From positions 62,001 through 126,000 of the forward strand of contig NZ_MSIE01000007.1 of assembly GCF_001921205.1 (NCBI RefSeq): DNA of 64,000 nt, written 5' to 3'. The number at the start of each line of letters is the position of its first letter. Positions within the stretch are counted from its first letter, which is position 1. This DNA comes from Actinophytocola xanthii. Its GTDB lineage: Bacteria; Actinomycetota; Actinomycetes; Mycobacteriales; Pseudonocardiaceae. The position numbers were made by a program, and so were the translations under genes. Positions 1 through 64,000 of the stretch are shown here, piece after piece. The notes below the pieces were generated by a model. It did not search any database and had not been told where the DNA came from. It was given only the letters and a program-made list of their open reading frames with translations.

Positions 1-257
1 GTCGTGTACGCGGCCACCATCCCGGCGACGTGCGCGGCCTGCCCGGCGCCGCAGATCAGCACCGCGTACCCGCGGTCGGCGGCGGTCCTCGCGAACTCGG
101 CGGTCTCGTCGGGTGTTCGGTGGGCCGACAGCACGTGGGTCGTCACCGGCACGCCGAGCTCGGTGAGGACCGCCGCCGCCTTGTCCATGCGGTCCGCGTA
201 GACCCGGGAGGCCATCAGCACGCCCACGGTCGGCAGCCCCACGTCCGGCAGGCTCAC
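1..257 (-). CDS. PurE-like (AIR carboxylase family) protein, partial
   Basis: About 85 N-terminal residues are present; the 3' part lies off the left edge. The sequence follows the PurE fold: a beta strand VGVLMAS, a helix, then SAHRTPD (residues 44-50), which holds the catalytic His of PurE enzymes, and a glycine-rich GAGQAAH segment that matches the PurE GAGGAAH loop. The GTG start overlaps the stop of the upstream FAD-subunit gene by 4 bases (GTGA), so the two are translationally coupled. Odd feature: the PurE substrate motif G-S-x-S-D reads A-S-R-V-Y here, so the conserved Asp is lost. That argues for a specialised paralogue rather than the housekeeping purine enzyme. Its place next to a molybdenum-hydroxylase subunit suggests a role in a heterocycle or purine catabolic operon; this is inference. 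Confidence 0.75.
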
Positions 258-1102
258 GAGGCCGCTCCCACGGCGGTGGCCAGCGCGCGCCGGACCACCA
301 CGCGAACGAGGTGCGTGCGGTAGTCGGCGGAGGCGATCGCGTCCGCCGCGACCGGAACCGCGTCGGCGGCGAGGGCCGCCGCCCGCGCCAGGTCCCGGTC
401 GTCCAGAGCCGTACCGACCAGGGTCTCGGCGACCACCTCGAGCCGGGAACCGTCGTGGCCGTGGACGAACGGCGCCACGTCGGCGCGGACGCAGGTGCCG
501 TCCCGATCCCGCCGGACCCGGACCGCGACGCCGCCGATCGTGGCACCCACCGCGCGCCGGCCGACCTGGACGAAGGCGTGCCCGTCGCCGTGGTGCCAGG
601 CCGGGAACTCCACGCCCGCGAGCAACGCCGGTCCGGCCAGCCCGCCGTTCGCGAACAGGTCGGCCGCGGGGCGGCGGTGTTCGCCCGCACCGTCGTGGAC
701 CACGGCCGTCGCGTCGAGCACCGCGCACACGGCCGCGAGCTGCGTTGCCGGATCGCCGTTGGCGACGATGCCCGCGACGGTCCCCCGCGCCCGGGTCTGG
801 GCGGTGCCGACCTGGGTGAGCGCGTCCGCCAGCAGGGGGGAGCGACCACGGGCCCACCGCCGGAGCGTCTCCTGCCGGCAGGTCGCGCCGACGGCGACCC
901 CGCGGTCGTTCTCGACGAGCGTGTCCAGCTCCCCGGCCGGGTTGATGTCCACGAGGTGCGCCGGTCGCCGTCGGCGGCGGCGCATGGCGGGCACCAGGGT
1001 CAGCCCGCCGGCCAGCACGACGGCGCCGGGCAACGCGCCGAGCAGTTCGACGGCCTCCCGGGCGGACCGCACCGCGTGGTACTCACAGGGCGCCGGCCAC
1101 AT
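254..1102 (-). CDS. Molybdenum hydroxylase (xanthine/CO dehydrogenase type) FAD-binding subunit
   Basis: The protein has 282 residues, typical of the medium (CoxM/XdhB-like) subunit, which passes electrons from the molybdenum and iron-sulfur subunits to FAD. Two FAD contacts are recognisable: an AGGLTLVPAM loop near residues 31-40 (family AGGQSL) and a TVAGIVANGDPA segment (family TVGGxxA-xxDP) in the middle. The C-terminal third has the alpha/beta character of the CO-dehydrogenase flavoprotein C domain. The ATG has a good Shine-Dalgarno (GGGAGGT, about 7 bases upstream). It overlaps the next gene (PurE-like) by 4 bases. The large molybdenum and 2Fe-2S subunits are not in the window and probably lie to the left. 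The substrate cannot be told from this subunit alone. Confidence 0.85.
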   Translation of the reverse strand: MWPAPCEYHAVRSAREAVELLGALPGAVVLAGGLTLVPAMRRRRRRPAHLVDINPAGELDTLVENDRGVAVGATCRQETLRRWARGRSPLLADALTQVGTAQTRARGTVAGIVANGDPATQLAAVCAVLDATAVVHDGAGEHRRPAADLFANGGLAGPALLAGVEFPAWHHGDGHAFVQVGRRAVGATIGGVAVRVRRDRDGTCVRADVAPFVHGHDGSRLEVVAETLVGTALDDRDLARAAALAADAVPVAADAIASADYRTHLVRVVVRRALATAVGAAS

Positions 1103-1458
1103 GCCGACACCTCCCGGGACGGGGAATTCGCCTCGACAATTGGTGCGTTAGCGCACTCATCAAAGTGATCGCTCTCTTCGCTGAGATCAATTTCTTCCCG
1201 GAATAGAGTTTTACGGGAGATCGCTCAAACCCCCCTCAAGCACGACTCGACTTTTCGCCTACCAGTGGTAACGAAGATTTCCACGAAGATCACTTTTGCG
1301 CAGGTCACAGCCTTGTTGACAGCGGAGAACAGGAAGAATTCTCTTATCTCGTCGAGCGCCGGACGCGCACGAGGAGAACTATTTTTCGGTCACGATCATT
1401 TTGTGAATGTTAACGTGAACCATATTCTTCCGAAGTGGACAGGGCCGGACCCGCGCGT
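1103..1458. other. Intergenic region, low GC, upstream of the FAD-subunit operon
   Basis: About 350 bases without a convincing gene. It is clearly more AT-rich than its surroundings, especially 1140-1440, as expected for a promoter region of the minus-strand FAD-subunit/PurE-like operon. Short reading frames here run into the pullulanase remnant in the wrong frame and look non-coding. I saw no strong long palindrome. Confidence 0.5.
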
Positions 1459-2370
1459 TCACCGGGAAACGAACACCGCGACGGTCCTGGCCGGCACGGC
1501 GAACGACCCGTCGGCGCGGTACTCGGACGTGCGCACGACCGGGTCCGCTCCCCCGGCCTGGACCGGGTGCAGCCGGTACCGGGCGCCGGCGAGGGCGGGA
1601 ACCGCCTGGGTGGTCGCCCGGCCCGAGGCGTTGAGGACCACGACGACGCTCTCCCACCGGGGGTCCAGATCCGGACCGGTGCGGTCGTCGAGGTGCATGA
1701 CGATCACGCCGGGCGTCTGGTCCGGTCCGCCGGTCGGGAAGCCCACCCGGCGCCGCACCAGCTCGGCCGACCCCAGCCGGAACAGCGGCGAGGAGAACCT
1801 GATGCGCAACAGGTCCACCGCCTGCCGGTGGGCGGTCCGCAGCTCCCGCTCCCCCGGCTCCAGTGCCGGGTCGGCCAGCAGCGGGCGCATGTAGGCCCAC
1901 TTGGCGGCGTTCTCGCCGCGTGGCGGCAGGCCCGAGCCCCAGGTCGACTCGCGGTAGGTCCAGTCGATCCGGTTGAACCAGTCCCCGGAGTTGAAGCTGT
2001 TGCGGTCCAACGACTTCGACCGAAGCAGGTCGGTACCGGCATGCCAGAACGCCGGCCCCTGGGCGAGCGCGGCGGTGGCCAACGCGACCGTGTTGGCCCG
2101 CACCCGGTCCGACATCCCGGTGCCTCGCGGCAGCTTGTACTGCAGGACGTCGAACAGCGTCTCGTTGTCGTGGGCGTCCACGTGGGTGATGGTCTCGGCC
2201 GGGTCGGCGTAGCCGGCGGGCTGGCCGTTGTAGTCGACCTGGGCGCCGGTCACGAGCTCGCCCTCGCGGTCGACAAACCGGTAGTCACGCAGGTTGCCGG
2301 CCAGCCCCACCTTGATCTGGTCCTGGTGGAGCAGCAGCCGCGCACGCTGCCGCTCCGGCGTCCCGTTCAC
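1459..2370 (-). pseudogene. Pullulanase-type alpha-1,6-glucosidase, C-terminal remnant
   Basis: This frame encodes about 303 residues that match only the C-terminal end of bacterial secreted pullulanases: the NGTPE..R stretch leading to LIKVGLxGNLRDY-like sequence, the [12 protein letters not shown] segment (end of the GH13 catalytic barrel), and the C-terminal all-beta DUF3372-like domain ending in VAVFVSR. Full pullulanases of this group have 900 or more residues, so the N-terminal domains and most of the catalytic barrel are missing. Similarity stops abruptly at about 2370-2380, next to an unrelated plus-strand lipoprotein gene, which marks a deletion junction. A GTG at 2370 follows a purine-rich GGGAGG, so a short protein could still be made, but it could not be an active GH13 enzyme. 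Confidence 0.75.
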
Positions 2371-2494
2371 CTCCCTCGCCTCCCGCGCGACCGGGCGCGT
2401 CGTGCGCATGGCCGACCGGGGCGACGCGGTCGCCGTGACGCTCGCCCCGATCCAGCTCCAGGAGCTGATCCGCGACGGGGACCTAGGTACCCCT

Positions 2495-3009
2495 GTGCAG
2501 CGCCTGATCATCCTCCTCGTGGACTCCTGCTGACCGCCGCCTGCTCGGGCCCGACCGCGGGACCGACCGCGGAACCGGCTCCCCCGCCGCCACCCCAGGC
2601 GGCCCCGCCCTCCGCGCCGCCGGACCAGCCGGCCGCTCTCCCGCCGGCGTGCCCGCTGTTGCCCAAGCCGGAGGCCGAGGCGCTCGCCGGCACCCCGCTG
2701 GTCGACGGTGTCGAGTCCAACCCGGCGAGCCCGCAGTGCCTCTACGCGGGTCCCACCAGCGGCCCGGTCGCCCAGGTGGAGGTCTTCGTGGGCGACGGCG
2801 CGAAGAAGTTCCTCGACATCGACCGGGAGCACGCGCACGAGTTCACCGAGGTACCCGGCATCGGCGAGGAGGCACACGCCGAGGACAACGCGATCTTCGC
2901 CCGCGTCGGTCGGACCTGGTTCGCCGTGCGCCTGGTCCGACTCAACGATCCGGCGCGCAACGCACCCGCGCTCGTCACCGCCGCCACAGCCGTCGCGGGC
3001 CGGCTGTAG
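2495..3009 (+). pseudogene. DUF3558-type lipoprotein with an apparent 1-base frameshift
   Basis: From about 2521 the frame reads a lipobox (LLLTAAC-SG), a proline/alanine-rich linker, then a globular domain with two spaced Cys (PPACPLL and PQCLY) and a VPGIGEEA segment, all typical of actinobacterial DUF3558 lipoproteins. No start codon exists in this frame near the lipobox. In the frame one base away, a GTG at 2495 begins VQRLIILLV, an ideal lipoprotein signal start with an AGG about 8 bases upstream, but it then hits TGA at 2531. Adding one G in the GTGGA stretch at about 2519-2523 would join the two into one normal signal peptide. So either a real frameshift or a sequencing error in a G run disrupts the gene. 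It converges with the methyltransferase gene that follows. Confidence 0.65.
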
Positions 3010-3013
3010 GAGG

Positions 3014-3841
3014 TCAGGCCCGGCCGGGCACGCGACCCACCCCGCCGTAGCCGAGCAGGCGGGCCGGGGAGGTCGACGCGCTGTTCTCGGGTCGCCACGC
3101 GTCGAGCAGCACCACGCCCGGCTCGACCAGCTCGGTGCCGGCGAACCAGCTCTCGATGGTGGCCCGGTCGCGCGGATGGACCTGCTCGTCGGCGGCCTCG
3201 TAGAGGCGCAGCAACCCGGCCAGCTGCTCGGCGGTCCGCGGGTCGGCCTCGTCCTGGCTCATGGTCGAGATGGCCAGGAGGCTCCCTGGCGGGCAGGCCT
3301 CGCGGTAGGTGCGGATCATGTCGGCCGGGCCGTGCTCGTCGCCGATGAACAGCATCAGGCCGGCGATCAGCAGGCCCACCGGGCGGTCGAAGTCGACCAA
3401 GCGGTTGACGTCGGGGTTCTCCAGGACCGAACGGGTGTCGCGGACGTCCGCCTCGACCACGGCGGTGTTCTCGTCCTCCGCGAGCAGCTCGCGGCCGTGG
3501 TGCACGGCGACCGGCTCGTAGTCCACGTACACCACCCGCGTCGCGGGGTCCACGCGCCGGGCGATCTCGTGCACGTTGCCCACGGTGGGAATCCCGGAGC
3601 CGAGGTCGAGGAACTGACGGATTCCCTGGTCCATCAGGTAGAGCACCACCCGGCGCAACCACGCGCGGTTGATCCGCGCGACGTGCCGCACCCAGGGTGC
3701 GACCTGCTCGACCTGGCCGGCCAGCAGCCGGTCCGGCTCGAAGTTGTTCACCCCGCCCAGGTAGTGGTCGTACATGCGAGCCGCGTTGGGCTTGTTTATG
3801 TCGATCCTGCCGAGGTTCATCGCCGGTTGCTGGGCCGTCAC
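3014..3841 (-). CDS. SAM-dependent methyltransferase, DUF574 family
   Basis: The 275-residue product matches the actinobacterial DUF574 (PF04672) methyltransferase-like family. It has the family's N-terminal signature (NxARMYDHYLGGxxNF), an LDLGSGIPT SAM-binding loop, VVYVDYEPVAV (acidic ribose contact), and the DFDRPVGLL segment before the ISTMSQD strand. These proteins occur in many copies in actinomycetes and their substrates are unknown. I chose the GTG at 3841 because GGAG lies 5 bases upstream and the protein then begins just before the conserved motif. The longer frame upstream runs through the LtrA gene and is spurious. Its stop is 5 bases from that of the convergent lipoprotein. Confidence 0.88.
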   Translation of the reverse strand: MTAQQPAMNLGRIDINKPNAARMYDHYLGGVNNFEPDRLLAGQVEQVAPWVRHVARINRAWLRRVVLYLMDQGIRQFLDLGSGIPTVGNVHEIARRVDPATRVVYVDYEPVAVHHGRELLAEDENTAVVEADVRDTRSVLENPDVNRLVDFDRPVGLLIAGLMLFIGDEHGPADMIRTYREACPPGSLLAISTMSQDEADPRTAEQLAGLLRLYEAADEQVHPRDRATIESWFAGTELVEPGVVLLDAWRPENSASTSPARLLGYGGVGRVPGRA

Positions 3842-3900
3842 ATGCTCTCCGATCGGGGTGGCGGGACGCGGCCGGCAGCATACTGCCCGAGCGGCCGAGC

Positions 3901-5058
3901 TCAGCCAGACTCCGCCGTCGGTGCCGCCGTCGGTGCCCCCGTCGGCGCCGGGGTCGGGCGCACGGACTCCGCCACGACCGTGCCGGCCAGCACCAGCGCC
4001 GCGACGGCGAGCTCCAGCCAGCCTCCCACCAGCAGGCCGGCGGGAACGCAGAGCCAGACCGCCGCCGCGGCGGCCAGCCGGGGCCAGGGCCAGCTCGGGG
4101 TGAGGCTGCGGCGGAACGCGGCCAGCCCCAGGAGGTAGCCGGTCAGGCCGATCGGCAGCAGCCAGGGCTCGAGGTCGTGCAGCGGCGAGCCGAGGTAGCT
4201 GACCGCCTTCTTCATGCCGACCGCGGCGACCGTGACGCCGGCGATCATCACCAGGTACGCGTACCCGAAGGAGAGCAGGGCGGCCAGCCCTCGGCGCCGC
4301 GCCGGCATCGCGTCCAGGGCGTGCTCGCCGGCCGCGTCCTCGTGGTCGAAGTACAGCCACCACATCGCCGCGCTCACCGCCAGCGCGAGCAGGGAGCCGA
4401 CCACGACGGTGGTCACGCTCCCCTTCGCGGTCGCCGCGGCGCCGACGGCGATGATCGACTCACCGAGCAGGATGATCAACGCGAGCCCGTGGCGTTCCAC
4501 GAAGTGGCCGGCGCCGACCACGAACCCGCTGATGCCCACGACGTGCGGGGTCGCGTAGTGCAGCACCACCACGGCCAGCGCCAGCCAGAGCCGGACGTCC
4601 GGCGGCAGGAACCCGGCGACGACCAGCACCGCCGCGCCGAGGAGGTTGAGCGGCCCCAGCCGCAGGATGGCCCCGCGCCCGGAGGTGCCGAGGAACCCGG
4701 CGGTGTGCACGACCACCACGACGAGGTAGGCGATCCCCAGGACGAGCCCGAACGGCCCCTCCTCGAAGTAGCGCGGCACCGCCAGCGACATGACGAAGTA
4801 CGCGGCCATCCCGGCGAGCAGGAGCAGGCGGGGCCGGGTGCGGTCGAGGTCCAGCGCGTTGGTCAGCCAGGCGTAGCCGCCGTACATCCACCAGACCACG
4901 GCCAGCAGCACCGTGACCCGGGCGAGCCCGGTGCCGGTGGGCGCGGCCGTGAGCACGGCGGCGATCTGGGTGATCGCGAAGACGAAGACGAGGTCGAAGA
5001 ACAGCTCGAGCGACCGGACCTTCTCGGCCGGCCCCGTCGGAACGCGGGTCGTCGTCAC
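3901..5058 (-). CDS. Low-temperature requirement protein A (LtrA) family membrane protein
   Basis: A protein of about 385 residues, mostly hydrophobic, with roughly ten to eleven membrane segments. It starts with the LtrA signature ELFFDLVFVFAITQ (residues about 17-30) and contains a second hallmark, ERHGLALIILLGESIIAVG, in the middle. LtrA was named from a Listeria cold-growth mutant; its biochemical role is not known. The GTG at 5058 is favoured over the longer frame because it follows GGGAGAGGG at 8 bases and places the signature near the N-terminus. The C-terminus ends in a short repetitive PTxAPTxAPT tail. Confidence 0.85.
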   Translation of the reverse strand: MTTTRVPTGPAEKVRSLELFFDLVFVFAITQIAAVLTAAPTGTGLARVTVLLAVVWWMYGGYAWLTNALDLDRTRPRLLLLAGMAAYFVMSLAVPRYFEEGPFGLVLGIAYLVVVVVHTAGFLGTSGRGAILRLGPLNLLGAAVLVVAGFLPPDVRLWLALAVVVLHYATPHVVGISGFVVGAGHFVERHGLALIILLGESIIAVGAAATAKGSVTTVVVGSLLALAVSAAMWWLYFDHEDAAGEHALDAMPARRRGLAALLSFGYAYLVMIAGVTVAAVGMKKAVSYLGSPLHDLEPWLLPIGLTGYLLGLAAFRRSLTPSWPWPRLAAAAAVWLCVPAGLLVGGWLELAVAALVLAGTVVAESVRPTPAPTGAPTAAPTAESG

Positions 5059-5240
5059 AGCGCGGTCCCTCTCCCGCTCACCCGGTCCGCCGGGTGCGGA
5101 CCGCCTCACGTGACCGCCCGGCGGCCACGTGACTCCCCCCAACACCGCGACCGCCGACGATCTTCCCGCGGCACCGACGCGGTTCGCGACCACAGCGGTC
5201 CTCAGTGGTCACGCACACCGTAGGGCACGTCCGCACCGGC
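5059..5240. other. Intergenic region between LtrA gene and CHAT gene
   Basis: About 180 bases upstream of the LtrA-family start and downstream of the CHAT gene stop, both on the minus strand. It must contain the LtrA promoter if that gene is transcribed separately. I see no clear -10/-35 pair and no strong hairpin. Confidence 0.35.
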
Positions 5241-7778
5241 TCAGCCGCTGCCGAAGCAGACGAGGGGTGTCAGCGGCTCGGTGAGCGTGGCGTCGGCCAG
5301 GGCTCTGGCGGGGGCGGCCCCGCGGGCCAGGGCGCGGTGGTAGGCGGTCATCACGCCCACCGCGGCGTGGTCGTTCATGCGCGCCACGCTGGAGACCACG
5401 GTGCGGGTGCCGCTGTAGAGCAGGGCCGCGGTGAAGCCGAGCATCTCGTCGCCCGCGCGCACGACGGTCTTGCCCACGTCGCAGGACGCGAGGATCACGT
5501 GTTCGGGCGCGGCACCGAGCCGGTGGATGTCGTAGGCCAGCAGCGGTCCGTCGGCGAGGTCGAGCCGGGAGAACAGCACGCTGTCCTGCTCGTGGTGGCC
5601 GTGCGCGGCGAAGTGGGCGATGCCGCAGCCGTCGAGTGCCTTGATCGCCGACTCGACGGTGGCGTCCGCGCCGACCAGGGTCTCCCCCTCGGGGTAGATG
5701 CGGGCCAGCTGCTCGACCTCGTCCGCGGCGTGCTCGAGGTCGGGGCCGGCGACGAGGAGCGTGCCGGCGGGCGGCGCGAGCGCGGCGCGCCGGGCGGAGA
5801 GCCACACGGTCGCCGAGGGCGACACGGTCACCGGGCGGCCCCGCAGGTCCGGCAGCAGCGCCCACGGCACGCCCGACAGCGGTCCGGTCGGCACCACGAC
5901 CAGGTCCTCGTCGCCCAGGCTCGGCCGCAGCGGCGCCAGCAGGTGCTCGGTCAGCACGCCCAGCTGGCGCCGGGCCGAGGTGCGCACCGCGGCGTCGAGC
6001 GGGGCCGGCAGCGCGCGACCGGACAGCACGTCCAGGTCGCTGCGCAACCGCATGATCGACTCGGTCACCGTGGGCAGGTCGCCGAGCGCGACGATCCGCG
6101 CGACCCGGTCGCCGGCCAGGAAGGCGTGGATCCGCGTGCCCACGGTGAAGAAGCTGACCAGTGCCGTGCCGGCCGCCGCGAGCTCGGCGCGGACCTCGGC
6201 CAGCTCGGCCTGGGCGTCGTGCTCGCCGGTGCCGCTGGTCTGCCAGCTCTGCGCGCGGATCTGGCGTTCCAGCTCCGCGCAGCGCCGTGCCGCCACCGGA
6301 TCGCGGCGGCCCTCGAGCTCGCTGGCCCGCGCCACGCGGGACAGCTGCCGCAGCTCGGCGACGGCGTCGACGGTGGCCGGGTCGTCGGTGGGGTGCACGG
6401 CACGCGAGCGGAACGCCTGCGCCCGCGAGTGCTCCAGCCAGCGGAACACCGTCGCCGGCCGGCCCACGGCCAGCGCGGCGTCGAGCCCGGCCCTGGCGAG
6501 CTCGGCACCGAGGGTGGCCACGCCGGTCTGGAGGTCGATGCTGCCGAAGTGGCTGCGGTGCTCGGCGAGACGGACCAGTCCGGCCCGGGCGTGCCGGAAG
6601 GTGGCCGGGTGGTCGCCGCGGGCGCTCGCGATCCGGGCCCGGACGACGTGCCGCTGCAACCGGGTGTCCAGCCTGGACCGTCGACCGGGTTGTCGCCGGA
6701 CCCGCTCGGCCGCCAGGTCGACCTGGCCACGGCTCAGGTGCGCGCGAGCGGCGAGCAGCTCGGCGGCCTCGGCGTCGTTGTCCAACCCCAGCGCGCGGAG
6801 TCGCTCGGCGAGCTCGCTGGCGGTGCCGGCGGCGGCGACCGCGCGCCGGCCGTCGGCGAACTCGGCACGCAGCCGGGTCAGCGCGGCGACCGCCGCCCAG
6901 GCCTCGTTGCGCCGCCGGCGGAACCGGCGCCGCGCCCGGGCCGCCCAGCGGGTTGCCGCGGCGTGGTCGCCGACCGCCAGGGCGATCTGCGCACGGGTCA
7001 GCTCGGCCTCGGCCTGCTCCTGGGTCATCCCCAGACCGGCGAACCCGGGCAGGGCGGCGTCGAGCACCTCGGCCGCGTCCACCGCGAGCCCGGCGGCGAG
7101 CAGGGCCCTGGCCTTCTCCACCGCGAGCACGACCAGCATCCCGTCCGCGTTCTCCGCGTACCCCTGCTCGGCCTGGTCGAAGGCACGCAGCGCCCCGGGG
7201 ACGTCCCCGGCGAGCAGCAGGCAGGAACCGCGGCCGTGGAAGGACTTCGCCACCTGGACGGTCATCCCGAGCTCCCGGCTGAGCTGCTCGCTGCGGGCCA
7301 GGTCGGCCAGCGCCGGGCGCACCTGGCCGGCGATCTGGTGGATGAACGCCCTGTTCAGCAGGGTCCGCGCGAGCGCGACCCGCTCCCCCGCCCGCTCGAG
7401 CAGCGGCACCGCCGCGTCGAAGCTGCGCACCGCCTCCTCGACCCGCCCGGTCATGGTCAGCAGCAGACCGCGTTGGAGCAGCAGCACCCCCCGGTTGTGC
7501 TCGGCGATGAGCGCGCCGGTTCCGTCCAGCAGCGCGAACCCCCGGTCGCTGTTGCCGCACGCGACCTCGGCGGCGGCGAGCGAGCCGAGCAGGCGGAAGG
7601 TCAGCTCGCGGTGCTCCGGCCAGCGTCCCGCCGGCTCGGGCCAGCCGAGCAGGCGCAGGCCCGCCCGCAACGACCTGGCACCGAGCAGCGGTCGACCCCG
7701 GTTGAGCGCCTCGAGCCCACGCCGGTGCAGCTCGCGTGCGCGGGCTTCCACGGCCTCCTCGGCCGGCTCACGGGGCAT
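5241..7778 (-). CDS. TPR-CHAT caspase-like protease
   Basis: An 845-residue protein. The first 550 or so residues are alpha-helical tetratricopeptide-like repeats rich in Ala, Leu and Arg. The C-terminal third (about 590-845) is a CHAT domain, the clan-CD protease fold related to caspases. Both catalytic residues are present: His726 in an HFAAHGHH segment and Cys766 in an ILASCDVGK segment. A DLVVVPTGPLSGVPWALL motif before them is the usual CHAT lead-in. Some CHAT proteases cleave a specific partner after activation, as in Craspase. This one is the last gene of a minus-strand unit headed by a subtilisin-like protease, with a small beta-sandwich protein between. The ATG at 7778 is the first in-frame start after the upstream stop (gap 41 bases), though its ribosome-binding site is weak. 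Confidence 0.85.
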   Translation of the reverse strand: MPREPAEEAVEARARELHRRGLEALNRGRPLLGARSLRAGLRLLGWPEPAGRWPEHRELTFRLLGSLAAAEVACGNSDRGFALLDGTGALIAEHNRGVLLLQRGLLLTMTGRVEEAVRSFDAAVPLLERAGERVALARTLLNRAFIHQIAGQVRPALADLARSEQLSRELGMTVQVAKSFHGRGSCLLLAGDVPGALRAFDQAEQGYAENADGMLVVLAVEKARALLAAGLAVDAAEVLDAALPGFAGLGMTQEQAEAELTRAQIALAVGDHAAATRWAARARRRFRRRRNEAWAAVAALTRLRAEFADGRRAVAAAGTASELAERLRALGLDNDAEAAELLAARAHLSRGQVDLAAERVRRQPGRRSRLDTRLQRHVVRARIASARGDHPATFRHARAGLVRLAEHRSHFGSIDLQTGVATLGAELARAGLDAALAVGRPATVFRWLEHSRAQAFRSRAVHPTDDPATVDAVAELRQLSRVARASELEGRRDPVAARRCAELERQIRAQSWQTSGTGEHDAQAELAEVRAELAAAGTALVSFFTVGTRIHAFLAGDRVARIVALGDLPTVTESIMRLRSDLDVLSGRALPAPLDAAVRTSARRQLGVLTEHLLAPLRPSLGDEDLVVVPTGPLSGVPWALLPDLRGRPVTVSPSATVWLSARRAALAPPAGTLLVAGPDLEHAADEVEQLARIYPEGETLVGADATVESAIKALDGCGIAHFAAHGHHEQDSVLFSRLDLADGPLLAYDIHRLGAAPEHVILASCDVGKTVVRAGDEMLGFTAALLYSGTRTVVSSVARMNDHAAVGVMTAYHRALARGAAPARALADATLTEPLTPLVCFGSG

Positions 7779-7819
7779 TCGGCCAGTATCCGTGCGGCGT
7801 CCACGATGACCAACAACGT

Positions 7820-8317
7820 TTAGGGTGACAAACCCCCTTTTCCGATCTCGATCGGCGGCGTGACGACGCGGTGCGACCCGGCGACGTCGTGCACGACGAG
7901 CTGCGCCGGTCCCGCCGGCACCTCCGCCAGCGCGAACCGGCCGGCGTCGTCGCTCTCGGTCGACATGGCGCGGGTGGGGCAGCGCAGCTCGACCCGGTGG
8001 CACGCGCCGGGCGAGAGCCAGCCGTCGACCCTGGTGGTGCCGTCGACGCGGGTGTCGAGCGTGATCATGATCGTCAGGTTGTCGCTCTGGAACGTGACGA
8101 GCCGGGTGAACTCGTCCGACCGCGCCGCCACCAGCCGCGACTCCTCGACGAGCCGCGCGAGCTCGGCGTCGAGGAGGTCACAGCCGTCGAGGCCGGCGAG
8201 GTCGACCGCGAACCGCACCCGCTCGACGAGACCGTCCGGCATGGGGTCGGCCTTCTCCAACATCGTCCGCAGCGCGTCGAGCAGCTCCGTCGGCTCCTGG
8301 GCGTCCTCGGGGCTCAC
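7820..8317 (-). CDS. Small CHAT-associated protein with carboxypeptidase-regulatory-like C-terminus
   Basis: 165 residues, GTG start with GGAGG 7 bases upstream. The N-terminal half is predicted helical and acidic (ELLDALRTMLEKADP, then a second helix to about residue 75). The C-terminal half looks like a small beta-sandwich of the transthyretin or carboxypeptidase-regulatory type, with the pattern DDAGRFALAEVPAGPAQLVV typical of those folds. It has no signal peptide and no catalytic motif that I recognise. It lies between the subtilisin and CHAT protease genes and is probably co-transcribed with both. It may be the adaptor, substrate or inhibitor that links the two proteases. That role is inference from position only. 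Confidence 0.7.
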   Translation of the reverse strand: MSPEDAQEPTELLDALRTMLEKADPMPDGLVERVRFAVDLAGLDGCDLLDAELARLVEESRLVAARSDEFTRLVTFQSDNLTIMITLDTRVDGTTRVDGWLSPGACHRVELRCPTRAMSTESDDAGRFALAEVPAGPAQLVVHDVAGSHRVVTPPIEIGKGGLSP

Positions 8318-8413
8318 CGGGCCGCCTCCCCGCGAGCGACGCCGGTTCTCGCGTCGCGGCCCGACATCAACAACCGGCGTGGCATGGCGGGGACCAGTGC
8401 ACCGGAGAAAGGT

Positions 8414-10015
8414 TCACGACGCCGGGTCGCAGGCCGTGCAGGCGTCGACGGCGAGACGGGCTCGCTCGCGCATCGCCTCCTGGCTGACCAGCCCCATCCG
8501 CAGCCGACCGGGGTCGGACTCCGCGTGCTCGACCAGGCGGTTGGCCAGTACCGCCGCGGCGTGTGGACCCGCGAACGAGGTGCCGTGCCACATGGCGAAC
8601 CCGCTGCTGAAGTCGTCCGGGTCGAGCGACTCCCGGTCCAGCTCCCGGATGGCGTTGGCCGGCCCGGTGCTCCCCCGCATGGTGGGGAACGTGCTCACCA
8701 CCGCGGCACCGGTCGCCCAGGCATGCACCCACGGCGCCTGGTTGCTGAAGAAGGCCTTGGTGCCGTTGGGGTTCAGCGCCCCCACGCTGATCACCGGCTG
8801 CCCGCCGCCGACCGGGGGGATGGTGGCGAGCGCGGCCGGGAAGAACGGGCGCGTGGTGGCGTCGTTGCCGGCCGCCGCGACGACCAGCACGCCGAGGTCG
8901 CTCAACGTGTGGAGGAGCCGGGCGAACTCGGTCGTCTCGGCCTCGTCGTCGAGCGTCTCGCAGTAGTAGCCGATGGAGATCGACAGCACGTCGACCATGT
9001 CGGCGGGGTCGCCCCCCGGTGCCTGCGCCGCCCGGACCTGCTCCACCAGCCGCTCGAGGGCGGCCAGCACGTCGCTCTCGTAGGCGACCCCGTCGCCGGC
9101 CATCACCCGGGCGACACCGACCTCGGCGTCCGGCGCGACCTGGCGGATGATGCCGGCGATGAACGTGCCGTGCCCGGTGTGCCGGTCGAGCTCGCCGGTC
9201 AGCGGGTTCGCCGGGACGTCGGCGTCCCAGTGGTCCTCGATGACCCTGGCCGCCGTGCCCGCGGCGCGGCTGCTCGCGGTGATGGCGTCCTGAACCTCCT
9301 TGAGGACGCGGATGAACCCGCCCGGCGGGAAGCCGGCGTCGCGGTCGGTCGCCCCGAACCACTCGTGCGGGGAGATCCCCGTGTCCAGCACGGCGACCAC
9401 CGGCCGCCGGTCGAACCCGCCGCCGGGAACCAGCTGCCGCGGCGTCGGCGGCCGCAGGCCGACGCTGACCGGGACCGGTCCGCCGCGTGCCGACCGCAGG
9501 TAGGAGTCCCTGCCGAACAGGCCGTGGGAGTCCCAGGGTGCCGGGTCGATGCCGTGGGAGTCCCACGGCGCGGGGTCCAGGCCCAGGAACAGCAGGTGTT
9601 CCAGCGTCACCGGATCCGGCGCCTGGACGGTGCGGGCGAGTTCCGGGGCCGGTTCGGCGGCCGCCGCCTGCCGCAGGTGCCAGAGCGCGAACCAGGCGTC
9701 GACGGTCGCGGGCCGCGCCGGGTCGAGCGCCTCGAGCCGGGCCACCGGCCGGGGGTGCCCGTTGGACGGTCCCACCAGCCGCAGGTTGATGCCGGCGAGA
9801 ACCCGGTCGATCGCGTCCCGGTCCGCGTCCACCGGTAAGCGCAGGACATCGGTGCGGTAACCGGTCGCCGTGGGGGCGGGACCGGTCACCTCGCACATCG
9901 GGTCCGTGCGCTTGAGGACCCGCGCACCATGTCTGGCCAGGAGTCTCCCCGGGACGTCGGGTACGTCGGTACCGAGACCTTCGTCGCGTGGGTTGCGCCG
10001 GACGTAGAAGTGCAT
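8414..10015 (-). CDS. S8 family (subtilisin-like) serine protease
   Basis: 533 residues with the full subtilase triad: Asp211 (VAVLDTGIS), His282 (GHGTFIAG) and Ser480 (HGTSFAGPH); an AAAGND segment supplies the oxyanion Asn. No signal peptide is visible, so the enzyme is probably cytoplasmic, unlike most secreted subtilisins. The first 200 residues form an extra N-terminal region that could be a prodomain or sensor. It carries a perfect 10-residue tandem duplication, DPAPWDSHG-type, encoded at about 9520-9580. The ATG at 10015 follows GGAGG at 5 bases; the ATG 12 bases upstream overlaps that ribosome-binding site and is rejected. It is the first gene of the unit that ends in the CHAT protease. 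Confidence 0.88.
   Translation of the reverse strand: MHFYVRRNPRDEGLGTDVPDVPGRLLARHGARVLKRTDPMCEVTGPAPTATGYRTDVLRLPVDADRDAIDRVLAGINLRLVGPSNGHPRPVARLEALDPARPATVDAWFALWHLRQAAAAEPAPELARTVQAPDPVTLEHLLFLGLDPAPWDSHGIDPAPWDSHGLFGRDSYLRSARGGPVPVSVGLRPPTPRQLVPGGGFDRRPVVAVLDTGISPHEWFGATDRDAGFPPGGFIRVLKEVQDAITASSRAAGTAARVIEDHWDADVPANPLTGELDRHTGHGTFIAGIIRQVAPDAEVGVARVMAGDGVAYESDVLAALERLVEQVRAAQAPGGDPADMVDVLSISIGYYCETLDDEAETTEFARLLHTLSDLGVLVVAAAGNDATTRPFFPAALATIPPVGGGQPVISVGALNPNGTKAFFSNQAPWVHAWATGAAVVSTFPTMRGSTGPANAIRELDRESLDPDDFSSGFAMWHGTSFAGPHAAAVLANRLVEHAESDPGRLRMGLVSQEAMRERARLAVDACTACDPAS
9520..9582. repeat. 30-bp tandem duplication inside the S8 protease gene
   Basis: Two near-identical 30-base units containing CCGTGGGAGTCCCA follow each other. 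They duplicate ten residues (GIDPAPWDSH-type) in the N-terminal region of the protease without changing the frame. Copies differ by only a few bases, so the duplication looks recent. Confidence 0.7.
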
Positions 10016-10159
10016 TGGGACCTCCATGCGGGGGTGGACACACGGCTTCTCGAACTGGAGCCGGGCCAGAGCCGGCAGATACGTCCATCAACATCACGAG
10101 TCGGTAACGCCGTCCGGGCACTAGTCTCGTCGCGGGGGACGGAACGGAGGCGGGCGCAC

Positions 10160-10495
10160 GTGAGCGACACCGATCCGCACATCCACGTCGAGCGGAACGT
10201 CGTCCAGGCGGGCGCCGACTTCCGCAACGCGATCACGTTGACGTTGGGCCTGGTGACCGACGCGCCGAGCACGGTCACCACCGGCTGCGGCCGCCATGTG
10301 CCCTACGCGATGACCTCCACCCGGCCGGAGAGCGTCACCTGCCTGCCGTGCCGGGAGCACGCCCACCAGGAGTACCTGAAGCTCGCCGACCAGATCGAGC
10401 GACTGAGCCGACCGCCCCAGGTCAACATCACCGCCGAGCAGGCGGCCCAGGCCGTCGCCCGGCTCCGGGAGCTCGCCGAAAGGTTCGCCGCGTAG
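10160..10495 (+). CDS. Small hypothetical protein with putative zinc-binding Cys/His cluster
   Basis: 111 residues, GTG start with GGAGG 9 bases upstream. The centre has a Cys/His set (TGCGRHVPYAM, then VTCLPCREHAH) that could bind one metal ion, followed by an amphipathic helical tail (EQAAQAVARLRELAERF). I do not recognise a named family. It is transcribed divergently from the subtilisin/CHAT module, about 145 bases away. A regulatory or accessory link to that module is possible but unproven. Confidence 0.65.
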   Translation: MSDTDPHIHVERNVVQAGADFRNAITLTLGLVTDAPSTVTTGCGRHVPYAMTSTRPESVTCLPCREHAHQEYLKLADQIERLSRPPQVNITAEQAAQAVARLRELAERFAA

Positions 10496-10499
10496 CGCT

Positions 10500-10523
10500 G
10501 TTTCCCCTCGTCTGTGCGGGTAC
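10500..10523 (+). promoter_or_regulatory. Sigma-B-like stress promoter upstream of brkB
   Basis: GTTT at 10500-10503 and GGGTAC at 10518-10523 are separated by 14 bases. This fits the actinobacterial sigma-B/sigma-F-family consensus (GNNT, 14-16 bases, GGGTAY). The ATG of the BrkB-family gene lies about 55 bases downstream. Between them an inverted repeat (CCTGCAT at 10525-10531, ATGCAGG at 10551-10557) could form a 5' leader hairpin. Confidence 0.5.
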
Positions 10524-10578
10524 CCCTGCATGCGCGCGACGCGCGACGAGATGCAGGCAGGTACGGAGAAGAGACGTC

Positions 10579-11556
10579 ATGACCGACACCGCTCAGCCGA
10601 AGAACCACGAACGGCCGCCGGAGAAGCCCACGTCCATGGACCGCGGATCCTGGTGGCAGGTGCTCAAACGCACCGCCAAGGAGTTCAACGAGGACAACCT
10701 GACCGACTGGGCCGCCGCCCTCACCTACTACGCGGTCCTGTCCATCTTCCCGGGTCTGCTGGTCGTCGTCTCCCTGCTCGGTCTCTTCGGCCAGGACACG
10801 GTCAACACCGTCATCAACGACCTCGGGTCGGCCGCTCCGGACGCGGTGCGCGACATCCTCGTCAACGCCACCCGCAACCTACAGAACTCCCAGGGCACCG
10901 CGGGTCTGCTGGCCATCGTCGGTCTGGCCGGCGGGCTCTGGTCGGCGTCCAACTACGTGGCCGGGTTCATGCGTGCCTCCAACGACATCTACGACGTCCC
11001 GGAAGGCCGGCCGATCTGGAAGACGTTGCCGATCAGGATCGGCGTCACGCTCGTGATCGCGATCCTGCTGACGGTGAGCGTGCTCATCGTGGTGCTGACC
11101 GGTGGCGTCGCCGAGTACGTCGGTGAGCTGATCGGCGCCGGCGAGACGTTCGTGACCATCTGGCAGTACGCGAAGTGGCCGGTCCTGGTGATCATCATCA
11201 GCCAGATCCTCGCCCTGCTGTACTGGGCCGCCCCCAACGCCAAGCAGGCCGGCGCACGCTGGGTCAGCCCCGGCGGGATCCTCGCCGTGGTCGTGTGGAT
11301 CATCGCGTCGGCGGGTTTCGCCTTCTACGTCGCGAACTTCGGGTCCTACAACAAGACCTACGGCACCCTCGCCGGTGTGATCATCTTCCTGGTCTGGCTC
11401 TGGATCTCGAACATCGCGGTGCTCCTCGGTGCCGAGTTCGACGCCGAGATGCACCGCGGCCGGGCCATCGAGGCCGGTCACCCCGAGGAGAAGGAGCCGT
11501 TCGTCGGCCTGCGGGACGATCGCGCCCTCGACGAGGACGAGAAGAAGGCGACGTAA
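10579..11556 (+). CDS. YihY/BrkB family membrane protein
   Basis: 325 residues. After a charged N-terminus of about 45 residues come family features: NLTDWAAALTYYAVLSIFPGLLVVVSLLG, an LWSASNYVAGFMRASNDIYD segment, and a C-terminal membrane block with KQAGARWVSPGGILAVVVWIIAS and YNKTYGTLAGVIIFLVWLWISN. About six membrane helices are expected. The family was once thought to be RNase BN; it is now treated as an envelope protein of unknown transport function. The ATG has GGAGAAGAG just upstream. Its promoter looks sigma-B-like, consistent with stress induction. The tail is highly charged. Confidence 0.9.
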   Translation: MTDTAQPKNHERPPEKPTSMDRGSWWQVLKRTAKEFNEDNLTDWAAALTYYAVLSIFPGLLVVVSLLGLFGQDTVNTVINDLGSAAPDAVRDILVNATRNLQNSQGTAGLLAIVGLAGGLWSASNYVAGFMRASNDIYDVPEGRPIWKTLPIRIGVTLVIAILLTVSVLIVVLTGGVAEYVGELIGAGETFVTIWQYAKWPVLVIIISQILALLYWAAPNAKQAGARWVSPGGILAVVVWIIASAGFAFYVANFGSYNKTYGTLAGVIIFLVWLWISNIAVLLGAEFDAEMHRGRAIEAGHPEEKEPFVGLRDDRALDEDEKKAT

Positions 11557-11567
11557 CCGCCTTACGA

Positions 11568-12764
11568 CTACCTGCGCGCCTCGGTCTCCGGAGCGGTGTC
11601 GGGGGCCGAGGCGGCGGGGGTCGGAACGGGGCGCAGGATCCCCGCGGTGCAGACGGCGAGCACACAGAAGGCCACGACCAGCAGGAACGCCACGTTCAGC
11701 GGCATCAGCTCGGTCATCGGACCGATGATCGCGGGTCCGGCCAGGATGCCGAGGTAGCCGAGGCCGGCGACGCGGGAGACGTTCGCTCCCGCGTTGGCCC
11801 GGTCGGCGTGCCCGGCGGCGCTGAACAGCTGCGGTACGGAGCCGGACAGCCCGATGCCGAACAACGTCCAGCCCGCCAGCGCCAGGGGAACCCAGGGGGC
11901 GAGCGAGGCCGTCAGCAGCCCGACGGCCGCGATCGCCGACCCGTACCGGACGACCGCGACCGGGCCGACCCGCCGGACCACCGGGTCGGTGATCAGGCGG
12001 CCCACAGTCATGGCGGCGGCGAACGCGCCGTAGGCGAACGCGGCGGTGGCCTCGGGCGCGTCGAGGACCGTGCTCAGGTGCAGCACGCTCCAGTCGTTCG
12101 CGACGCCTTCGGCGAGCATCAGCAGCACGGCGAGGCCGGCCATGGCCCAGATACGACCGGGCGTCCTGCGCCGGCCCCGCTTCGCGGGCCGCTCCCCCGG
12201 CGGCGCCGGTGCGCGGCGCAGCAGCGCGGGTGTCGCGGCGAGGGCGATCGCCACGGCGATCCCGCCGGTCGCGGCGAGCGTCGTCGCCGGGTCCCAGCCC
12301 CAGCTCAGCGTGCGGGCGCCGACCACCGCGGCGGCGAACCCGCCGATCGACCAGGCGGCGTGGAAGGCCGACATCACCGCCCGGCCGTAGCCGTGCTCCA
12401 CCTCGACCGCGTGGGCGTTCATGCTGACGTCCAGGCAGCCGTTGCCGAAGCCGAGCACGAACAGCCCCGCGCCCAACGCGAGACCGTTCGTCGCCAGTCC
12501 GGGCAGGACCAGCGCGGACGAGCAGAAGACGGCGCTCAGCGGCACGACGAGGCGCGGTCCGAACCGGTCGGTGAGCGGACCCGCGAGCTGCATGCCGCCG
12601 AACGCGCCGCCGCCGAGGAGCAGCAGGAGCAGGCCGAGCGTGGCGTGGTCGACGCCAGTCCGCTGCTCGACGGCGGGGATGTGGACGAACCACATGCCGA
12701 CGGCCAACCCGTTCAGGCCGAAGAACGCGAAGGTGGCCACGCGGGCCGCGCGAAGTCTCTCCAC
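11568..12764 (-). CDS. MFS transporter
   Basis: 398 residues with about twelve membrane segments and the MFS loop 2-3 signature in GPLTDRFGPRLVV. The region near FGNGCLDVSMNAHAVEVE resembles the group of MFS proteins once linked to fucose-permease-like or Mdf-type carriers; the substrate is unknown. It starts with GTG at 12764, with no good Shine-Dalgarno, so leaderless translation is possible. It diverges from a DeoR-family regulator, and two inverted repeats sit between the two starts. The regulator probably controls this transporter and itself. Confidence 0.85.
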   Translation of the reverse strand: MERLRAARVATFAFFGLNGLAVGMWFVHIPAVEQRTGVDHATLGLLLLLLGGGAFGGMQLAGPLTDRFGPRLVVPLSAVFCSSALVLPGLATNGLALGAGLFVLGFGNGCLDVSMNAHAVEVEHGYGRAVMSAFHAAWSIGGFAAAVVGARTLSWGWDPATTLAATGGIAVAIALAATPALLRRAPAPPGERPAKRGRRRTPGRIWAMAGLAVLLMLAEGVANDWSVLHLSTVLDAPEATAAFAYGAFAAAMTVGRLITDPVVRRVGPVAVVRYGSAIAAVGLLTASLAPWVPLALAGWTLFGIGLSGSVPQLFSAAGHADRANAGANVSRVAGLGYLGILAGPAIIGPMTELMPLNVAFLLVVAFCVLAVCTAGILRPVPTPAASAPDTAPETEARR

Positions 12765-12768
12765 ACTT

Positions 12769-12818
12769 CGAACATAACTTACGTTCGCTGCCTGGCACTA
12801 CGAACACGACAGGTGTTC
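12769..12818. promoter_or_regulatory. Two inverted repeats between the MFS and DeoR-family genes
   Basis: CGAAC (12769-12773) and GTTCG (12783-12787) are 9 bases apart. GAACAC (12802-12807) and GTGTTC (12813-12818) are 5 bases apart. Both use the same GAAC/GTTC half-site and both lie in the 60-base gap between divergent starts. They are good candidates for binding sites of the adjacent DeoR-family protein. Confidence 0.55.
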
Positions 12819-12824
12819 AATGTC

Positions 12825-13583
12825 ATGGTGAGTACCGAGCGGCTGCGGCGGATCGCCGACGCGACCCGCGAGGCGGGCGAGATGACGGTGGCCCGGCTCG
12901 CCGAGCTGACCGGCACCTCGGAGATGACCATCCGGCGGGACCTGGAGGTGTTGGCCGCCCAGGGCGTGATCGAGCGGTACCGGGGCGGGGCCAGGAGCCT
13001 GCTGCTGCGTGGGGAGGAGCCGCCGTTCGCGCTCCGGGCGAACGAGGGCGTCAAGGCCAAGCGGCGGATCGCGCACGCGGTGGCCGACCTGCTCGCCGAC
13101 GGCGAGTCGGTGGTACTGGACAGCGGGACGACATGCCTGGAGGTCGCACACGTCCTGCGCGACCGGCGGCTGACCGTGCTGCCGCTGTCCCTGCACGCGG
13201 CCAACGCCCTGGTGGGGGCGCCGGCGCTGACGCTGTTGTTCCCGGGCGGCGCGCCCCGACCGGGAGAGCTGGCGTTGACCGGGCCGCTCGCCGAGGCCTC
13301 GCTGGCGGCTCTGCGGTTCGACACCGCGGTCATCGGCTGCTGCGGGCTGACCCCGGCGCACGGGATCACCGGCTACGACCTGGCGGACGCGGCCGTCAAG
13401 CGGGCCGCCATGCGCTCGGCCGCGCGGGTCATCGCGGTCGCCGACGCGGCGAAGCTCACCCGGACCGCCCTCGCCGTGGTGGCTCCGGTGTCCGAACTGG
13501 ACGTCGTGGTGACCGATACCGGGGCACCGGCCGACGCGGTGGCCGCGCTCGAGGCGGCCGGTGCGGTCGTGCGCCGGGTGTGA
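12825..13583 (+). CDS. DeoR family transcriptional regulator
   Basis: 252 residues. The N-terminal winged helix is typical: RLRRIADATREAGEMTVARLAELTGTSEMTIRRDLEVL, with the SEMTIRRDL recognition helix. The C-terminal part is a DeoR sugar-phosphate sensor domain: VLDSGTTCLEVA phosphate-binding loop, a DTAVIGCCGLT segment, and ADAAKLTR near the end. It probably represses the divergent MFS transporter and responds to a phosphorylated sugar or related ligand. ATG at 12825 is directly followed by GTG; either could serve. Confidence 0.9.
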   Translation: MVSTERLRRIADATREAGEMTVARLAELTGTSEMTIRRDLEVLAAQGVIERYRGGARSLLLRGEEPPFALRANEGVKAKRRIAHAVADLLADGESVVLDSGTTCLEVAHVLRDRRLTVLPLSLHAANALVGAPALTLLFPGGAPRPGELALTGPLAEASLAALRFDTAVIGCCGLTPAHGITGYDLADAAVKRAAMRSAARVIAVADAAKLTRTALAVVAPVSELDVVVTDTGAPADAVAALEAAGAVVRRV

Positions 13584-13590
13584 CCGGCGG

Positions 13591-14148
13591 CTACCGGCTG
13601 AGCCCCGCGCTGACGGCGCGCGCGGCGTGGCGGACCGCGGCGCTGAGCGATCCGGGTCTACCGCCACCGACGGCGGCGGCGAGCATGGCGATGTCGCGCC
13701 CGGTCGGCGCCAGGACCGGAGTGCTGACGAACTCCATTCCGCGCGGTACGAGGCCGCCGGGGCTCAGCAGCAGCACGTCCTCCGCCCTGGTCAGGCTGGC
13801 CGCCGCGATCAGGTCGTCGTTCTGGCACCGGACGGTGAGCACGGCGCTGGTTCTCGTGGTCGCGGCGAGCTCGTTGAGCGGCCGGCGAACCGCGGTGAGC
13901 AGCTGGGGGTAGGGCTCCCAGGCCCTGGCGAGCCGGAAGACCCGCGAACCCACCCGGTACAGCCCCTCCGCGCGCGCCACGACGCCGAGCGCCTCCATCT
14001 GCCCCAGCAACCGGTGCGTCGTCGCCTTGGGGATACCGCAGGAATGTGCGATCCAGGTAATCCCAACTCCATCCGAATGGCTGGCAAGTGCATTCAACAG
14101 AGTGAATGACCTGCCAAGCACACTGCTTTCCAACTGCACCTGGTCCAT
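13591..14148 (-). CDS. IclR family transcriptional regulator, short form
   Basis: 185 residues. The N-terminal half is an IclR winged helix (GRSFTLLNALAS, GIPKATTHRLLGQMEALG). The C-terminal half starts as an IclR effector domain (RRPLNELAATTRTSAVLTV, LLSPGGLVPRGMEF) but ends early; normal members have about 250 residues. It may be a truncated regulator or one that has lost its ligand pocket. The ATG at 14148 has GGAGGT 8 bases upstream. It diverges from the secreted VCBS-repeat protein, with about 100 bases between, and may control it. Confidence 0.78.
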   Translation of the reverse strand: MDQVQLESSVLGRSFTLLNALASHSDGVGITWIAHSCGIPKATTHRLLGQMEALGVVARAEGLYRVGSRVFRLARAWEPYPQLLTAVRRPLNELAATTRTSAVLTVRCQNDDLIAAASLTRAEDVLLLSPGGLVPRGMEFVSTPVLAPTGRDIAMLAAAVGGGRPGSLSAAVRHAARAVSAGLSR

Positions 14149-14252
14149 GTCTTCGCACCTCCAGGGGTGGCGATCAGCCGAAGGAATATCTCGGGTCCAT
14201 TCAGTGGAACAAACGGTTTTGAGACTCCGGCTCGGGCAGGACACTGCTCGAC

Positions 14253-14990
14253 ATGAGCAATATCAGGAACAAAGTAGCGGTTCTGGCCACGGTGGCCGCG
14301 ACGCTCGTCGTCGGTTCACCCGCTGGATTCGCCGACATCGCCCCGAGGTCGTCCGCGGCCGCGGGCGGTCTGGTGCCGCAGCGGTTGGCGGGGGATTTCA
14401 ACGGGGACGGTGTGGACGACGTCGCGGTCTGGCGGCCGAGCAACGGCACGTGGTACGTCCAGAACCAGTTCACCGTTTCCTGGGGTACTGCCGGTGACAT
14501 TCCGGTGCCGGGGGACTACAACGGGGACAACATCACCGACATCGCGGTATGGCGACCCAGCAACGGCTACTGGTACGTCCGCAACCAGTCCACCACCCAA
14601 TGGGGAGTCGGCGGCGACATTCCCGTACCCGGCGACTACAACGGGGACAACACCACCGACATCGCGGTATGGCGACCCAGCAACGGCTACTGGTACGTCC
14701 GCAACCAGTCCACCACCCAATGGGGAGTCGGCGGCGACATCCCCGTACCCGGCGACTACAACGGGGACAACACCACCGACCTCACCGTCTGGCGACCCAG
14801 CAACGGCTACTGGTACGTCCGCAACCAGTCCACCACCCAATGGGGAGTCGGCGGCGACATCCCCGTACCCGGCGACTTCAACGGGGACAACCGGACGGAC
14901 CTGACCGTGTGGCGACCCAGCAACGGCTATTGGTGGGTCCGCGACCAGTTCACCACCCAGTGGGGCGTGGGGGGAGACGTCCCGGTCTAG
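14253..14990 (+). CDS. Secreted VCBS/FG-GAP-type repeat protein
   Basis: 245 residues. An N-terminal signal peptide (VAVLATVAATLVVGSPAGFA) is followed by five copies of a 40-residue repeat. Each has a Ca-binding-like DYNGDNxTD loop, then VWRPSNGYWYVRNQ and QWGVGGDIPVPG. This is the VCBS/FG-GAP beta-propeller blade type. Often such blades are attached to enzymes, but here they make up the whole protein. Three central repeats are almost identical at DNA level, suggesting recent expansion or homogenisation. Likely an extracellular carbohydrate- or protein-binding protein; its partner is unknown. A strong hairpin follows its stop codon. Confidence 0.85.
   Translation: MSNIRNKVAVLATVAATLVVGSPAGFADIAPRSSAAAGGLVPQRLAGDFNGDGVDDVAVWRPSNGTWYVQNQFTVSWGTAGDIPVPGDYNGDNITDIAVWRPSNGYWYVRNQSTTQWGVGGDIPVPGDYNGDNTTDIAVWRPSNGYWYVRNQSTTQWGVGGDIPVPGDYNGDNTTDLTVWRPSNGYWYVRNQSTTQWGVGGDIPVPGDFNGDNRTDLTVWRPSNGYWWVRDQFTTQWGVGGDVPV
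14488..14983. repeat. 120-bp tandem repeats in the VCBS-repeat gene
   Basis: Units of exactly 120 bases follow each other; the units beginning near 14521, 14641 and 14761 differ at only a few positions, and the flanking units are more diverged. All encode the same 40-residue blade. The near identity, including silent positions, suggests copy-number change by recombination. Confidence 0.85.
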
Positions 14991-15015
14991 CTTTGAGGAC
15001 ACTCTAGGGCGACGG

Positions 15016-15054
15016 ACCGCCGGTGGGCCCAGGACGCCGTGGCCCACCGGCGGT
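15016..15054. terminator. Bidirectional hairpin terminator
   Basis: ACCGCCGGTGGGCC (15016-15029) pairs perfectly with GGCCCACCGGCGGT (15041-15054) around an 11-base loop. It lies between the stops of the convergent VCBS-repeat gene and GntR gene and can serve both. No U-tract follows, as is common in actinomycetes. Confidence 0.75.
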
Positions 15055-15059
15055 GCGCG

Positions 15060-15455
15060 TCAGCGTTCGTTCGCCGTGCCGTCGGCGCCCTCGAACGCGG
15101 CGACCACGGCGGCGATCGCGTGCTGGAGGTCCGCGCCCGCGGCCCTGGCTGCGGCCGCGTAGGCCGCCGCGGCGGATCCCAACGGCTGGAGCCGCGGCCC
15201 GGGAGGTGCCGCGGCCACCTCGGTGCCGTTCCGGCCGGCGGTCCGCAGCACCCCGACGCTCTCGAGCTCGCGATAGGCGCGGGCGACCGTGCCGGGGGCG
15301 AGGCCGAGGTCGCGGGCGAGCTGTCGGACGGTGGGCAGCCGGGCGCCGACCGGGAGGCGCCCGGCGCCGACGAGCCACCGGAGCTGGTCGTGCACCTGAC
15401 GCCAGGCCGCCAGCCCGCTGTCCGGGTCGACGGTGATCCGCGGCGCGACGTTCAC
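15060..15455 (-). CDS. GntR family transcriptional regulator, YtrA-like
   Basis: 131 residues: a GntR winged helix (AAWRQVHDQLRWLVGAGRLPVGARLPTVRQLARDLGLAPGTVARAYRELE) plus a short helical C-terminal tail. This two-part form is the YtrA subfamily, whose members usually sit with membrane or ABC-type genes and autoregulate. The GTG start overlaps the stop of the upstream membrane-protein gene by 4 bases, so it is the second gene of an operon. A perfect 28-bp palindrome just before the first gene is its probable operator. Confidence 0.88.
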   Translation of the reverse strand: MNVAPRITVDPDSGLAAWRQVHDQLRWLVGAGRLPVGARLPTVRQLARDLGLAPGTVARAYRELESVGVLRTAGRNGTEVAAAPPGPRLQPLGSAAAAYAAAARAAGADLQHAIAAVVAAFEGADGTANER

Positions 15456-16309
15456 GCGACCCGCGCGAGGTGGCCGGCGCGCCGCGGCGGCGTCGCCACC
15501 CAGACCCACGCCGGCCCCGCGACGACGAACAGCACGACGACGACGATCTCGCTCGCCGAGTCCACGACGAGGACCCAGCCCGGCGGCGGCAGCGGGTCGG
15601 GCCCGAACGACAGGCTGCTCAGCAGGCTCAACCGGTTGTTGGCCAGCACCACCAGGTGCGTCAGCAGACCGATCCCCGCCCCGACGACCACCCGGGCCGT
15701 CCTGGCTCGCAGGACGGTGTCCACCACCGGGTCGGCGACCGTCTGACGCCGCACGGCGAGCCGCACCACCCCGAGCACCGCGGCCAGGCACAGCACGGTC
15801 CCGGAGACGACGAGCCACCCCGGCGAGCTGCCGATCTCCGCCCGGACGTCGTCGGAGACGAACGAGGTCCAGCCGCCCGGTTGCGGGACACCGTTGGGCG
15901 GCAGCCCGGCCACGACCCGGTCGGCCCACGGCTGCGCGGCAAGACCGACGCCCGCGAGGACCAGGGCCAGTGCGGCCGCCCCGAGCAGCAGCGCCATCGG
16001 CCACCGGGGTACGAGGTCGCGCCAGCTCCGCCGGGCCAGCACGGCGACCCGCACACCACGGATCTGCCGCACCGCCGCCGCGGTCTCGGCCAGCAACAAC
16101 GCCGCGACCAGCGACATGACCAGGCGGAACAGACCGGGTACCGCGATCGGCTCCCCGAACCAGCCGAACACCATGCCCACGGCCGGCGCCAGGACCAGGA
16201 ACGTTCCGAGCCACAGCAGGCGCCGGACCAGCAGGTGCCGGGCCGCGACGTGACACTGCTCCGGGCTCGGGTCGGCGATCCCCCATCGCCGCAGGAGACG
16301 CTTCCCCAC
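15452..16309 (-). CDS. Multi-pass membrane protein in a GntR operon
   Basis: 285 residues with about six to seven hydrophobic segments (for example LLWLGTFLVLAPAVGMVFGWF, LLLGAAALALVLAGVGLAA and the last, IVVVVLFVVAGPAWVWVA). I do not recognise a named family. YtrA-type regulators often control membrane proteins or transporters made under envelope stress. The GTG at 16309 has GGAGGTG 6 bases upstream. The GntR gene is coupled to its 3' end by GTGA. Confidence 0.75.
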   Translation of the reverse strand: MGKRLLRRWGIADPSPEQCHVAARHLLVRRLLWLGTFLVLAPAVGMVFGWFGEPIAVPGLFRLVMSLVAALLLAETAAAVRQIRGVRVAVLARRSWRDLVPRWPMALLLGAAALALVLAGVGLAAQPWADRVVAGLPPNGVPQPGGWTSFVSDDVRAEIGSSPGWLVVSGTVLCLAAVLGVVRLAVRRQTVADPVVDTVLRARTARVVVGAGIGLLTHLVVLANNRLSLLSSLSFGPDPLPPPGWVLVVDSASEIVVVVLFVVAGPAWVWVATPPRRAGHLARVA

Positions 16310-16321
16310 CCGGCACCTCCG

Positions 16322-16349
16322 AGTTTGTATCAATGCATTGATACAAACT
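16322..16349. promoter_or_regulatory. Perfect 28-bp palindrome, probable GntR operator
   Basis: The half-site AGTTTGTATCAATG is followed directly by its exact reverse complement. It sits 12 bases before the GTG of the membrane-protein gene, in front of the operon that encodes a YtrA-like GntR regulator. Perfect symmetry over 28 bases and the AT-rich content in GC-rich DNA make a repressor-binding site very likely. Confidence 0.8.
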
Positions 16350-16413
16350 ATGCCAGCCGCCGGTGGCGATGGGAAGGCGAACGGCGCCCTGCCAACGGGC
16401 TGGGCCCCTGGCG

Positions 16414-17322
16414 CTACGCGAGCGCGTCGCGCAGGAAGGCGGTCTGGTCGGCGATGACCTCGTCCTGGGTGGGGCCGTAGTAGATCTCGAAGTGCGTGCC
16501 GGGATAGCGGCGCAGCTCGCCCCTCGGCGCCCGCGCCACCGCCGCCCGCAGGAAGTCGACTGGGATGTCCGTGTCGCCTTCGGTGGCGCAGACGAGAAGC
16601 GGCGCGGTGAGCCGCTCGAGGTGGCGACCGGGCTCGTAGCGGGCGAGGGAGAGCGCCGCGCGCGGGGTGAACTCGTTGCGCCACAGGACGTTCTCCAGGC
16701 CGGCGGCGTCGACAGCTCGCCGTGCCGAGGGGTCGGTGAACATGGCCCCGCTGCCGGGCTCGCCGACGACGGGCACCAGCAGCGGCGGCGCCCCGCGCCG
16801 TGCCCCGCGCGCGTCGCGGACCGCGGCGACGGTCAGCTTCACCGAGTTCCACCGCAGCGCGTGGCTTAGCCTGCGCCCCCACGGCCGGCCGTCGCCCAGC
16901 CACGGAACCTGCGCGACCACGGCGGCTACCGCGGGGTCCTCCGCGGCCACCGTCACGACATGGCCACCGCCCAACGACGACCCCCACAGCGCGATCCGCC
17001 GCTCGTCGACGGCCGCGTGCCCCCGCGCGTACCGGATGGCGGCGCGCCAGTCGTCCAGTTGTGCGGGGATGTCCAGCAGCTGCCGGGGCCGGCCCTCACT
17101 CGCCCCGAAGTAGCGGTAGTCGAACACCAAGGCCGCGAAACCGGCCTCGGCGAAGCGCTGGGCGCGGTACAGCAGGAACTCCATCGTCCCGGCGAAACCG
17201 TGTGCCATGACCACGCAGGACAGCGGTCCACCTGCCGGTGCGGGCGGCTCGTACAGGTAGCCGGCGCAGTCGACACCACCCGACCCGAACGCGACCTTCG
17301 TCCGTCGTACACCCTCGTCCAC
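16414..17322 (-). CDS. Alpha/beta hydrolase (dienelactone hydrolase/peptidase S15-like)
   Basis: 302 residues, cytoplasmic. It has an HGFAGT oxyanion segment, a GSSLGG nucleophile elbow (Ser in the middle of the chain), a CATEGDTDIP acidic strand and a C-terminal His in YPGTHFEIY. The order and spacing fit alpha/beta hydrolases annotated as acetyl-xylan esterase or DLH-like. The GTG at 17322 has GGGAGGG just upstream. It diverges from a TetR-family regulator, with an inverted repeat between them, so it is probably the regulator's target. Substrate unknown. Confidence 0.82.
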   Translation of the reverse strand: MDEGVRRTKVAFGSGGVDCAGYLYEPPAPAGGPLSCVVMAHGFAGTMEFLLYRAQRFAEAGFAALVFDYRYFGASEGRPRQLLDIPAQLDDWRAAIRYARGHAAVDERRIALWGSSLGGGHVVTVAAEDPAVAAVVAQVPWLGDGRPWGRRLSHALRWNSVKLTVAAVRDARGARRGAPPLLVPVVGEPGSGAMFTDPSARRAVDAAGLENVLWRNEFTPRAALSLARYEPGRHLERLTAPLLVCATEGDTDIPVDFLRAAVARAPRGELRRYPGTHFEIYYGPTQDEVIADQTAFLRDALA

Positions 17323-17338
17323 GCGCCCTCCCACCGTT

Positions 17339-17388
17339 ACTTTACCAAGGGTCAACACACTAGCTGGATGACCGACCGGCGGTAAAGT
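17339..17388. promoter_or_regulatory. Inverted repeat in the hydrolase/TetR intergenic region
   Basis: ACTTTACC (17339-17346) and GGTAAAGT (17381-17388) are mirror copies in the 72-base gap between the divergent starts. One copy lies 17 bases from the hydrolase start and the other 7 bases from the TetR start, as expected for -10 elements or operator halves controlling both genes. Confidence 0.5.
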
Positions 17389-17394
17389 GGGCTG

Positions 17395-18153
17395 GTGCCC
17401 GCCGCGGAGAAGCCATCGAGGGAGGACGTGCCCGGCCGGATCCTGGCCGCGGCACGGGAGCTGTTCGCGGCGGTGGGATACCGGGCGACGTCCATGCAGC
17501 GGGTCGCGGAGGCGGTGGGTATCACCAAACCCGGCCTCTACTACCACTTCCCGGCCAAGGACGAGATCCTCCGCCAGCTCACCGAGCCCCTGCTCGACGA
17601 GCTGGAGGCAGCCCTCGCCGACGCGGAGCGCCACCCCGACCCCGAGACCGTCCGGTGGCAGGCGCTCGAGGGCTACCTCGACGTCTGCATCCGGCACCGG
17701 GAGACCCTGCTGATGCTGGTCCGGGACATGTCGTTGCTGGTGGAAGCCCCGGTCGCGCACCGCTTCCGAAGCGCCGTGGCCCTGGCCAACGACCTCGTGG
17801 CCGGACCGACCCGGGACCTCGCCACCCGCGTGCGGGCAGCCCAGGCGGTAGCCGGCCTGGGTGACGCGGTCATCCTCTTCGCCGAGGAGGACCCCGGCGA
17901 GCTGCGCGAGCACGTCCTCGCCGGGGTCCGGGCACTGCTGGCACCGGCGCGTCCGGCCCCGCCGAGCGCGCCGGACCGGGGACGACCACGCGGCCGCCGA
18001 GGAGGCCGACCGCGACTGCTCGACCAGGAGCAGGTGGACCACATCCGGCGGCGCTACGCGACCGACGGGCACACCGTCGAGCACATCGCCCGGGAGCTCG
18101 GCGTGTCCCGCGCGACCGTGTACCGGTCCCTGAACTCCTCTTCTGAGACATAG
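17395..18153 (+). CDS. TetR family regulator fused to a resolvase-type helix-turn-helix
   Basis: 252 residues with two DNA-binding modules. Residues 10-60 form a TetR HTH (GRILAAARELFAAVGYRATSMQRVAEAVGITKPGLYYHF). A helical ligand domain follows to about 190. A basic linker with two AT-hook-like GRPR cores (about 197-210) leads to a C-terminal helix-turn-helix of the Hin/resolvase type: QVDHIRRRYATDGHTVEHIA, then ELGVSRATVYRSL. Such a C-terminal addition is unusual for TetR proteins. It may recognise composite operators or bridge two sites. It diverges from the alpha/beta hydrolase gene. The start is the GTG at 17395. Confidence 0.85.
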   Translation: MPAAEKPSREDVPGRILAAARELFAAVGYRATSMQRVAEAVGITKPGLYYHFPAKDEILRQLTEPLLDELEAALADAERHPDPETVRWQALEGYLDVCIRHRETLLMLVRDMSLLVEAPVAHRFRSAVALANDLVAGPTRDLATRVRAAQAVAGLGDAVILFAEEDPGELREHVLAGVRALLAPARPAPPSAPDRGRPRGRRGGRPRLLDQEQVDHIRRRYATDGHTVEHIARELGVSRATVYRSLNSSSET

Positions 18154-18420
18154 ATTTCAAAACATCGGGTCGACAAGCGACACCGAAAATTCCGCCACCT
18201 GATCTTCCTCGTCGACGCCCTGACCGCAACGAGCTTAGAGCGAACGACAGACCGAACCATCTACCAGGAAAAACACAGGTATGAATATTCCACCGGCGAC
18301 CAATACTTCCGAAAGTTTACCGAAAGTCGTTGACAGCAGAGCGCAGTTGAACCAACACTGGCGGTACCGACAGGGCGCCTCACTGTCCATCGCTCGTGCC
18401 GCACGAGGAAGGACTCCGCG
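18154..18420 (+). promoter_or_regulatory. Promoter region of the polysaccharide deacetylase gene
   Basis: This 267-base gap is less GC-rich than its surroundings. It holds a direct repeat CCGAAAGT (18309-18316 and 18320-18327, 11 bases apart, about one helical turn) directly followed by a -35-like TTGACA (18330-18335). The repeats may be an activator or repressor site for the secreted deacetylase. No good -10 is obvious. Confidence 0.45.
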
Positions 18421-19113
18421 ATGCGAAACACGTCACTGCTGCCGAAACGCGCACTCACGGGACTGGCCGTCGCCGCGATGGCCATGGCCGGTGCGGCCGC
18501 CCCGGCGGCGGGAGCCGCCGGGACACCCGGCGCGGCCTGCAACGGGTACGTCGGCCTCACCTTCGACGACGGCCCGTCCAACAACACCCCGGCCCTGCTC
18601 AGCGCGCTGCAGCAGAACGGGCTGCGGGCCACGATGTTCAACCAGGGCCAGTACGCGGCGTCCTATCCCCAGCACGTCCGCGCCCAGGTCAGCGCCGGTA
18701 TGTGGGTCGCGAACCACAGCTACACCCACCCCCACCTGACCCAGCAGAGCCCGGCCCAGATCGAGTCGGAGATCACCCGCACCCAGCAGGCCATCGCCAA
18801 CGCCGGCGGCGGCACGCCCAGGCTGTTCCGGCCCCCGTACGGCGAGACCAACTCCACCGTGCAGTCCATCGCCGCCCGGCACGGCCTGACCCAGATCATC
18901 TGGGACGTCGACTCCCAGGACTGGAACAACGCCAGCGTCGACGCGATCGTCGCGGCCAACGCCCGCCTCACCAACGGTCAGGTCATCCTCATGCACGAGT
19001 GGCCGGCGAACACGCGTGCCGCGATCCCGCGAATCGCGCAGGTACTGGCCAGCCGCAACCTGTGCGCGGGCATGATCTCGCCCCAGACCGGCCGGGCAGT
19101 CGCCCCGAGCTGA
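18421..19113 (+). CDS. Secreted polysaccharide deacetylase (CE4, NodB fold)
   Basis: 230 residues with a signal peptide (residues 1 to about 33, ending AGAAG). The CE4 motifs are in order: TFDDGPS (catalytic base and metal Asp), HSYTHPHL (two metal His), RPPYG, WDVDSQDW and LMHE. These enzymes remove acetyl groups from xylan, chitin oligomers or peptidoglycan. The short length and lack of extra domains resemble Streptomyces acetyl-xylan esterases and chitooligosaccharide deacetylases. The next genes are arabinan-degrading, so xylan side-group removal is plausible. A strong hairpin follows the gene. Confidence 0.9.
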   Translation: MRNTSLLPKRALTGLAVAAMAMAGAAAPAAGAAGTPGAACNGYVGLTFDDGPSNNTPALLSALQQNGLRATMFNQGQYAASYPQHVRAQVSAGMWVANHSYTHPHLTQQSPAQIESEITRTQQAIANAGGGTPRLFRPPYGETNSTVQSIAARHGLTQIIWDVDSQDWNNASVDAIVAANARLTNGQVILMHEWPANTRAAIPRIAQVLASRNLCAGMISPQTGRAVAPS

Positions 19114-19156
19114 GCCGGCGAACCGCGGCCAGCGCCGGACGCGGTTCCACATGGAC

Positions 19157-19191
19157 GGTGGTGGCCCCGTCGCGACACCGGGGCCACCACC
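19157..19191 (+). terminator. Hairpin terminator after the deacetylase gene
   Basis: GGTGGTGGCCCCG (19157-19169) pairs perfectly with CGGGGCCACCACC (19179-19191) around a 9-base loop, followed by a short T-rich stretch. It separates the deacetylase from the GH43 genes. Confidence 0.75.
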
Positions 19192-19283
19192 TTCTCGATG
19201 TTTGCGCTCACATGATCGGCTCCGCTCCCGTGCTGAGCGATGGGCCACGGTTTCTCTTGCCACAGCCGTTCGGCAGCCGTCAT

Positions 19284-19299
19284 AGTGTTAACGCTCACT
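19284..19299. promoter_or_regulatory. Possible LacI-type operator before the GH43 genes
   Basis: AGTGTTAACGCTCACT has AGTG/CACT arms and a TTAACGCT core that resembles the central part of LacI-family operators common before sugar-utilisation genes in actinomycetes. It lies 35 bases upstream of the first GH43 start. No LacI-family gene is in the window. Confidence 0.4.
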
Positions 19300-19333
19300 C
19301 CGGTTTCACTTCCAACGACGCAAGGAGCCGGAC

Positions 19334-20671
19334 ATGCGTTGGCGTGCCCGGCGACGCTTCGCGCTCGCCGCCCTGACCGCGCTCGCCGCGACCGCCGTGC
19401 TGGTCGTGAACCCGCCTGGCGCCCAGGCCGCCGGCCCCGTTCCGCACTACGTGATGACGGCGTTCACCAACAGCAGCGAGTCGAACATGTACGTCTACGA
19501 CTCCGCGAACGCCACGAACTTCAGCCTGGTCCGGGCCAACGCGTTCACCCCGCCGTCCGGGCTGATCCGCGACCCCAGCGTCATGCGCCACACCGACGGC
19601 TACTACTACGTCGTCTACACCACCGGCTGGACCGGTGACACCATCGGCTTCGCGCGCAGTGCCGACTACGTGACCTGGACGTTCCTGCGCAACGTGCGGG
19701 TAGGGCTGAACGGGGCGACCGGCAGCACCTGGGCCCCGGAGTGGTTCAGGGACAGCGACGGCAGCGTCCACGTCGTCTACTCGGCCTCCACCACGGGCAC
19801 CGCCGGCCAGTTCCGCCCCCACCGGGTGACCGCGACCAGCGGCGACCTGTCCACCTGGTCCTCCCCCGTCGCGCTGGGCATACCGGCGAACTACATCGAC
19901 AGCTTCCTGGTCAGGATCGGCGGGACCTACCACAACTTCCTCAAGAACGAGACCACCAAGTACATCGAGCACGCCACCGCGACCTCCCTCGACGGCCCGT
20001 GGACGTTCCGGGGCACCGGCAACTGGGCCGGCTGGGGCTCGGGCCTGGAAGGGCCGGCGGTCGTGCAGCTGCCGGACGGCCGGTGGCGTGTCTACTTCGA
20101 CCAGTACGGGCAGCAACGGTACTACTACGCCGACAGCACCGACCTGTTCTCGTTCGGGGCCAAGGTCGAGCTTCCCGGTCTGTCCGGCACCGCGCGGCAC
20201 TTCACCGTGCTGCGCGAGACCTCGGGCGACAGCACCACCGTGCCCACCGGGAACCGCTCCCTGCGGTCGGCCGATGTCGCCGAGGGCTACCTGCGCCACC
20301 GCGACTACCTGGCCTACGTCGAACCGGTCGGCACGGCGGCCGACCGGCAGGATGCCACGTTCACCGTCGTCGCCGGTCTGGCGAACGCGGCCTGTGTCTC
20401 GTTCCGCTCGCTGAACTTCCCCGACCGCTACCTGCGCCACTACGCCTTCCGCGGGCGGCTGGACGTGAACTCCGGCGACGCGACCTTCGCCAGGGACGCG
20501 ACCTTCTGCGGCAGAGCGGGCCTGGCCGGCGGGGTGTCGTTCGAGTCCTACAGCCACCCCGGCCGGTACCTGCGCCATGTGGGTGGCGAGGTGCGTGTGG
20601 ACCTGTACACGCCGGGATCCGCGTTCGCGGGAAGCGCGTCGTTCACCGTCACCGTGCCCCTCGCCCCCTGA
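19334..20671 (+). CDS. Secreted GH43 family glycosidase with CBM42 (AbfB) domain
   Basis: 445 residues. A long signal peptide ends at AQAAG (about residue 33). A GH43 five-bladed propeller spans about 35-310, with likely catalytic residues in IRDPSVM (base Asp), NYIDSFLV (pKa Asp) and LEGPAVVQ (acid Glu). A C-terminal CBM42/AbfB beta-trefoil (about 315-440) shows three repeats centred on YLRHRDY, YLRHYAF and YLRHVGG. CBM42 binds arabinofuranose side chains, so the protein probably acts on arabinoxylan or arabinan outside the cell. The ATG follows GGAG. A second GH43-CBM42 gene starts 20 bases after its stop, so they are co-transcribed. Confidence 0.9.
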   Translation: MRWRARRRFALAALTALAATAVLVVNPPGAQAAGPVPHYVMTAFTNSSESNMYVYDSANATNFSLVRANAFTPPSGLIRDPSVMRHTDGYYYVVYTTGWTGDTIGFARSADYVTWTFLRNVRVGLNGATGSTWAPEWFRDSDGSVHVVYSASTTGTAGQFRPHRVTATSGDLSTWSSPVALGIPANYIDSFLVRIGGTYHNFLKNETTKYIEHATATSLDGPWTFRGTGNWAGWGSGLEGPAVVQLPDGRWRVYFDQYGQQRYYYADSTDLFSFGAKVELPGLSGTARHFTVLRETSGDSTTVPTGNRSLRSADVAEGYLRHRDYLAYVEPVGTAADRQDATFTVVAGLANAACVSFRSLNFPDRYLRHYAFRGRLDVNSGDATFARDATFCGRAGLAGGVSFESYSHPGRYLRHVGGEVRVDLYTPGSAFAGSASFTVTVPLAP

Positions 20672-20691
20672 CTCTCCCGAAAGGACGGACG

Positions 20692-22125
20692 ATGAGGACG
20701 ATCCTCGCCCGCGTGGCGGCAGTGCTGGTGGTCGCACTGGCGGTGGCGCTCCCGACCCCGCCCGCTACGGCCTCGCCCGCTGCCAGGTACACCAACCCGA
20801 TCGCGGAGCGGCGCGCCGATCCGCACATCGTCAAGCACACCGACGGGTACTACTACCTCACCGCGACCGTCCCCGAGTACGACCGGATCGTGCTGCGCAG
20901 GGCCACCACCATCCAGGGCCTGGCCTCGGCCCAGGAGACGGTGATCTGGCGCAGGCACACCAGTGGCGAGATGGCCGCGCACATCTGGGCGCCGGAGATC
21001 CACTTCATCAACGGCCGGTGGTACGTCTACTTCGCCGCGGGCCGCTCGGACGACGTCTGGCGGATCCGCATGTACGTCCTGGAGAGCTCGGCGGCGAACC
21101 CGCTCACCGGCTCGTGGGTCGAGCGCGGGCGGATCAGCACTCCCTGGGACACCTTCGCGCTCGACGCCTCGACCTTCGTCGTGGGCGGCGTGCGGTACCT
21201 GGTCTGGGCCCAGCAGGAGCCGGGGATCTCGACGAACTCCAACCTCTACCTCGCCCGGACGGGATCCACGCCGTGGACCATCACGGGGACGGTGACCAGG
21301 CTGTCGGTGCCAACGCTGGCCTGGGAGACCCGCGGGTACAAGGTGAACGAGGGCCCGAGCGTGATCCAGCGCGGCGGGCGCGTGTTCCTCACCTACTCCG
21401 CGAGCGCGACCGATGCCAACTACTGCCTGGGCATGCTCACCGCGTCGGCGAGCGCGGACCTGCTGAACGCGGGATCCTGGACGAAGAGCCAGAACCCCGT
21501 GTTCGCGTCCAACGACGCGACCGGCCAGTACGGACCCGGCCACAACTCGTTCACCGTGTCCGAGGACGGCCAGAGCGACATCCTCGTCTACCACGACCGC
21601 AACTACCGCGACATCAGCGGCGACCCCCTGAACGACCCGAACCGGCGGACGAGGGTGCAGAAGGTGTACTGGAACGCCGACGGCACGCCGAACTTCGGCA
21701 TCCCGGTCCCGGACGGCCCGACACCCGTCCGGCTGCGCTCCTACGATCTGCCCGACCGTTTCGTCCGCCACTACGACTACCGCGCCCGGGTGGACGCCAA
21801 CGTGAACCCGCTGGCGGACTCGCAGTTCCGGGTGGTGCCGGGGCTGACGGGTTCCGGGACCGTGTCGCTGGAGTCGGTCAACTTCCCCGGCCACTACCTG
21901 CGCCACCGCGACTTCGAACTGTGGGTCGACCGCGACGACGGCGGTGCGGTGTTCCGCGGGGACGCCAGTTTCGTCCAACGTCCGGGCCTGGCCAGCGCGT
22001 CCGGGGTGTCGTTCGAGGCGCAGAACTCGGCGGGCCGGTACATCCGGCATTCCGGCGGCATGCTGTCTCTCCAGCCGGTCACCGACGCGGCCGGCCAGGC
22101 AGCGGCTACGTTCGTCCTGGAGTAG
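20692..22125 (+). CDS. Secreted GH43 alpha-L-arabinofuranosidase-like enzyme with CBM42 domain
   Basis: 477 residues. A signal peptide ends near ATASP (residue 28). The GH43 domain (about 30-335) carries RADPHIVKH (base), FALDASTFVV (pKa Asp) and NEGPSVIQR (acid), and the pattern AHIWAPEIHFINGRWYVYF resembles exo-arabinofuranosidases of GH43 subfamily 26. The C-terminal CBM42/AbfB trefoil shows FVRHYDY, YLRHRDF and YIRHSGG repeats. It differs clearly from the preceding GH43 gene in its catalytic domain, so the pair probably have complementary specificities rather than being a recent duplication. ATG at 20692 follows AAGGA. Confidence 0.9.
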   Translation: MRTILARVAAVLVVALAVALPTPPATASPAARYTNPIAERRADPHIVKHTDGYYYLTATVPEYDRIVLRRATTIQGLASAQETVIWRRHTSGEMAAHIWAPEIHFINGRWYVYFAAGRSDDVWRIRMYVLESSAANPLTGSWVERGRISTPWDTFALDASTFVVGGVRYLVWAQQEPGISTNSNLYLARTGSTPWTITGTVTRLSVPTLAWETRGYKVNEGPSVIQRGGRVFLTYSASATDANYCLGMLTASASADLLNAGSWTKSQNPVFASNDATGQYGPGHNSFTVSEDGQSDILVYHDRNYRDISGDPLNDPNRRTRVQKVYWNADGTPNFGIPVPDGPTPVRLRSYDLPDRFVRHYDYRARVDANVNPLADSQFRVVPGLTGSGTVSLESVNFPGHYLRHRDFELWVDRDDGGAVFRGDASFVQRPGLASASGVSFEAQNSAGRYIRHSGGMLSLQPVTDAAGQAAATFVLE

Positions 22126-22201
22126 CGGCGACAGGCGGTCCGCGAAAGTCCCCGCCCGGTGGGACGGTTGACGGTGTGGTGTTCACGCGCTTAGCTGCGA
22201 T

Positions 22202-23767
22202 GTGCGGATCTCACGGTTGATCTCGGTCCTGCTGTTGCTCGCCGTGGCGCTGGGGGTGCCGGTGCCGGCCGGGGCGGTGGCTGGGGTAGGGCGGCCGGCG
22301 CTCGACCTCGACGGGATGACGATTCCGGAGCTGCAGGCGCTGATGGACCGGGGCCGGCTGTCCTCGGTCCGGCTCACGCGGGCCTACCTGGACCGGATCC
22401 GCACCGTCGACCGGAAGGTGCACGCGGTCCTCGCCCTCGATCCGACGGCGCTCGCGCAGGCGGCGGCCAGCGACCTACGCCGACGCACCGGGCACACCCG
22501 CGGTCCGCTGGACGGGATCCCGATCCTGCTCAAGGACAACATCGACACCCGCAGGCTCACCACGACGGCCGGCTCGCGGGCGTTGCTGGCGGCCCCGCCG
22601 CGCGCGGACGCGACGCTGGTCCGCAGGCTGCGCGCCGCCGGCGCGGTCATCCTCGGCAAGGCGAACCTCTCCGAGTGGGCCAACTTCCGCAGCACCAACG
22701 CGACCTCCGGCTGGTCTGGCGTCGGGCTCCAGACGAACAACCCCTACGTCCTGGACCGCAACCCGTGCGGGTCCTCGTCGGGCTCGGGGGCAGGGGTGGC
22801 GGCGGCACTGGCCCAGGTCGCGATCGGCACCGAGACCGACGGGTCGATCGTCTGCCCGGCCGGCGCCACCGGCGTCGTCGGTCACAAGCCCACGCTCGGG
22901 CTGGTCAGCCGCACCGGAATCGCGCCGATCTCGGCCGAGCAGGACACCGCCGGGCCCATGGCACGCAACGTCGTCGACGTGGCGATCACGCTCTCCGTGC
23001 TCCAGGGGCGCGACCCGGCGGACCCGGCCACCTCCGCCTCCCCCGACGACCAGCCGAGCGACTACGCCCGGCTGCTGCGACCCGGCGCGCTGCGCGGCGC
23101 GCGCATCGGCGTCTGGCGACAGGCCGGCGCCGACCCCGACGTCGACCGGATCGTCAGCCGGTCGGTCGCCACCCTGCGGTCCAGGGGAGCGACCGTGGTC
23201 GAGGTCGAGATCCCCTACCGCGAGGAGGTCAACGCGGCCGAGTTCCCCGCCCTGCTGACCGAGTTCGCCCGCGACCTGCCCGCCTACCTCGCCGGGCGGC
23301 CCGGCGTCCCGCACACGATCGCCGAGCTCGTCGAGTTCAACCGGCGGGACCCCGTCGAGCTGAGCCGGTTCGGCCAGGAGCTGTTCGAGCAGGCGTTGAC
23401 CGCGCCCGGCACCGACGACCCGACCTACCAGCGGCAGCGGGCGACGGCCACCTCGCTGGCCCGGCGGTCCATCGACGAGACGATGGCCGCCCACGACCTG
23501 GACGCGATCGTCTCGCCCACCAACGGCCCGGCCTGGCGCACCACCTACGGCAGCGGCGACGAGGGTTTCCTGCTCTCCTCCTCCGGCCCGGCCGCCGTGT
23601 CCGGGTACCCCAACATCACCGTGCCCGCGGGCTACGCGGGTGAGCTGCCGATCGGCCTCTCGTTCTTCTCCGCGCGCTGGGCCGACGCCACCGTGCTCGC
23701 CCTGGCCGCCGCCTACGAGTCCGCCAACCCCGTGCGCCGCCCGCCGAGGTTCCTTCCGACCACCTGA
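22202..23767 (+). CDS. Secreted amidase (amidase signature family)
   Basis: 521 residues with a signal peptide (ISVLLLLAVALGVPVPAGAVA). The amidase-signature Ser-cisSer-Lys triad is complete: Lys111 in LLKDNID, the cis-Ser around residues 191-193 in GSSSGSG, and nucleophile Ser215 in ETDGSIV. Family length is normal. Close relatives include secreted amidases annotated as Asp-tRNA amidotransferase A-like, but the signal peptide rules out a tRNA role. It probably hydrolyses an extracellular amide. Start is GTG at 22202; the ATG two bases before is out of frame. The ribosome-binding site is weak. Confidence 0.88.
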   Translation: MRISRLISVLLLLAVALGVPVPAGAVAGVGRPALDLDGMTIPELQALMDRGRLSSVRLTRAYLDRIRTVDRKVHAVLALDPTALAQAAASDLRRRTGHTRGPLDGIPILLKDNIDTRRLTTTAGSRALLAAPPRADATLVRRLRAAGAVILGKANLSEWANFRSTNATSGWSGVGLQTNNPYVLDRNPCGSSSGSGAGVAAALAQVAIGTETDGSIVCPAGATGVVGHKPTLGLVSRTGIAPISAEQDTAGPMARNVVDVAITLSVLQGRDPADPATSASPDDQPSDYARLLRPGALRGARIGVWRQAGADPDVDRIVSRSVATLRSRGATVVEVEIPYREEVNAAEFPALLTEFARDLPAYLAGRPGVPHTIAELVEFNRRDPVELSRFGQELFEQALTAPGTDDPTYQRQRATATSLARRSIDETMAAHDLDAIVSPTNGPAWRTTYGSGDEGFLLSSSGPAAVSGYPNITVPAGYAGELPIGLSFFSARWADATVLALAAAYESANPVRRPPRFLPTT

Positions 23768-23797
23768 GACCCTGTCCCCACCGACGTTGGGAGAGCC

Positions 23798-25186
23798 GTG
23801 CGTACCCCTGTCCTCCACGCCGCGCTCATCGCCACGGCCCTGGTCACCACCCTCGCCGCCACGCCGGCCAGCGCCCACCCGGGGCGCCTGCCGATCGTGT
23901 TCGTGCACGGCAACGCCGGCTCGGCCGCGCAGTTCGAGACGCAGTTCCAGCGGTTCGCCAGCAACGGGTACCCGACCGAGCTGATGTTCGCCTACGAGTA
24001 CGACACCAGCGTGCCCGACAACACCGCGGCGGTCGCCGACCTGGAGCCGTTCGTCGACGACGTGCTCGCGCGCACCGGGGCGTCCGCCGTTCTGCTCGCC
24101 GCACACTCGCGGGGCACCGGGGTGAGCCAGGCCTACCTCGCCGACCCGGCCCACGCGAGGGAGGTCGCGAAGTACGTCAACCTCGACGGCCGGAGCGCCG
24201 CCGCCCCACCCGGTGGCGTGCCGACGCTCGCCGTCTGGGGTGAGTGGCAGTCGCCGCCGGACCCCGTTCTCGGCACGGTCGGCTTGGTCGAGGGCGCCCA
24301 GAACGTCTACAACAGACAGTTCGGTCACACCGAGACGGTGACCGCGGCGAAGACGTTCGTCGACATCTACCGCTTCTGGTTCGGCCGCTCCCCGGCCACG
24401 ACGCGGGTCCTGCCCGAGCGGCGGATCGAGGTCGCCGGCCGGGTCGTGCTGTTCCAGCAGAACGCCGGCTATGCCGGGGCGCGGCTCGAGGTGTGGCCGG
24501 TCGACGCCGCCACCGGCCGGCGCCGCGGGCCCACCCCGGTAACCACCACCGTGATCGACGACGGCGGCGCCTTCGGCCCGCTGCGCGTCCGGCCCCACCA
24601 GGCCTACGAGTTCGCCGTCACCCGCGAGGACGGGTCGGTGGACCACTTCTACCAGCGCCCGTTCATCCGGGACGACTACTTCCTGCGCCTGAACACCGCC
24701 CGGCCCGGCACCGGCCTCGAGGCGTTCACCAAGCACGACCCTCGCCACGTGAACCTCACGATCGTGCGGGGGCGCGAGCTGTGGGGCGACCAGCCCGACA
24801 GCGACGTGCTGACCGTGGACACCCTCGGCGACGGCGTGCCGCCGCTGAACGTGCTCACTCCCGGGGTGGCGCCCAGGACGGGTCCTGGTGGCCCCGGCGG
24901 TAACACGGGCGAGGTCAACGCGCTGTTCCTGACCGACGTCGGCGCCCGCACCGCCACCGGCTACGCCGACCCCGACCAGCGCACCGACCTCGGCAAGAAC
25001 CAGCTCTTCCCGTTCGACAACCTGACCTTCCTCGCCGCCGCGGACGTGTATGTAGCGGCCGACCCCGGCGCGCACCGGACCGTCCGCCTGGTCATGGTCC
25101 CCCGCGGCGACCGGCCGACGACGGTGCTCAACGTCCCCAACTGGCCCTCGGACACCCACCGCGTCTCGGTCGCCCTCCCGGACTGA
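23798..25186 (+). CDS. Secreted lipase/esterase (alpha/beta hydrolase)
   Basis: 462 residues. A signal peptide ends at ASAHP (residue 26). The alpha/beta hydrolase core has an FVHGNAGS oxyanion segment and the nucleophile Ser104 in AAHSRGTG; a QFGHTET segment may hold the catalytic His. The last 200 residues are beta-rich and may be a carbohydrate- or lipid-binding domain. It resembles the multidomain secreted lipases of actinomycetes. GTG at 23798 follows GGGAGAG. It follows the amidase gene by 30 bases and may share its transcript. Confidence 0.82.
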   Translation: MRTPVLHAALIATALVTTLAATPASAHPGRLPIVFVHGNAGSAAQFETQFQRFASNGYPTELMFAYEYDTSVPDNTAAVADLEPFVDDVLARTGASAVLLAAHSRGTGVSQAYLADPAHAREVAKYVNLDGRSAAAPPGGVPTLAVWGEWQSPPDPVLGTVGLVEGAQNVYNRQFGHTETVTAAKTFVDIYRFWFGRSPATTRVLPERRIEVAGRVVLFQQNAGYAGARLEVWPVDAATGRRRGPTPVTTTVIDDGGAFGPLRVRPHQAYEFAVTREDGSVDHFYQRPFIRDDYFLRLNTARPGTGLEAFTKHDPRHVNLTIVRGRELWGDQPDSDVLTVDTLGDGVPPLNVLTPGVAPRTGPGGPGGNTGEVNALFLTDVGARTATGYADPDQRTDLGKNQLFPFDNLTFLAAADVYVAADPGAHRTVRLVMVPRGDRPTTVLNVPNWPSDTHRVSVALPD

Positions 25187-25218
25187 GTGCACTACCGTCC
25201 ACATCGGAGGAGAGGCCG

Positions 25219-26472
25219 ATGGCCAGCACGGAACGGGTACCGGACTACGACATCACCAGGGCGGCGGGCTGCCCGCTCGACCCGGCCCCGGCCCTGCGGC
25301 AGGTCCCGGGCCCGCTGTCCCGGGTCCGGCTCTGGGACGGCAGCACCGCCTGGCTGGTGACCGGGCACGCCGAGCACCGGGCACTGCTCGCCGACCCCCG
25401 GGTCAGCGTCGACCGCACCCGGCCCGGCATGCCGAGGGTCACCGAGGGCGCCGACGGCGCGATGACCGACGCCGAGGCCAGGCGGATGGCGGAGCTGGCG
25501 AAGCAGCGGTCCGTCCCCGGGCTCAGCTTCATCCTCAAGGACGACCCCGAACATGCCCGCCTGCGGCGGATGGTCACCGGGGCGTTCTCGATCAGGCGGG
25601 TCGAGGCCATGCGGCCGGCCGTGCGGACGATCGTGGACCGGTTCCTGGACGAGCTGACCGCCGGCCCCAGACCCGTGGACCTGGTCGAGGCGTTCGCGCT
25701 CCCGGTGCCCTCGCTGGTGATCTGCGAGCTGCTCGGCGTTCCCTACACCGACCACGGGTTCTTCCAGGAGAACAGCACGACCATCATCAGCCGGAGCTCG
25801 ACCGCCCTGCAGCGGTTCGAGGCGATGGGCAACCTGGGCGAGTACCTGGACGAGATGGTCGGTCGGCGACTCGTCGAGCCCGGCGGGGACCTGCTCTCCA
25901 CGGTGGCCGAACGGGTCAGGACCGGTGAGCTGCCCCGCCAGGAGGCCGTCGGGATGGCCGTGCTGATGCTGTTCGCCGGGCACGAGACCACGGCCAACAT
26001 GATCGCGCTCGGCACGCTGGCGTTGCTGGAGCACCCCGACCAGCTGGCCGTGCTGCGCGACACCGACGACCCGCGGCTGGTCGCGTCGGCGGTGGAGGAG
26101 CTGCTGCGCTACCTGACGATCACGCACGGCGGGCTGATGCGGGTGGCCGTCGCCGACCTCGAGCTGGCCGGCCAGCTGATCCGGGCGGGCGAGGGAATCA
26201 TCGTGGTCAGCGAGACCGCCAACCGGGACCCCGCCGTCTTCCCCGACCCGGACCGGCTCGACCTGCGGCGCGACGCCCGCCAGCAGGTGGGCTTCGGGTA
26301 CGGGCCGCACGCGTGTGTGGGCCAGCCCCTGGCCAGGATGGAGCTGCAGGTCGCCTACCCCGCCCTCCTCCGGCGCGTCCCCACCCTCCGGCTGGCCACC
26401 ACGCTGGACCAGATCCCGTTCAAGCAGGACGGTTTCGTCTACGGCGTCCACCACCTGCCCGTGACCTGGTGA
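25219..26472 (+). CDS. Cytochrome P450
   Basis: 417 residues. Diagnostic P450 features: the I-helix AGHETTANM (O2 activation Thr), the K-helix EELLRYL (family ExxR), and the heme loop GFGYGPHACVGQ with Cys366 as the thiolate ligand. The layout matches class I bacterial P450s of the CYP105/CYP107 type. No ferredoxin gene is adjacent, so electrons come from elsewhere. A second, quite different P450 follows after 80 bases. ATG with GGAGGAG upstream. Substrate unknown. Confidence 0.93.
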   Translation: MASTERVPDYDITRAAGCPLDPAPALRQVPGPLSRVRLWDGSTAWLVTGHAEHRALLADPRVSVDRTRPGMPRVTEGADGAMTDAEARRMAELAKQRSVPGLSFILKDDPEHARLRRMVTGAFSIRRVEAMRPAVRTIVDRFLDELTAGPRPVDLVEAFALPVPSLVICELLGVPYTDHGFFQENSTTIISRSSTALQRFEAMGNLGEYLDEMVGRRLVEPGGDLLSTVAERVRTGELPRQEAVGMAVLMLFAGHETTANMIALGTLALLEHPDQLAVLRDTDDPRLVASAVEELLRYLTITHGGLMRVAVADLELAGQLIRAGEGIIVVSETANRDPAVFPDPDRLDLRRDARQQVGFGYGPHACVGQPLARMELQVAYPALLRRVPTLRLATTLDQIPFKQDGFVYGVHHLPVTW

Positions 26473-26552
26473 ACCGGGTTCCAAGTGGACCGAACGAGCG
26501 GGGTCGCGCCGGGTAGGGTTCGGGAGACCCACCGGCGGACGGGAGGACGCAC

Positions 26553-27911
26553 GTGACGACCACGAGGCCGGCCCCGGAGGAGCGAGCGGCACGCGTTCTG
26601 ACCCACCTGGGCACCCGCGCGGGCGAGGTGACCAGGCCGTTGGTGCGGTGGGGGTTGATGCACGGTCTCCCACGGACCGCGCTGCGGCTCGCGGCCCGCC
26701 GGGGCGACCCCCAGGCACGGCTGTTCGTCGCGGCCGGTGCCTCTCCCACTCGGGCGATGGGCGGGCTCTTCGACGAGATCCGCGACCTCGGCCCGCTCCC
26801 CGGCGGCGTGTTCTCCCGCGTCACCGCCGACTACGCGGTCGTCCGCGAGGTGCTGACCAGCAACGACTTCCGTACCGGGGTAGGACCGGGAGGAGGGCTG
26901 TGGGGCCGGTTGGCGCGATGGTCGGCCGCGGACTTCCTGCACCCGGTGGCGCCGCCGTCGTTGCTCGTGACCGAGCCGCCGGACCACACCCGCTACCGCA
27001 AGCTGGTCACCCGCGTGTTCACCGTGCGCGCGGTGGAGAACCTGCGGGAACGGACCGAGCAGATCGCCAACGAGCTGCTCGACAGCCTCGACCCGACCGG
27101 CCCGGTCGACCTCGCCGCCACGTACTGCAGCCTCCTCCCGGTCACCGTGATCGCGGAGATCCTCGGGGTGCCGGCCGAACAGCGCACCCGCGTCCTGCGG
27201 CTGGGCTCGGCCGCCGCGCCCAGCCTGGACATGGGGCTGCCCTGGCGGCAGTTCCGCGCGGTGGAGAGCGCGTTGCGCGCGTTCGACAGCTGGCTGAGCG
27301 AACACCTCGACCAGCTCCGGACCAAGCCGGGCGACAACCTGCTCAGCCAGCTGGTCGCGGCCCGCGAGGACGGCGTCGGTCTCACCGACCTCGAACTGCG
27401 GGCAACGGCCGGCCTGGTGCTCGCGGCCGGCTTCGAGACCACGGTCAACCTGCTCGGCAACGGCACGGCCCTGCTGCACGACAACCCCGAGGAGCTGGCC
27501 GCGCTCCGAGCGGACCCGACCCTGTGGCCGAACGCGGTCGAGGAGATCCTCCGGGCGGACCCGCCGGTCATGCTCACCGGCAGGACGTGCGTACGCGCCA
27601 CCGAGGTGGCCGGCGTCGCCGTGCCGGCGGGAACGTTGGTCACGACCATCCTCGCCGGCGCCAACCGCGACCCGGCGGTCTTCACCGAGCCCGCCCGCTT
27701 CGACGTGCGCCGCGGCAACGCCCGCGACCACATCTCGTTCTCCACTGGGCGGCACTACTGCCTGGGTGCCGCCCTGGCCAGAATGGAGGGCGAGGTGGGC
27801 CTGCGCACCCTCTTCGAGCGCTTCCCCGATTTGCGCCTCACCCCGGGCGCCACCTACCGCGACACCCGCATCCTGCGCGGCTACGAGCACCTACCCGCGA
27901 TCCTCACCTAG
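26553..27911 (+). CDS. Cytochrome P450
   Basis: 452 residues, longer than the preceding P450 because of an N-terminal extension. The I-helix reads LAAGFETTVNL, with Phe where His or Asp is usual next to the Glu-Thr pair. The K-helix is VEEILRAD. The heme loop is SFSTGRHYCLGAALAR with Cys403. The HYCLG form recalls CYP families from mycobacteria and other actinomycetes that act on lipids or steroids; this is weak inference. The GTG start has GGGAGG upstream. It converges with a serine hydrolase gene 39 bases away. Confidence 0.93.
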   Translation: MTTTRPAPEERAARVLTHLGTRAGEVTRPLVRWGLMHGLPRTALRLAARRGDPQARLFVAAGASPTRAMGGLFDEIRDLGPLPGGVFSRVTADYAVVREVLTSNDFRTGVGPGGGLWGRLARWSAADFLHPVAPPSLLVTEPPDHTRYRKLVTRVFTVRAVENLRERTEQIANELLDSLDPTGPVDLAATYCSLLPVTVIAEILGVPAEQRTRVLRLGSAAAPSLDMGLPWRQFRAVESALRAFDSWLSEHLDQLRTKPGDNLLSQLVAAREDGVGLTDLELRATAGLVLAAGFETTVNLLGNGTALLHDNPEELAALRADPTLWPNAVEEILRADPPVMLTGRTCVRATEVAGVAVPAGTLVTTILAGANRDPAVFTEPARFDVRRGNARDHISFSTGRHYCLGAALARMEGEVGLRTLFERFPDLRLTPGATYRDTRILRGYEHLPAILT

Positions 27912-27950
27912 TCGTCCTGCGGGTCGCAGTGCTCGCACCGGCACGCCCCG

Positions 27951-29069
27951 CTACTGCTGCTCCACCACGCCGAACATCTCGCAGACCGCGGTGTCGACGG
28001 CGGCGTCGAACAGGGGCCCGGTCCTCGGGTCGAGGTCTGTGGACAGGAGCAGGACGGCGCTCCGGCGGCCGGAGCGGTCCTGGTAGGCGATGCTGGTGTA
28101 GCCCGGGAAACTGCCCGAGTGGCCCCACACCGTGCCGCAGCGGGTGTCGACGAAGAAGATGCCCAGCCCGTATCCGCCGTCCCGTTCCTCGACGGGCACC
28201 GTGGTGAGCAGCTCACGGGTCAACGCCGGGGACAGCAGCCGCCCGGACAGCAGGGCACGGTAGAACCGGGCCAGGTCCGGGGCGGTGGACACCAGGGCGC
28301 CGGACGCCCCCGCGGCGCTCGGGTGCCAGCCGACCGTGTCGACGTAGCCGCCGCCGGTCAGCGCGGGTGGTCGGTAACCGTGCACGTGGCCGGGCCGCAC
28401 GCGCGGGCTGGTCGCGAGGAAGGTGTCGGTCAGCCGCAGGGGGCGGGTGATCCGCTCGGCCACCAGCCGCGGCAGCGGCCGGCCCGTTGCCGCTTCCGCG
28501 ATGAGGCCGACGAGCAGGTAGTTGGTGTTGCTGTAGGACCAGTCCGTGCCCGGCGGGAACGTCGGCGGGTGCGAGGTGGCCCAGGCGACCAGCTCCTCGG
28601 CCGACCACTCCCGGCCCGGGTCGGCGAGGAAGGCCGCGCGCCACGCGGGGTCGGCGGTGATGTCGAAGATTCCGCTGGTGTGGTTGAGCAGTTGTCGCAC
28701 GGTGATCGCGGACCCGCCGGGAACGAGGCCGGGCAGCCAGCGCTCGACCGGGTCGGACAGCCGCAGCCGCCGCTCCCCCACCAGCTGCAGCACCACCGTC
28801 GCCACGAACGACTTGGTGATGCTCGCGACCCGGAAACCCCCGTCGGCGTGGATCGGGGTCGGCGGGTCGAGCACGGCGACGCCCCTGGCGACGGTCCGCA
28901 CCCGCCGGCCGTCGTCGACCCTGGCCACCACGCCCGGCGCACCGGCGGCGACCAGCGCGTCGAGCGACCGGTTCAACGGGTCCCCGGAACCCCGAACTGG
29001 TGCGGCCGCCGCCGCGGACGGCGCGGCGGTCAGCGCCGCCGCCACCAGAACAACAAGCCACCTGCGCAT
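27951..29069 (-). CDS. Secreted serine hydrolase, beta-lactamase/DD-peptidase family
   Basis: 372 residues with a signal peptide (LVVLVAAALTAAPSAAAAAP). The class C/PBP-like motifs are in order: SITK (nucleophile Ser and Lys), YSNTN (Tyr-x-Asn) and HSGSFPGY (family HTG). It resembles D-alanyl-D-alanine carboxypeptidases and esterases of the R61 type. Probable role is extracellular peptide or ester hydrolysis or cell-wall turnover. The ATG at 29069 has AGGGGG about 8 bases upstream. The much longer upstream frame runs through the chemoreceptor gene and is spurious. Confidence 0.88.
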   Translation of the reverse strand: MRRWLVVLVAAALTAAPSAAAAAPVRGSGDPLNRSLDALVAAGAPGVVARVDDGRRVRTVARGVAVLDPPTPIHADGGFRVASITKSFVATVVLQLVGERRLRLSDPVERWLPGLVPGGSAITVRQLLNHTSGIFDITADPAWRAAFLADPGREWSAEELVAWATSHPPTFPPGTDWSYSNTNYLLVGLIAEAATGRPLPRLVAERITRPLRLTDTFLATSPRVRPGHVHGYRPPALTGGGYVDTVGWHPSAAGASGALVSTAPDLARFYRALLSGRLLSPALTRELLTTVPVEERDGGYGLGIFFVDTRCGTVWGHSGSFPGYTSIAYQDRSGRRSAVLLLSTDLDPRTGPLFDAAVDTAVCEMFGVVEQQ

Positions 29070-29309
29070 CTGCCAGTCCCCCTCGTGTGCCGGTCGGTGC
29101 CCACAACACACCCCGGGACGGGCCAGGCGGACATCGGGGACCTCCCGGAGATGTCCCCGACCCGCGCCCTGGCCGCCCGCTCCGGCCCGGCCCGGCCCGC
29201 GCGAACACCTCCGCACACCCGCGTGACACCTGACACGTGAAGGTCCACTCAGCTCGTCGGGTGGAAGTCCGATGCTCACAGGCGGTCTAATCATCTGACG
29301 AGGAGCGAA
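29070..29309. other. Divergent promoter region, serine hydrolase and chemoreceptor
   Basis: 240 bases between divergent starts. GAGGAGCG lies just before the chemoreceptor ATG. I see no convincing promoter motif or long palindrome. No gene is supported here. Confidence 0.35.
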
Positions 29310-30923
29310 ATGTCCCTCCGTAACATCAGCGTCGGCAAGCGGCTGGGCGGTTCCTTCACCGTGCTCGTCGTCCTCATCGTGGTCGCGGCGAGTGTCGGGT
29401 GGTGGGGTACGCAGCGCCAGGCCGACGTCGAGGAGCGCATGGACCAGCTGCGCCTGGTCCAGGACGACCTGCAGGCGAGCCGCTACGACGCCGCCGACAT
29501 CACCGGCTGGCAGGGCCTGGTCGTGGCCGACGCCGCCACCTACGGGCCCGACGCCGCACTCGGTTCCGAGGGCCACAACCGGCAGGGCGAGCTCGAGGCG
29601 AAAAAGACGCTGTACGCGAACCTGGAGAACGCCCACGTCACGTACATGACCGACGAGGAGCGGACCGAGTTCGAGAAGCTGCGCCCGGCCTGGGACGAGT
29701 GGTTCGAGTGGGACGACAAGGTCGTGGCGTGGCTCGCTGAGGGCACCCTCGCGGCCCGCACGCTCGCGCTGGACGCCATCAACGAGGGCGACGCGAGCGC
29801 TGCCTGGTCCACGGCACTGGAGGTCACCGAGAAGGTGACCACTTCGGTCGACGCGCGGATGGCCGTGCTCAAGGACGAGGCCAACTCCGTGCGCGCGGCC
29901 AGCCAACTGATGCTGCTCGCCGCGCTCGTGCTGGCCGTGCTGGCCGGCGTCGTACTCGCCGTGTGGGCCACCCGTTCGGTGGTCCGCCCGCTGGCGTCGG
30001 TGCGCCGCGCCCTGGAACGACTCGAGCAGGGTGACCTGACCGTCGAGGTCGGCCTGGACACCCGGGACGAGCTCGGCCAGGTGGGCCGGGCCGTGGACAA
30101 CACCGTCGCGTCGCTGCGGGGCACGGTGTCCCGCCTGAGTGAGCACGCCGAGTCGCTGGCCACCTCTTCCGACGAGCTGTCCCGGGTCTCCTCCGGGATC
30201 GCCTCCTCCACCGAGGATGCCAACGCCCAGGCCGGCCGGGTCGCGGAGGCCGCCGCGCAGGTGTCGCGGAACGTGGAGACGGTCGCCAGTGGCGGCAACG
30301 AGATGGTGGCGGCCATCGGCGAGATCGCCAGCAATGCGGGCGAGGCGTCCGGGGTGGCCGCGCAGGCGGTCGCGGTGGCGGAGGCGACCAACGCCACGGT
30401 CACCAAGCTCGGCGTCTCGTCCTCGGAGATCGGCAGCGTGGTCCGCACCATCACCTCCATCGCCGAGCAGACCAACCTGCTCGCGCTGAACGCGACTATC
30501 GAGGCCGCCAGGGCGGGCGAGGCGGGCGCCGGGTTCGCGGTCGTGGCGGGCGAGGTCAAGGAGCTGGCCCAGGAGACCGCCCGGGCGACCGAGGACATCG
30601 TCGGGCGGGTGGAGGCCATCCAGGCCGACACCTCGAACGCGATCAACGCCATCGAGGAGATCGTCACGACCGTCAGCCGCATCAGCGACTACCAGATCGT
30701 CATCGCCGCCGCCGTGGAGGAGCAGACCGCCACGACGAACGAGATGAACCGCAACGTCGCCGAGGCGGCGGACGGCAGCCGCTCGATCGCCGAGAACATC
30801 GGCGGGGTCGCGGCCACCACCGACACCACGACCACGGCCGTGCGGCAGTGGCAACAGGCGGCCACCGAGCTGGCCGGGATGAGCGGTGAACTGCACGAGC
30901 TGGTTGGTGGGTTCCGGCTGTAG
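29310..30923 (+). CDS. Methyl-accepting chemotaxis protein
   Basis: 537 residues: short cytoplasmic start, membrane helix 1 (about 17-35), an extracytoplasmic helical sensor of about 160 residues (four-helix-bundle type), membrane helix 2 ([19 protein letters not shown], about 200-220), HAMP domain ([21 protein letters not shown]), and the long MA signalling hairpin with the conserved tip [21 protein letters not shown]. The tip contacts CheA/CheW in other bacteria. No che or flagellar gene is in the window. Chemoreceptors are rare in filamentous actinomycetes and fit lineages with swimming spores. GAGGAGCG precedes the ATG. Confidence 0.93.
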
Positions 30924-30960
30924 CAGGGTGATGACGTACGCCGCCGCTCCGTAGGGTGTC

Positions 30961-31095
30961 CGCCTGGCCCGCCAGCGGGCGGTGATCGGGGAGGAACACC
31001 AGCTCCTCGCGCCCGCCCTGCTCCGGTCGCACATGCTGTCCCTGCAGTACGGGCAGGTGCGCGCGGGCGAGACGACCAAGAAGGTCGGTGCGACC
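30961..31095 (+). pseudogene. PIN-domain (VapC-like) toxin fragment
   Basis: An open stretch without its own proper start reads EEHQLLAPALLRSHMLSLQY, then QVRAGETTKK. It resembles the internal part of actinobacterial PIN-domain proteins (EHxLLAPxLLRSxxLSLLYxxVRxGE). The N-terminal catalytic Asp region and the C-terminus are missing. It is fused in frame to an IS5-type transposase remnant, so this is a decayed insertion scar. The identification is from pattern memory and would need a search. Confidence 0.5.
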
Positions 31096-31119
31096 ACCGG
31101 TGGGCTGATCGGCGCGTCG

Positions 31120-31257
31120 GGGTTTCGACTCCAGGTCCTATCCCGACGCTGGGTTGTCGAACGAACCCTGGCCTGGATCACCCGCCACCGCCGCTGCGCC
31201 CGCGACTACGAGGGACTCCCCCGCATACCACGGTTCGAAACAGGCTCTCAGCCGTAG
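31120..31257 (+). pseudogene. IS5-type transposase C-terminal remnant
   Basis: The segment GFRLQVLSRRWVVERTLAWI and then TRHRRCARDYEGLP matches the conserved C-terminal end of IS5-family DDE transposases (RRWVVERTxAWxxRxRRLxxDYE, containing the catalytic Glu). Only about 40 residues remain. The frame ends at TAG 31255-31257 and runs into the 3' end of the TetR gene on the other strand. No complete element or terminal repeats are visible. Confidence 0.7.
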
Positions 31258-31871
31258 TGGCGGCACTCCCCCGGCAGAACGCCCGCCAGCGCACGCTCCA
31301 ACTCGGCCAGCACGACCGGCGCGGGCAGCGCCGGGTCGAGGTAGGTGTGCAGGCCGAGCCCCTCGACGAGGGCGAGCAGCCCCACCGCCGCCGACCGGGC
31401 GTCGGTCTCGGCGGGGACCTCCCCGCACTCCTTCCCGTTGGTGATGGCCTGGGCGAGCTGGTCGCGGATGGCGGCCTCGGTCCGGTTGCGCACGGCGGCG
31501 AGGTCGGGCAGGTCCACGGCGCGGGCGGCGAACGCGAACGCGACGCGCCACTCCGCGCGCCGCGCCTCGTCCAGCGGCAGTCGCTCGGCGAGGCTCTCCC
31601 GCAGCGCCAGGCGGATGCTGCCGCGGTGCGCGGCGAGCTCCTCCGCCCGGTGCAGAGCGCGCGCCAGCATCCGCTCGGTGACCCGGGTGTACGCGTACCG
31701 GAGCAGGTCGTCCTTGCTGGAGAAGTAGTGCTGCACCAGGCCGACCGACACGCCCGCCTCGGCCGCCGCCCTGGCCATCGTCACCCCCTCGAAGCCGCGC
31801 TCGGCGATCAGCCGTTCGACCGCGTCGGCCACCTGGCGGCGCCGCGCCAGGTGGTACTCCTCGGTGGCCAT
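31248..31871 (-). CDS. TetR family transcriptional regulator (BetI-like)
   Basis: 207 residues. The N-terminal HTH is clear (RRQVADAVERLIAERGFEGVTMARAAAEAGVSVGLVQHYFSSKDDLL), with SVGLVQHYF typical of BetI-type TetR proteins. The helical C-terminal ligand domain resembles the TetR_C_6 group. The ATG has GGAG 6 bases upstream. It diverges from a serine hydrolase gene. The 71-base gap holds two copies of an 18-bp operator-like sequence, so it probably represses that gene and itself. Confidence 0.9.
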   Translation of the reverse strand: MATEEYHLARRRQVADAVERLIAERGFEGVTMARAAAEAGVSVGLVQHYFSSKDDLLRYAYTRVTERMLARALHRAEELAAHRGSIRLALRESLAERLPLDEARRAEWRVAFAFAARAVDLPDLAAVRNRTEAAIRDQLAQAITNGKECGEVPAETDARSAAVGLLALVEGLGLHTYLDPALPAPVVLAELERALAGVLPGECRHYG

Positions 31872-31901
31872 CGGTCACTCCAGGAACTCGACCAACAGGG
31901 G

Positions 31902-31939
31902 GCAATATTGTCATATTAGACGCAATATGATCATATTGC
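31902..31939. promoter_or_regulatory. Twin palindromic operators between TetR and serine hydrolase genes
   Basis: GCAATATGATCATATTGC (31922-31939) is a perfect 18-bp palindrome. A second copy, GCAATATTGTCATATTAG (31902-31919), lies exactly 20 bases upstream and matches 14 of 18 positions. The AT-rich sites contrast sharply with the surrounding DNA. The perfect copy ends 3 bases before the hydrolase ATG at 31943, leaving no room for a Shine-Dalgarno, so that gene is probably leaderless and blocked directly by the repressor. Confidence 0.8.
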
Positions 31940-31942
31940 GCC

Positions 31943-33433
31943 ATGTTCACTCGCTACCTGGGCGTCGCGCTGGTGCTGGGCGCCCTCCTGCTGGCCGGCG
32001 TGCCGGCCCAGGCCTCGACCACCCGGACCGACGTCGAGGCCTTCCTCGTGGAGCGCATGCGGGACATCGAGTCGCCCGGCCTGTCCTACGCCCTGGTCCA
32101 GCGGGACCGGGTCGTGCGCTCCGGCGCCTGGGGCACCGACGGGTTCGGCCGGCCGATGACCCCGCACACGCCGGTCGGGTTCGGCTCGGTGTCCAAGCCG
32201 GTGACCGCGACCGGCGTACTGCGCCTGGTCGACGCCGGCGTGGTCGGGCTCGACGACCCCGTCGTCCGCCACCTCCCCTGGTTCCGGCTCGCCGACCAGC
32301 GGGCCGCCGACCGGATCACGGTGCGCCACCTGCTGGAGCAGACCAGTGGCATCTCCGCTCGCGACGGGTACGACCGCTCGGACGTCGACGACAACGCACC
32401 GGGCGCGACCCGCCGCTGGGTCGAGAGCCTGGCCGAGGTGACGCCGACCGCCGCGCCGGGAGAGCGCCACCAGTACAGCCCGGCCAACGCGGTCGTCCTC
32501 GCCGCGCTGGTCGAGGAGACCACCGGGCTGTCCTTGCCGACGTACCTGCGGCGGGAGGTGTTCACGCCGCTGGACATGGCCGACACGATCGCCGACGCCC
32601 GCGACGCCGAGCGGATGCCGCCGGGGCACGAGTTCTACTTCGGCACCGTGCGCGACGCCGAGCGCACGTTCGACACCTCCGGCCTCGCCTACGGCTACCT
32701 CGGCGGCAGCGTCACCGACCTCGCCCACCTCGCCGTCCCGCTGCTGACCGACGGCCGCTACGGCGGCGGCCGGTTCCTGAGCGAGCGGCTCGTCGACGCC
32801 CTGCGGCGCGGTGGTCCCCCGGCCGCGGGCGGGCACTACCCGCTCGGCTGGCGGACCGGAACCCTCCGCCAGACCGACACGCCGATCGTCTGGCACGCCG
32901 GCGGGGCGCCGGGCTACCACAGCATCCTCATCACGGCGCCGACCGCCGGCTGGGCGATCGCCGTCCAGCAGAACGTCTACTCGCCGCTCCACGACGCGGC
33001 GCTGAACTCCGCCGCCTTCGGTGCGCTGGCCATCACCCTCGGTGGCGCCCCGGATCCGCTCCCCGAGGACCCCACGGAGACCGCGGCGCTCGTCGGACTG
33101 GTCGCGCTCACCCTGGCACTGGCCGCCGGGCTCGCCTGGCAGCTCCGCCGACTGGTCCGGCGACAACCCGCTCCCGCCCGCCGAGCACGAGCCAGGACGG
33201 CGCTGAGCACGGCCGCGTGGTGCGGGCTGGGCATCGTGTCCGCCCTCGCCGTCTGGCTGTGGCTGCCCGGCTCGTTCGACCTGCGCCTGCGGCACATCCT
33301 GCGGTTCATGCCCGACATCGGCCAGCTCGCGGTCACGGTGCTGGTGATCGGTCCGGCGCTGACCGCCGCGCGGCTTGCGGTACTGCTGGCCGAGACGCGC
33401 CGCCAAGGCGCAGCGCGGCGAGCGGGGGTGTGA
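31943..33433 (+). CDS. Membrane-anchored serine hydrolase, beta-lactamase family
   Basis: 496 residues. A signal peptide or N-terminal anchor (LGVALVLGALLLAGVPAQA) leads to a class C beta-lactamase/PBP4-like domain (about 30-365) with SVSK (nucleophile Ser, Lys), YSPAN (Tyr-x-Asn) and HAGGAPGY (family HTG). The last 120 residues contain about three hydrophobic helices (ALVGLVALTLALAAGLAW and two more), so the catalytic domain is held at the outer membrane face. This domain order is seen in self-resistance or esterase-like proteins of actinomycetes. No Shine-Dalgarno precedes the ATG; it lies next to a TetR-type operator. Confidence 0.88.
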   Translation: MFTRYLGVALVLGALLLAGVPAQASTTRTDVEAFLVERMRDIESPGLSYALVQRDRVVRSGAWGTDGFGRPMTPHTPVGFGSVSKPVTATGVLRLVDAGVVGLDDPVVRHLPWFRLADQRAADRITVRHLLEQTSGISARDGYDRSDVDDNAPGATRRWVESLAEVTPTAAPGERHQYSPANAVVLAALVEETTGLSLPTYLRREVFTPLDMADTIADARDAERMPPGHEFYFGTVRDAERTFDTSGLAYGYLGGSVTDLAHLAVPLLTDGRYGGGRFLSERLVDALRRGGPPAAGGHYPLGWRTGTLRQTDTPIVWHAGGAPGYHSILITAPTAGWAIAVQQNVYSPLHDAALNSAAFGALAITLGGAPDPLPEDPTETAALVGLVALTLALAAGLAWQLRRLVRRQPAPARRARARTALSTAAWCGLGIVSALAVWLWLPGSFDLRLRHILRFMPDIGQLAVTVLVIGPALTAARLAVLLAETRRQGAARRAGV

Positions 33434-33463
33434 AGAGGTGCCCGAGGGCTGTGCGGACGCGCC

Positions 33464-33704
33464 CTACCACCGTGTGGTGCCGGTGCGCGGGACGCAGGGG
33501 ACGCGCTCCAGGTAGGCCTTGCGCAGCCCCTTCCCGGGCCCGGTGGGCCAGGGTCGCCACCGCCTCGGGCGTCATGCCGACCAGCGGCGCGACCTCGGCC
33601 GGCGACTCGTTCATCACCTCCAGGTGCCACAGGACGAACCGCCACCGCTCCGGCAGGGTCGCGAACGCGTCGTCCGCCAACGACGGGTGCGCTTCTCGGT
33701 CCAT
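33464..33704 (-). pseudogene. Sigma-70 family sigma factor remnant (region 4), frameshifted
   Basis: From an ATG at 33704 (GGGAGGGG upstream) the frame reads FATLPERWRFVLWHLEVMNE, then SPAEVAPLVGMTPEAVATLAHRAREG, a clear sigma region 4 of the group with ALARLPERWRxVLWHTEV...SPAEVAPLLG. Directly after HRAREG the family sequence LRKAYLE continues only in another frame; removing one A from the GGGAAGGGG run at about 33530 restores it up to a TAG at 33464. Region 2 is absent. So the gene is both truncated and frameshifted. Confidence 0.65.
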
Positions 33705-33832
33705 CGGAAGCCCCTCCCACTCCGATCGCCCTCGACCATGCATCTGCACGTGCATTATGTCGTGCAACTGCGTGACGAGTGTTACACGCTCCGAGATTTG
33801 TGGCGCGCCGAAAGCGGGATGTGGGTGAGGCC
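33705..33832. other. Intergenic region downstream of the SpoIIE-type phosphatase gene
   Basis: 128 bases, with a TGCACGTGCA palindrome (10 bp) and related TGCA/GTGCA copies around 33737-33770. This may be what is left of the promoter of the lost sigma-factor gene. No gene is supported. Confidence 0.3.
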
Positions 33833-36193
33833 TCAGGTGACCTGGAGGCCGACGACGCACGTGTCGTCGTCGGTGTTGGAGGCGTTGCCGTGGAGCAGGG
33901 CATCGAGGCGGTCCTCGAGCGGACCCTCGTACTCGGCCGACTTCCGCAGCAGCCGGGCGACGCACTCGTCCCAGTGCGCGTCGCGGCGTTCGATCAGGCC
34001 GTCGGTGTACAGCAGGAGCGTGTCGTCCTGCTCCAGCCGCACCTGGTCCTCGGTGTAGGTCGCGTTCTCCGACGCGCCGAGCAGCACGCCCCGCAGGGCG
34101 GGCAACGCCATCGCGTCGTGCCCACGCACCAGGACCGGGGTGGGGTGCCCGGCGCGTGCCCAGCGCAGGACCCGCGTGTCCGGCTCGTAGATGCCGCAGA
34201 CCGCGGTCGCGAAGATCCGGTCGGCGAGGTGGCGGGCGACGAGGTTCAACCAGGTCAACAGCTGTCCGGGCCCGGCGCCCGTGGCCGCGAGCCCGCGCAG
34301 GGCGTTGCGCAGGACCACCATCCCGGTGGCCGCGGTGATCCCGTGGCCGGCGATGTCGCCGACCGAGATGAGCACCTGCTTGGTCGGCAGCACCAACGCG
34401 TCGTACCAGTCGCCGCCGACCGAGTGGTGCTGCTCGGTGGGCCGGTAGCGCACGGCGATGCGGAGCCCGGACGCCTCGATCGAGGGCTGGGCCGGCATGA
34501 TCGCCTGCTGGAGCTGGAGGGCCAGCCGGTTCTGTTCGGCGATGTGCTGCTCGCTGTGCGCGAGCTGGTCCCGGGTCGCCGACAGCGCGACCTCGGTCCA
34601 GTGCTGCGCGGAGATGTCCTGGTACACCCCGCGGACCATGAGCAGGTGGCCCGCCGCGTCGAGCACCGGTTCGGCGATGACCCGGATATGGCGCGTGATG
34701 CCGTTCGGGCGGACCAGGCGGAACGCGACCGAGCCCGAACGACGGCGGTGCAGGACCGTGCGCAGGAAGGACGTGATGGCCCTGGCGTCGTCGTCGTGGG
34801 CGTAGCGGGTCAGCTGGGCCAGCGGCACGGGGTCGGCCGTCGGCTCGAGCCCGTAGAGCGAGTACAGCTGCGCGCTCCAGGTGATCTCGCCGGTGGCGGT
34901 GTTCTCCTCGAAACCGCCGACCCGCCCCAGCCGCTGCGCGTGCTGGAGCAGCGTCGCCAACCGCGCCGCCTTGTCCTCGACCCGCCAGACCAGGAGCACG
35001 CCGTCGCCGTGGCGGCTGATGCTCACGCTCGCGACGACGGTCAGCGGCACCTGGTCCACCAGCTCGGTGAACCGCATCCGGTCGGCTCGGAAGGGCTCAC
35101 CGGTGGCGTGGACGTGCTCCACCTTCTCGAACAGCTGCCCCGGCCCCGAGGCCATCGGATAGGCCTCCAGCAGCAGCGCACCGTTGATGAGCCCGCGGGG
35201 CCTGCCGGCCGGGTCGACGAACGCGGTGTTGGCGTGGTGGATCCGGAAGTCCATCAACGCGCCGGTCGCGCTCAGCTGGGGCCGCAGCACGAGGGCGGAG
35301 TCGAACAGCCCGTCGGCCAGGGTCACCAGATCGGCCACGTCCGGCCGGGAGCCCCCGGGACCGGTGCCCGTGCCACCGTCCAGGGTGTGCGAGCACAGCT
35401 CGGCCAGCGCCTCGAGCTGGCGCTGGACCTGGGGGGTCTGCGGCTCCAGCGGGTAGGGCCAGCACACCTCCAGCACGCCGAGCAGCCGCCCGCCGGTTCC
35501 CGCGGGGATGGCGACGCGCCCGCCGGACCGGCCGATCGAGGGCAGCCCCGAGCTCTGCAGGTCCTCCACCCAGACCGTCGCCCGTTCCGCCAGGGCCCGG
35601 CGGGCGAGGGTGGCCACCCCCGGCGGGACGTGCCGCCACCGGGTCGCCTCGTCGGGGGCGATACCGGCGAACCCGGCCAGGGACAGCGACGAGTCCGCGG
35701 CCGCGGCCCAGATCGCGACCGCACTCGCCCCGAGCGGAGCGACCGCGTGGGCCAGCATCGACTCGGCGACCCGCTGGGAGTCGCCGCCGGCGAGGACGGC
35801 GCTCTCCGCCGTGCGCAGCCGCACCGCGGTCGTCGGCGTCTCGCGGGCCGTCTGCATCATGAACTCGTCGACGACCTCGGTGATCCTGTCCCGGGCCGCC
35901 TGGTTGACCAGGTCGGCCGCAAGCTCGAGCGGCGTGATCCCGGCCTGCTCGGCGAGCGACCCCAGCTGTCGCGCGGCCTGCGCCGGCCCGAGGTGCAGCC
36001 GCTCGACCAGCACGCCCTTGGCCATCTCGATCAGTGCGCGACCCTCCGCGGCCGCGTGCGCCTCCGCGACCTCGCCGCGCAGCTTCTCCACGGTCGCGGC
36101 GAGCCGGGACAGCGTGGTGGCCGAGGGCGGTACCGGGGCGTCCGGCTCGGTCACCGTACCGGTCCCGGCGTTGGCCTCGGGGCCGTCGATCAC
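33833..36193 (-). CDS. ANTAR-GAF-PAS-SpoIIE signalling protein phosphatase
   Basis: 786 residues, soluble. Domains in order: an N-terminal ANTAR-like helical RNA-binding module (about 45-105, ALIEMAKGVLVERLHL), a GAF domain (about 125-270), two PAS-type sensor regions (about 285-400 and 415-530), a short coiled coil, and a C-terminal SpoIIE PP2C-type phosphatase (about 575-785) with VGGDWYDAL, GDIAGHGITAA and DDTCVVGL metal-binding Asp motifs. Such proteins dephosphorylate anti-sigma-factor antagonists. ANTAR at the N-terminus is an unusual position. The GTG start overlaps the stop of the hybrid kinase gene by 4 bases (GTGA), so kinase and phosphatase are co-produced. Confidence 0.9.
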   Translation of the reverse strand: MIDGPEANAGTGTVTEPDAPVPPSATTLSRLAATVEKLRGEVAEAHAAAEGRALIEMAKGVLVERLHLGPAQAARQLGSLAEQAGITPLELAADLVNQAARDRITEVVDEFMMQTARETPTTAVRLRTAESAVLAGGDSQRVAESMLAHAVAPLGASAVAIWAAAADSSLSLAGFAGIAPDEATRWRHVPPGVATLARRALAERATVWVEDLQSSGLPSIGRSGGRVAIPAGTGGRLLGVLEVCWPYPLEPQTPQVQRQLEALAELCSHTLDGGTGTGPGGSRPDVADLVTLADGLFDSALVLRPQLSATGALMDFRIHHANTAFVDPAGRPRGLINGALLLEAYPMASGPGQLFEKVEHVHATGEPFRADRMRFTELVDQVPLTVVASVSISRHGDGVLLVWRVEDKAARLATLLQHAQRLGRVGGFEENTATGEITWSAQLYSLYGLEPTADPVPLAQLTRYAHDDDARAITSFLRTVLHRRRSGSVAFRLVRPNGITRHIRVIAEPVLDAAGHLLMVRGVYQDISAQHWTEVALSATRDQLAHSEQHIAEQNRLALQLQQAIMPAQPSIEASGLRIAVRYRPTEQHHSVGGDWYDALVLPTKQVLISVGDIAGHGITAATGMVVLRNALRGLAATGAGPGQLLTWLNLVARHLADRIFATAVCGIYEPDTRVLRWARAGHPTPVLVRGHDAMALPALRGVLLGASENATYTEDQVRLEQDDTLLLYTDGLIERRDAHWDECVARLLRKSAEYEGPLEDRLDALLHGNASNTDDDTCVVGLQVT

Positions 36194-39100
36194 TGGCCGA
36201 ACCACCGCTTCACGCAGGCGACCAGGTGGTCGGCGTCGACCGGCTTGGTCACGTAGTCGTTCGCGCCGGACGCGAGGCTCTTCTCCCGGTCCCCCAGCAT
36301 CGCCTTGGCGGTGACCGCGATGATCGGCAGCGACGCGTGCTCAGGCATCGCCCGGATGGCGGCGGTGGCGGCGTAACCGTCCATCTCCGGCATCATCACG
36401 TCCATCAGCACGAGGTCGATCTCCGGGTGCGCGGTGAGGGTCTCGATGCCCTCCCTGCCGTTCTCCGCGTGCAGGACGTGCACGCCGTGCAGCTCGAGGA
36501 TGCTGCTCAGGGCGAAGAGGTTCCTGGCGTCGTCGTCGACGATCAGCACCGTGCGGCCCGCGAGCTTCCCGTCGATCTCCTGCGGGACCGGTCGGGGCGC
36601 CTCCTCGCGGCGGACCAGGGGCACCACGTCGCCGGGTGCCTTCGCGGCGAGGTGCAGCGCGATCCGCTCCCGCAGCTCGTCCAGGCTGGACAGCATCTCC
36701 AGGGGCTGGCTGCCGATCCTGGCCTGGAGCAGGCGCTCCTGCTCGGGGTCCACCCGCCGGCTGTTGTGGGCGAGGACCGGCACCGTGCGCAGGGCCGAGT
36801 CGCCGTCCATGGTCTCCAGGAGCTGCACCGCGGACTTGCCGAGGATGTCCAGCTCCAGCACGACGCAGTGGAACGCCTCGGCGGCGAGGGCCTCGGCTGC
36901 CTCCTGGGCACCCACGACCGACACGACCTGCACCGGACCCCGCGGGTCGTGGCTGCCCGCGACGTCGGCCGCGGCACTCTCCGCGACCAGCGAGAGCAGG
37001 CCCTGCGGCCGTTCCTCCACGACCAGCAGCCTGCGCCGCGGGGCCGAGCCGTCCTCGGCCGGGGTGCCCGCGGCCGAGTCCGACGCGGTGAGCTGCCCGT
37101 TGCCCGCGCCACGGGGCTCCTCGGCCTGGCCGCCGTCGGAGAAGTCCGGTCGCACGACCGGCAGGTAGAGGGTGAAGGTGCTGCCGGCGCCGAGCGCGCT
37201 GTCGGCGGTGATGGCACCGCCGAGCAGGTAGGCGATCTCCCGGCTGATCGACAGGCCGAGCCCGGTTCCGCCGTACTTGCGGCTGGTCGTGCCGTCCGCC
37301 TGCTGGAACGCACCGAAGATCGACTCCAGCTGGTGCTCGGCGATGCCGATACCGGTGTCGATGACGCGGAAGGCGATGGCCGGCCCGTGCCGCCGGACGG
37401 CCGCCGGGACCTCCTTCGGGGAGGCGGGCTCGATGTGCAGCTCCACCCCGCCGGTCTCGGTGAACTTCACCGCGTTGGACAGCAGGTTGCCCAGCACCTG
37501 CCGCAGCCGCGAGTCGTCGGTGACGATCTCGGTGGCGACGTCGGGAGCGGTCGTGACCGTGAAACCCAGGCTCTTCTGGGTCGTCATCGGGCGGAACGTG
37601 GCCTCCACGTAGTCCAGCAACCGGTGCAGCGGCACCTTCTCCGGGTTGATGTCCATCTTGCCGGCCTCGACCTTGGAGAGGTCGAGGATGTCGTTGATCA
37701 GCTGGAGCAGGTCGGACCCGGCGGAGTGGATGATGCCCGCGTACTCCACCTGCTTGGGGGTGAGGTTGCGGTTGGGGTTCTGCGCGAGCAGCTGGGCCAG
37801 GATCAGCAGGCTGTTGAGCGGGGTGCGCAGCTCGTGGCTCATGTTGGCCAGGAACTCCGACTTGTACTTGGAGGCCAGCGCGAGCTGCTGGGCTCGGGCC
37901 TCCAGCTCCTGCCGCGCCTGCTCGATCTCCAGGTTCTTGGTCTCGATGTCCCGGTTCTGGGTGGCCAGCAGCGCCGCCTTCTCCTCGAGCTCGGCGTTGG
38001 AGAGCTGGAGCTCCTCCTGCCTGGCCTGCAGCTCCTCGGACCGGGCCTGCAGCTCGGTGGCCAGCCGCTGGGACTCGACCAGGAGCTCGTCGGTCCGGGC
38101 GTTGGCGATGATCGTGTTGACGTTCACCCCCACCGTCTCCATCAGCTGCTCGAGGAAGTCGCGGTGGATGCTGGTGAACGGCTGCACCGAGGCCAGCTCG
38201 ATCACCCCGAGCACCTGCTCCTCCACCACCATCGGGAGCAGGATCAGGTTGACCGGCGCGACCCGGCCGAGGCCGGAGGAGATCGTGAGGTAGTCGGCGG
38301 GGATGTCGCCGACCAGGATGGGCCGGCGGCTGCGCGCGGCCTGCCCGACCAGCGACTGGCCGAAGACGAACCGGGGTGCCGTGCCGACCGGGTCCGGGCT
38401 GCCGTAGGAGCCGATCAGCTTCAGCTCCGGCGTCTCCGAGGCGTCATCGGCCAGGTAGAACGCGCCGTACTGGGCCGAGACGAGCGGGGTCAGCTCATCC
38501 ATGATCAGCTCGGCGACCACGCCGAGGTCGCGGCGCCCCTGCATCAGGCTGGAGATGTGGGCGAGGTTGGTCTTGAGCCAGTCCTGGTCCTGGTTGGCCT
38601 TGGTGGTCTCGCGCAGCGACTCCACCATCGAGTTGATGTTGTCCTTCAGCTCGGCCACCTCGCCGGAGGCCTCCACGGTGATCGACCGGGTGAGGTCGCC
38701 CTCGGCGACGGCGCTGGTCACCCCGGCGATGGCCCGGACCTGCCGGGTGAGGTTGCCGGCGAGCTCGTTCACGTTCTCGGTGAGGCGCTTCCAGGTGCCC
38801 GAGACACCCTCCACCTCGGCCTGCCCACCCAGCCGGCCCTCGCTGCCGACCTCGCGCGCCACGCGGGTGACCTCGGCGGCGAACGCGGAGAGCTGGTCGA
38901 CCATCGTGTTGATCGTGGTCTTGAGGGCCAGGATCTCGCCGCGGGCGTCGACGTCGATCTTGCGCGTGAGGTCGCCCTGCGCGACCGCCGTGGTCACCTG
39001 GGCGATGTTGCGCACCTGGTTGGTCAGGTTGTTCGCCATCGAGTTGACGTTGTCGGTGAGGTCCTTCCAGGTCCCCGCCACGTTGGGCACCCTCGCCTGG

Positions 39101-41022
39101 CCGCCGAGGATGCCCTCGGTGCCCACCTCGCGCGCCACGCGCGTCACCTCGTCGGCGAACGCCGACAGCGTGTCCACCATCGTGTTGATCACACCGGCCA
39201 GGGCGGCCACCTCGCCCTTGGCCTCCACCGTGATCTTCTGGGACAGGTCGCCGCGCGCGACGGCGGTGGCGACCTGGGCGATCGACCGCACCTGGCCGGT
39301 GAGGTTGGACGCCATCACGTTGACGTTGTCGGTGAGGTCCTTCCACGTCCCGGACACGCCGCGCACTGTGGCCTGGCCGCCGAGGTTGCCCTCGGTGCCG
39401 ACCTCGCGGGACACCCGGGTGACCTCGTCGGCGAAGGCCGAGAGCTGGTCGACCATCGTGTTGATGGTCTCCTTCAGCTCCAGGATCTCGCCCCGCGCGT
39501 CCACCCGGATCTTCTGGGTCATGTCGCCGCGGGCCACCGCCGTGGTCACCTGGGCGATCGAACGCACCTGGGCGGTCAGGTTGTCCGCCATGACGTTGAC
39601 GGACTCGGTCAGATCCTTCCAGGTGCCGGAGACGCCCTTGACGTCGGCCTGACCACCCAACCGCCCCTCGGTGCCGACCTCCCGCGACACCCGGGTCACC
39701 TCGTCGGCGAACGACGAGAGCTGGTCGACCATCGTGTTGATGGTCTCCTTCAGCTCCAGGATCTCGCCCCGCGCGTCCACCCGGATCTTCTGCGTGAGGT
39801 CACCGCGGGCCACCGCCGTCGCGACCTGGGCGATCGAGCGCACCTGGGCGGTCAGGTTGCCGGCCATGAAGTTCACCGAGTCGGTCAGGTCGCGCCAGGT
39901 GCCCGAGACACCCTTCACGTCGGCCTGCCCGCCGAGGATGCCCTCGGTGCCGACCTCCCGCGACACCCGGGTGACCTCGTCGGCGAACGAGGACAGCTGG
40001 TCGACCATCGTGTTGACCGTGTTCTTCAGCTCGAGGATCTCGCCCCGCGCGGTCACGGTGATCTTCTGGGAGAGGTCGCCGCCCGCCACCGCCGTGGTGA
40101 CCTGGGCGATGTTGCGAACCTGGTCGGTGAGGTTGCCGGCCATGAAGTTCACCGAGTCGGTCAGGTCGCGCCAGATGCCCGAGACACCCGTCACGTCGGC
40201 CTGCCCGCCGAGGAGGCCCTCGCTGCCGACCTCCCGGGCCACCCGGGTGACCTCGTCGGCGAAAGAGGACAGCTGGTCGACCATCGTGTTGATGGTCTCC
40301 TTCAGCTCCAGGAGCTCGCCCCGCGCGTCCACCCCGATCTTCTGCGTGAGGTCACCGCGGGCCACCGCCGTGGTGACCTGGGCGATGTTGCGAACCTGGT
40401 CGGTGAGGTTGCCGGCCATGAAGTTCACCGAGTCGGTCAGGTCGCGCCAGACGCCGGCGACGCCGGGCACCTGGGCCTGGCCGCCGAGTTGGCCCTCGCT
40501 GCCGACCTCCCTGGCCACCCGGGTGACCTCGTCGGCGAAAGAGGACAGCTGGTCGACCATCGTGTTGACGGTGTCCTTCAGCTCGAGGATCTCACCGCGG
40601 GCGTCCACGTCGATCTTCTGGGACAGGTCGCCCCGCGCCACCGCGGTGGCGACCTGGGCGATGTCGCGGACCTGGCTGGTGAGGTTGCCCGCCATCGCGT
40701 TCACCGAGTCGGTGAGGTCCGCCCAGGTGCCGGAGACGCCGGGCACCTCGGCCTGGCCGCCGAGCCGGCCCTCGCTGCCGACCTCCCGTGCGACCCGGGT
40801 CACCTCCGAGGTGAACAGCGACAGCTGGTCGACCATGCCGTTGAAGACCGTCGCGATCTCGCCGAGGATGCCGTCGGCCTCCTCGGGCAGCCGGGTGCGG
40901 AAGTCCCCGTCGCGTACCGCGGTCAACCCGGCCAGGAGCTGGCGCAGCTCGACCTGGTCCCCCACCACGACCCCGCCCACGAGATCGTCATGAGCGGGTC
41001 GACGAGCAACCTCTGCCGCCAT
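36190..41022 (-). CDS. Multi-HAMP hybrid histidine kinase
   Basis: 1610 residues, no membrane segment. The N-terminal half (about 30-810) contains eight copies of a 92-residue HAMP-pair unit, each with [23 protein letters not shown]-type and LTDSVNxMAxNLTxQVRxIAQV-type helices. A GAF domain follows (about 830-1000), then a coiled coil, HisKA with His1063 (SHELRTP), HATPase ([17 protein letters not shown]), a degenerate receiver (about 1345-1470; VVLELDI, with Glu at the phospho-Asp site) and a complete receiver with Asp1541 ([12 protein letters not shown]). The architecture is that of fungal NIK1-type osmosensor kinases and their bacterial relatives. ATG at 41022 has GAGGTG upstream. The gene is coupled to the SpoIIE phosphatase. 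Confidence 0.92.
38620..40870. repeat. Eight 276-bp tandem repeats encoding HAMP pairs
   Basis: Inside the hybrid kinase gene, units of 276 bases recur in phase, recognisable by a TCGTCGGCGAA-type landmark near 39150, 39427, 39703, 39979, 40255 and 40531. Adjacent central units are nearly identical over long stretches, which marks gene conversion or recent duplication. Outer units are more diverged. Confidence 0.85.
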
Positions 41023-41221
41023 GTCTGACACCTCGTACCCCATCCGCTCGTCCAGCTCGAACCACGCCCAGTGCAGCACCGGGGCTGGGGGAGCATAATC
41101 GCCGCGTTCGGCACACTCCGTGCAGCCAAGCATCACAGATGACCACGGCCATGTCGAAGACTCGAACGCCGAGCGGCGGAGCCGGTCGCCCACCTCCGAC
41201 CCGCCCGTATGCTCCGGCCGC

Positions 41222-42760
41222 GTGCGGTATCTGACGGTGGACGACCTCACGGACGTCGAACGCCGCCTCGTCGACGCGGTGGCGAGCGGCGAACCGCTCG
41301 ACCTCGTCGGACCGGACGAGGCGACCGACCCGGCGGCGAGGACCGGTTGGGGTCCGGAGCGCACCGTTCGCGGTGAGCTGGTGCGCCAGCTCCTGCTCGA
41401 CCGGTTCGGCTGGACCGCCGGCGACCGGCCGGACCCGCGCGGGGTGCGGCTGCGGGGCGCTCGCCTGGCCGGCGGGCTCGACCTCGCGGAGGTCGAGTCC
41501 CGGTTGCCGCTGAGCCTGGTGGACTGCGTGGCCGAGGACACCGTCCGGCTCACCGGCAGCCGGCTGTCCGCGGTGGACCTCTCCGGCCTGGTGGGGACCA
41601 ACGTCGTCGCCCGCGAGGCGACCATCGAACGGGCCATGCGGCTGGCCGGGGCCAGGCTGGAGTGCCGCAGTCCCGAGGGGACCCTCGACCTCGGCGGGAC
41701 GCGGCTCGGGACCTGGCTCGACCTCGCCGGAAGCCACCTGGTCAACACCGACCCGGAGGGTGCCGTGTTCAACGGCAACGACCTGAGCACCGGGGCCGGG
41801 ATCTTCCTCAGCCAGGGCTTCCGCGCCGAGGGCGGCGGACCGCTCGGCACCGTCCGGCTCTCCGGGGCGACGATCGGCGGCCAGGCCGTGCTCACCGGCG
41901 CGTCGCTGCGCAACGCGGCGGGGCCAGCCCTCGTCGCCGACTACCTGAGAACCCGCAGCAACCTGATGCTGGGCGGGGAGTTCCACGCGGAGGGGCGGTA
42001 CGAGAGCGGCACCCTGCGCCTGCTGGGAGCCGACATCGGGGGCCGCCTCGTCGGCGACAACGGCCGGGTCGACGCGATCGACCCCGACCACCTCGCGGTG
42101 AACCTCGCGCAGACCCATGTGGCCGGGGACCTGTTCCTGCCCGCCGACTTCACCGACGGGCTGCTCCTGCTGACCGGCCTGACCTACGACGGGATGGCCC
42201 GCCGGGCGAGCCTGGGCCAGTGGCTGGACATGCTGGCGAACCGGACCCCGCACTACGCCAGCCAACCCTACTTCCAGCTGGCGAGCGCGCACCAGGCGGC
42301 GGGGCATGAGCGCGACGTGCGGCGGATCCACCTGGCCCGGCAGCGGGACCTGCTGCGGCGCGGCGACCTGGACTTCTGGGGTCGCCTCTGGCACCGGATC
42401 ACTGGCCTCACCGTCGGCTACGGCTACCGGCCGGTGACCGCGCTGGTGTGGTGGACCGGCACCGTGGCGTTGTCCGTCCTGCTGATCACCGCGGTGGCCG
42501 GCCCGTCCGGCGCGGTCCAACGCTCGGCGGTCGGGGACGGTCGGCCGAGCGCCTGTTCGGCGGCGGAACAGGTCGGCCTCGCGCTCACGATGGCGACACC
42601 GCTGGTGAAGCCCGGCAGCCAGCAGCCCTGCCTGATCGACACGACCTCGCACGTCGGCCAGGTCGTGATCGCCGGGACCTGGGTCCTGCAGGCCCTCGGC
42701 TGGGCGTTCGTCACGTTGTTCGTCGCGGGCTTCACCGGGTTGGTGCGCAGGTCACCCTGA
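41222..42760 (+). CDS. Pentapeptide/beta-helix-like protein with C-terminal membrane helices
   Basis: About 512 residues. After a helical N-terminus comes a long right-handed beta-helix-like region (about 75-340), rich in spaced Leu and Asp/Gly (VRLRGARLAGGLDLAE, GTVRLSGATIGGQAVLTGASL), similar to pentapeptide-repeat proteins. The last 110 residues have two membrane helices (TALVWWTGTVALSVLLITAVA; WVLQALGWAFVTLFVAGF). Actinomycete relatives are annotated as membrane-associated oxidoreductases, but I see no cofactor motif. The GTG at 41222 follows a TATGCT -10-like hexamer by about 9 bases, so it may be leaderless. It diverges from the multi-HAMP kinase, and its stop overlaps that of the next kinase gene. 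Confidence 0.72.
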   Translation: MRYLTVDDLTDVERRLVDAVASGEPLDLVGPDEATDPAARTGWGPERTVRGELVRQLLLDRFGWTAGDRPDPRGVRLRGARLAGGLDLAEVESRLPLSLVDCVAEDTVRLTGSRLSAVDLSGLVGTNVVAREATIERAMRLAGARLECRSPEGTLDLGGTRLGTWLDLAGSHLVNTDPEGAVFNGNDLSTGAGIFLSQGFRAEGGGPLGTVRLSGATIGGQAVLTGASLRNAAGPALVADYLRTRSNLMLGGEFHAEGRYESGTLRLLGADIGGRLVGDNGRVDAIDPDHLAVNLAQTHVAGDLFLPADFTDGLLLLTGLTYDGMARRASLGQWLDMLANRTPHYASQPYFQLASAHQAAGHERDVRRIHLARQRDLLRRGDLDFWGRLWHRITGLTVGYGYRPVTALVWWTGTVALSVLLITAVAGPSGAVQRSAVGDGRPSACSAAEQVGLALTMATPLVKPGSQQPCLIDTTSHVGQVVIAGTWVLQALGWAFVTLFVAGFTGLVRRSP

Positions 42761-44926
42761 GGCGGCGCGGGTCCCGGCCGGGGCGGGCCGGTTGGGAAGG
42801 TGGACGGTCACGGTGGTGCCGGTGGGTAGGTTCGGGGTGATCGCGATGGTGCCGTGGTGGCGGATGACGATCGCGCGGGTCGTGGCGAGACCGAGGCCGG
42901 TACCCGGGACCTGGTGGTGCCGGGTGGCGGTGGTGCGGAAGAAGTAGTCGAACACCTTGCCCCGCTCGTCGGCCGGGATGCCGGCGCCGTTGTCGGCGAC
43001 GGCGAGCCTGACGGTGTCAGGCCCGGCGCAGAGGCACACGTGGACGAGGCCGCCGTGGGGACTGTGCTTGACCGCGTTGGTGAGCAGGTTGTCGACCACC
43101 TGACGCAGCCGTGCGGCGTCGCCGAGGACGACGGGCCGGGCGTCGATCTCCAGGCTCAGCTCCACGTCGGCGGGGCGGGCCACCTCCGCCGCTGCCTGGT
43201 GGAGCAGGTCGGCCAGGTCGACCTGCTCCCTGGTCATCGGCTCGGTACTGGTCTGGAGGTCGACCAGGTCGAGCAGCCGGGTGATCACGTCGTGGAGCGT
43301 GGTCGCGTTGCGGCCGATGATCTCGATGATCTGGTTGACCAGCTCGGGAGGCGCGCCCGGGTCGGCCCGGAGCATGTCGGTATAGGAGATGATCGACGTC
43401 AACGGGGTGCGGATCTCGTGCCCGGCGAGCCCGAGGAAGGCCTGGCGGCTCTGGCTCAGCTCCTCGGCCAGGTGGTCCTGCTCGGAGTGGGCCAGGAACC
43501 GCCCGAGCTGCGCCGCGATGCCTTCCAGCAGCGCGGTCAGCAGCACCTCGTCGGTTTCGGGGGCGGCGGAGAAGCAGGCGAGCACGCCGACGGACTCCCG
43601 GTCACGCACCGGGACGGCGATGGCCGTGCGCAGCCCGGCGGCGGCATAGGCCCGCCGCGGCGCGCCGTCGCCGTCGGGTCGTGGGCCGTGCGGGGCGGAG
43701 AGGTCCGGTACCCAGAGCGGTTCGCCGGTTGCCCAGACCGTTCCGCTGATGCCCTCGCCGCGCGCCGCGGTGCCCGGCCCGGCGACCGACGGCAGGTGGG
43801 GTGCGCTCGACTGGGCGGCGAGCCGCAGGGGGCCAGTCTGGTCGGCCAGCCACAGCTCGGCGTGTGCCCACCGCAGCGCCGTGCGGACCGAGGTCAGGAC
43901 CGTGACGCCCCGGTCCGCTGTCGGCTCGGGGTCGGTCAGGGCGTGGAACACCTCCATCGCGCAGGTGTAGAAGCGCTCGGCGCGGCGAACGGCGGTGACA
44001 TCGTGCATCGCCACCACCGCACCCACGGGCGGGTCATCGGCTCCCGCCCGTCCACCGGCGCGGACCGGTCGGGCCTTGACCACGAAAGTCCGTTCCGCCC
44101 GCTCCGGCAGCCGGACGACGACCTCCCTGTCGTGCACCGGTTCCCCGTGCAGCGCCCGCCACAGGGCCGTCTCCCGGACCCGCAGCGGCGTCCCGTCGGA
44201 GCGGAACAGCGCTCCCTTGACCAGGTCCGCGAGACGGGTGGGCACGGCTCCTGGCGGATCCCCCAACAGCCGCCGGGCGGCCGGGTTGGACAGCACGACC
44301 GCCCCGTTGCTCAGGCACCCGAGGACCGCCGGGTCGAGGCTGTCCAGCAGAGCGGCGAGAAACGGCTCCCACAGGTCCAGGTCGGACTCCCCCTCCGTCC
44401 GGTACGAACGCGACGGGGCGCGGTCGGCCTGGCCGGTCGGGAGTGGACCGATGATCTGGCTGAGGCGGAGCAGCACGGAGAGCTCGGCGTCGGTCCATGA
44501 GCGCGGCCGGGTGTCCATGACCGACAGGGCGCCGAGCGGCTGGTCGTCGGTGCCACGCAGGGGAACACCGAGGAACGCGCGCACGCCGTGGTCGCGCGCC
44601 AGCCGGTGCCCCCGCAGGTCGGGGTCGGCCGTCATGTCCTCGCTGAACACGGGATGGTCGGCGCTCACCACGTACTTGCACACCGACCACGACAACGGCG
44701 CGTCAGAGCCCCGCACCAGCTCCGCGGGCAGGTTGTACACGCCGGCGAGGTGCTCGTGCTCGGCCCCGACCAGGGTCACGGTACCCATCGTGGCCTCCAC
44801 CCACTGGGCGGCCACGCGGGCGATGGCGTCCAGGGGCATCGCGAGCGTCGCCAGTACCCGCGTCCCTCGCTCGACCGCCGCCGTGCGGCGCGGGCGGGCC
44901 AGCACGGCACGATCCTCGGTAGGCAA
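42752..44926 (-). CDS. GAF-PAS-GAF sensor histidine kinase
   Basis: About 724 residues, soluble. Order: GAF (about 20-165; WSVCKYVV, FLGVPLRG), PAS (about 195-325), second GAF (about 335-470; GEGISGTVWATGEPLWVPD), HisKA with His503 (GHEIRTPL), and HATPase (NLLTNAVKHS, DNGAGIP, GTGLGLATTR). No receiver domain and no partner regulator is nearby. A TTG at 44926 is preferred because GGAGGG sits about 5 bases upstream; the open frame continues to an ATG at 45040 without a good ribosome-binding site. Its 3' end overlaps the convergent beta-helix gene by 9 bases. Confidence 0.85.
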   Translation of the reverse strand: MPTEDRAVLARPRRTAAVERGTRVLATLAMPLDAIARVAAQWVEATMGTVTLVGAEHEHLAGVYNLPAELVRGSDAPLSWSVCKYVVSADHPVFSEDMTADPDLRGHRLARDHGVRAFLGVPLRGTDDQPLGALSVMDTRPRSWTDAELSVLLRLSQIIGPLPTGQADRAPSRSYRTEGESDLDLWEPFLAALLDSLDPAVLGCLSNGAVVLSNPAARRLLGDPPGAVPTRLADLVKGALFRSDGTPLRVRETALWRALHGEPVHDREVVVRLPERAERTFVVKARPVRAGGRAGADDPPVGAVVAMHDVTAVRRAERFYTCAMEVFHALTDPEPTADRGVTVLTSVRTALRWAHAELWLADQTGPLRLAAQSSAPHLPSVAGPGTAARGEGISGTVWATGEPLWVPDLSAPHGPRPDGDGAPRRAYAAAGLRTAIAVPVRDRESVGVLACFSAAPETDEVLLTALLEGIAAQLGRFLAHSEQDHLAEELSQSRQAFLGLAGHEIRTPLTSIISYTDMLRADPGAPPELVNQIIEIIGRNATTLHDVITRLLDLVDLQTSTEPMTREQVDLADLLHQAAAEVARPADVELSLEIDARPVVLGDAARLRQVVDNLLTNAVKHSPHGGLVHVCLCAGPDTVRLAVADNGAGIPADERGKVFDYFFRTTATRHHQVPGTGLGLATTRAIVIRHHGTIAITPNLPTGTTVTVHLPNRPAPAGTRAASG

Positions 44927-45278
44927 CGTCCCTCCGCGGGTCTCGGGGAAAGGCTTGACCGAGAATCCCACGAACCGGACCGGATTTGCGGGAATCTCGC
45001 CGGCGAACCCGTTGGAGGAGGAAAGCCACCCGTTCGAGCTCATCACCCGGGTGGAGAAAACACGTGCCGCCCCCCTTCTGCCGTCACGCGTGCCCGGTCG
45101 GCAGCACCGACCCGTTCGAGACGACCCAGCACTACGCCTTGTCACACCGCTGCTGCGCGGAAAGCGCGCACCTCGCTGACCGCCTCGGCACGACCTGCGG
45201 CCGAGCGGGGAAACGGCTATCACTGACGACGGAACAGGTCGAGTTTCCGCAGTTCAGGGTGGGACAAGGAGCGAGACG
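44927..45278. other. Divergent promoter region between two histidine kinase genes
   Basis: About 350 bases between the GAF-PAS kinase and the CHASE3-type hybrid kinase. Part of it (44927-45040) stays open in the frame of the left kinase, and a longer N-terminus is possible. The rest holds no supported gene. AAGGAG just before 45279 serves the right-hand kinase. Confidence 0.35.
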
Positions 45279-47687
45279 GTGGGAGTGGCGGAGCCGCCCG
45301 CGAGCACGTCGCGGGCGGGTGCGAGAAGAACGTGGCGGCGGTGGACGGTGGGCCGGCTGTTGGCCCTCGGCTACACGTTCGCGATCGGTGGTCTGCTGAT
45401 CGTCGGGTTGAGCTCCTACCTCCGTATCGAGGAGCTGCTCGAGGACCGTCAACCGGTGGACCGCACCTACGACGTCCTGGCCGAGATCTCCCAGTTGCGG
45501 CTGACGGTGCTGGAGGCCGAGCGGAGCCAGCGCGGGTTCCTCTTCAGCGGAGACGAGGGCCAGTTCAGCGCCTACCGGCTCGCCGTCGACACCGTCGACC
45601 GAACCGTGGCCTCGCTGGCCGACCTGACCTCCGAGAACCCGGACCACCAACGCACGCTGGGCCGGCTGCAGCCGCTGCTCGACGACAAGCGGGACGAGCT
45701 GGCGCAGCTGGTCGACCTGCGGCGCGACTCGACCGCGGCAGCCGTGCGGCGACTGCTCTCGCTGGACGGGAGCGCCGATGTCGGAGCACGCATCGACCAG
45801 GTGCTGGCCGACATGCGCGCCGAGGAGCGGCGGCTGCTGGACCGTCGCCAGGTGGTCAGCGCCAGCAGCGCCAACCAGACCCAGCACGTCGTCGTGACCA
45901 CGCTGGCCGTCGCCATGCTCAGCGCCGTCGGTGCCTGGGTGGTGACCCGCAGGGTGACCGTGCCGGTCCGGCGGGTCACCGCGGCCGCGTGCCGGGTGGC
46001 CGCGGGGGACGCCACCGCGCGGGTCGAGGTGGCCGGCCCGGCCGAGATGGTGGAGATGGCGCTCGCGGTGAACGCCTCGACCGAGGCGATGGGCAGGGCC
46101 AGGGACCAGGCTGTCGCGGCGAGCCTGGCCAAGGCGACGTTCCTGGCCACCATGAGCCACGAGATCCGCACCCCGATGAACGCCGTGATCGGCATGACCG
46201 GCCTGCTGATGGACACCGACCTCGACCCCGAGCAGCGAGAGCTCGTGACGACGGTCCGCGACAGTGGCGAGGCACTGCTCGACATCATCAACGGCATCCT
46301 GGACTACTCGAAGATCGAGGCGGGGAAGCTACAGCTCGAGGACGCCTCGTTCGACATCGTCGAGTGTGTCGACAGCGCGCTGGCGCTGGTCTCCCTGCCC
46401 GCCGCGGAGAAGGGGCTCGAGCTCGTCGGACACGTCGACCCGAGCTGTCCCCAGGTGCTGCGCGGGGACGCGACGCGCTTCCGGCAGATCCTGGTCAACC
46501 TGCTCAGCAACGCGGTCAAGTTCACCGCGCGGGGCGAGGTGACCGTGACCGTCGACGCCGTCCCGGCACCAGGTGGGGGCGAGCAGGACGACGCTCTGCT
46601 GGTGCGGGCCACCGTGCGCGACACCGGGATCGGCATCTCCCACGAGCAGCTCGAGCACGTGTTCCGCTCGTTCAACCAGGCCGACACCTCGACCACCCGC
46701 CGCTACGGCGGCACCGGCCTCGGTCTGACGATCAGCCGCCAGCTCGCCCGGGCGATGGGTGGCGACCTTACGGTCAGCAGCGCGCCCGGCACGGGGTCGA
46801 CGTTCACGTTCACCGCGGTCATGCACCGCGCCGCCGGCCACGACGTGGACGGTACGAGCAGGCCGGACATCACCCGCCTGTCGGGCCGCACTGCCCTGAT
46901 CGTCGACGACAACGCCACGAACCGCCGGGTGCTGCGGGCCGAGCTGAGCAAGTGGGGGATGCGCTGCGAGGACGTCGACTCGGCTGCGGCGGCGTTGGCC
47001 CTGGTTCGTTCCGGCAGCCGCTTCGACGTCGCCGTCCTGGACATGCAGATGCCCGAGACGAACGGACTGCAGCTGGGCATCCAGCTTCGCCAGCTGCCCT
47101 CCGTGGCCACCATGCCGCTGGTGCTGCTGAGCAGCATGACCGCACGGCCCGACCCGCTCGACTCCCGGATCTTCGATGCGATGCTGGCCAAACCGGCGCG
47201 CGTGAACACCTTGCTGACCACGCTGATCGGCGTGCTCTCCACCCACCCCGCCCGCACCGTCGAGCCGGCCGCACCCCCGCGGCCCGAGCCGGGGCAGAGC
47301 GCCCGGCTGCGCATCCTGCTGGCCGAGGACAACCCGGTGAACCAGAAGGTCGCCCAGCTCATGTTGGGCAGGCTCGGCCACCGGGTGGACGTCGTCGGCA
47401 ACGGCCACGAAGCGGTCGCCGCGGCCCGCCGCGGCGGGTACGACGTCGTGCTGATGGACGTCCAGATGCCCGAGCTCGACGGCCTCGCCGCCACCCGCGT
47501 CATCCGCCAGGAGCTGACGGTCGACCGCCAGCCGTACATCATCGCGATGACCGCGAGCGCGCTCGTCCAGGACCGCACCGCGTGCGAGGCCGCCGGCATG
47601 GACGACTACCTCTCCAAACCCGTCCGCGCGAGCGACCTCGCCGCGGCGCTCGCCCCCCTGCGCCCCGTCCAGTCCGGCGGCGCATGA
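45279..47687 (+). CDS. CHASE3-HAMP hybrid histidine kinase with two receivers
   Basis: 802 residues. A first membrane helix ([20 protein letters not shown], about 29-48), a CHASE3-type periplasmic helical sensor ([18 protein letters not shown]), a second membrane helix ([19 protein letters not shown]), HAMP, HisKA with His294 (MSHEIRTPM), HATPase ([19 protein letters not shown]), receiver 1 with Asp588 (VAVLDMQMP) and receiver 2 with Asp727 ([13 protein letters not shown]). Both receivers keep the acidic pair, Asp and Lys. No Hpt domain is present, so a separate phosphotransfer protein or a soluble regulator must take the phosphate onward. GTG at 45279 has AAGGAG 7 bases upstream. Confidence 0.92.
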
Positions 47688-47723
47688 GCCCCACGACCGT
47701 GTAGGTCACCGCGGAGGGCGCGG

Positions 47724-48179
47724 TTACGGCGAGACCGGGATCCGGGTCTCCACCGGGGACTCCGGGTCGAGGATGTAGTGCTCGGTCACCGTGGCCCGGT
47801 AGAGGCGCAGGCGTGCGTCGCCGCTGACGCGCTCGAGGCCCCACTCGCCGAGCCCGGCGCGCACCGAGACGCGGGAGTACACGGCCAGCTCGCGCTCGAG
47901 GTCGGCTTCCGGTACCTGGGCCGCGGTCGCCATCAGGTACACCGCCTGCCCCTCGTTGGGCCGCACCGTCGAGTCGAACACGACGATCGACACCGTCGGG
48001 CGCGCCGCCAGGTTCCGGGAGTGTCGCGCCGAGGGCGGGGACACCCAGTACAGCGTGTGGTAGTCCTCGGTCGCGAACCACACCGGGCAGGCCCAGGGCG
48101 TTCCGGACGCGTCGGCGGTCGCGAGCGTCATGAACGAGTTCTCGTCGAGAATCGCACGGGCGATGTCAGCCTCGGTCAT
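47724..48179 (-). CDS. Pyridoxamine 5'-phosphate oxidase family flavoprotein
   Basis: 151 residues with the split-barrel pattern FMTLATADASGTPWACPVWFATED, LYWVSPPSARHSRNLAARPTVSIVVFD, and a closing strand with a Glu-rich helix. Such small proteins bind FMN or F420, and many act as F420-dependent reductases in actinomycetes; the cofactor cannot be read from the sequence. The ATG overlaps the stop of the LLM oxidoreductase gene by 4 bases (ATGA), so the two are coupled. Confidence 0.82.
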   Translation of the reverse strand: MTEADIARAILDENSFMTLATADASGTPWACPVWFATEDYHTLYWVSPPSARHSRNLAARPTVSIVVFDSTVRPNEGQAVYLMATAAQVPEADLERELAVYSRVSVRAGLGEWGLERVSGDARLRLYRATVTEHYILDPESPVETRIPVSP

Positions 48180-49210
48180 CTGCCCAGCGTAGGAGGTTCC
48201 GAGGGCGTCCAGCCCAGCGCGGGGCCCAGCGCCGTCGCCATGTCGGTGAGGACCTGCTCGTAGTCCTCGGGGTCGAACGTGAACGGCAGCGCGAACGCCA
48301 CCTCCTCGACCTCGCGGAACGCCGCGTGCGAGTCGAGCCGCTCGGCGATCTCGGCGGAGGACCCGACGAGGTCCGGCGAGAACATCAGCCGAGCCGGTCC
48401 CTGCGGCGACTCCGTGCGCGGCAGCCGCTCGCGCGCGTAGTCGGCGTACTTCGCGCGCTGCGCGGGCGAGGCGCTGTCGGTCGGGACGACCACGAGCCCC
48501 TGGGAGACCCGGGCCCGCTCACCGTCGGGGTGCGCGTCCCGGAACGCGCGCAGGTGCGACAGCTGGATCTGGGCGAAATCCTCCGACTCCTCGGCCTTGA
48601 CCACGCTGCTGGTCAGGAAGTTCATCCCGTTCTCGCCCGCCCACCTGGCCGACCGCAGGCTCGCGCCGCCGTACCACAGGCGGCCGCCGAGACCGGGCGA
48701 GTGCGGCTGGACCCGGTCGGAGAACACCTCGAAGCCCTCGGTACCGCTGAACTCGGTCGCCGGGCGGCCGCGGACGAGGTCGAGCAGCCGCCGCACGCGG
48801 CCGTAGCCGAAGTCCTCGGCCTCCCCGGAGTCGGGGTACAGGGCCTGCCTGACCCGCTCGTAGTGCATCGGCGGTCCCACGCTGACGCCCGGGTTCAGCC
48901 GACCGCCGGAGAGAATGTCCACTGTGGCCAGATCTTCGGCGAGCCGCAGCGGGTTCTCCCAGCCCAGCGGGATGACCGCGGTTCCCAGCTCGATGCGCCG
49001 GGTCCGCTGCGAGGCGGCCGCCAGGACCGCCACCGGCGACGAGATGCCGAACTGCAGGTGCCGGTGCCGGACCCACGCGCTGTCGAACCCCAGCCGCTCC
49101 CCCAGCTCGATCATCTCCAGCGTCGACTCGTGACCCCGGGCCGGATCGTCCTCATCGAACAGTCCGATCGTCAGGAAGCCGAGCTTGCGCAAAGGTCTCG
49201 AGTCCGACAC
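48176..49210 (-). CDS. LLM class flavin-dependent oxidoreductase
   Basis: 344 residues with the luciferase-like TIM-barrel layout: LGFLTIGLFDE at the start, ERLGFDSAWVRHRHLQFG, PVAVLAAASQRTRRIELGTAVIPLGWENPLRLAEDLATVDILSGGR (the LLM core) and LWYGGASLRSARWAGENGMNFL. It may use FMNH2 or F420. Its partner in the operon is a PNPOx-type flavoprotein, which might supply reduced flavin. GTG at 49210 is the likely start; the ribosome-binding site is weak. It diverges from the biosynthetic cluster. Confidence 0.88.
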   Translation of the reverse strand: MSDSRPLRKLGFLTIGLFDEDDPARGHESTLEMIELGERLGFDSAWVRHRHLQFGISSPVAVLAAASQRTRRIELGTAVIPLGWENPLRLAEDLATVDILSGGRLNPGVSVGPPMHYERVRQALYPDSGEAEDFGYGRVRRLLDLVRGRPATEFSGTEGFEVFSDRVQPHSPGLGGRLWYGGASLRSARWAGENGMNFLTSSVVKAEESEDFAQIQLSHLRAFRDAHPDGERARVSQGLVVVPTDSASPAQRAKYADYARERLPRTESPQGPARLMFSPDLVGSSAEIAERLDSHAAFREVEEVAFALPFTFDPEDYEQVLTDMATALGPALGWTPSEPPTLGR

Positions 49211-49320
49211 GGCGCGAGCGTACGCCCGCCGGGAGAGCGTGGCCGGACCGTCCACATGATGGGCGGAGGCCCCTGCGAGACTGGGCGCCGGTTGCGGGCG
49301 GCTGGACGAGGGGGCGGTGG
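49211..49320. other. Divergent region at the left border of the biosynthetic cluster
   Basis: 110 GC-rich bases between the LLM oxidoreductase start and the carrier-methyltransferase gene. It must hold promoters for both directions. GAGGGGGCGG just before 49321 can act as a Shine-Dalgarno. No operator-like palindrome was found. Confidence 0.35.
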
Positions 49321-50748
49321 ATGCCGGAGGACGGCGGGGCCGTGGCGGGGCTGACGGCCGCGGTGGCGGCGGTGTGGGCGGACGTCCTGCGGGTCGCGGA
49401 GGTCGGGGACGACGACGAGTTCTCCGCGCTCGGCGGGGACGTGCGCACCGCGTCGCGGGTGGTCGCGTTGACCAACCAGTGGCTGGGGGCGAACCTCACG
49501 CTGCGGCAGCTCTTCCTGCACCGGACGCCGGCCCGGCTGGCCGCGGCGCTGCACGCCGAGGGGGTGCGGGTGCGCGAGGTCGGCCCGAGCGCCGCCGGCG
49601 CGCCGGCGGGTGAGTGGGAGCGGTTCTGGGACAGCACCTACCGCTTCTCCGCGCGGCGGCGGGACGGCTTCAACACCGCGGGGTGGTACGACCGGCGGGC
49701 GCTCGGGGCGATGCCGGAGGCGCACATGCGGGAGTGGGTGGGGACCACCGCCGAGCGCCTGCGCTCGCTGCGCCCGCGGCACGTGCTCGAGATCGGCTGC
49801 GGCCTGGGGCTGATCATGATGCCGATGCTCGAGCACGTCGAGCGGTACGAGGGGACCGACATCTCCACCGAGGCCGTGCGGGGCCTCCGCGAGCACCTCG
49901 CCGGCCATCCGCACGGGGCGCGCGCCGCCGTGCGCCGGGGCGACGCGCTCGAGGTCGCCGCCGGCACGAGCGGGGAGCACGACCTGGTGCTGCTGAACTC
50001 GGTCGTGCAGTACTTCCCGGACCTGGCCCACCTCGAGGAGGTGGTCGCCGGGCTGACCCGCGGCGACGGCGTGGTGTTCCTCGGCGACCTCCTGCACCGG
50101 GGCCTGCACCGGCCCATGCACGTGGCCCAGGTCGTCGAGCAGTTCCCGGACAGCGCGCCGGTGCGGCGCGTCCGGACCGCCACGGAGGTGTCGCTCGCCG
50201 GCGACGCGCCGCTGCTGGTCGGGCCGGACGAGCTTCGGCGCCTCGTCGCCAGGGCGGCGCCGGGCTGGGACTGCGACCTGCTGGTCCGCCGCGGTACCCA
50301 CCGCACCGAGATGAACCGCTTCCGCTTCGACGCGGTGCTCTCCCGCGGCCGGCACCCGAATTCCGACGCACCGGTGCGGCCGCTGAGCTGGCCGGGAAAC
50401 CCGGGCGGCGTGGCCGAGGTCCTGGCGACCCTGGTGCGCCCGGACGACGAGCGGGTGGTGATCCGCTCGGTGCCCGACGCCCGCACCCACGCCTGTGTGC
50501 GGCTGACCCGGGCGCTCGACGAGGCACCGGAGGACCTCCCGCTGGCGGAACTGCGGGACGGTCTGGCGCCGGCGGCCGCGGTCGACCCGGAAACGCTGTG
50601 GGAGACCGGGCACCGGCTGGGACACGGGGTCGCGGTGGCACCCGCGCGCGAGCCCGGGCTGGTGGACGTCGCGCTGCTGCGCGGCGGCGACGACTGGGCG
50701 GCGGCGGCGCTGCTGCGGGCCCCGGGCCCGGGCGGCGAGGACTGCTAG
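49321..50748 (+). CDS. Degenerate carrier domain fused to a SAM-dependent methyltransferase
   Basis: 475 residues. The first 80 look like an NRPS carrier domain (DDDEFSALGGDVRTASRVVAL, LTLRQLFLHRTPARLAAAL), but position 41 is Val where the phosphopantetheine Ser should be (GGDS). So it cannot carry a substrate as a normal thiolation domain. Residues about 100-330 form a class I methyltransferase like those built into NRPS modules: HVLEIGCGLGL (SAM loop), YEGTDIS, LVLLNSVVQYFP. The last 140 residues may be a small NRPS-MT-type tail. It probably methylates a peptide intermediate, with the dead carrier as docking piece. It opens the cluster; the next gene starts 9 bases later. Confidence 0.82.
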   Translation: MPEDGGAVAGLTAAVAAVWADVLRVAEVGDDDEFSALGGDVRTASRVVALTNQWLGANLTLRQLFLHRTPARLAAALHAEGVRVREVGPSAAGAPAGEWERFWDSTYRFSARRRDGFNTAGWYDRRALGAMPEAHMREWVGTTAERLRSLRPRHVLEIGCGLGLIMMPMLEHVERYEGTDISTEAVRGLREHLAGHPHGARAAVRRGDALEVAAGTSGEHDLVLLNSVVQYFPDLAHLEEVVAGLTRGDGVVFLGDLLHRGLHRPMHVAQVVEQFPDSAPVRRVRTATEVSLAGDAPLLVGPDELRRLVARAAPGWDCDLLVRRGTHRTEMNRFRFDAVLSRGRHPNSDAPVRPLSWPGNPGGVAEVLATLVRPDDERVVIRSVPDARTHACVRLTRALDEAPEDLPLAELRDGLAPAAAVDPETLWETGHRLGHGVAVAPAREPGLVDVALLRGGDDWAAAALLRAPGPGGEDC

Positions 50749-50757
50749 CTTGCTGCC

Positions 50758-51792
50758 ATGTCGCTGGGGATCGAGACGGTCGACGACGCGCCGACCGACC
50801 TGCTGACGGGCGAGTGCCGGTTCAGCGCGGCCGGTCTCGCGCCGCGGCGGCTGCTCTCCTGCGCCGCCGACGCCCGGTGGCACACCCGGTGGACGGTCGC
50901 CAGATCGGCCGGGCGGGTGGTGGGCGCGGTCACCAGCCACCGGCCGCGCACCACCCGGTTCGTCAACGGCCCCTACGACCTCGCCGCGATGGCCGCCTCG
51001 CTCGGCGGCGCGGTTCCGGACGACCCGCGCCGGTGGGTGTTCGTCGGCGGGTGTCGCGAGCTGGCGGCCGGGGTGGTGACCGCCGCGGCGCTGCCCGACC
51101 ACGAGGCGGCGGAGGTCCGCGGGGCCCTGGCCCACCACGTGTTCACCGAGGCCGAGTCGGCCGGCGACTACCCGGCCGCCCTGTACGTGCCCGACGCCGA
51201 GGTGGGCGCGTTCACCGCCCGGCTCGCCGGCCGGGTCACCACCCGCGAGCTCGGCGCGGCCGCCGAGCTCGTGCTGACCGGGACCAGCGAGGAGGAGCAC
51301 CTGGCGGCCCTGCGTCCCTCGGAGCGCGAGCGGTACCGCCGCGACCGGCGGCGGTTCGCCGCCCTCGGCTACGCGGCGGCCTGCGTGCCGGCGCAGGACG
51401 TGCTGGCCGAGGCCGCGCCGCTGGTGTGCGCGGTCAAGGCGCGGCACGGCGTGGCCGACCACCCCCGGCTGTGCGAGTACCGCCTGCGGGAGTGGGTCGC
51501 CACCCTCGGCGCCGAGAACTGCCACGCCTCCGTGGTGCGCGACGGCGACGGCCGCCTAGTCGCGGTGTACTTCCTGGCACTGCACGGGCGGACGGTGGAG
51601 GGGTACGAGATCGGCCTCGTCGAGCCGCTGGAGGGACGGGAGTTCGCCTACCTGCAGGCGATGATCCACGGCCCGGTCGAGTTCGCCTTCTCCCGCGGCG
51701 CCCGCCGCATCGACCTGGGCCTGGACTCCAGCACCGTCAAACAGCGCCGCGGCGCGGTCATCACCAGCACCTGGGCGGTCAGCCCCGCGTGA
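50758..51792 (+). CDS. GNAT/FemX-like acyltransferase (BioF2-like family)
   Basis: 344 residues with two GNAT-like halves. The segment RPSERERYRRDRRRFAALGY followed by a YFLALHGRTVEGYEIGLV strand and LDLGLDSSTVKQRRGA-type ending is like the peptidogalycan/BioF2-like acetyltransferase group. Relatives include FemX-type enzymes that form peptide bonds from aminoacyl-tRNA. In this cluster it may acylate or aminoacylate an intermediate. The ATG follows the previous stop by 9 bases, and its stop overlaps the exporter gene start by 4 bases. Confidence 0.68.
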   Translation: MSLGIETVDDAPTDLLTGECRFSAAGLAPRRLLSCAADARWHTRWTVARSAGRVVGAVTSHRPRTTRFVNGPYDLAAMAASLGGAVPDDPRRWVFVGGCRELAAGVVTAAALPDHEAAEVRGALAHHVFTEAESAGDYPAALYVPDAEVGAFTARLAGRVTTRELGAAAELVLTGTSEEEHLAALRPSERERYRRDRRRFAALGYAAACVPAQDVLAEAAPLVCAVKARHGVADHPRLCEYRLREWVATLGAENCHASVVRDGDGRLVAVYFLALHGRTVEGYEIGLVEPLEGREFAYLQAMIHGPVEFAFSRGARRIDLGLDSSTVKQRRGAVITSTWAVSPA

Positions 51793-53045
51793 GCACCGGA
51801 GCGGGCGGGGTACCGAAGAAATCGTTGCGTCACCGGGTAATGCTCGATGTGCCGGGCTTCGCGCCCTACCTCGCGGCACGGGCGCTCGCGATGTTCGGCT
51901 CCACCATGGCCCCGGTGGCGATGGCCTTCGCCGTGCTGGACGTGACCGGGTCGGCGTCGTCGCTGGGCTTGGTGCTCGCCGCCCAGACCGCCCCCCAGAT
52001 CCTGTTCCTGCTGGTGGGTGGCGCGGTGGGCGACCGGGCACCGCGCAGGCGGGTCCTGCTCGCCAGCAACCTGGTCATGAGCCTGTGCCAGGGCGGGACG
52101 GCGGCGCTGTTCGTGCTCGGCCAGGCGGACCTGGCGCTGGTGATGGCACTGCAGGCGGTCTGGGGCACGGCGCGGGCGTTCTTCATGCCGGCGAACACCG
52201 GCGTGGTGCCCGACCTCGTGCCGGCAGAACGGATCCAGGACGCGACGGCGCTGGTGACGCTGAGCCGCAGCATCGCCTCCATCGGCGGGCCGGCGGCCGC
52301 CGGCGCGTTGCTGCTGGTGTGGAACCCCGGCTACGTGGTGCTCGGCGACGCACTGCTCTTCCTGGCCGCCACTGCGCTGCTGGCGAGGTTGCCGCGGCTG
52401 CGGCGTCCGGAGAAGCCGACGGAGTCGCTGCGCCGGTCGCTGGCCGAGGGGTGGCGGGAGTTCGCCAGCCGGAGCTGGGTCTGGTCGATGGTCGGGAGCT
52501 TTGGGCTGTACCAGGGCCTGGTCCTGCCGGCCATCTTCGTGGTCGGCCCGGTACTGGCCGACCAGGACGGCGGCATGGGCGCGGCCGCGTGGGGGGCCGT
52601 GCTCTCCGTTCGCGGGGTGGGCTCGGTGCTCGGCGGGCTGCTGCTGTTCTGGTGGCGGCCGGCGCGACCACTGCTGGTCGCCACGGTTCTGGTCGCTCTG
52701 GAGTCGTTGTTCCTGCTGGCCTTGGCCATGACCGACCAGGTGGCGCCCGTGGCGGCGGTGGCGTTGGCCGGCGCGGCCGGGGTGACGATGGCCGACGCCC
52801 TGTGGGTCAGCACGATGCAGCGCGAGATCCCCGCCGACGCGCTGTCCAGGGTCAGCTCCTACGACTGGTTGGGATCGCTGGCGCTGAACCCGGTGGGCAT
52901 GGCGGTCACCGGCGTGCTCGTCGGAGTCGTTGGGCCCCAAGCCATCCTGGTCTTCGCGGTGGTGGCGAACCTCGCCGTGCGCGGCGCCGTGCTGCTCGTG
53001 CCGGGGGTGCGGCGGATGCCCGGCGCCAGCCCGGCTCGCCAGTGA
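51789..53045 (+). CDS. MFS exporter of the biosynthetic cluster
   Basis: 418 residues with about twelve membrane segments. The early region RALAMFGSTMAPVAMAFAVLD and the loop GGAVGDRAPRRRVLLASN place it in the MFS group related to enterobactin exporter EntS and macrolide efflux proteins. It is the likely exporter and self-resistance factor for the cluster product. Start is GTG at 51789, sharing GTGA with the stop of the GNAT-like gene. Confidence 0.88.
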   Translation: MSTGAGGVPKKSLRHRVMLDVPGFAPYLAARALAMFGSTMAPVAMAFAVLDVTGSASSLGLVLAAQTAPQILFLLVGGAVGDRAPRRRVLLASNLVMSLCQGGTAALFVLGQADLALVMALQAVWGTARAFFMPANTGVVPDLVPAERIQDATALVTLSRSIASIGGPAAAGALLLVWNPGYVVLGDALLFLAATALLARLPRLRRPEKPTESLRRSLAEGWREFASRSWVWSMVGSFGLYQGLVLPAIFVVGPVLADQDGGMGAAAWGAVLSVRGVGSVLGGLLLFWWRPARPLLVATVLVALESLFLLALAMTDQVAPVAAVALAGAAGVTMADALWVSTMQREIPADALSRVSSYDWLGSLALNPVGMAVTGVLVGVVGPQAILVFAVVANLAVRGAVLLVPGVRRMPGASPARQ

Positions 53046-53205
53046 TCCACCTACTGTCGAACTCGAACGAGAATAACTCTCAATCCGGAAATCGCGAGAA
53101 AGTCTAGTCTTTCGTGCGAGGTGTGAGATCAATAGCATGCCGGGTGGCGTACCGGCCCTCGCACCGCCTCCGCGAGTGCGACTCCTTGCCATTGGGGGAA
53201 ACCGC
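53046..53205 (+). promoter_or_regulatory. Probable internal promoter of the biosynthetic cluster
   Basis: The only real gap in the cluster: 160 bases with an AT-rich patch (about 53060-53120) that includes a small inverted repeat GAGAATAACTCTC. The long coupled gene run to the right starts after it, so a main promoter probably lies here. GGGGGAA lies 6 bases before the carrier-protein GTG. Confidence 0.5.
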
Positions 53206-53433
53206 GTGACACCTGAGTCGATCATTCGAACTCACTGGTGTGCGGTGCTCGGCGTGTCCGAGGCCGATCCGGAGGACAGGTTCTTCGAGCTGGGCGGGCA
53301 CTCCCTGCTGGCGATCGAGCTCATCCAGCGGATCGAGGACGACCTGGGGGTGCCGATCCCGGTGGACCCGCTGTTCACCGACGGCTCCCTGGGTGCGCTG
53401 CTCGCGGCCTCCGAGGAGGCGATGGCCCGGTGA
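53206..53433 (+). CDS. Free-standing peptidyl/acyl carrier protein
   Basis: 75 residues that form one complete carrier domain: IIRTHWCAVLGVSEADPEDRFFELGGHSLLAIELIQRIEDDLGVPI. The phosphopantetheine site is Ser33 in GGHSLL. It is the only fully canonical free carrier in the cluster and probably holds the growing intermediate. The longer upstream frame lacks family similarity; GTG at 53206 with GGGGGAA is the chosen start. Its stop overlaps the ATP-grasp start by 4 bases. No phosphopantetheinyl transferase gene is in the window. Confidence 0.9.
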   Translation: MTPESIIRTHWCAVLGVSEADPEDRFFELGGHSLLAIELIQRIEDDLGVPIPVDPLFTDGSLGALLAASEEAMAR

Positions 53434-54725
53434 AAGCCCGGGTCGGGGTGGTGCTCTCGCCCAGGGGCGCCGCCACGGTACGGGACATCCTGCTCGCCGC
53501 GGGCGAGGACATCGAGGTCGTCGCGTTGCTGCGCCCCGAGGTCCGGCTGGGGTGGCCGGGTTTCGCCGGTCTCGTGGAACGCCTGTTCGGCAGGCTCGTC
53601 GAGGTGGACGAGGACCACCTCGACGTGCCCGGTGGTCCGCTCCGCGGGGTGGTGACCTTCGCCGACGCCGAGCTCGAGCTGGCCGCGGCCATCGGGCGGC
53701 ACCTGGGCGTCCGGCACCGCCGGGCGGAACCGGCCGACAAGCTCCTCCAGCGCCGCAGGCTCCACGACGCCGGCCTGAGCGCGGTCACCGCGCGTCCGCT
53801 GGCCGGTCCGGAGGACCTCTCCGCCGCCCGGGCCGAGCTCGGCCTCCCGTTCGTCGTCAAACCCCGCCGCGGCGCGGGCGGTGCGCACGTGGTGGTCGTC
53901 GACTCGGAACGGCGGTGCGCGGAGGTACAGCGGTCCTGGAGCCACGGCGTCGCGCGCTACGCGGAGGGGTTCATCCCCACCGCCACGTCGGCGCCGCGGT
54001 CCTGGCGGGCCGACTACGTCTCGGTCGAGGTGCAGAGCGTCGGCGGACACCACGAGGTGATCACGCTGTTCGGCAAGCTCCCCGTGGTCACCCGGGAGGG
54101 GCAGATCGCCACGACCGGGGACCTGCTGCCCTGCGGGCTCTCCCCCGAGCTGCGCGGTCGGGTCGAGGACCTGGTCCTCGCGGCACACCGTGCGCTGGAG
54201 CTCGACGACGGCGTGAGCCATACCGAGGTCAAGCTCGGCGCGGCCGGACCCGAGGTCATCGAGGTCAACTGTCGCGTCGGCGGGCACCTGAGCCGGCTGC
54301 TGAACCGGCGGCACGGCTTCGACCTGGTGCGCCAGGCGCTCCTGGTCACCGCGGGCCTGGCGCCGCGCCCGCTGCCGGTCGAGGCCGGCACGCGCGCGGT
54401 GGCGGGGATGTTCGTGCCGTTCGCCTCCGTCGAGGGACCGGTGCGCTCGCGGGTGTCGCCGGCCGAGCTGCGTGCCGCGGGCGCGGCGGCCGTGGACGAG
54501 CTGGCCCGGGAGGGAGCGCCGCGGTCGTACACCGACGGCATCGCCTGCAACGTGGTGCTCGACCGCGAGGACGAGGACGAGCTCCGCCGCACGGCGGCCG
54601 GGCTCCTCGCCCGGGTGGGTGAGCTGTTCGCCGCGGACGGGATCGGCCGGCACGACTGGACCGAGGACATGATCGAACTGCTCGCCGTCGGCGAAGGGAC
54701 ACCCGTGCCAGGCAGGGGACGATGA
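53430..54725 (+). CDS. ATP-grasp ligase
   Basis: 431 residues. The ATP-grasp core is visible: ADKLLQRRRLHDAGL (N-terminal linker), LPFVVKPRRGAGGAHVVVV (lysine and glycine-rich loop), EVKLGAAGPEVIEVNCRVGGH (metal-binding Glu and Asn). These enzymes activate a carboxylate as acyl phosphate and join it to an amine, as in L-amino acid ligases such as BacD or carnosine synthase. Here it probably makes one amide bond of the product. GTG start shares GTGA with the carrier gene; its stop shares ATGA with the condensation gene. Confidence 0.85.
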   Translation: MKARVGVVLSPRGAATVRDILLAAGEDIEVVALLRPEVRLGWPGFAGLVERLFGRLVEVDEDHLDVPGGPLRGVVTFADAELELAAAIGRHLGVRHRRAEPADKLLQRRRLHDAGLSAVTARPLAGPEDLSAARAELGLPFVVKPRRGAGGAHVVVVDSERRCAEVQRSWSHGVARYAEGFIPTATSAPRSWRADYVSVEVQSVGGHHEVITLFGKLPVVTREGQIATTGDLLPCGLSPELRGRVEDLVLAAHRALELDDGVSHTEVKLGAAGPEVIEVNCRVGGHLSRLLNRRHGFDLVRQALLVTAGLAPRPLPVEAGTRAVAGMFVPFASVEGPVRSRVSPAELRAAGAAAVDELAREGAPRSYTDGIACNVVLDREDEDELRRTAAGLLARVGELFAADGIGRHDWTEDMIELLAVGEGTPVPGRGR

Positions 54726-57031
54726 GAGCCGAGGAACTGGGCGCGGTGCTGCTCGACGCCCTGCGCGGGAAGGCGGCCGGCAAACCGGTCAGCACCGCGC
54801 GGTCCTGGGCGCAGAACGGCGGCACCTCGCTGGAGGCCTACGCCGCGGTCATGCGGATCGAGCAGGAGCTCGGGCTCGTCGTCCCGGTCGCCCGGGTCCT
54901 CGGTCCGCTGCCGCTGACCGAGGTCATCGAGCAGGCCCTGACCACCCCCGCACCCGAGGCGAGCCGCCTCCCCGCGTCCGGCGGGACGGTGCCGGCGACC
55001 GCCTCCCAGCGGCGGCACTGGCGGCACGCCCAGGGCGAGGGGTCGGCGGCGTTCCTCAACATGGGCCACGCCCTGTTCTGCCGCCGCGACTTCGACCCCG
55101 ACCGGGCCGAGGCGGCATTCCGCGCGGTCGTGGCGCGGCACGAGGCACTGCGCAACCGCTACGTCCTCGACCGGGCGGGAACGCTCCTGCTCGAGGAGGT
55201 GGCGGACTGGCCGGAACGGGCGAGCTTCACCCGCCACCCGCGGTCGTCCTCGGTCGAGCGGGCGACCGAGCTGGTTCGGGCCGACGTCGCCCGCCCCTTC
55301 CCGCTGGGCCAGGAGCCGCCCGTGCGCGGTGGCTGCGTGCCGCTCGACGACGACACGGAAGACGCCACGGCCGGCGCGGCGATCGTGTACTTCTGCGTCC
55401 ACCACATCACCGCCGACGGCTGGTCGGTGGACCTGCTGGCCGGAGACTTTCTCGCCCTCTACGCCGGCACGCCGGAGCTGCCCGCCGCCACACCGTTCAG
55501 TCACTACGCCGCCGCCCTGGACGCCCGCGCCAGGGCCGGCGTCTACGCGGAGGACGTCGACTACTGGCGGGCCAAGTTCGCCCGCGTCTCCCCCGACTTC
55601 ACCATCGCCGCCCAGGACGGCGAGGCCGCCGGCCAGCGGGCGGCCTCCGCCAGGCTCGCCTGGGACGGGCCCGGTGAGGCGGAGGCGGTCCGGGCCGCGG
55701 CCCGGGCGCTGGGCGTCACCACCTACAGCCTGCTGCTGTCCGCGCTGCTGGCCGCGGCCCACGTCCTGTCCGGCGCCGAGGACGTGGTGGTGATGAGCGG
55801 TGTCGCCAACCGCAACCGCGCCGACCACCGGGACACCGTCGGCCTGTTCACCAACCAGATCTTCTTCGTCGGGCACTTCCCCGACGACGCAACGGCGAGC
55901 GAGACCGTCGGCGACCACGTGCGGCGGGTGCACGCCGACGTGGTGGAGAGCCTCGCCCGCTCGGAGCTGCCGGTCGAGGTCGTGCTCGACGAGCTGGGCG
56001 CCTACGCGGCGGCCCGGACCCTGGCCCCCTACGCCAACATCCTGTTCCAGGCCGCCCAGGCGCCGATCGACCCGCCGGCCATCAGGGACGGCTCATGGCG
56101 GGCCCACCCGTTGGGCACCGGCAGCATCAAGCGCCACTGCAACCTCCACCTGGTCGACACCCCCACCGAGCTGGCACTCGACCTCGCCTACAGCATCGCG
56201 CTGGTCGGCGAGCGGGACGCGACCCGGTTGCTGCGGGCGGTGCGGGCGGCCGTGGACCATGTCCAGCGCGCGGTGGCCTCGCCGGTGGCGGAGCTGGTCG
56301 CGACGGTTCGGGACGCCGTGCAGCGGCGGGAGACCGCACCGACCGTCTTCACCCTCGACTACCCGGGGGCCCGGGCCGAGCCGGCACTGGCACCCGTGCT
56401 CCGGGAGCGCTTCGGCGGCCTCGCCGTCGTCGAGCTCCCGGTGCCGAGGAGCCTGGCGGAGCGGGAGATCGAGGACTGCCGGCGGCGGTGCGGCGAGCTG
56501 GTGCGGCGAGCGGAGGGGCCGGCGCTCGTCGTCGCGTACTGCTCGGCCGCGGCCTGGGGCCACCACCTCGTCGCCGAGCTCGGTGAGACGGCGGTTCTGC
56601 TGACCGTGTCCGGCACCGTTGCGACCGAACGGAGCTGGGTCGAGGAGTTCGCCGTCCTCGTGCGACGGTTCGACGAGGGTATCGATCTGTCTACTGTGGA
56701 ACAAAAGGTAGTTGCCGGCAGCCCGGCCGAGCGCCGCGCCGCGGCCGAGGACGTGCTGGCCGAGATGCGCCGGCTGCTGACCTCGGCGATGACGCGCCGC
56801 TTCGGCGACCCGCTGGGCCGGGTGGCGCGGGAGACCATGGAGGTCCAGCTGTCCTGGCTCGCCTACCTCGGCTGCTGCGTGGCCCTCGGTCCCCCGCCGG
56901 GCCGGGGGCACACCGAGGAGCTGCACCTGTCCGGCACGCTGGCCGACGCGGCCGAGGAGCTCGAGGACGGGCTGGCGCCGCTGCTCGAGCGGCTGGGCCA
57001 CCCCGCCACCGCGGGGGCCGAGGCCCGGTGA
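54722..57031 (+). CDS. NRPS-like carrier-condensation protein with C-terminal TE-like region
   Basis: 769 residues. Residues 1-75 are a carrier domain with Ser36 in NGGTSLEA. Residues about 95-520 are a condensation domain with intact HHITADG (His227, His228, Asp232) and the late motif VGLFTNQI. No adenylation domain follows. The last 230 residues are unusual: they begin TVFTLDYPGARAEPALAPVL and contain ALVVAYCSAAAWGHHLV, which resembles a thioesterase fold whose G-x-S-x-G elbow has become A-Y-C-S-A. So it may be a decayed or altered TE. The protein probably condenses an amine or alcohol with a carrier-bound acyl group. Coupled by 4-base overlaps on both sides. Confidence 0.85.
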   Translation: MRAEELGAVLLDALRGKAAGKPVSTARSWAQNGGTSLEAYAAVMRIEQELGLVVPVARVLGPLPLTEVIEQALTTPAPEASRLPASGGTVPATASQRRHWRHAQGEGSAAFLNMGHALFCRRDFDPDRAEAAFRAVVARHEALRNRYVLDRAGTLLLEEVADWPERASFTRHPRSSSVERATELVRADVARPFPLGQEPPVRGGCVPLDDDTEDATAGAAIVYFCVHHITADGWSVDLLAGDFLALYAGTPELPAATPFSHYAAALDARARAGVYAEDVDYWRAKFARVSPDFTIAAQDGEAAGQRAASARLAWDGPGEAEAVRAAARALGVTTYSLLLSALLAAAHVLSGAEDVVVMSGVANRNRADHRDTVGLFTNQIFFVGHFPDDATASETVGDHVRRVHADVVESLARSELPVEVVLDELGAYAAARTLAPYANILFQAAQAPIDPPAIRDGSWRAHPLGTGSIKRHCNLHLVDTPTELALDLAYSIALVGERDATRLLRAVRAAVDHVQRAVASPVAELVATVRDAVQRRETAPTVFTLDYPGARAEPALAPVLRERFGGLAVVELPVPRSLAEREIEDCRRRCGELVRRAEGPALVVAYCSAAAWGHHLVAELGETAVLLTVSGTVATERSWVEEFAVLVRRFDEGIDLSTVEQKVVAGSPAERRAAAEDVLAEMRRLLTSAMTRRFGDPLGRVARETMEVQLSWLAYLGCCVALGPPPGRGHTEELHLSGTLADAAEELEDGLAPLLERLGHPATAGAEAR

Positions 57032-58698
57032 GTGCGGACGGCTTCGTCCGGCGCACCCTGCTCGCGCACCAGCGGCAGTGCCAGCGGTGCCGCGAGCCGC
57101 GTCCGGTGATCCGGCAGGTGTTCGAGGACCTGCTGGACCAGGCCAGGGGCACCGCGTTCGGGCGCGACCACGGGCTCGACCGGGTGCGGACGCTCGCCGA
57201 CCTCAAGGCGGCGGTCCCGGTGCGCGACTACGAGTCCTTCCGCGGCTACGTGGACCGGATCCGCGGCGGCGAGGGCGCCGTGCTCACCGCGAGCGACCCG
57301 TACGCGTTGCTCGCCACCTCGGGCACGACGGGCAGGCCGAAGCACATCCCCACCACCCGGCACTGGCGCAACCGCTACCGCGGGCCGGCGCTGTACGCCC
57401 AGTGGGGTCTCTACTTCCAGCGGCTCGGGCTGGACCGGTACCGCCCGGGCCACGTGCTGGACATGTCCTGGGAGCGCCCCACCGGACACGGCCCCTGGTC
57501 GGCCGGCCGGGACCTGCCCGTCTACAGCATCACCAAGAGACCGGCCTCGGTCGGCCCACGGGACTGGACACCGCCCTGGTACGGGGAGCGGTGGTTCACC
57601 GACCCGGGCGACCTGTCGCTCTACCGCAAGCTCCGGCTGCGGGCCGGCTCGGACGTCCGGCTGGTGGTCGCGGTCAACCCGTCCCGCATCACCGCGCTGG
57701 GTGAGCTGCTCAACGACGAGCTCGAGCAGCTGCTGGCGGACCTGCGCGACGGCACGGTGCTGGGGGTGCGCGACGCGCAGCTCGGCGCGAACCGGCTGAC
57801 CGCGGCCCGACTCGAGGCGGCACGCGCCTTTGGCGGCCGGGTGACGCTGGTGGACCTGTGGCCCAGGCTCTCGCTCGTCGTGTGCTGGAACTCGGCCTCG
57901 GCGCGGTACTACCGCGGCTGGCTGGACCGGGTCGCCCCCGGCGTGCCGCTGATCCCGTTCAGCGCCACCGGGACCGAGGGGATCGTCACGCTTCCCGTGG
58001 ACTCGCACACCTGTGCCGGACCGCTCGCGGTCGACCAGGGGCTGTTCGAGTTCGTCCCGGCCGACCCCGCCGAGCCCGCCGCGCCCCTGCCGCCGGACGT
58101 GCCGACGCTGAACCCCGACGAGTTGGTGAACGGGCGGACCTATCGGCTGATCATGAGCCAGGCCAACGGCCTCTACCGGTACGACACCGGCGACATCTAC
58201 CGGGTGGTCGGCCGGGTCGGGCGGCTCCCCCGCCTGGACTTCGAGGGCCGCGGCGGCTCGGTCACCTCGTTCACCGGGGAGAAGCTCAGCGAGTCCGACG
58301 TGCACGCCGCGATCCGCTCTGTCCTGGGAACCTCCGCTGTGACAAGCGGCTTCTCGGTGATCCCGCTGTGGGGCCGGCCACCGGGCTACGCGCTGGTGAT
58401 GGAGTGGGACGCGGGCACCGGCGCCGCCAGCGACGTGTTCTGCGCCCGGGTGGACGCCGAGCTGAGCCGGGTCAACCCGGAGTACGCCGACAAGCGGCGC
58501 TCCGGGCGGCTCGCCCCGCTGCGGGCGATGGTGGTCCGGCCCGGCACCTACCGCAGGCTCGCGGAACGCCACGTCGCACGCGGCAGCTCGGCGACGCAGG
58601 TCAAACACCGCTGGCTGCACCCGGACAACTCCCTCCTGCAGGACGTGCAGGACCTCGGCTCGGCGCGCACTCCGGAATGCTCAAGGGGACAGACATGA
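57028..58698 (+). CDS. GH3-type acyl-adenylating amide synthetase
   Basis: 556 residues matching the GH3 (auxin-responsive, JAR1-like) branch of the adenylate-forming superfamily. Motifs: the P-loop-like TSGTTGRPKHIP, SATGTEGIVTLP (adenine and carboxylate site), and YRYDTGDIYRVVGRVGRLPRLDFEGR (Asp for ribose, hinge). Plant GH3 enzymes join a carboxylic acid to an amino acid through an acyl-AMP. In this cluster it is the only visible adenylating enzyme, so it may load the acid or release the product by amidation. Position before the PhyH gene and 4-base overlaps at both ends show co-translation. Confidence 0.85.
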   Translation: MSADGFVRRTLLAHQRQCQRCREPRPVIRQVFEDLLDQARGTAFGRDHGLDRVRTLADLKAAVPVRDYESFRGYVDRIRGGEGAVLTASDPYALLATSGTTGRPKHIPTTRHWRNRYRGPALYAQWGLYFQRLGLDRYRPGHVLDMSWERPTGHGPWSAGRDLPVYSITKRPASVGPRDWTPPWYGERWFTDPGDLSLYRKLRLRAGSDVRLVVAVNPSRITALGELLNDELEQLLADLRDGTVLGVRDAQLGANRLTAARLEAARAFGGRVTLVDLWPRLSLVVCWNSASARYYRGWLDRVAPGVPLIPFSATGTEGIVTLPVDSHTCAGPLAVDQGLFEFVPADPAEPAAPLPPDVPTLNPDELVNGRTYRLIMSQANGLYRYDTGDIYRVVGRVGRLPRLDFEGRGGSVTSFTGEKLSESDVHAAIRSVLGTSAVTSGFSVIPLWGRPPGYALVMEWDAGTGAASDVFCARVDAELSRVNPEYADKRRSGRLAPLRAMVVRPGTYRRLAERHVARGSSATQVKHRWLHPDNSLLQDVQDLGSARTPECSRGQT

Positions 58699-59741
58699 CC
58701 GCTTCGACCACCCACGTCCAGGACTTCGATCGCGACGGCTTCGCCGTGGTGCGCGGTGTGCTCCGCGAGGAGGACTTCACCGACGTCCGGGAGGAGTACG
58801 CCGCGCTGCTGACCGAACGGGCCGCGCAGTGGCGGCGCGACGGCCTGCTCACCGGCGGCGAGGAGCTCGCCGGTGAGCCGTTCGAGGAGCACCTGGTCGG
58901 GCTCGCGGCGCTGCCCGGCTTCGACCCGAGCCTGCTCAGCGAGCTCGACATCACGCTGCCGCACATGCCGTTCACCTCGCTCCAGCCGACCAGCAAGGTC
59001 CACACCGGACCAGCCGTCCTCGGCCTGCTGCGCAACGAACGCGTGCTCGACGTGGTGGCGGAGCTGGTCGGGAACGAGATCTCGGCCAGTCCCAACCAAC
59101 ACGTGCGCCTCAAGCTGCCAGCGCCGGCGGCCGGCCGGTTCGGTGCGCGCCGCGGGGAAACCCTCTACGCGCCCACGCTCTGGCACCAGGACGCGATGAC
59201 GCAGATCCCGCAGTCCGACGGGACCACGATGGTGACCTGCTGGATCCCGCTGATGGACGTGGACACCGAGCACGGCTGCCTGCTGGTCGTGCCCCGCGCG
59301 CACCAGGAGGAGCGGCTGCTCCCCTGGCCGATGGACCAGGGCACCGTGCGCGAGCTGGAAGCGAAGGCGGTGCCGGTCCCGGTGGCCAAGGGCGATCTCG
59401 TCCTGCTGCACAAGCGGACCCCGCACGGGTCGACGGTGAACCGCTCCGACCGGCTCCGGTGGAGCTTCGACTTCCGCTACTACCCTTCGCACGAGCCGTC
59501 GGACCGCCCGTGGTTCCCGTCGGTCGTCGCGCGCAGCGCCTCCTCCCCCGACCTGGCGGCGACCGACGCGACGCACTGGCGCGAGCGGTGGGACGCGGCG
59601 CGGACGATGTTCGTCACCTCCGGCCAGATGATCCCGGGCCGCCGGGAGTTCTCCCAGCTGGTCGCCGACTCACTGATCAACCGGTGGGAGGCGGGCGACT
59701 TCCCGCGGCTCCCCGACGCCCCCGTCGGTGCCGGTGCCTGA
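58695..59741 (+). CDS. Phytanoyl-CoA dioxygenase (PhyH) family Fe(II)/2-oxoglutarate oxygenase
   Basis: 348 residues. The iron facial triad is clear: His164 and Asp166 in WHQDA and His244 in TPHGS. An Arg in NRSDRLRWSFDFRY, a few residues later, should bind 2-oxoglutarate. The N-terminus FDRDGFAVVRGVL is typical of PhyH proteins. Likely role is hydroxylation, or another oxidation, of a free or carrier-bound intermediate. The ATG shares ATGA with the GH3 gene stop. Confidence 0.9.
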   Translation: MTASTTHVQDFDRDGFAVVRGVLREEDFTDVREEYAALLTERAAQWRRDGLLTGGEELAGEPFEEHLVGLAALPGFDPSLLSELDITLPHMPFTSLQPTSKVHTGPAVLGLLRNERVLDVVAELVGNEISASPNQHVRLKLPAPAAGRFGARRGETLYAPTLWHQDAMTQIPQSDGTTMVTCWIPLMDVDTEHGCLLVVPRAHQEERLLPWPMDQGTVRELEAKAVPVPVAKGDLVLLHKRTPHGSTVNRSDRLRWSFDFRYYPSHEPSDRPWFPSVVARSASSPDLAATDATHWRERWDAARTMFVTSGQMIPGRREFSQLVADSLINRWEAGDFPRLPDAPVGAGA

Positions 59742-60588
59742 CCGGACCGCCGCGCACCCGGCCGGGCCGGTGCGCGCCGACCTGGTCCGCGACGGGGTGG
59801 CGCTGGCCATGCACACCTGGGACGACGGCCGGGCCGACCTGGCCGGCCTGTTCTACGTGCACGGGCTGCAGAGCCACGCGGGTTGGCTGTTCGAGACCGG
59901 CCCCGCACTGCTCGACCGCGGGGTGCGGCTGGTCGCGCTCGACCGGCGCGGGTCCGGCCGCAGCGGCGGCCCGCGCGGCCACCTCCCGGACTCGCGTACC
60001 GTGCTCGACGACTACGCGGCGGCGCTGTCGGGGCTGGCCGACGCCGGGCCGCTCGCCCTGCTCGGCCAGAGCTTTGGCGCGAGCCTGGTCGCCGCGCTCG
60101 TCGCCACCCGGCGCGTGCCCGCGACCACACCGGTGGTGCTCTGCGCACCGGCGCTGGGCCAGCAGCGGGCGCGGCTGGACGAGCCGAGCCGCGAGCGGGT
60201 GCGCCGGAGCCGGGGACGGGAGTACTCGGCGGTGGCGCTCGAGGACGAGCAGTACACGACGCTGCCCGGCTACCTGCGGATGATGGCGAACGACGCGCTC
60301 ATGGTCCGGTCGGTCACCACCTCGTTCCGAGCTGCCATGGTCGAGGTCGAGGACCGGTACCTGGGCGAGGGCCCGGACCCGTGGGAGCGTCACCCGGTAC
60401 ACGTCGCGCTCCCGGAGCGGGACTCGATCGTCGACCTGACGGCGTCGCTGGCCGTGCTCGACACGCTCGCGCCGCATGCCGAGGTCCGCTCCTTTCCCGC
60501 ACCGTCCCACTATCTCGAGTTCACCGAGGCCCGGGAGTCCTACTGGGACTGGCTGGCCGAGGTCGTCCTGGCGGGTGCCCGGTGCTGA
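59734..60588 (+). CDS. Alpha/beta hydrolase of the cluster
   Basis: About 284 residues. Features: YVHGLQSHAGWL (oxyanion), a GQSFGAS nucleophile elbow, and SHYLEF with the C-terminal catalytic His. It resembles lysophospholipase/serine aminopeptidase-type hydrolases. In a cluster without a normal TE it could act as the releasing or proofreading hydrolase, or it may cyclise the product. Two GTG codons (59728 and 59734) can start it; both overlap the PhyH gene. Confidence 0.82.
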   Translation: MPDRTAAHPAGPVRADLVRDGVALAMHTWDDGRADLAGLFYVHGLQSHAGWLFETGPALLDRGVRLVALDRRGSGRSGGPRGHLPDSRTVLDDYAAALSGLADAGPLALLGQSFGASLVAALVATRRVPATTPVVLCAPALGQQRARLDEPSRERVRRSRGREYSAVALEDEQYTTLPGYLRMMANDALMVRSVTTSFRAAMVEVEDRYLGEGPDPWERHPVHVALPERDSIVDLTASLAVLDTLAPHAEVRSFPAPSHYLEFTEARESYWDWLAEVVLAGARC

Positions 60589-61754
60589 CCCTCGAGCTGC
60601 ACGAGGCTCGGATCCCCATGGGCCGCACGTTCCGCCACGCCGCCAGCAGCCGCGCCGCCTCGGCGTCGGTGCTCGTCGCCGTGCGCGACCAGGACATCGT
60701 CGGGTGGGGCGAGGCCGCGCCGCGGGAGTACGTCACCGGGGAGTCGGTGCAGTCCGTCGTGGACGTTCTCGCCGGTCTGCCGCGGCCGGGGCGGCTGGCC
60801 GAGCTGCTCCGGTGCCCGCCGGAGGAGGCGTTGCCGGCGTTGGCCGGCCTGCGGCTGGCCGAGACGCTGGGGGCGCCGGCGGCGGCCGCCGGGCTGGAGA
60901 CCGCGCTGTTCGACCTCGTCTGCCGACGGCACGGCGTCACGGGTTTCGACGGACTGGACCAGGCCGGCTTCGGCGACCTCCTCACCCCGGCACCGGCCGC
61001 GGTGCGCGTGGCGACCGTGCTCGACCTCGACCGGGACCCGGTGGAGCACCTGAACGCGCTCCCCGAGGCCGACCGGCGGCTGGTCCCGCACGTGAAGCTC
61101 AAGGCGGGGCCGGACGTGGCGGCCGCGCTCACGCTGGTGAGCCGGGTTCGGGAGCTGCTCCCGGTCGCGACCACGCTGTCCGTCGACGCCAACGGCGCCT
61201 GGGCGGCGGACGCGGCGTCGGCGCTGGCCGCCCGGCTCGTCGAGGCCGGGCTGTCCTGGGTGGAGGAACCGCTCGCGCCGCGCCGCTGGGCGAAGCTGGC
61301 CGAGCTGAGGCGCTCCGGGCTGTCGGTGATGCTGGACGAGTCGTTCGCCGGCGAGCGCGACCTCGAGGCGTGCCTGCGCCACGCGTCCGCGGACCTGCTG
61401 AACCTGCGCGTCTCCAAGTGCGGTGGCCCGCTGCGGCTGCTGGCGCTGGCCAGAGCCGCCCGTGCCGGCGGCCTCGGCGTCCAGGTCGGCGTCCAGGTCG
61501 GCGAGGTCGGTCCACTGTGGGCGGTCGGACGCCTGGTGGCGACCGCGTTGCGCGGGCCGGTGGCGGTGGAGGGCGGGCGGCAGGACGAGTGGTTCCCGTC
61601 CGAGCTGACCCGGCCGGCCTACCGGGTGGACCGGCGGGCCTCGCTTGCGCCGCCGCTGACCGGCCAGGGCATCGGGCTCGAGCCCACCCGGGAGCTGCTG
61701 GACCGGTGCGTGCCGCGCGCGGTGCTGCGGCTGGACCGGGTGAAGGCCTCATGA
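60582..61754 (+). CDS. Enolase-superfamily enzyme (muconate cycloisomerase/dipeptide epimerase subgroup)
   Basis: 390 residues. It has the capping-domain start and the barrel acid/base and metal residues of the MLE subgroup: VKLKAG (Lys), SVDANGAW (metal Asp), SWVEEPLAP (metal Glu), VMLDES (metal Asp) and RVSKCGG (Lys). With Lys on both barrel strands it fits dipeptide epimerases, o-succinylbenzoate synthases or cycloisomerases. In a peptide pathway, epimerisation of a dipeptide-like intermediate is a fair guess. GTG at 60582 overlaps the hydrolase gene by 7 bases. Confidence 0.87.
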   Translation: MLTLELHEARIPMGRTFRHAASSRAASASVLVAVRDQDIVGWGEAAPREYVTGESVQSVVDVLAGLPRPGRLAELLRCPPEEALPALAGLRLAETLGAPAAAAGLETALFDLVCRRHGVTGFDGLDQAGFGDLLTPAPAAVRVATVLDLDRDPVEHLNALPEADRRLVPHVKLKAGPDVAAALTLVSRVRELLPVATTLSVDANGAWAADAASALAARLVEAGLSWVEEPLAPRRWAKLAELRRSGLSVMLDESFAGERDLEACLRHASADLLNLRVSKCGGPLRLLALARAARAGGLGVQVGVQVGEVGPLWAVGRLVATALRGPVAVEGGRQDEWFPSELTRPAYRVDRRASLAPPLTGQGIGLEPTRELLDRCVPRAVLRLDRVKAS

Positions 61755-62494
61755 GCGGCCGGCGGGCCTGGGTCACCGGGGCGGCGTCGGGGATCGGGGC
61801 GGGCGTCGCCCGCCGCCTCACCGACCTGGGTGTCGAGGTGGTCCGGATCGACCACGACGGGGAACGGCTCGAGGCGACCGGGCGCGACCTGCCCATCGGC
61901 GCCGAAGCCGTGCGGCTCGACGTCACCGCGACCGGTGCCGTGGTCGAGCACGTCGCCGGGCTCGACCGGGACCGGCTGCCGGACATTCTGGTCAACTGCG
62001 TCGGCGGGGACACCCGACGCATCCCCCTGACCGACCTGACCGAGCGGGACCTCACCGAGGCGATGACCGCCAACGTGCTGGGCTGCTTCACGCTCACCCG
62101 GCTGTGCGTGCCGGCCATGTGCGAGCGGCGCTGGGGACGGGTGGTCAACCTGGCCTCGATCGCCGGTCGCACCTACTCGATCTTCAGCAACGCCGCGTAC
62201 GTCGCCGCCAAGGCCGCCGTGATCGGCTACACCAAGCAGTGCGCCTACGAGCTGGCGTCGAGCGGGGTCACGGTCAACGCCGTGGCACACGGTCCGATCG
62301 CGACCGAGCGGCTGCTCGCCGCGCGGCGGGAGATGGACCCGCGGCGCCGGGAGGACCTGATGCGCCGGCTCCCGATGGGCCGGTACGGGACGGTGGACGA
62401 GGCCGTCGGTGCGGTCGTGCACCTGTGCGGTGAGGAGGCCGGGTACACCACCGGCTGCGTCGTGGACGTGAACGGAGGCCTGCACATCGCATGA
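61751..62494 (+). CDS. Short-chain dehydrogenase/reductase
   Basis: 247 residues. Classical [11 protein letters not shown] cofactor loop, NCVGGDT, Ser in NLASIAG, YVAAK with catalytic Tyr and Lys, and a C-terminal GCVVDVNGG end. The strand-2 Asp (RIDHDGE) suggests NAD(H). In NCVGG the usual NNAG is altered. It probably oxidises or reduces a hydroxyl/keto group of the cluster building block. ATG shares ATGA with the enolase-family gene, and its stop with the next SDR. Confidence 0.9.
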
Positions 62495-63279
62495 GCGATC
62501 TCGAGGACAAGGTCGTGATGGTCACGGGGGCGGGCAGCGGGATCGGCCGCGCCGCGGTAGCCGCGTTCGCCGCCGCCGGCGCGCTCGTCGTCGCGGCGGG
62601 CCGGCGGCTCGACCCGCTGCGCGAATCGCTCGCTCTCGCCGGGCTCGACCCGGCTCGCGGGGCGGTCGTGGCCTGCGACGTCACCGAGGAGGACAGCGTC
62701 GAGGCCGCCGTCGGCACCGCCGTCGCGACGTTCGGGCGGCTGGACGCCGCGTTGAACACCGCCGGCACCTTCGGGCCCTCGGCCCCGCTGACGCAGGCCC
62801 GGTACACCGACGCCGCCGCCGTCGTCGCGGTCAACCTCATGGGCATGTGGTCCTGCCTCAAGCACCAGGCGCGGGCCATGGCCGAGACCGGCGGCGGGTC
62901 CATCGTCACGACCGGGTCGGTGTCCTCGTTCCTCGGGCACTCCGGCAGCCCGATGTACGCGGCGACCAAGCACGCCGTGGTCGGGCTGACCAAGGCCGCG
63001 GCACTCCAGCTGGCGCCGCTGGGGATCCGGGTGAACGCGGTCTGCCCGGGGTCGACCGACACCCCCATGCTGCGCGAGCTCTACCCGTCCGACGAGCAGC
63101 TGCGGGCGCGGGCCAGGCGCGCCCCGCTCGGCCGGATCGGAGAACCGGCGGAGGTGGCGGCCGCGGCCGTATGGCTGGCCGGACCGCTGTCCGGCTACGT
63201 GACCGGGCAGGCGTTGGCCGTCGACGGGGGCGTGACCGCGGGCACCGCGGCTCCCGTGGCCGCGCCGCCGGTGCGATGA
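62491..63279 (+). CDS. Short-chain dehydrogenase/reductase
   Basis: 262 residues, a second classical SDR, clearly different from the one before. [11 protein letters not shown], an NTAGTFG segment, Ser in TTGSVSS, YAATK and the [10 protein letters not shown] loop are all present. AGRRLD after strand 2 suggests NADP(H). The two tandem SDRs with different cofactor preference could work as an oxidation/reduction pair, for example to invert a hydroxyl centre. The stop overlaps a possible start of the LeuC-like gene. Confidence 0.9.
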
Positions 63280-63308
63280 AAACCGAACTGACGCGAGAAA
63301 GGAAGTCG

Positions 63309-64000
63309 ATGGGCGCGACCCTCTACCACAAGGTCTTCGACCTGCACACGGTGCGCGACTACGGCGACGGACGGTGCCAGCTGTTCGTCGGGCTGCACCT
63401 GGTCCACGAGGCCACCAGTCCGCAGGCGTTCGCCATGCTGCGCGAACGCGGGTTGGGGGTGGCGATGCCGGAGCGGAACGTGGCGACGGCCGACCACGTC
63501 ATCCCGACCGACACGATCGCGCGCCCGTTCCTCGACCAGCTCGGCGAGGACATGCTGAGCCGGCTGGAGGACAACACCCGGGACTTCGGGCTCCGCTTCC
63601 TGTCGCCGGAGAGCGGCGAGTACGGCATCGTCCACGTGATCGGGCCGGAGCAGGGCCTCACCCAGCCGGGCATGACGATCGCCTGCGGCGACTCCCACAC
63701 CTCGACCCACGGCGCTTTCGGCGCCGTCGCGCTCGGTATCGGCACCTCGCAGGTCCGCGACGTGCTGGCGACCCAGACCGTGACCATGAACCGGCTGCGG
63801 GTCCGGCGAATCCAGATCGACGGGGCGCTGCGGCCCGGGGTGACCGCCAAGGACGTCATCCTGCACGTGATCCATGAGTTGGGGGTGGTCGGCGGGGTGG
63901 GCTACGCCTACGAGTTCGCCGGCGAGGTCGTCGAGGCCATGTCCATGGACGAGCGCATGACCATCTGCAACATGGCGGTCGAGGGCGGCGCGCGCTGCGG
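63309..64000 (+). CDS. leuC: LeuC-like 3-isopropylmalate dehydratase large subunit, partial
   Basis: The first 230 residues are present; the gene runs off the right edge. It is aconitase-superfamily Leu[65 protein letters not shown]. Housekeeping LeuC has Arg in the DRHLVHE segment; here it is GLHLVHE, so substrate recognition may differ. Placed as the next gene of the biosynthetic run, it is probably a pathway-specific copy that isomerises a 2-alkylmalate-like acid. ATG at 63309 has AAAGGAAG upstream; an in-frame ATG at 63276 overlaps the SDR stop and is the alternative start. The Fe-S cysteines lie beyond the window. Confidence 0.85.

Follow-up and report, generated by a model that had tools for sequence, protein, structure and literature searches.

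The S8 protease, small beta-sandwich protein and TPR-CHAT protease encoded together in the window (the whole 64 kb stretch of DNA analyzed here) belong to an actinobacterial module whose full form comprises an S8 protease, an ECF sigma factor, the small protein and the TPR-CHAT protease, and of which the window version is a sigma-less derivative. The reading that we favor, to which we give about an even chance of being correct, is that the full module is a protease-gated sigma module, in which a caspase/separase-like protease would cut an anti-sigma-like switch. The three genes are present and intact where the original prediction had placed them, co-oriented on the minus strand (S8 10015-8414, small 8317-7820, TPR-CHAT 7778-5241) with gaps of 96 bases between S8 and small and 41 bases between small and TPR-CHAT. 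Their likely starts are the ATG at 10015, which has GGAGG just upstream, the GTG at 8317, and the ATG at 7778 (where the gene caller instead picked 7670). An Rfam scan of positions 4900-10600 gave no match. The features are as follows:

5241..7778, minus strand: TPR-CHAT protease, 845 aa; TPR superhelix at residues ~5-370, CHAT domain at ~617-845, His726/Cys766
7820..8317, minus strand: small switch-like protein, 165 aa; AlphaFold2 model with two helices at the N-terminus and a beta-sandwich after them
8120..8122, minus strand: codon of R66 of the small protein, a near-invariant loop Arg; predicted CHAT cleavage site A-R↓S
8318..8413, minus strand: junction of S8 and small, 96 bases; site of the ECF sigma gene in relatives
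8414..10015, minus strand: S8 (subtilisin-like) protease, 533 aa; Pfam PF00082 (Peptidase_S8), catalytic Asp211/His282/Ser480
9521..9577, minus strand: tandem repeat DPAPWDSHGI-DPAPWDSHG in the S8 linker, residues ~147-165, upstream of the catalytic domain
10057..10082, minus strand: sigma-type promoter GTATC-N17-CTCC, 41 bases ahead of the S8 start codon

The fourth member of the module became apparent in relatives. Among the named loci (the best 80 of at least 304 relatives), 66 carry the complete set of four in either of two arrangements, with broken copies at a few of them (e.g. L143 and L210). In 107 family loci, which were picked from profile-search matches rather than at random and some of which come from the same genomes as named loci (e.g. 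L142 = L062, L143 = L064, L145 = L067, L146 = L066), the ECF sigma gene lies directly before small in 97 of the 99 loci that have small; only the window and its congener depart from this. The sigma of one relative matches the sigma70-ECF model TIGR02937 (E=1.2e-16). Thus the co-occurrence of the three genes in related genomes, on which the original prediction in part hinged, is conserved, and the notion of an isolated three-gene module was rejected because relatives show a fourth gene. Moreover, a tree nests the window pair among S8-sigma-small-CHAT loci (support 98/95), so that the loss of sigma is derived. When the window in full and the congener locus (L081) were searched by tblastn with 29 sigma homologues, no sigma remnant appeared at E<0.1, and the possibility that one is hidden in the 96-base gap was therefore rejected. 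At four loci (the window, L081, L171 and L220) small accompanies S8 and CHAT but lacks a local sigma; the window is sigma-less throughout, L171 and L220 show no sigma near small, and the small protein must therefore act there without one.

The four genes also occur in partial combinations. Sigma and small are found with no adjacent CHAT gene in view at 33/107 family loci (two of them ending at a contig end), and the genomes concerned carry CHAT elsewhere. Across 200 genomes, and among the matches listed, the CHAT family (E<=1e-60) is present in 106/106 family genomes with the small protein (E<=1e-3) and in 19/94 without it (Fisher p=2e-37), an association well above chance. S8-CHAT pairs without adjacent sigma or small make up 8/107 family loci, several of which were chosen for having no small gene nearby, and 3/80 named loci. 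That S8 and CHAT are paired even there makes a functional link between the two proteases likely.

The window operon is preceded by a motif that is shared across the family. GTATC-N17-CTCC, with exactly 17 bases between its halves, lies ahead of sigma in 53/132 non-redundant upstream regions (0.16 on average in shuffles; 1 on the reverse strand) and ahead of S8 in 16/88 (0.12 in shuffles); the exact motif is absent from most upstream regions, that is, from 79/132 for sigma and 72/88 for S8. Ahead of S8 it is present in the window and also in the sigma-less S8-CHAT loci L055, L056, L061 and L155. In the 8.3 Mb window genome, the stricter form GTATCT-N16-CTCY occurs 8 times, 3 of them at the two modules of that genome; the other five have no clear common theme, one lying 31 bases ahead of an open frame. 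The congener has TGTATC before S8 and has not kept the exact CTCY half. The window operon thus retained a sigma-type promoter after its sigma was lost, and most likely it is a sigma from another site in the genome that drives it in trans. Candidates would be the second module's sigma, at G000:C46, and that at G000:C123.

The TPR-CHAT protein matches CHAT (E=9.9e-33) and TPR_12 (E=1.3e-7) in Pfam, and no membrane segment was apparent in it by eye. The catalytic pair His726/Cys766 had been identified correctly, being invariant in 17/17 and, in a second alignment (the window plus 42 of 66 listed proteins), in 43/43 CHAT proteins. When its structure model (pLDDT 91.6, pTM 0.90) was compared with solved structures by Foldseek, matches 1-8 were separase and the ninth Csx29; VIA-align gave Z 30.6 for Craspase TPR-CHAT (Craspase chains Z 24-31) and Z 29.8 for separase. 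At the level of the CHAT-domain profile, the best solved match is DdvA (PDB 8rot, 8rw5; E=5.4e-10), which we take to be of Myxococcus origin, and Craspase TPR-CHAT also matches (E=6.8e-6). D803 is invariant in 19 CHAT domains, and the residue aligned with it is Asp in DdvA and Ser in Craspase TPR-CHAT. Separase cleaves after Arg, and the Asp at the equivalent position of separase is presumably what holds the P1 Arg.

The AlphaFold2 model of the small protein (pLDDT 86.8, pTM 0.73) has two helices followed by a beta-sandwich, in support of the fold first assigned to it. The small protein has a sub-threshold Pfam match to CarboxypepD_reg (16.2 bits, cut-off 32.3; E=0.014); Foldseek with the model returned nothing under E=0.001 (best E=0.013, Ig/FN3-like), and its profile found no Csx30 or anti-sigma match among PDB sequences at E<=1. 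Of the small proteins, 170 span 85% or more of the profile and 98 of these remain under 80% identity; position 66 is R in 97 of the 98 and K in one, and R66 is one of four invariant columns in an alignment of 64 small proteins (the window plus 63 of 74 references). It sits in a loop that joins predicted strands 55-63 and 70-77 and is flanked on either side by highly variable segments, 57-61 and 68-72 (entropy 2.7-3.6 bits), with lower variability at positions 62-65 and 67 (1.1-2.4 bits). We predict from this pattern that R66 is the site at which the CHAT protease cuts. Alternatively, its conservation could be structural.

The small protein has changed more in the window pair than elsewhere. 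Its Ka/Ks is 0.65 in this sigma-less pair (a single pair, 149 codons) versus 0.09-0.34 in nine sigma-bearing pairs. The N-terminal half is identical at 28/72 positions in the window pair versus 65-97% in seven other pairs; the C-terminal part, at 67/104, is also the least conserved (73-97% in the others), and the drift is thus not limited to the presumed sigma-binding part. Drift of the small protein after the loss of sigma is thus greatest in the N-terminal half, and Arg66 is retained. We entertained the idea that the operon is a decaying remnant, deprived of its regulator and no longer functional, as the elevated Ka/Ks of small, the disappearance of sigma without a tblastn trace and the altered promoter half in the congener might indicate. 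This is very unlikely, however, given that S8 and CHAT have a Ka/Ks of 0.23 in the same pair and keep their catalytic residues, that the three frames are intact in two species, and that the window keeps the promoter motif. A second idea is that, instead of being an anti-sigma, the small protein inhibits or chaperones the proteases, with R66 contacting their active site and sigma merely driving the operon. A conserved loop Arg would also suit an inhibitor loop, and small does stay with S8 and CHAT at the four loci that lack a local sigma. We nevertheless consider it doubtful, because the N-terminal half of small drifts most where sigma has been lost and because sigma and small lack an adjacent CHAT gene at 33/107 loci, albeit in genomes that have CHAT elsewhere.

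The S8 protein matches Peptidase_S8 (E=5.5e-23) over residues 208-507 in the numbering of a 537-aa reading; its triad Asp211/His282/Ser480 was assigned correctly and is invariant in 12/12 aligned S8 sequences, and inspection of the N-terminus by eye revealed no hydrophobic leader, in keeping with the predicted lack of a signal peptide. The solved sequence closest to the S8 alignment profile is the CylA protease 9ekq (E=8.7e-17). Ahead of the catalytic domain, the linker carries tandem units of 5-11 residues whose sequence is lineage-specific; such repeats are missing in 21 of the 90 S8 proteins that cover at least 330 profile positions (fragments having been dropped). The window repeat scores above 200/200 shuffles, and its two copies differ by 3 synonymous codon changes and no nonsynonymous one. 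Between copies of 47 arrays there are 348 synonymous versus 32 nonsynonymous nucleotide differences, counted over whole arrays including inner copies and biased toward synonymous differences by the detection of arrays through protein similarity; recent slippage was rejected as their origin on this basis. Synonymous sites have diverged between copies with hardly any change in the protein, the arrays occupy a fixed position in the protease, and their units are lineage-specific; together these features suggest a cognate reader. We considered that the repeats are peptide ligands for the TPR superhelix of the partner, gating proteolytic release of sigma, by analogy with the RRNPP receptors (Rap, NprR, AimR), which read short pheromone peptides; we regard this as a tentative idea that is unlikely to be right. 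The TPR part compares with RRNPP receptors at Z 23-29, a resemblance that is not specific since other TPR proteins are nearly as close (APC/C 27, MalT 26). A search for the PWDSHG pattern across the window genome gave two matches, both inside the S8 repeat, and no partner protein. On this same unlikely idea, each lineage's units would be barcode peptides read by its own TPR-CHAT receptor, other proteins that bear the same barcode, as a trypsin-like neighbor in Knoellia does, could be enrolled, and S8-free modules would rely on free-standing repeat peptides.

The original prediction had cast the two proteases as a cascade of the kind seen in bacterial conflict or cell death. The conserved unit and the S8-CHAT link were supported. 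A death or defense cascade as the core logic was not, given that the fourth member is an ECF sigma, that sigma and small occur without an adjacent CHAT gene, that a sigma-type promoter is shared, and that the sites of the family are often housekeeping neighborhoods. In particular, a GroEL homologue is in view at 14/42 sigma-small-CHAT loci and 21/33 sigma-small loci (35/75 sigma-small loci without S8), and at seven S8-CHAT loci the adjoining genes are mnmA-like and of the class-V aminotransferase (cysteine-desulfurase-like) type. The CHAT protein has no match among the PADLOC models. Among ten window neighbors, two regulators weakly match models of CRISPR-associated regulators (WYL 9.3e-5 and CasR 5.4e-4 in one, CARF3 3.7e-6 in the other), probably via their DNA-binding parts, and the other eight have no match at E<=0.001. 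The context thus fails to support a defense setting, and a defense island was rejected. A rival reading is a relay in which one protease activates the other in death or defense and sigma, in relatives, only controls expression. The S8-CHAT pairs without adjacent sigma or small, the conservation of both active sites, the linker arrays placed where a zymogen would be cut, and the weak matches of the S8 catalytic domain to the PADLOC 'subtilase' (E=1.5e-7) and IetS (E=1.9e-5) models could all be read this way; against the curated NCBIfam IetS/IteS model, S8 scores 18.8 bits versus a cut-off of 900. We judge such a relay unlikely in view of the lack of a PADLOC match for CHAT, the frequent housekeeping sites, the neighbors and the sigma-small loci without CHAT in view.

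From the gene content, order and conservation, the motif statistics, the predicted folds and the loss of sigma, we infer how the favored protease-gated sigma module might work. In the full module, TPR-CHAT would sense a signal through its TPR superhelix and, once activated, would cut the small protein in its loop after R66. The small protein would be an anti-sigma-like switch whose N-terminal helical part holds the ECF sigma; its cutting would free sigma, turning on GTATC-N17-CTCY promoters, that of its own operon included. S8 would be a second, probably zymogenic, protease of the pathway, with the repeats of its linker serving as an array of processing sites or as a docking tag read by TPR-CHAT. 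In the window lineage, under presumed trans control, the three remaining proteins would act as a relay of proteases that continues to target R66.

Such a neighborhood is already known by name. ECF54, in which an ECF sigma gene lies with genes for carboxypeptidase-, subtilase- and CHAT-annotated proteins, is listed under proteolytic control in a review (PMC8999054, citing Casas-Pastor 2021 and Huang 2015) that proposes regulation without an anti-sigma factor. The window operon shares the subtilase and CHAT genes with ECF54 but lacks its ECF sigma (none in 64 kb by tblastn at E<0.1), though 97/99 related family loci have it; the 'carboxypeptidase' is probably the two-helix and beta-sandwich small protein, whose CarboxypepD_reg match is sub-threshold. 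The parts of the review that bear on ECF54 do not mention the S8 repeats, R66 or the promoter (PMC8999054). In the type III-E CRISPR system Craspase (Csx29/Csx30/CASP-sigma), Csx29, a TPR-CHAT protease with a separase-like fold like that of the window protein, cleaves Csx30 at a small, flexible loop, and in the authors' model CASP-sigma is thereby relieved (PMC10028731). Csx30, which restrains an ECF sigma, may thus be likened to the small protein, although the small-protein profile does not find it among PDB sequences at E<=1, the S8 protease is extra in our module, and the curated Csx29 model gives the window CHAT protein 9.6 bits against a cut-off of 300. DdvA, an anti-sigma with a CHAT domain, is deposited as a transmembrane anti-sigma factor itself, whereas the presumed switch of the window module is a separate protein. 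In many EACC2-caspase conflict neighborhoods, a caspase-type peptidase is accompanied by a TPR protein and an ECF sigma gene, with autopeptidase activation proposed; they have other constant components (EACC2, DUF1822), and the account of them that bears on these genes mentions no S8-small pair (PMC8195603). Separase shares its fold with residues ~440-845 of the window CHAT protein (rmsd 2.8 over 303 residues), but with 16% identity over the structural match and an unrelated substrate and cell biology.

What is new here is R66 of the small protein, the promoter retained in the window, the drift of the small protein after sigma loss, and the S8-linker repeats, arrays that are unusual. R66 and the GTATC-N17-CTCY promoter make the proposal in the ECF literature directly testable. 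If the favored reading is true, control of the Csx29-Csx30 type would be a general actinobacterial signaling design, of which the CRISPR version would be one adaptation.

The original prediction placed three genes at 5241-10015 of the window (in a genome assembly that is actinobacterial, 8.3 Mb, in 204 contigs), and all three are present there, intact and on the minus strand:

10015-8414, minus strand: subtilisin-like protease (S8), 533 amino acids, intact
8317-7820, minus strand: small beta-sandwich protein (small), 165 amino acids, intact
7778-5241, minus strand: TPR-CHAT protease (CHAT), 845 amino acids, intact
10057-10082, minus strand: match to the motif GTATC-N17-CTC[CT], before the S8 gene

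The catalytic residues assigned to S8 and CHAT were also correct, and are invariant among aligned homologues. A divergent gene at 10160-10495 (plus strand) encodes a protein of 111 amino acids; its zinc-finger-like match is weak (E=0.056), and phmmer matched it to none of the genes called in loci L042-L081.

We searched 200 Pseudonocardiaceae genomes with small and S8, fetched the neighbourhoods, and used profiles of four families to annotate 107 loci, one of them the window. The fourth member, an ECF sigma factor (Sigma70_r2, E=1.8e-8; TIGR02937, E=1.2e-16), is encoded next to small in 97 of the 99 small-bearing family loci, the exceptions being the window and its congener L081. The arrangements were sigma-small-CHAT (42 of 107), sigma-small (33, two of them cut by contig ends), S8-sigma-small-CHAT (21), S8-CHAT (8), S8-small-CHAT (2, the window and L081), and one divergent arrangement. 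Among the matches listed for the 200 genomes, the CHAT family was present in 106 of 106 small-bearing genomes. When named genomes across Actinobacteria were scanned with the S8 alignment, the best 80 of 304 relatives, from Microbacterium, Nocardioides, Cellulosimicrobium, Amycolatopsis and other genera, gave sigma-small-S8-CHAT at 37 loci and S8-sigma-small-CHAT at 29, with S8 alone at 3, S8-CHAT at 3, and other or contig-cut arrangements at 8. The occurrence of the same four genes in two orders in distant genera argues for a single functional unit. The gene neighbourhood itself was already known, since a review (PMC8999054) describes carboxypeptidase, subtilase and CHAT proteins in the genomic context of ECF54 members, with control of these sigma factors proposed to occur via proteolysis, without an anti-sigma factor. 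PMC8195603 describes further caspase neighbourhoods that include an ECF sigma factor and a TPR protein. We found no experimental study of this module within the open literature searched.

Family loci sit at ordinary genomic sites. A GroEL homologue (Pfam Cpn60) is in view at 35 of the 75 S8-free sigma-small loci (14 of the 42 sigma-small-CHAT loci, 21 of the 33 sigma-small ones) and at none of the S8-bearing family loci. (GroEL-near loci include L042, L046, L049 and L117; CHAT is absent there in many genomes.) Seven S8-CHAT loci, L055-L061, which have neither sigma nor small, adjoin mnmA-like and class-V aminotransferase (cysteine-desulfurase-like) genes. Two loci from other lineages, L171 and L192 (Nitriliruptoria), have clusters of small, S8 and CHAT in which no sigma gene is immediately adjacent, and each encodes two S8 proteins with differing repeat units. 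At L064:8252-8804 of Kibdelosporangium philippinense, on the contig that also appears as L143, only the last 100 codons or so of CHAT are left and small is shortened; S8 and sigma are still full-length.

A tblastn search with the sigma proteins of 29 relatives found no sigma gene anywhere in the 64 kb window. In the CHAT tree the window and L081 are nested among S8-sigma-small-CHAT loci (support 98/95), so sigma was lost in their lineage. Between the window and L081, Ka/Ks was 0.23 for S8 and CHAT and 0.65 for small; nine sigma-bearing pairs gave 0.09-0.34 for small. Small has diverged most in its N-terminal half, where 28 of 72 residues are identical (65-97% in seven other pairs) and the window protein is longer by six residues. 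Its C-terminal part, with 67 of 104 identical, is also the lowest among the pairs (others 73-97%). Divergence of this kind, seen in a single pair, would be expected if constraint had relaxed once sigma was lost.

Of 132 non-redundant regions upstream of sigma, 53 contain the promoter dyad GTATC-N17-CTC[CT] (0.16 in shuffles, 1 on the reverse strand). The dyad also stands upstream of S8 in 16 of 88 regions (0.12 in shuffles, 3 on the reverse strand) and of CHAT in 4 of 128 (0.08 in shuffles, 1 on the reverse strand); these four all precede a gene for a repeat peptide. No other spacing between 14 and 19 gave more than 5 matches. The sigma-less S8-CHAT loci L055, L056, L061 and L155 have the dyad upstream, in the exact form GTATC-N17-CTCT. 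Note that the count in the window alone is weak, because the one match compares with 0.31 expected. A stricter form had 8 matches in the whole genome (1 when the pattern was read backwards), three of them at two modules, the window operon and a second module on contig C46. Candidate sigma factors for control in trans are encoded on C46 (163 bits) and contig C123 (133 bits). A copy of the promoter motif at 14131-14156 (minus strand) of contig C160 is followed, after 31 bases, by an open frame that spans at least 489 amino acids and has an apparent signal sequence (judged by eye); this is possibly a further member of the regulon.

S8 proteins carry a tandem repeat in the linker that precedes the catalytic domain, scoring above 99% of 200 shuffles in 69 of 90 proteins; examples are NPFTRT, PYWDPV, PFGNGV, HPLYDG and GWGDGI, and DPAPWDSHGI is present in two copies in the window and three in L081. 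Fifty distinct units were found, 34 of six residues and 47 containing proline, and 46 of these 47 have, in some copies or all, a proline with F, W, Y, V, I, L or M directly after it. Copies within 47 arrays differ by 348 synonymous vs 32 nonsynonymous changes, where the neutral opportunity ratio is 3.79 nonsynonymous per synonymous. Units are conserved between orthologues from different genera (L171, L192). Across whole genomes, the units occur almost only in S8: PWDSHG in the window genome (2 of 2 matches), PFGNGV (every match, in four genomes, of which G166 and G208 have identical coordinates and look like one genome), and NPF[ST]RT (18 of 21 matches in S8 arrays and three singles elsewhere, six genomes). 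In Knoellia sinensis the 10 matches to GWGDGI are shared between S8 (6) and a divergent trypsin-like neighbour (4) that has no homologue among the other called genes of L042-L221. S8-free sigma-small-CHAT loci have free-standing short repeat proteins (e.g., GHVGTGSAPEG, PTGVYDPNTPP, GGVAHPNGGIPHAETT), and several others before sigma carry the motif G-[HYFQN]-H-[EQD] once.

L201:4051-5628, minus strand: trypsin-like protease adjoining the Knoellia sinensis module, GWGDGISDYGQ x4, Pfam trypsin match sub-threshold
L048:2905-3372, and L049, L050, L094, L140: free-standing short repeat proteins between small and CHAT
L084, L089, L112, L113, L129, L135, L138: free-standing short repeat proteins before sigma

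The CHAT model (pLDDT 91.6, pTM 0.90) retrieved separase at Foldseek ranks 1-8 (best E=7.9e-16), Csx29 (8eey_B) at rank 9 (E=9.1e-13) and DdvA (8rw5, E=1e-11). VIA-align gave Z 30.6 with Craspase TPR-CHAT (rmsd 7.6, 448 aligned) and Z 29.8 with separase (rmsd 2.8, 303 aligned). By sequence, the solved structure closest to the CHAT domain is DdvA (E=5.4e-10), whose entry describes it as a transmembrane anti-sigma factor, followed by Craspase TPR-CHAT (E=6.8e-6). Separase cleaves after arginine. Among 98 sequences of small below 80% identity, position 66 holds Arg in 97 and Lys in the remaining one, and Gly, Ser, Ala or Thr follows it in 97. In the same set, entropy is 2.7-3.6 bits in the surrounding segments 57-61 and 68-72, and 1.1-2.4 bits at 62-65 and 67. 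Only P27, R66, G126 and T153 are invariant in a 64-sequence alignment with identity down to 25%. In the AlphaFold2 model (pLDDT 86.8), helices at 9-23 and 30-40 lead into a beta-sandwich, and R66 lies in the loop that joins strands 55-63 and 70-77; Foldseek found no close fold for this model. According to PMC10028731, Csx29 cleaves the sigma inhibitor Csx30 within a small flexible loop, and in the authors' model this cleavage relieves CASP-sigma. Taken together, the likeness of CHAT to separase, Csx29 and DdvA, the loop cleavage by Csx29 and the arginine preference of separase make R66 the natural predicted cut site in small.
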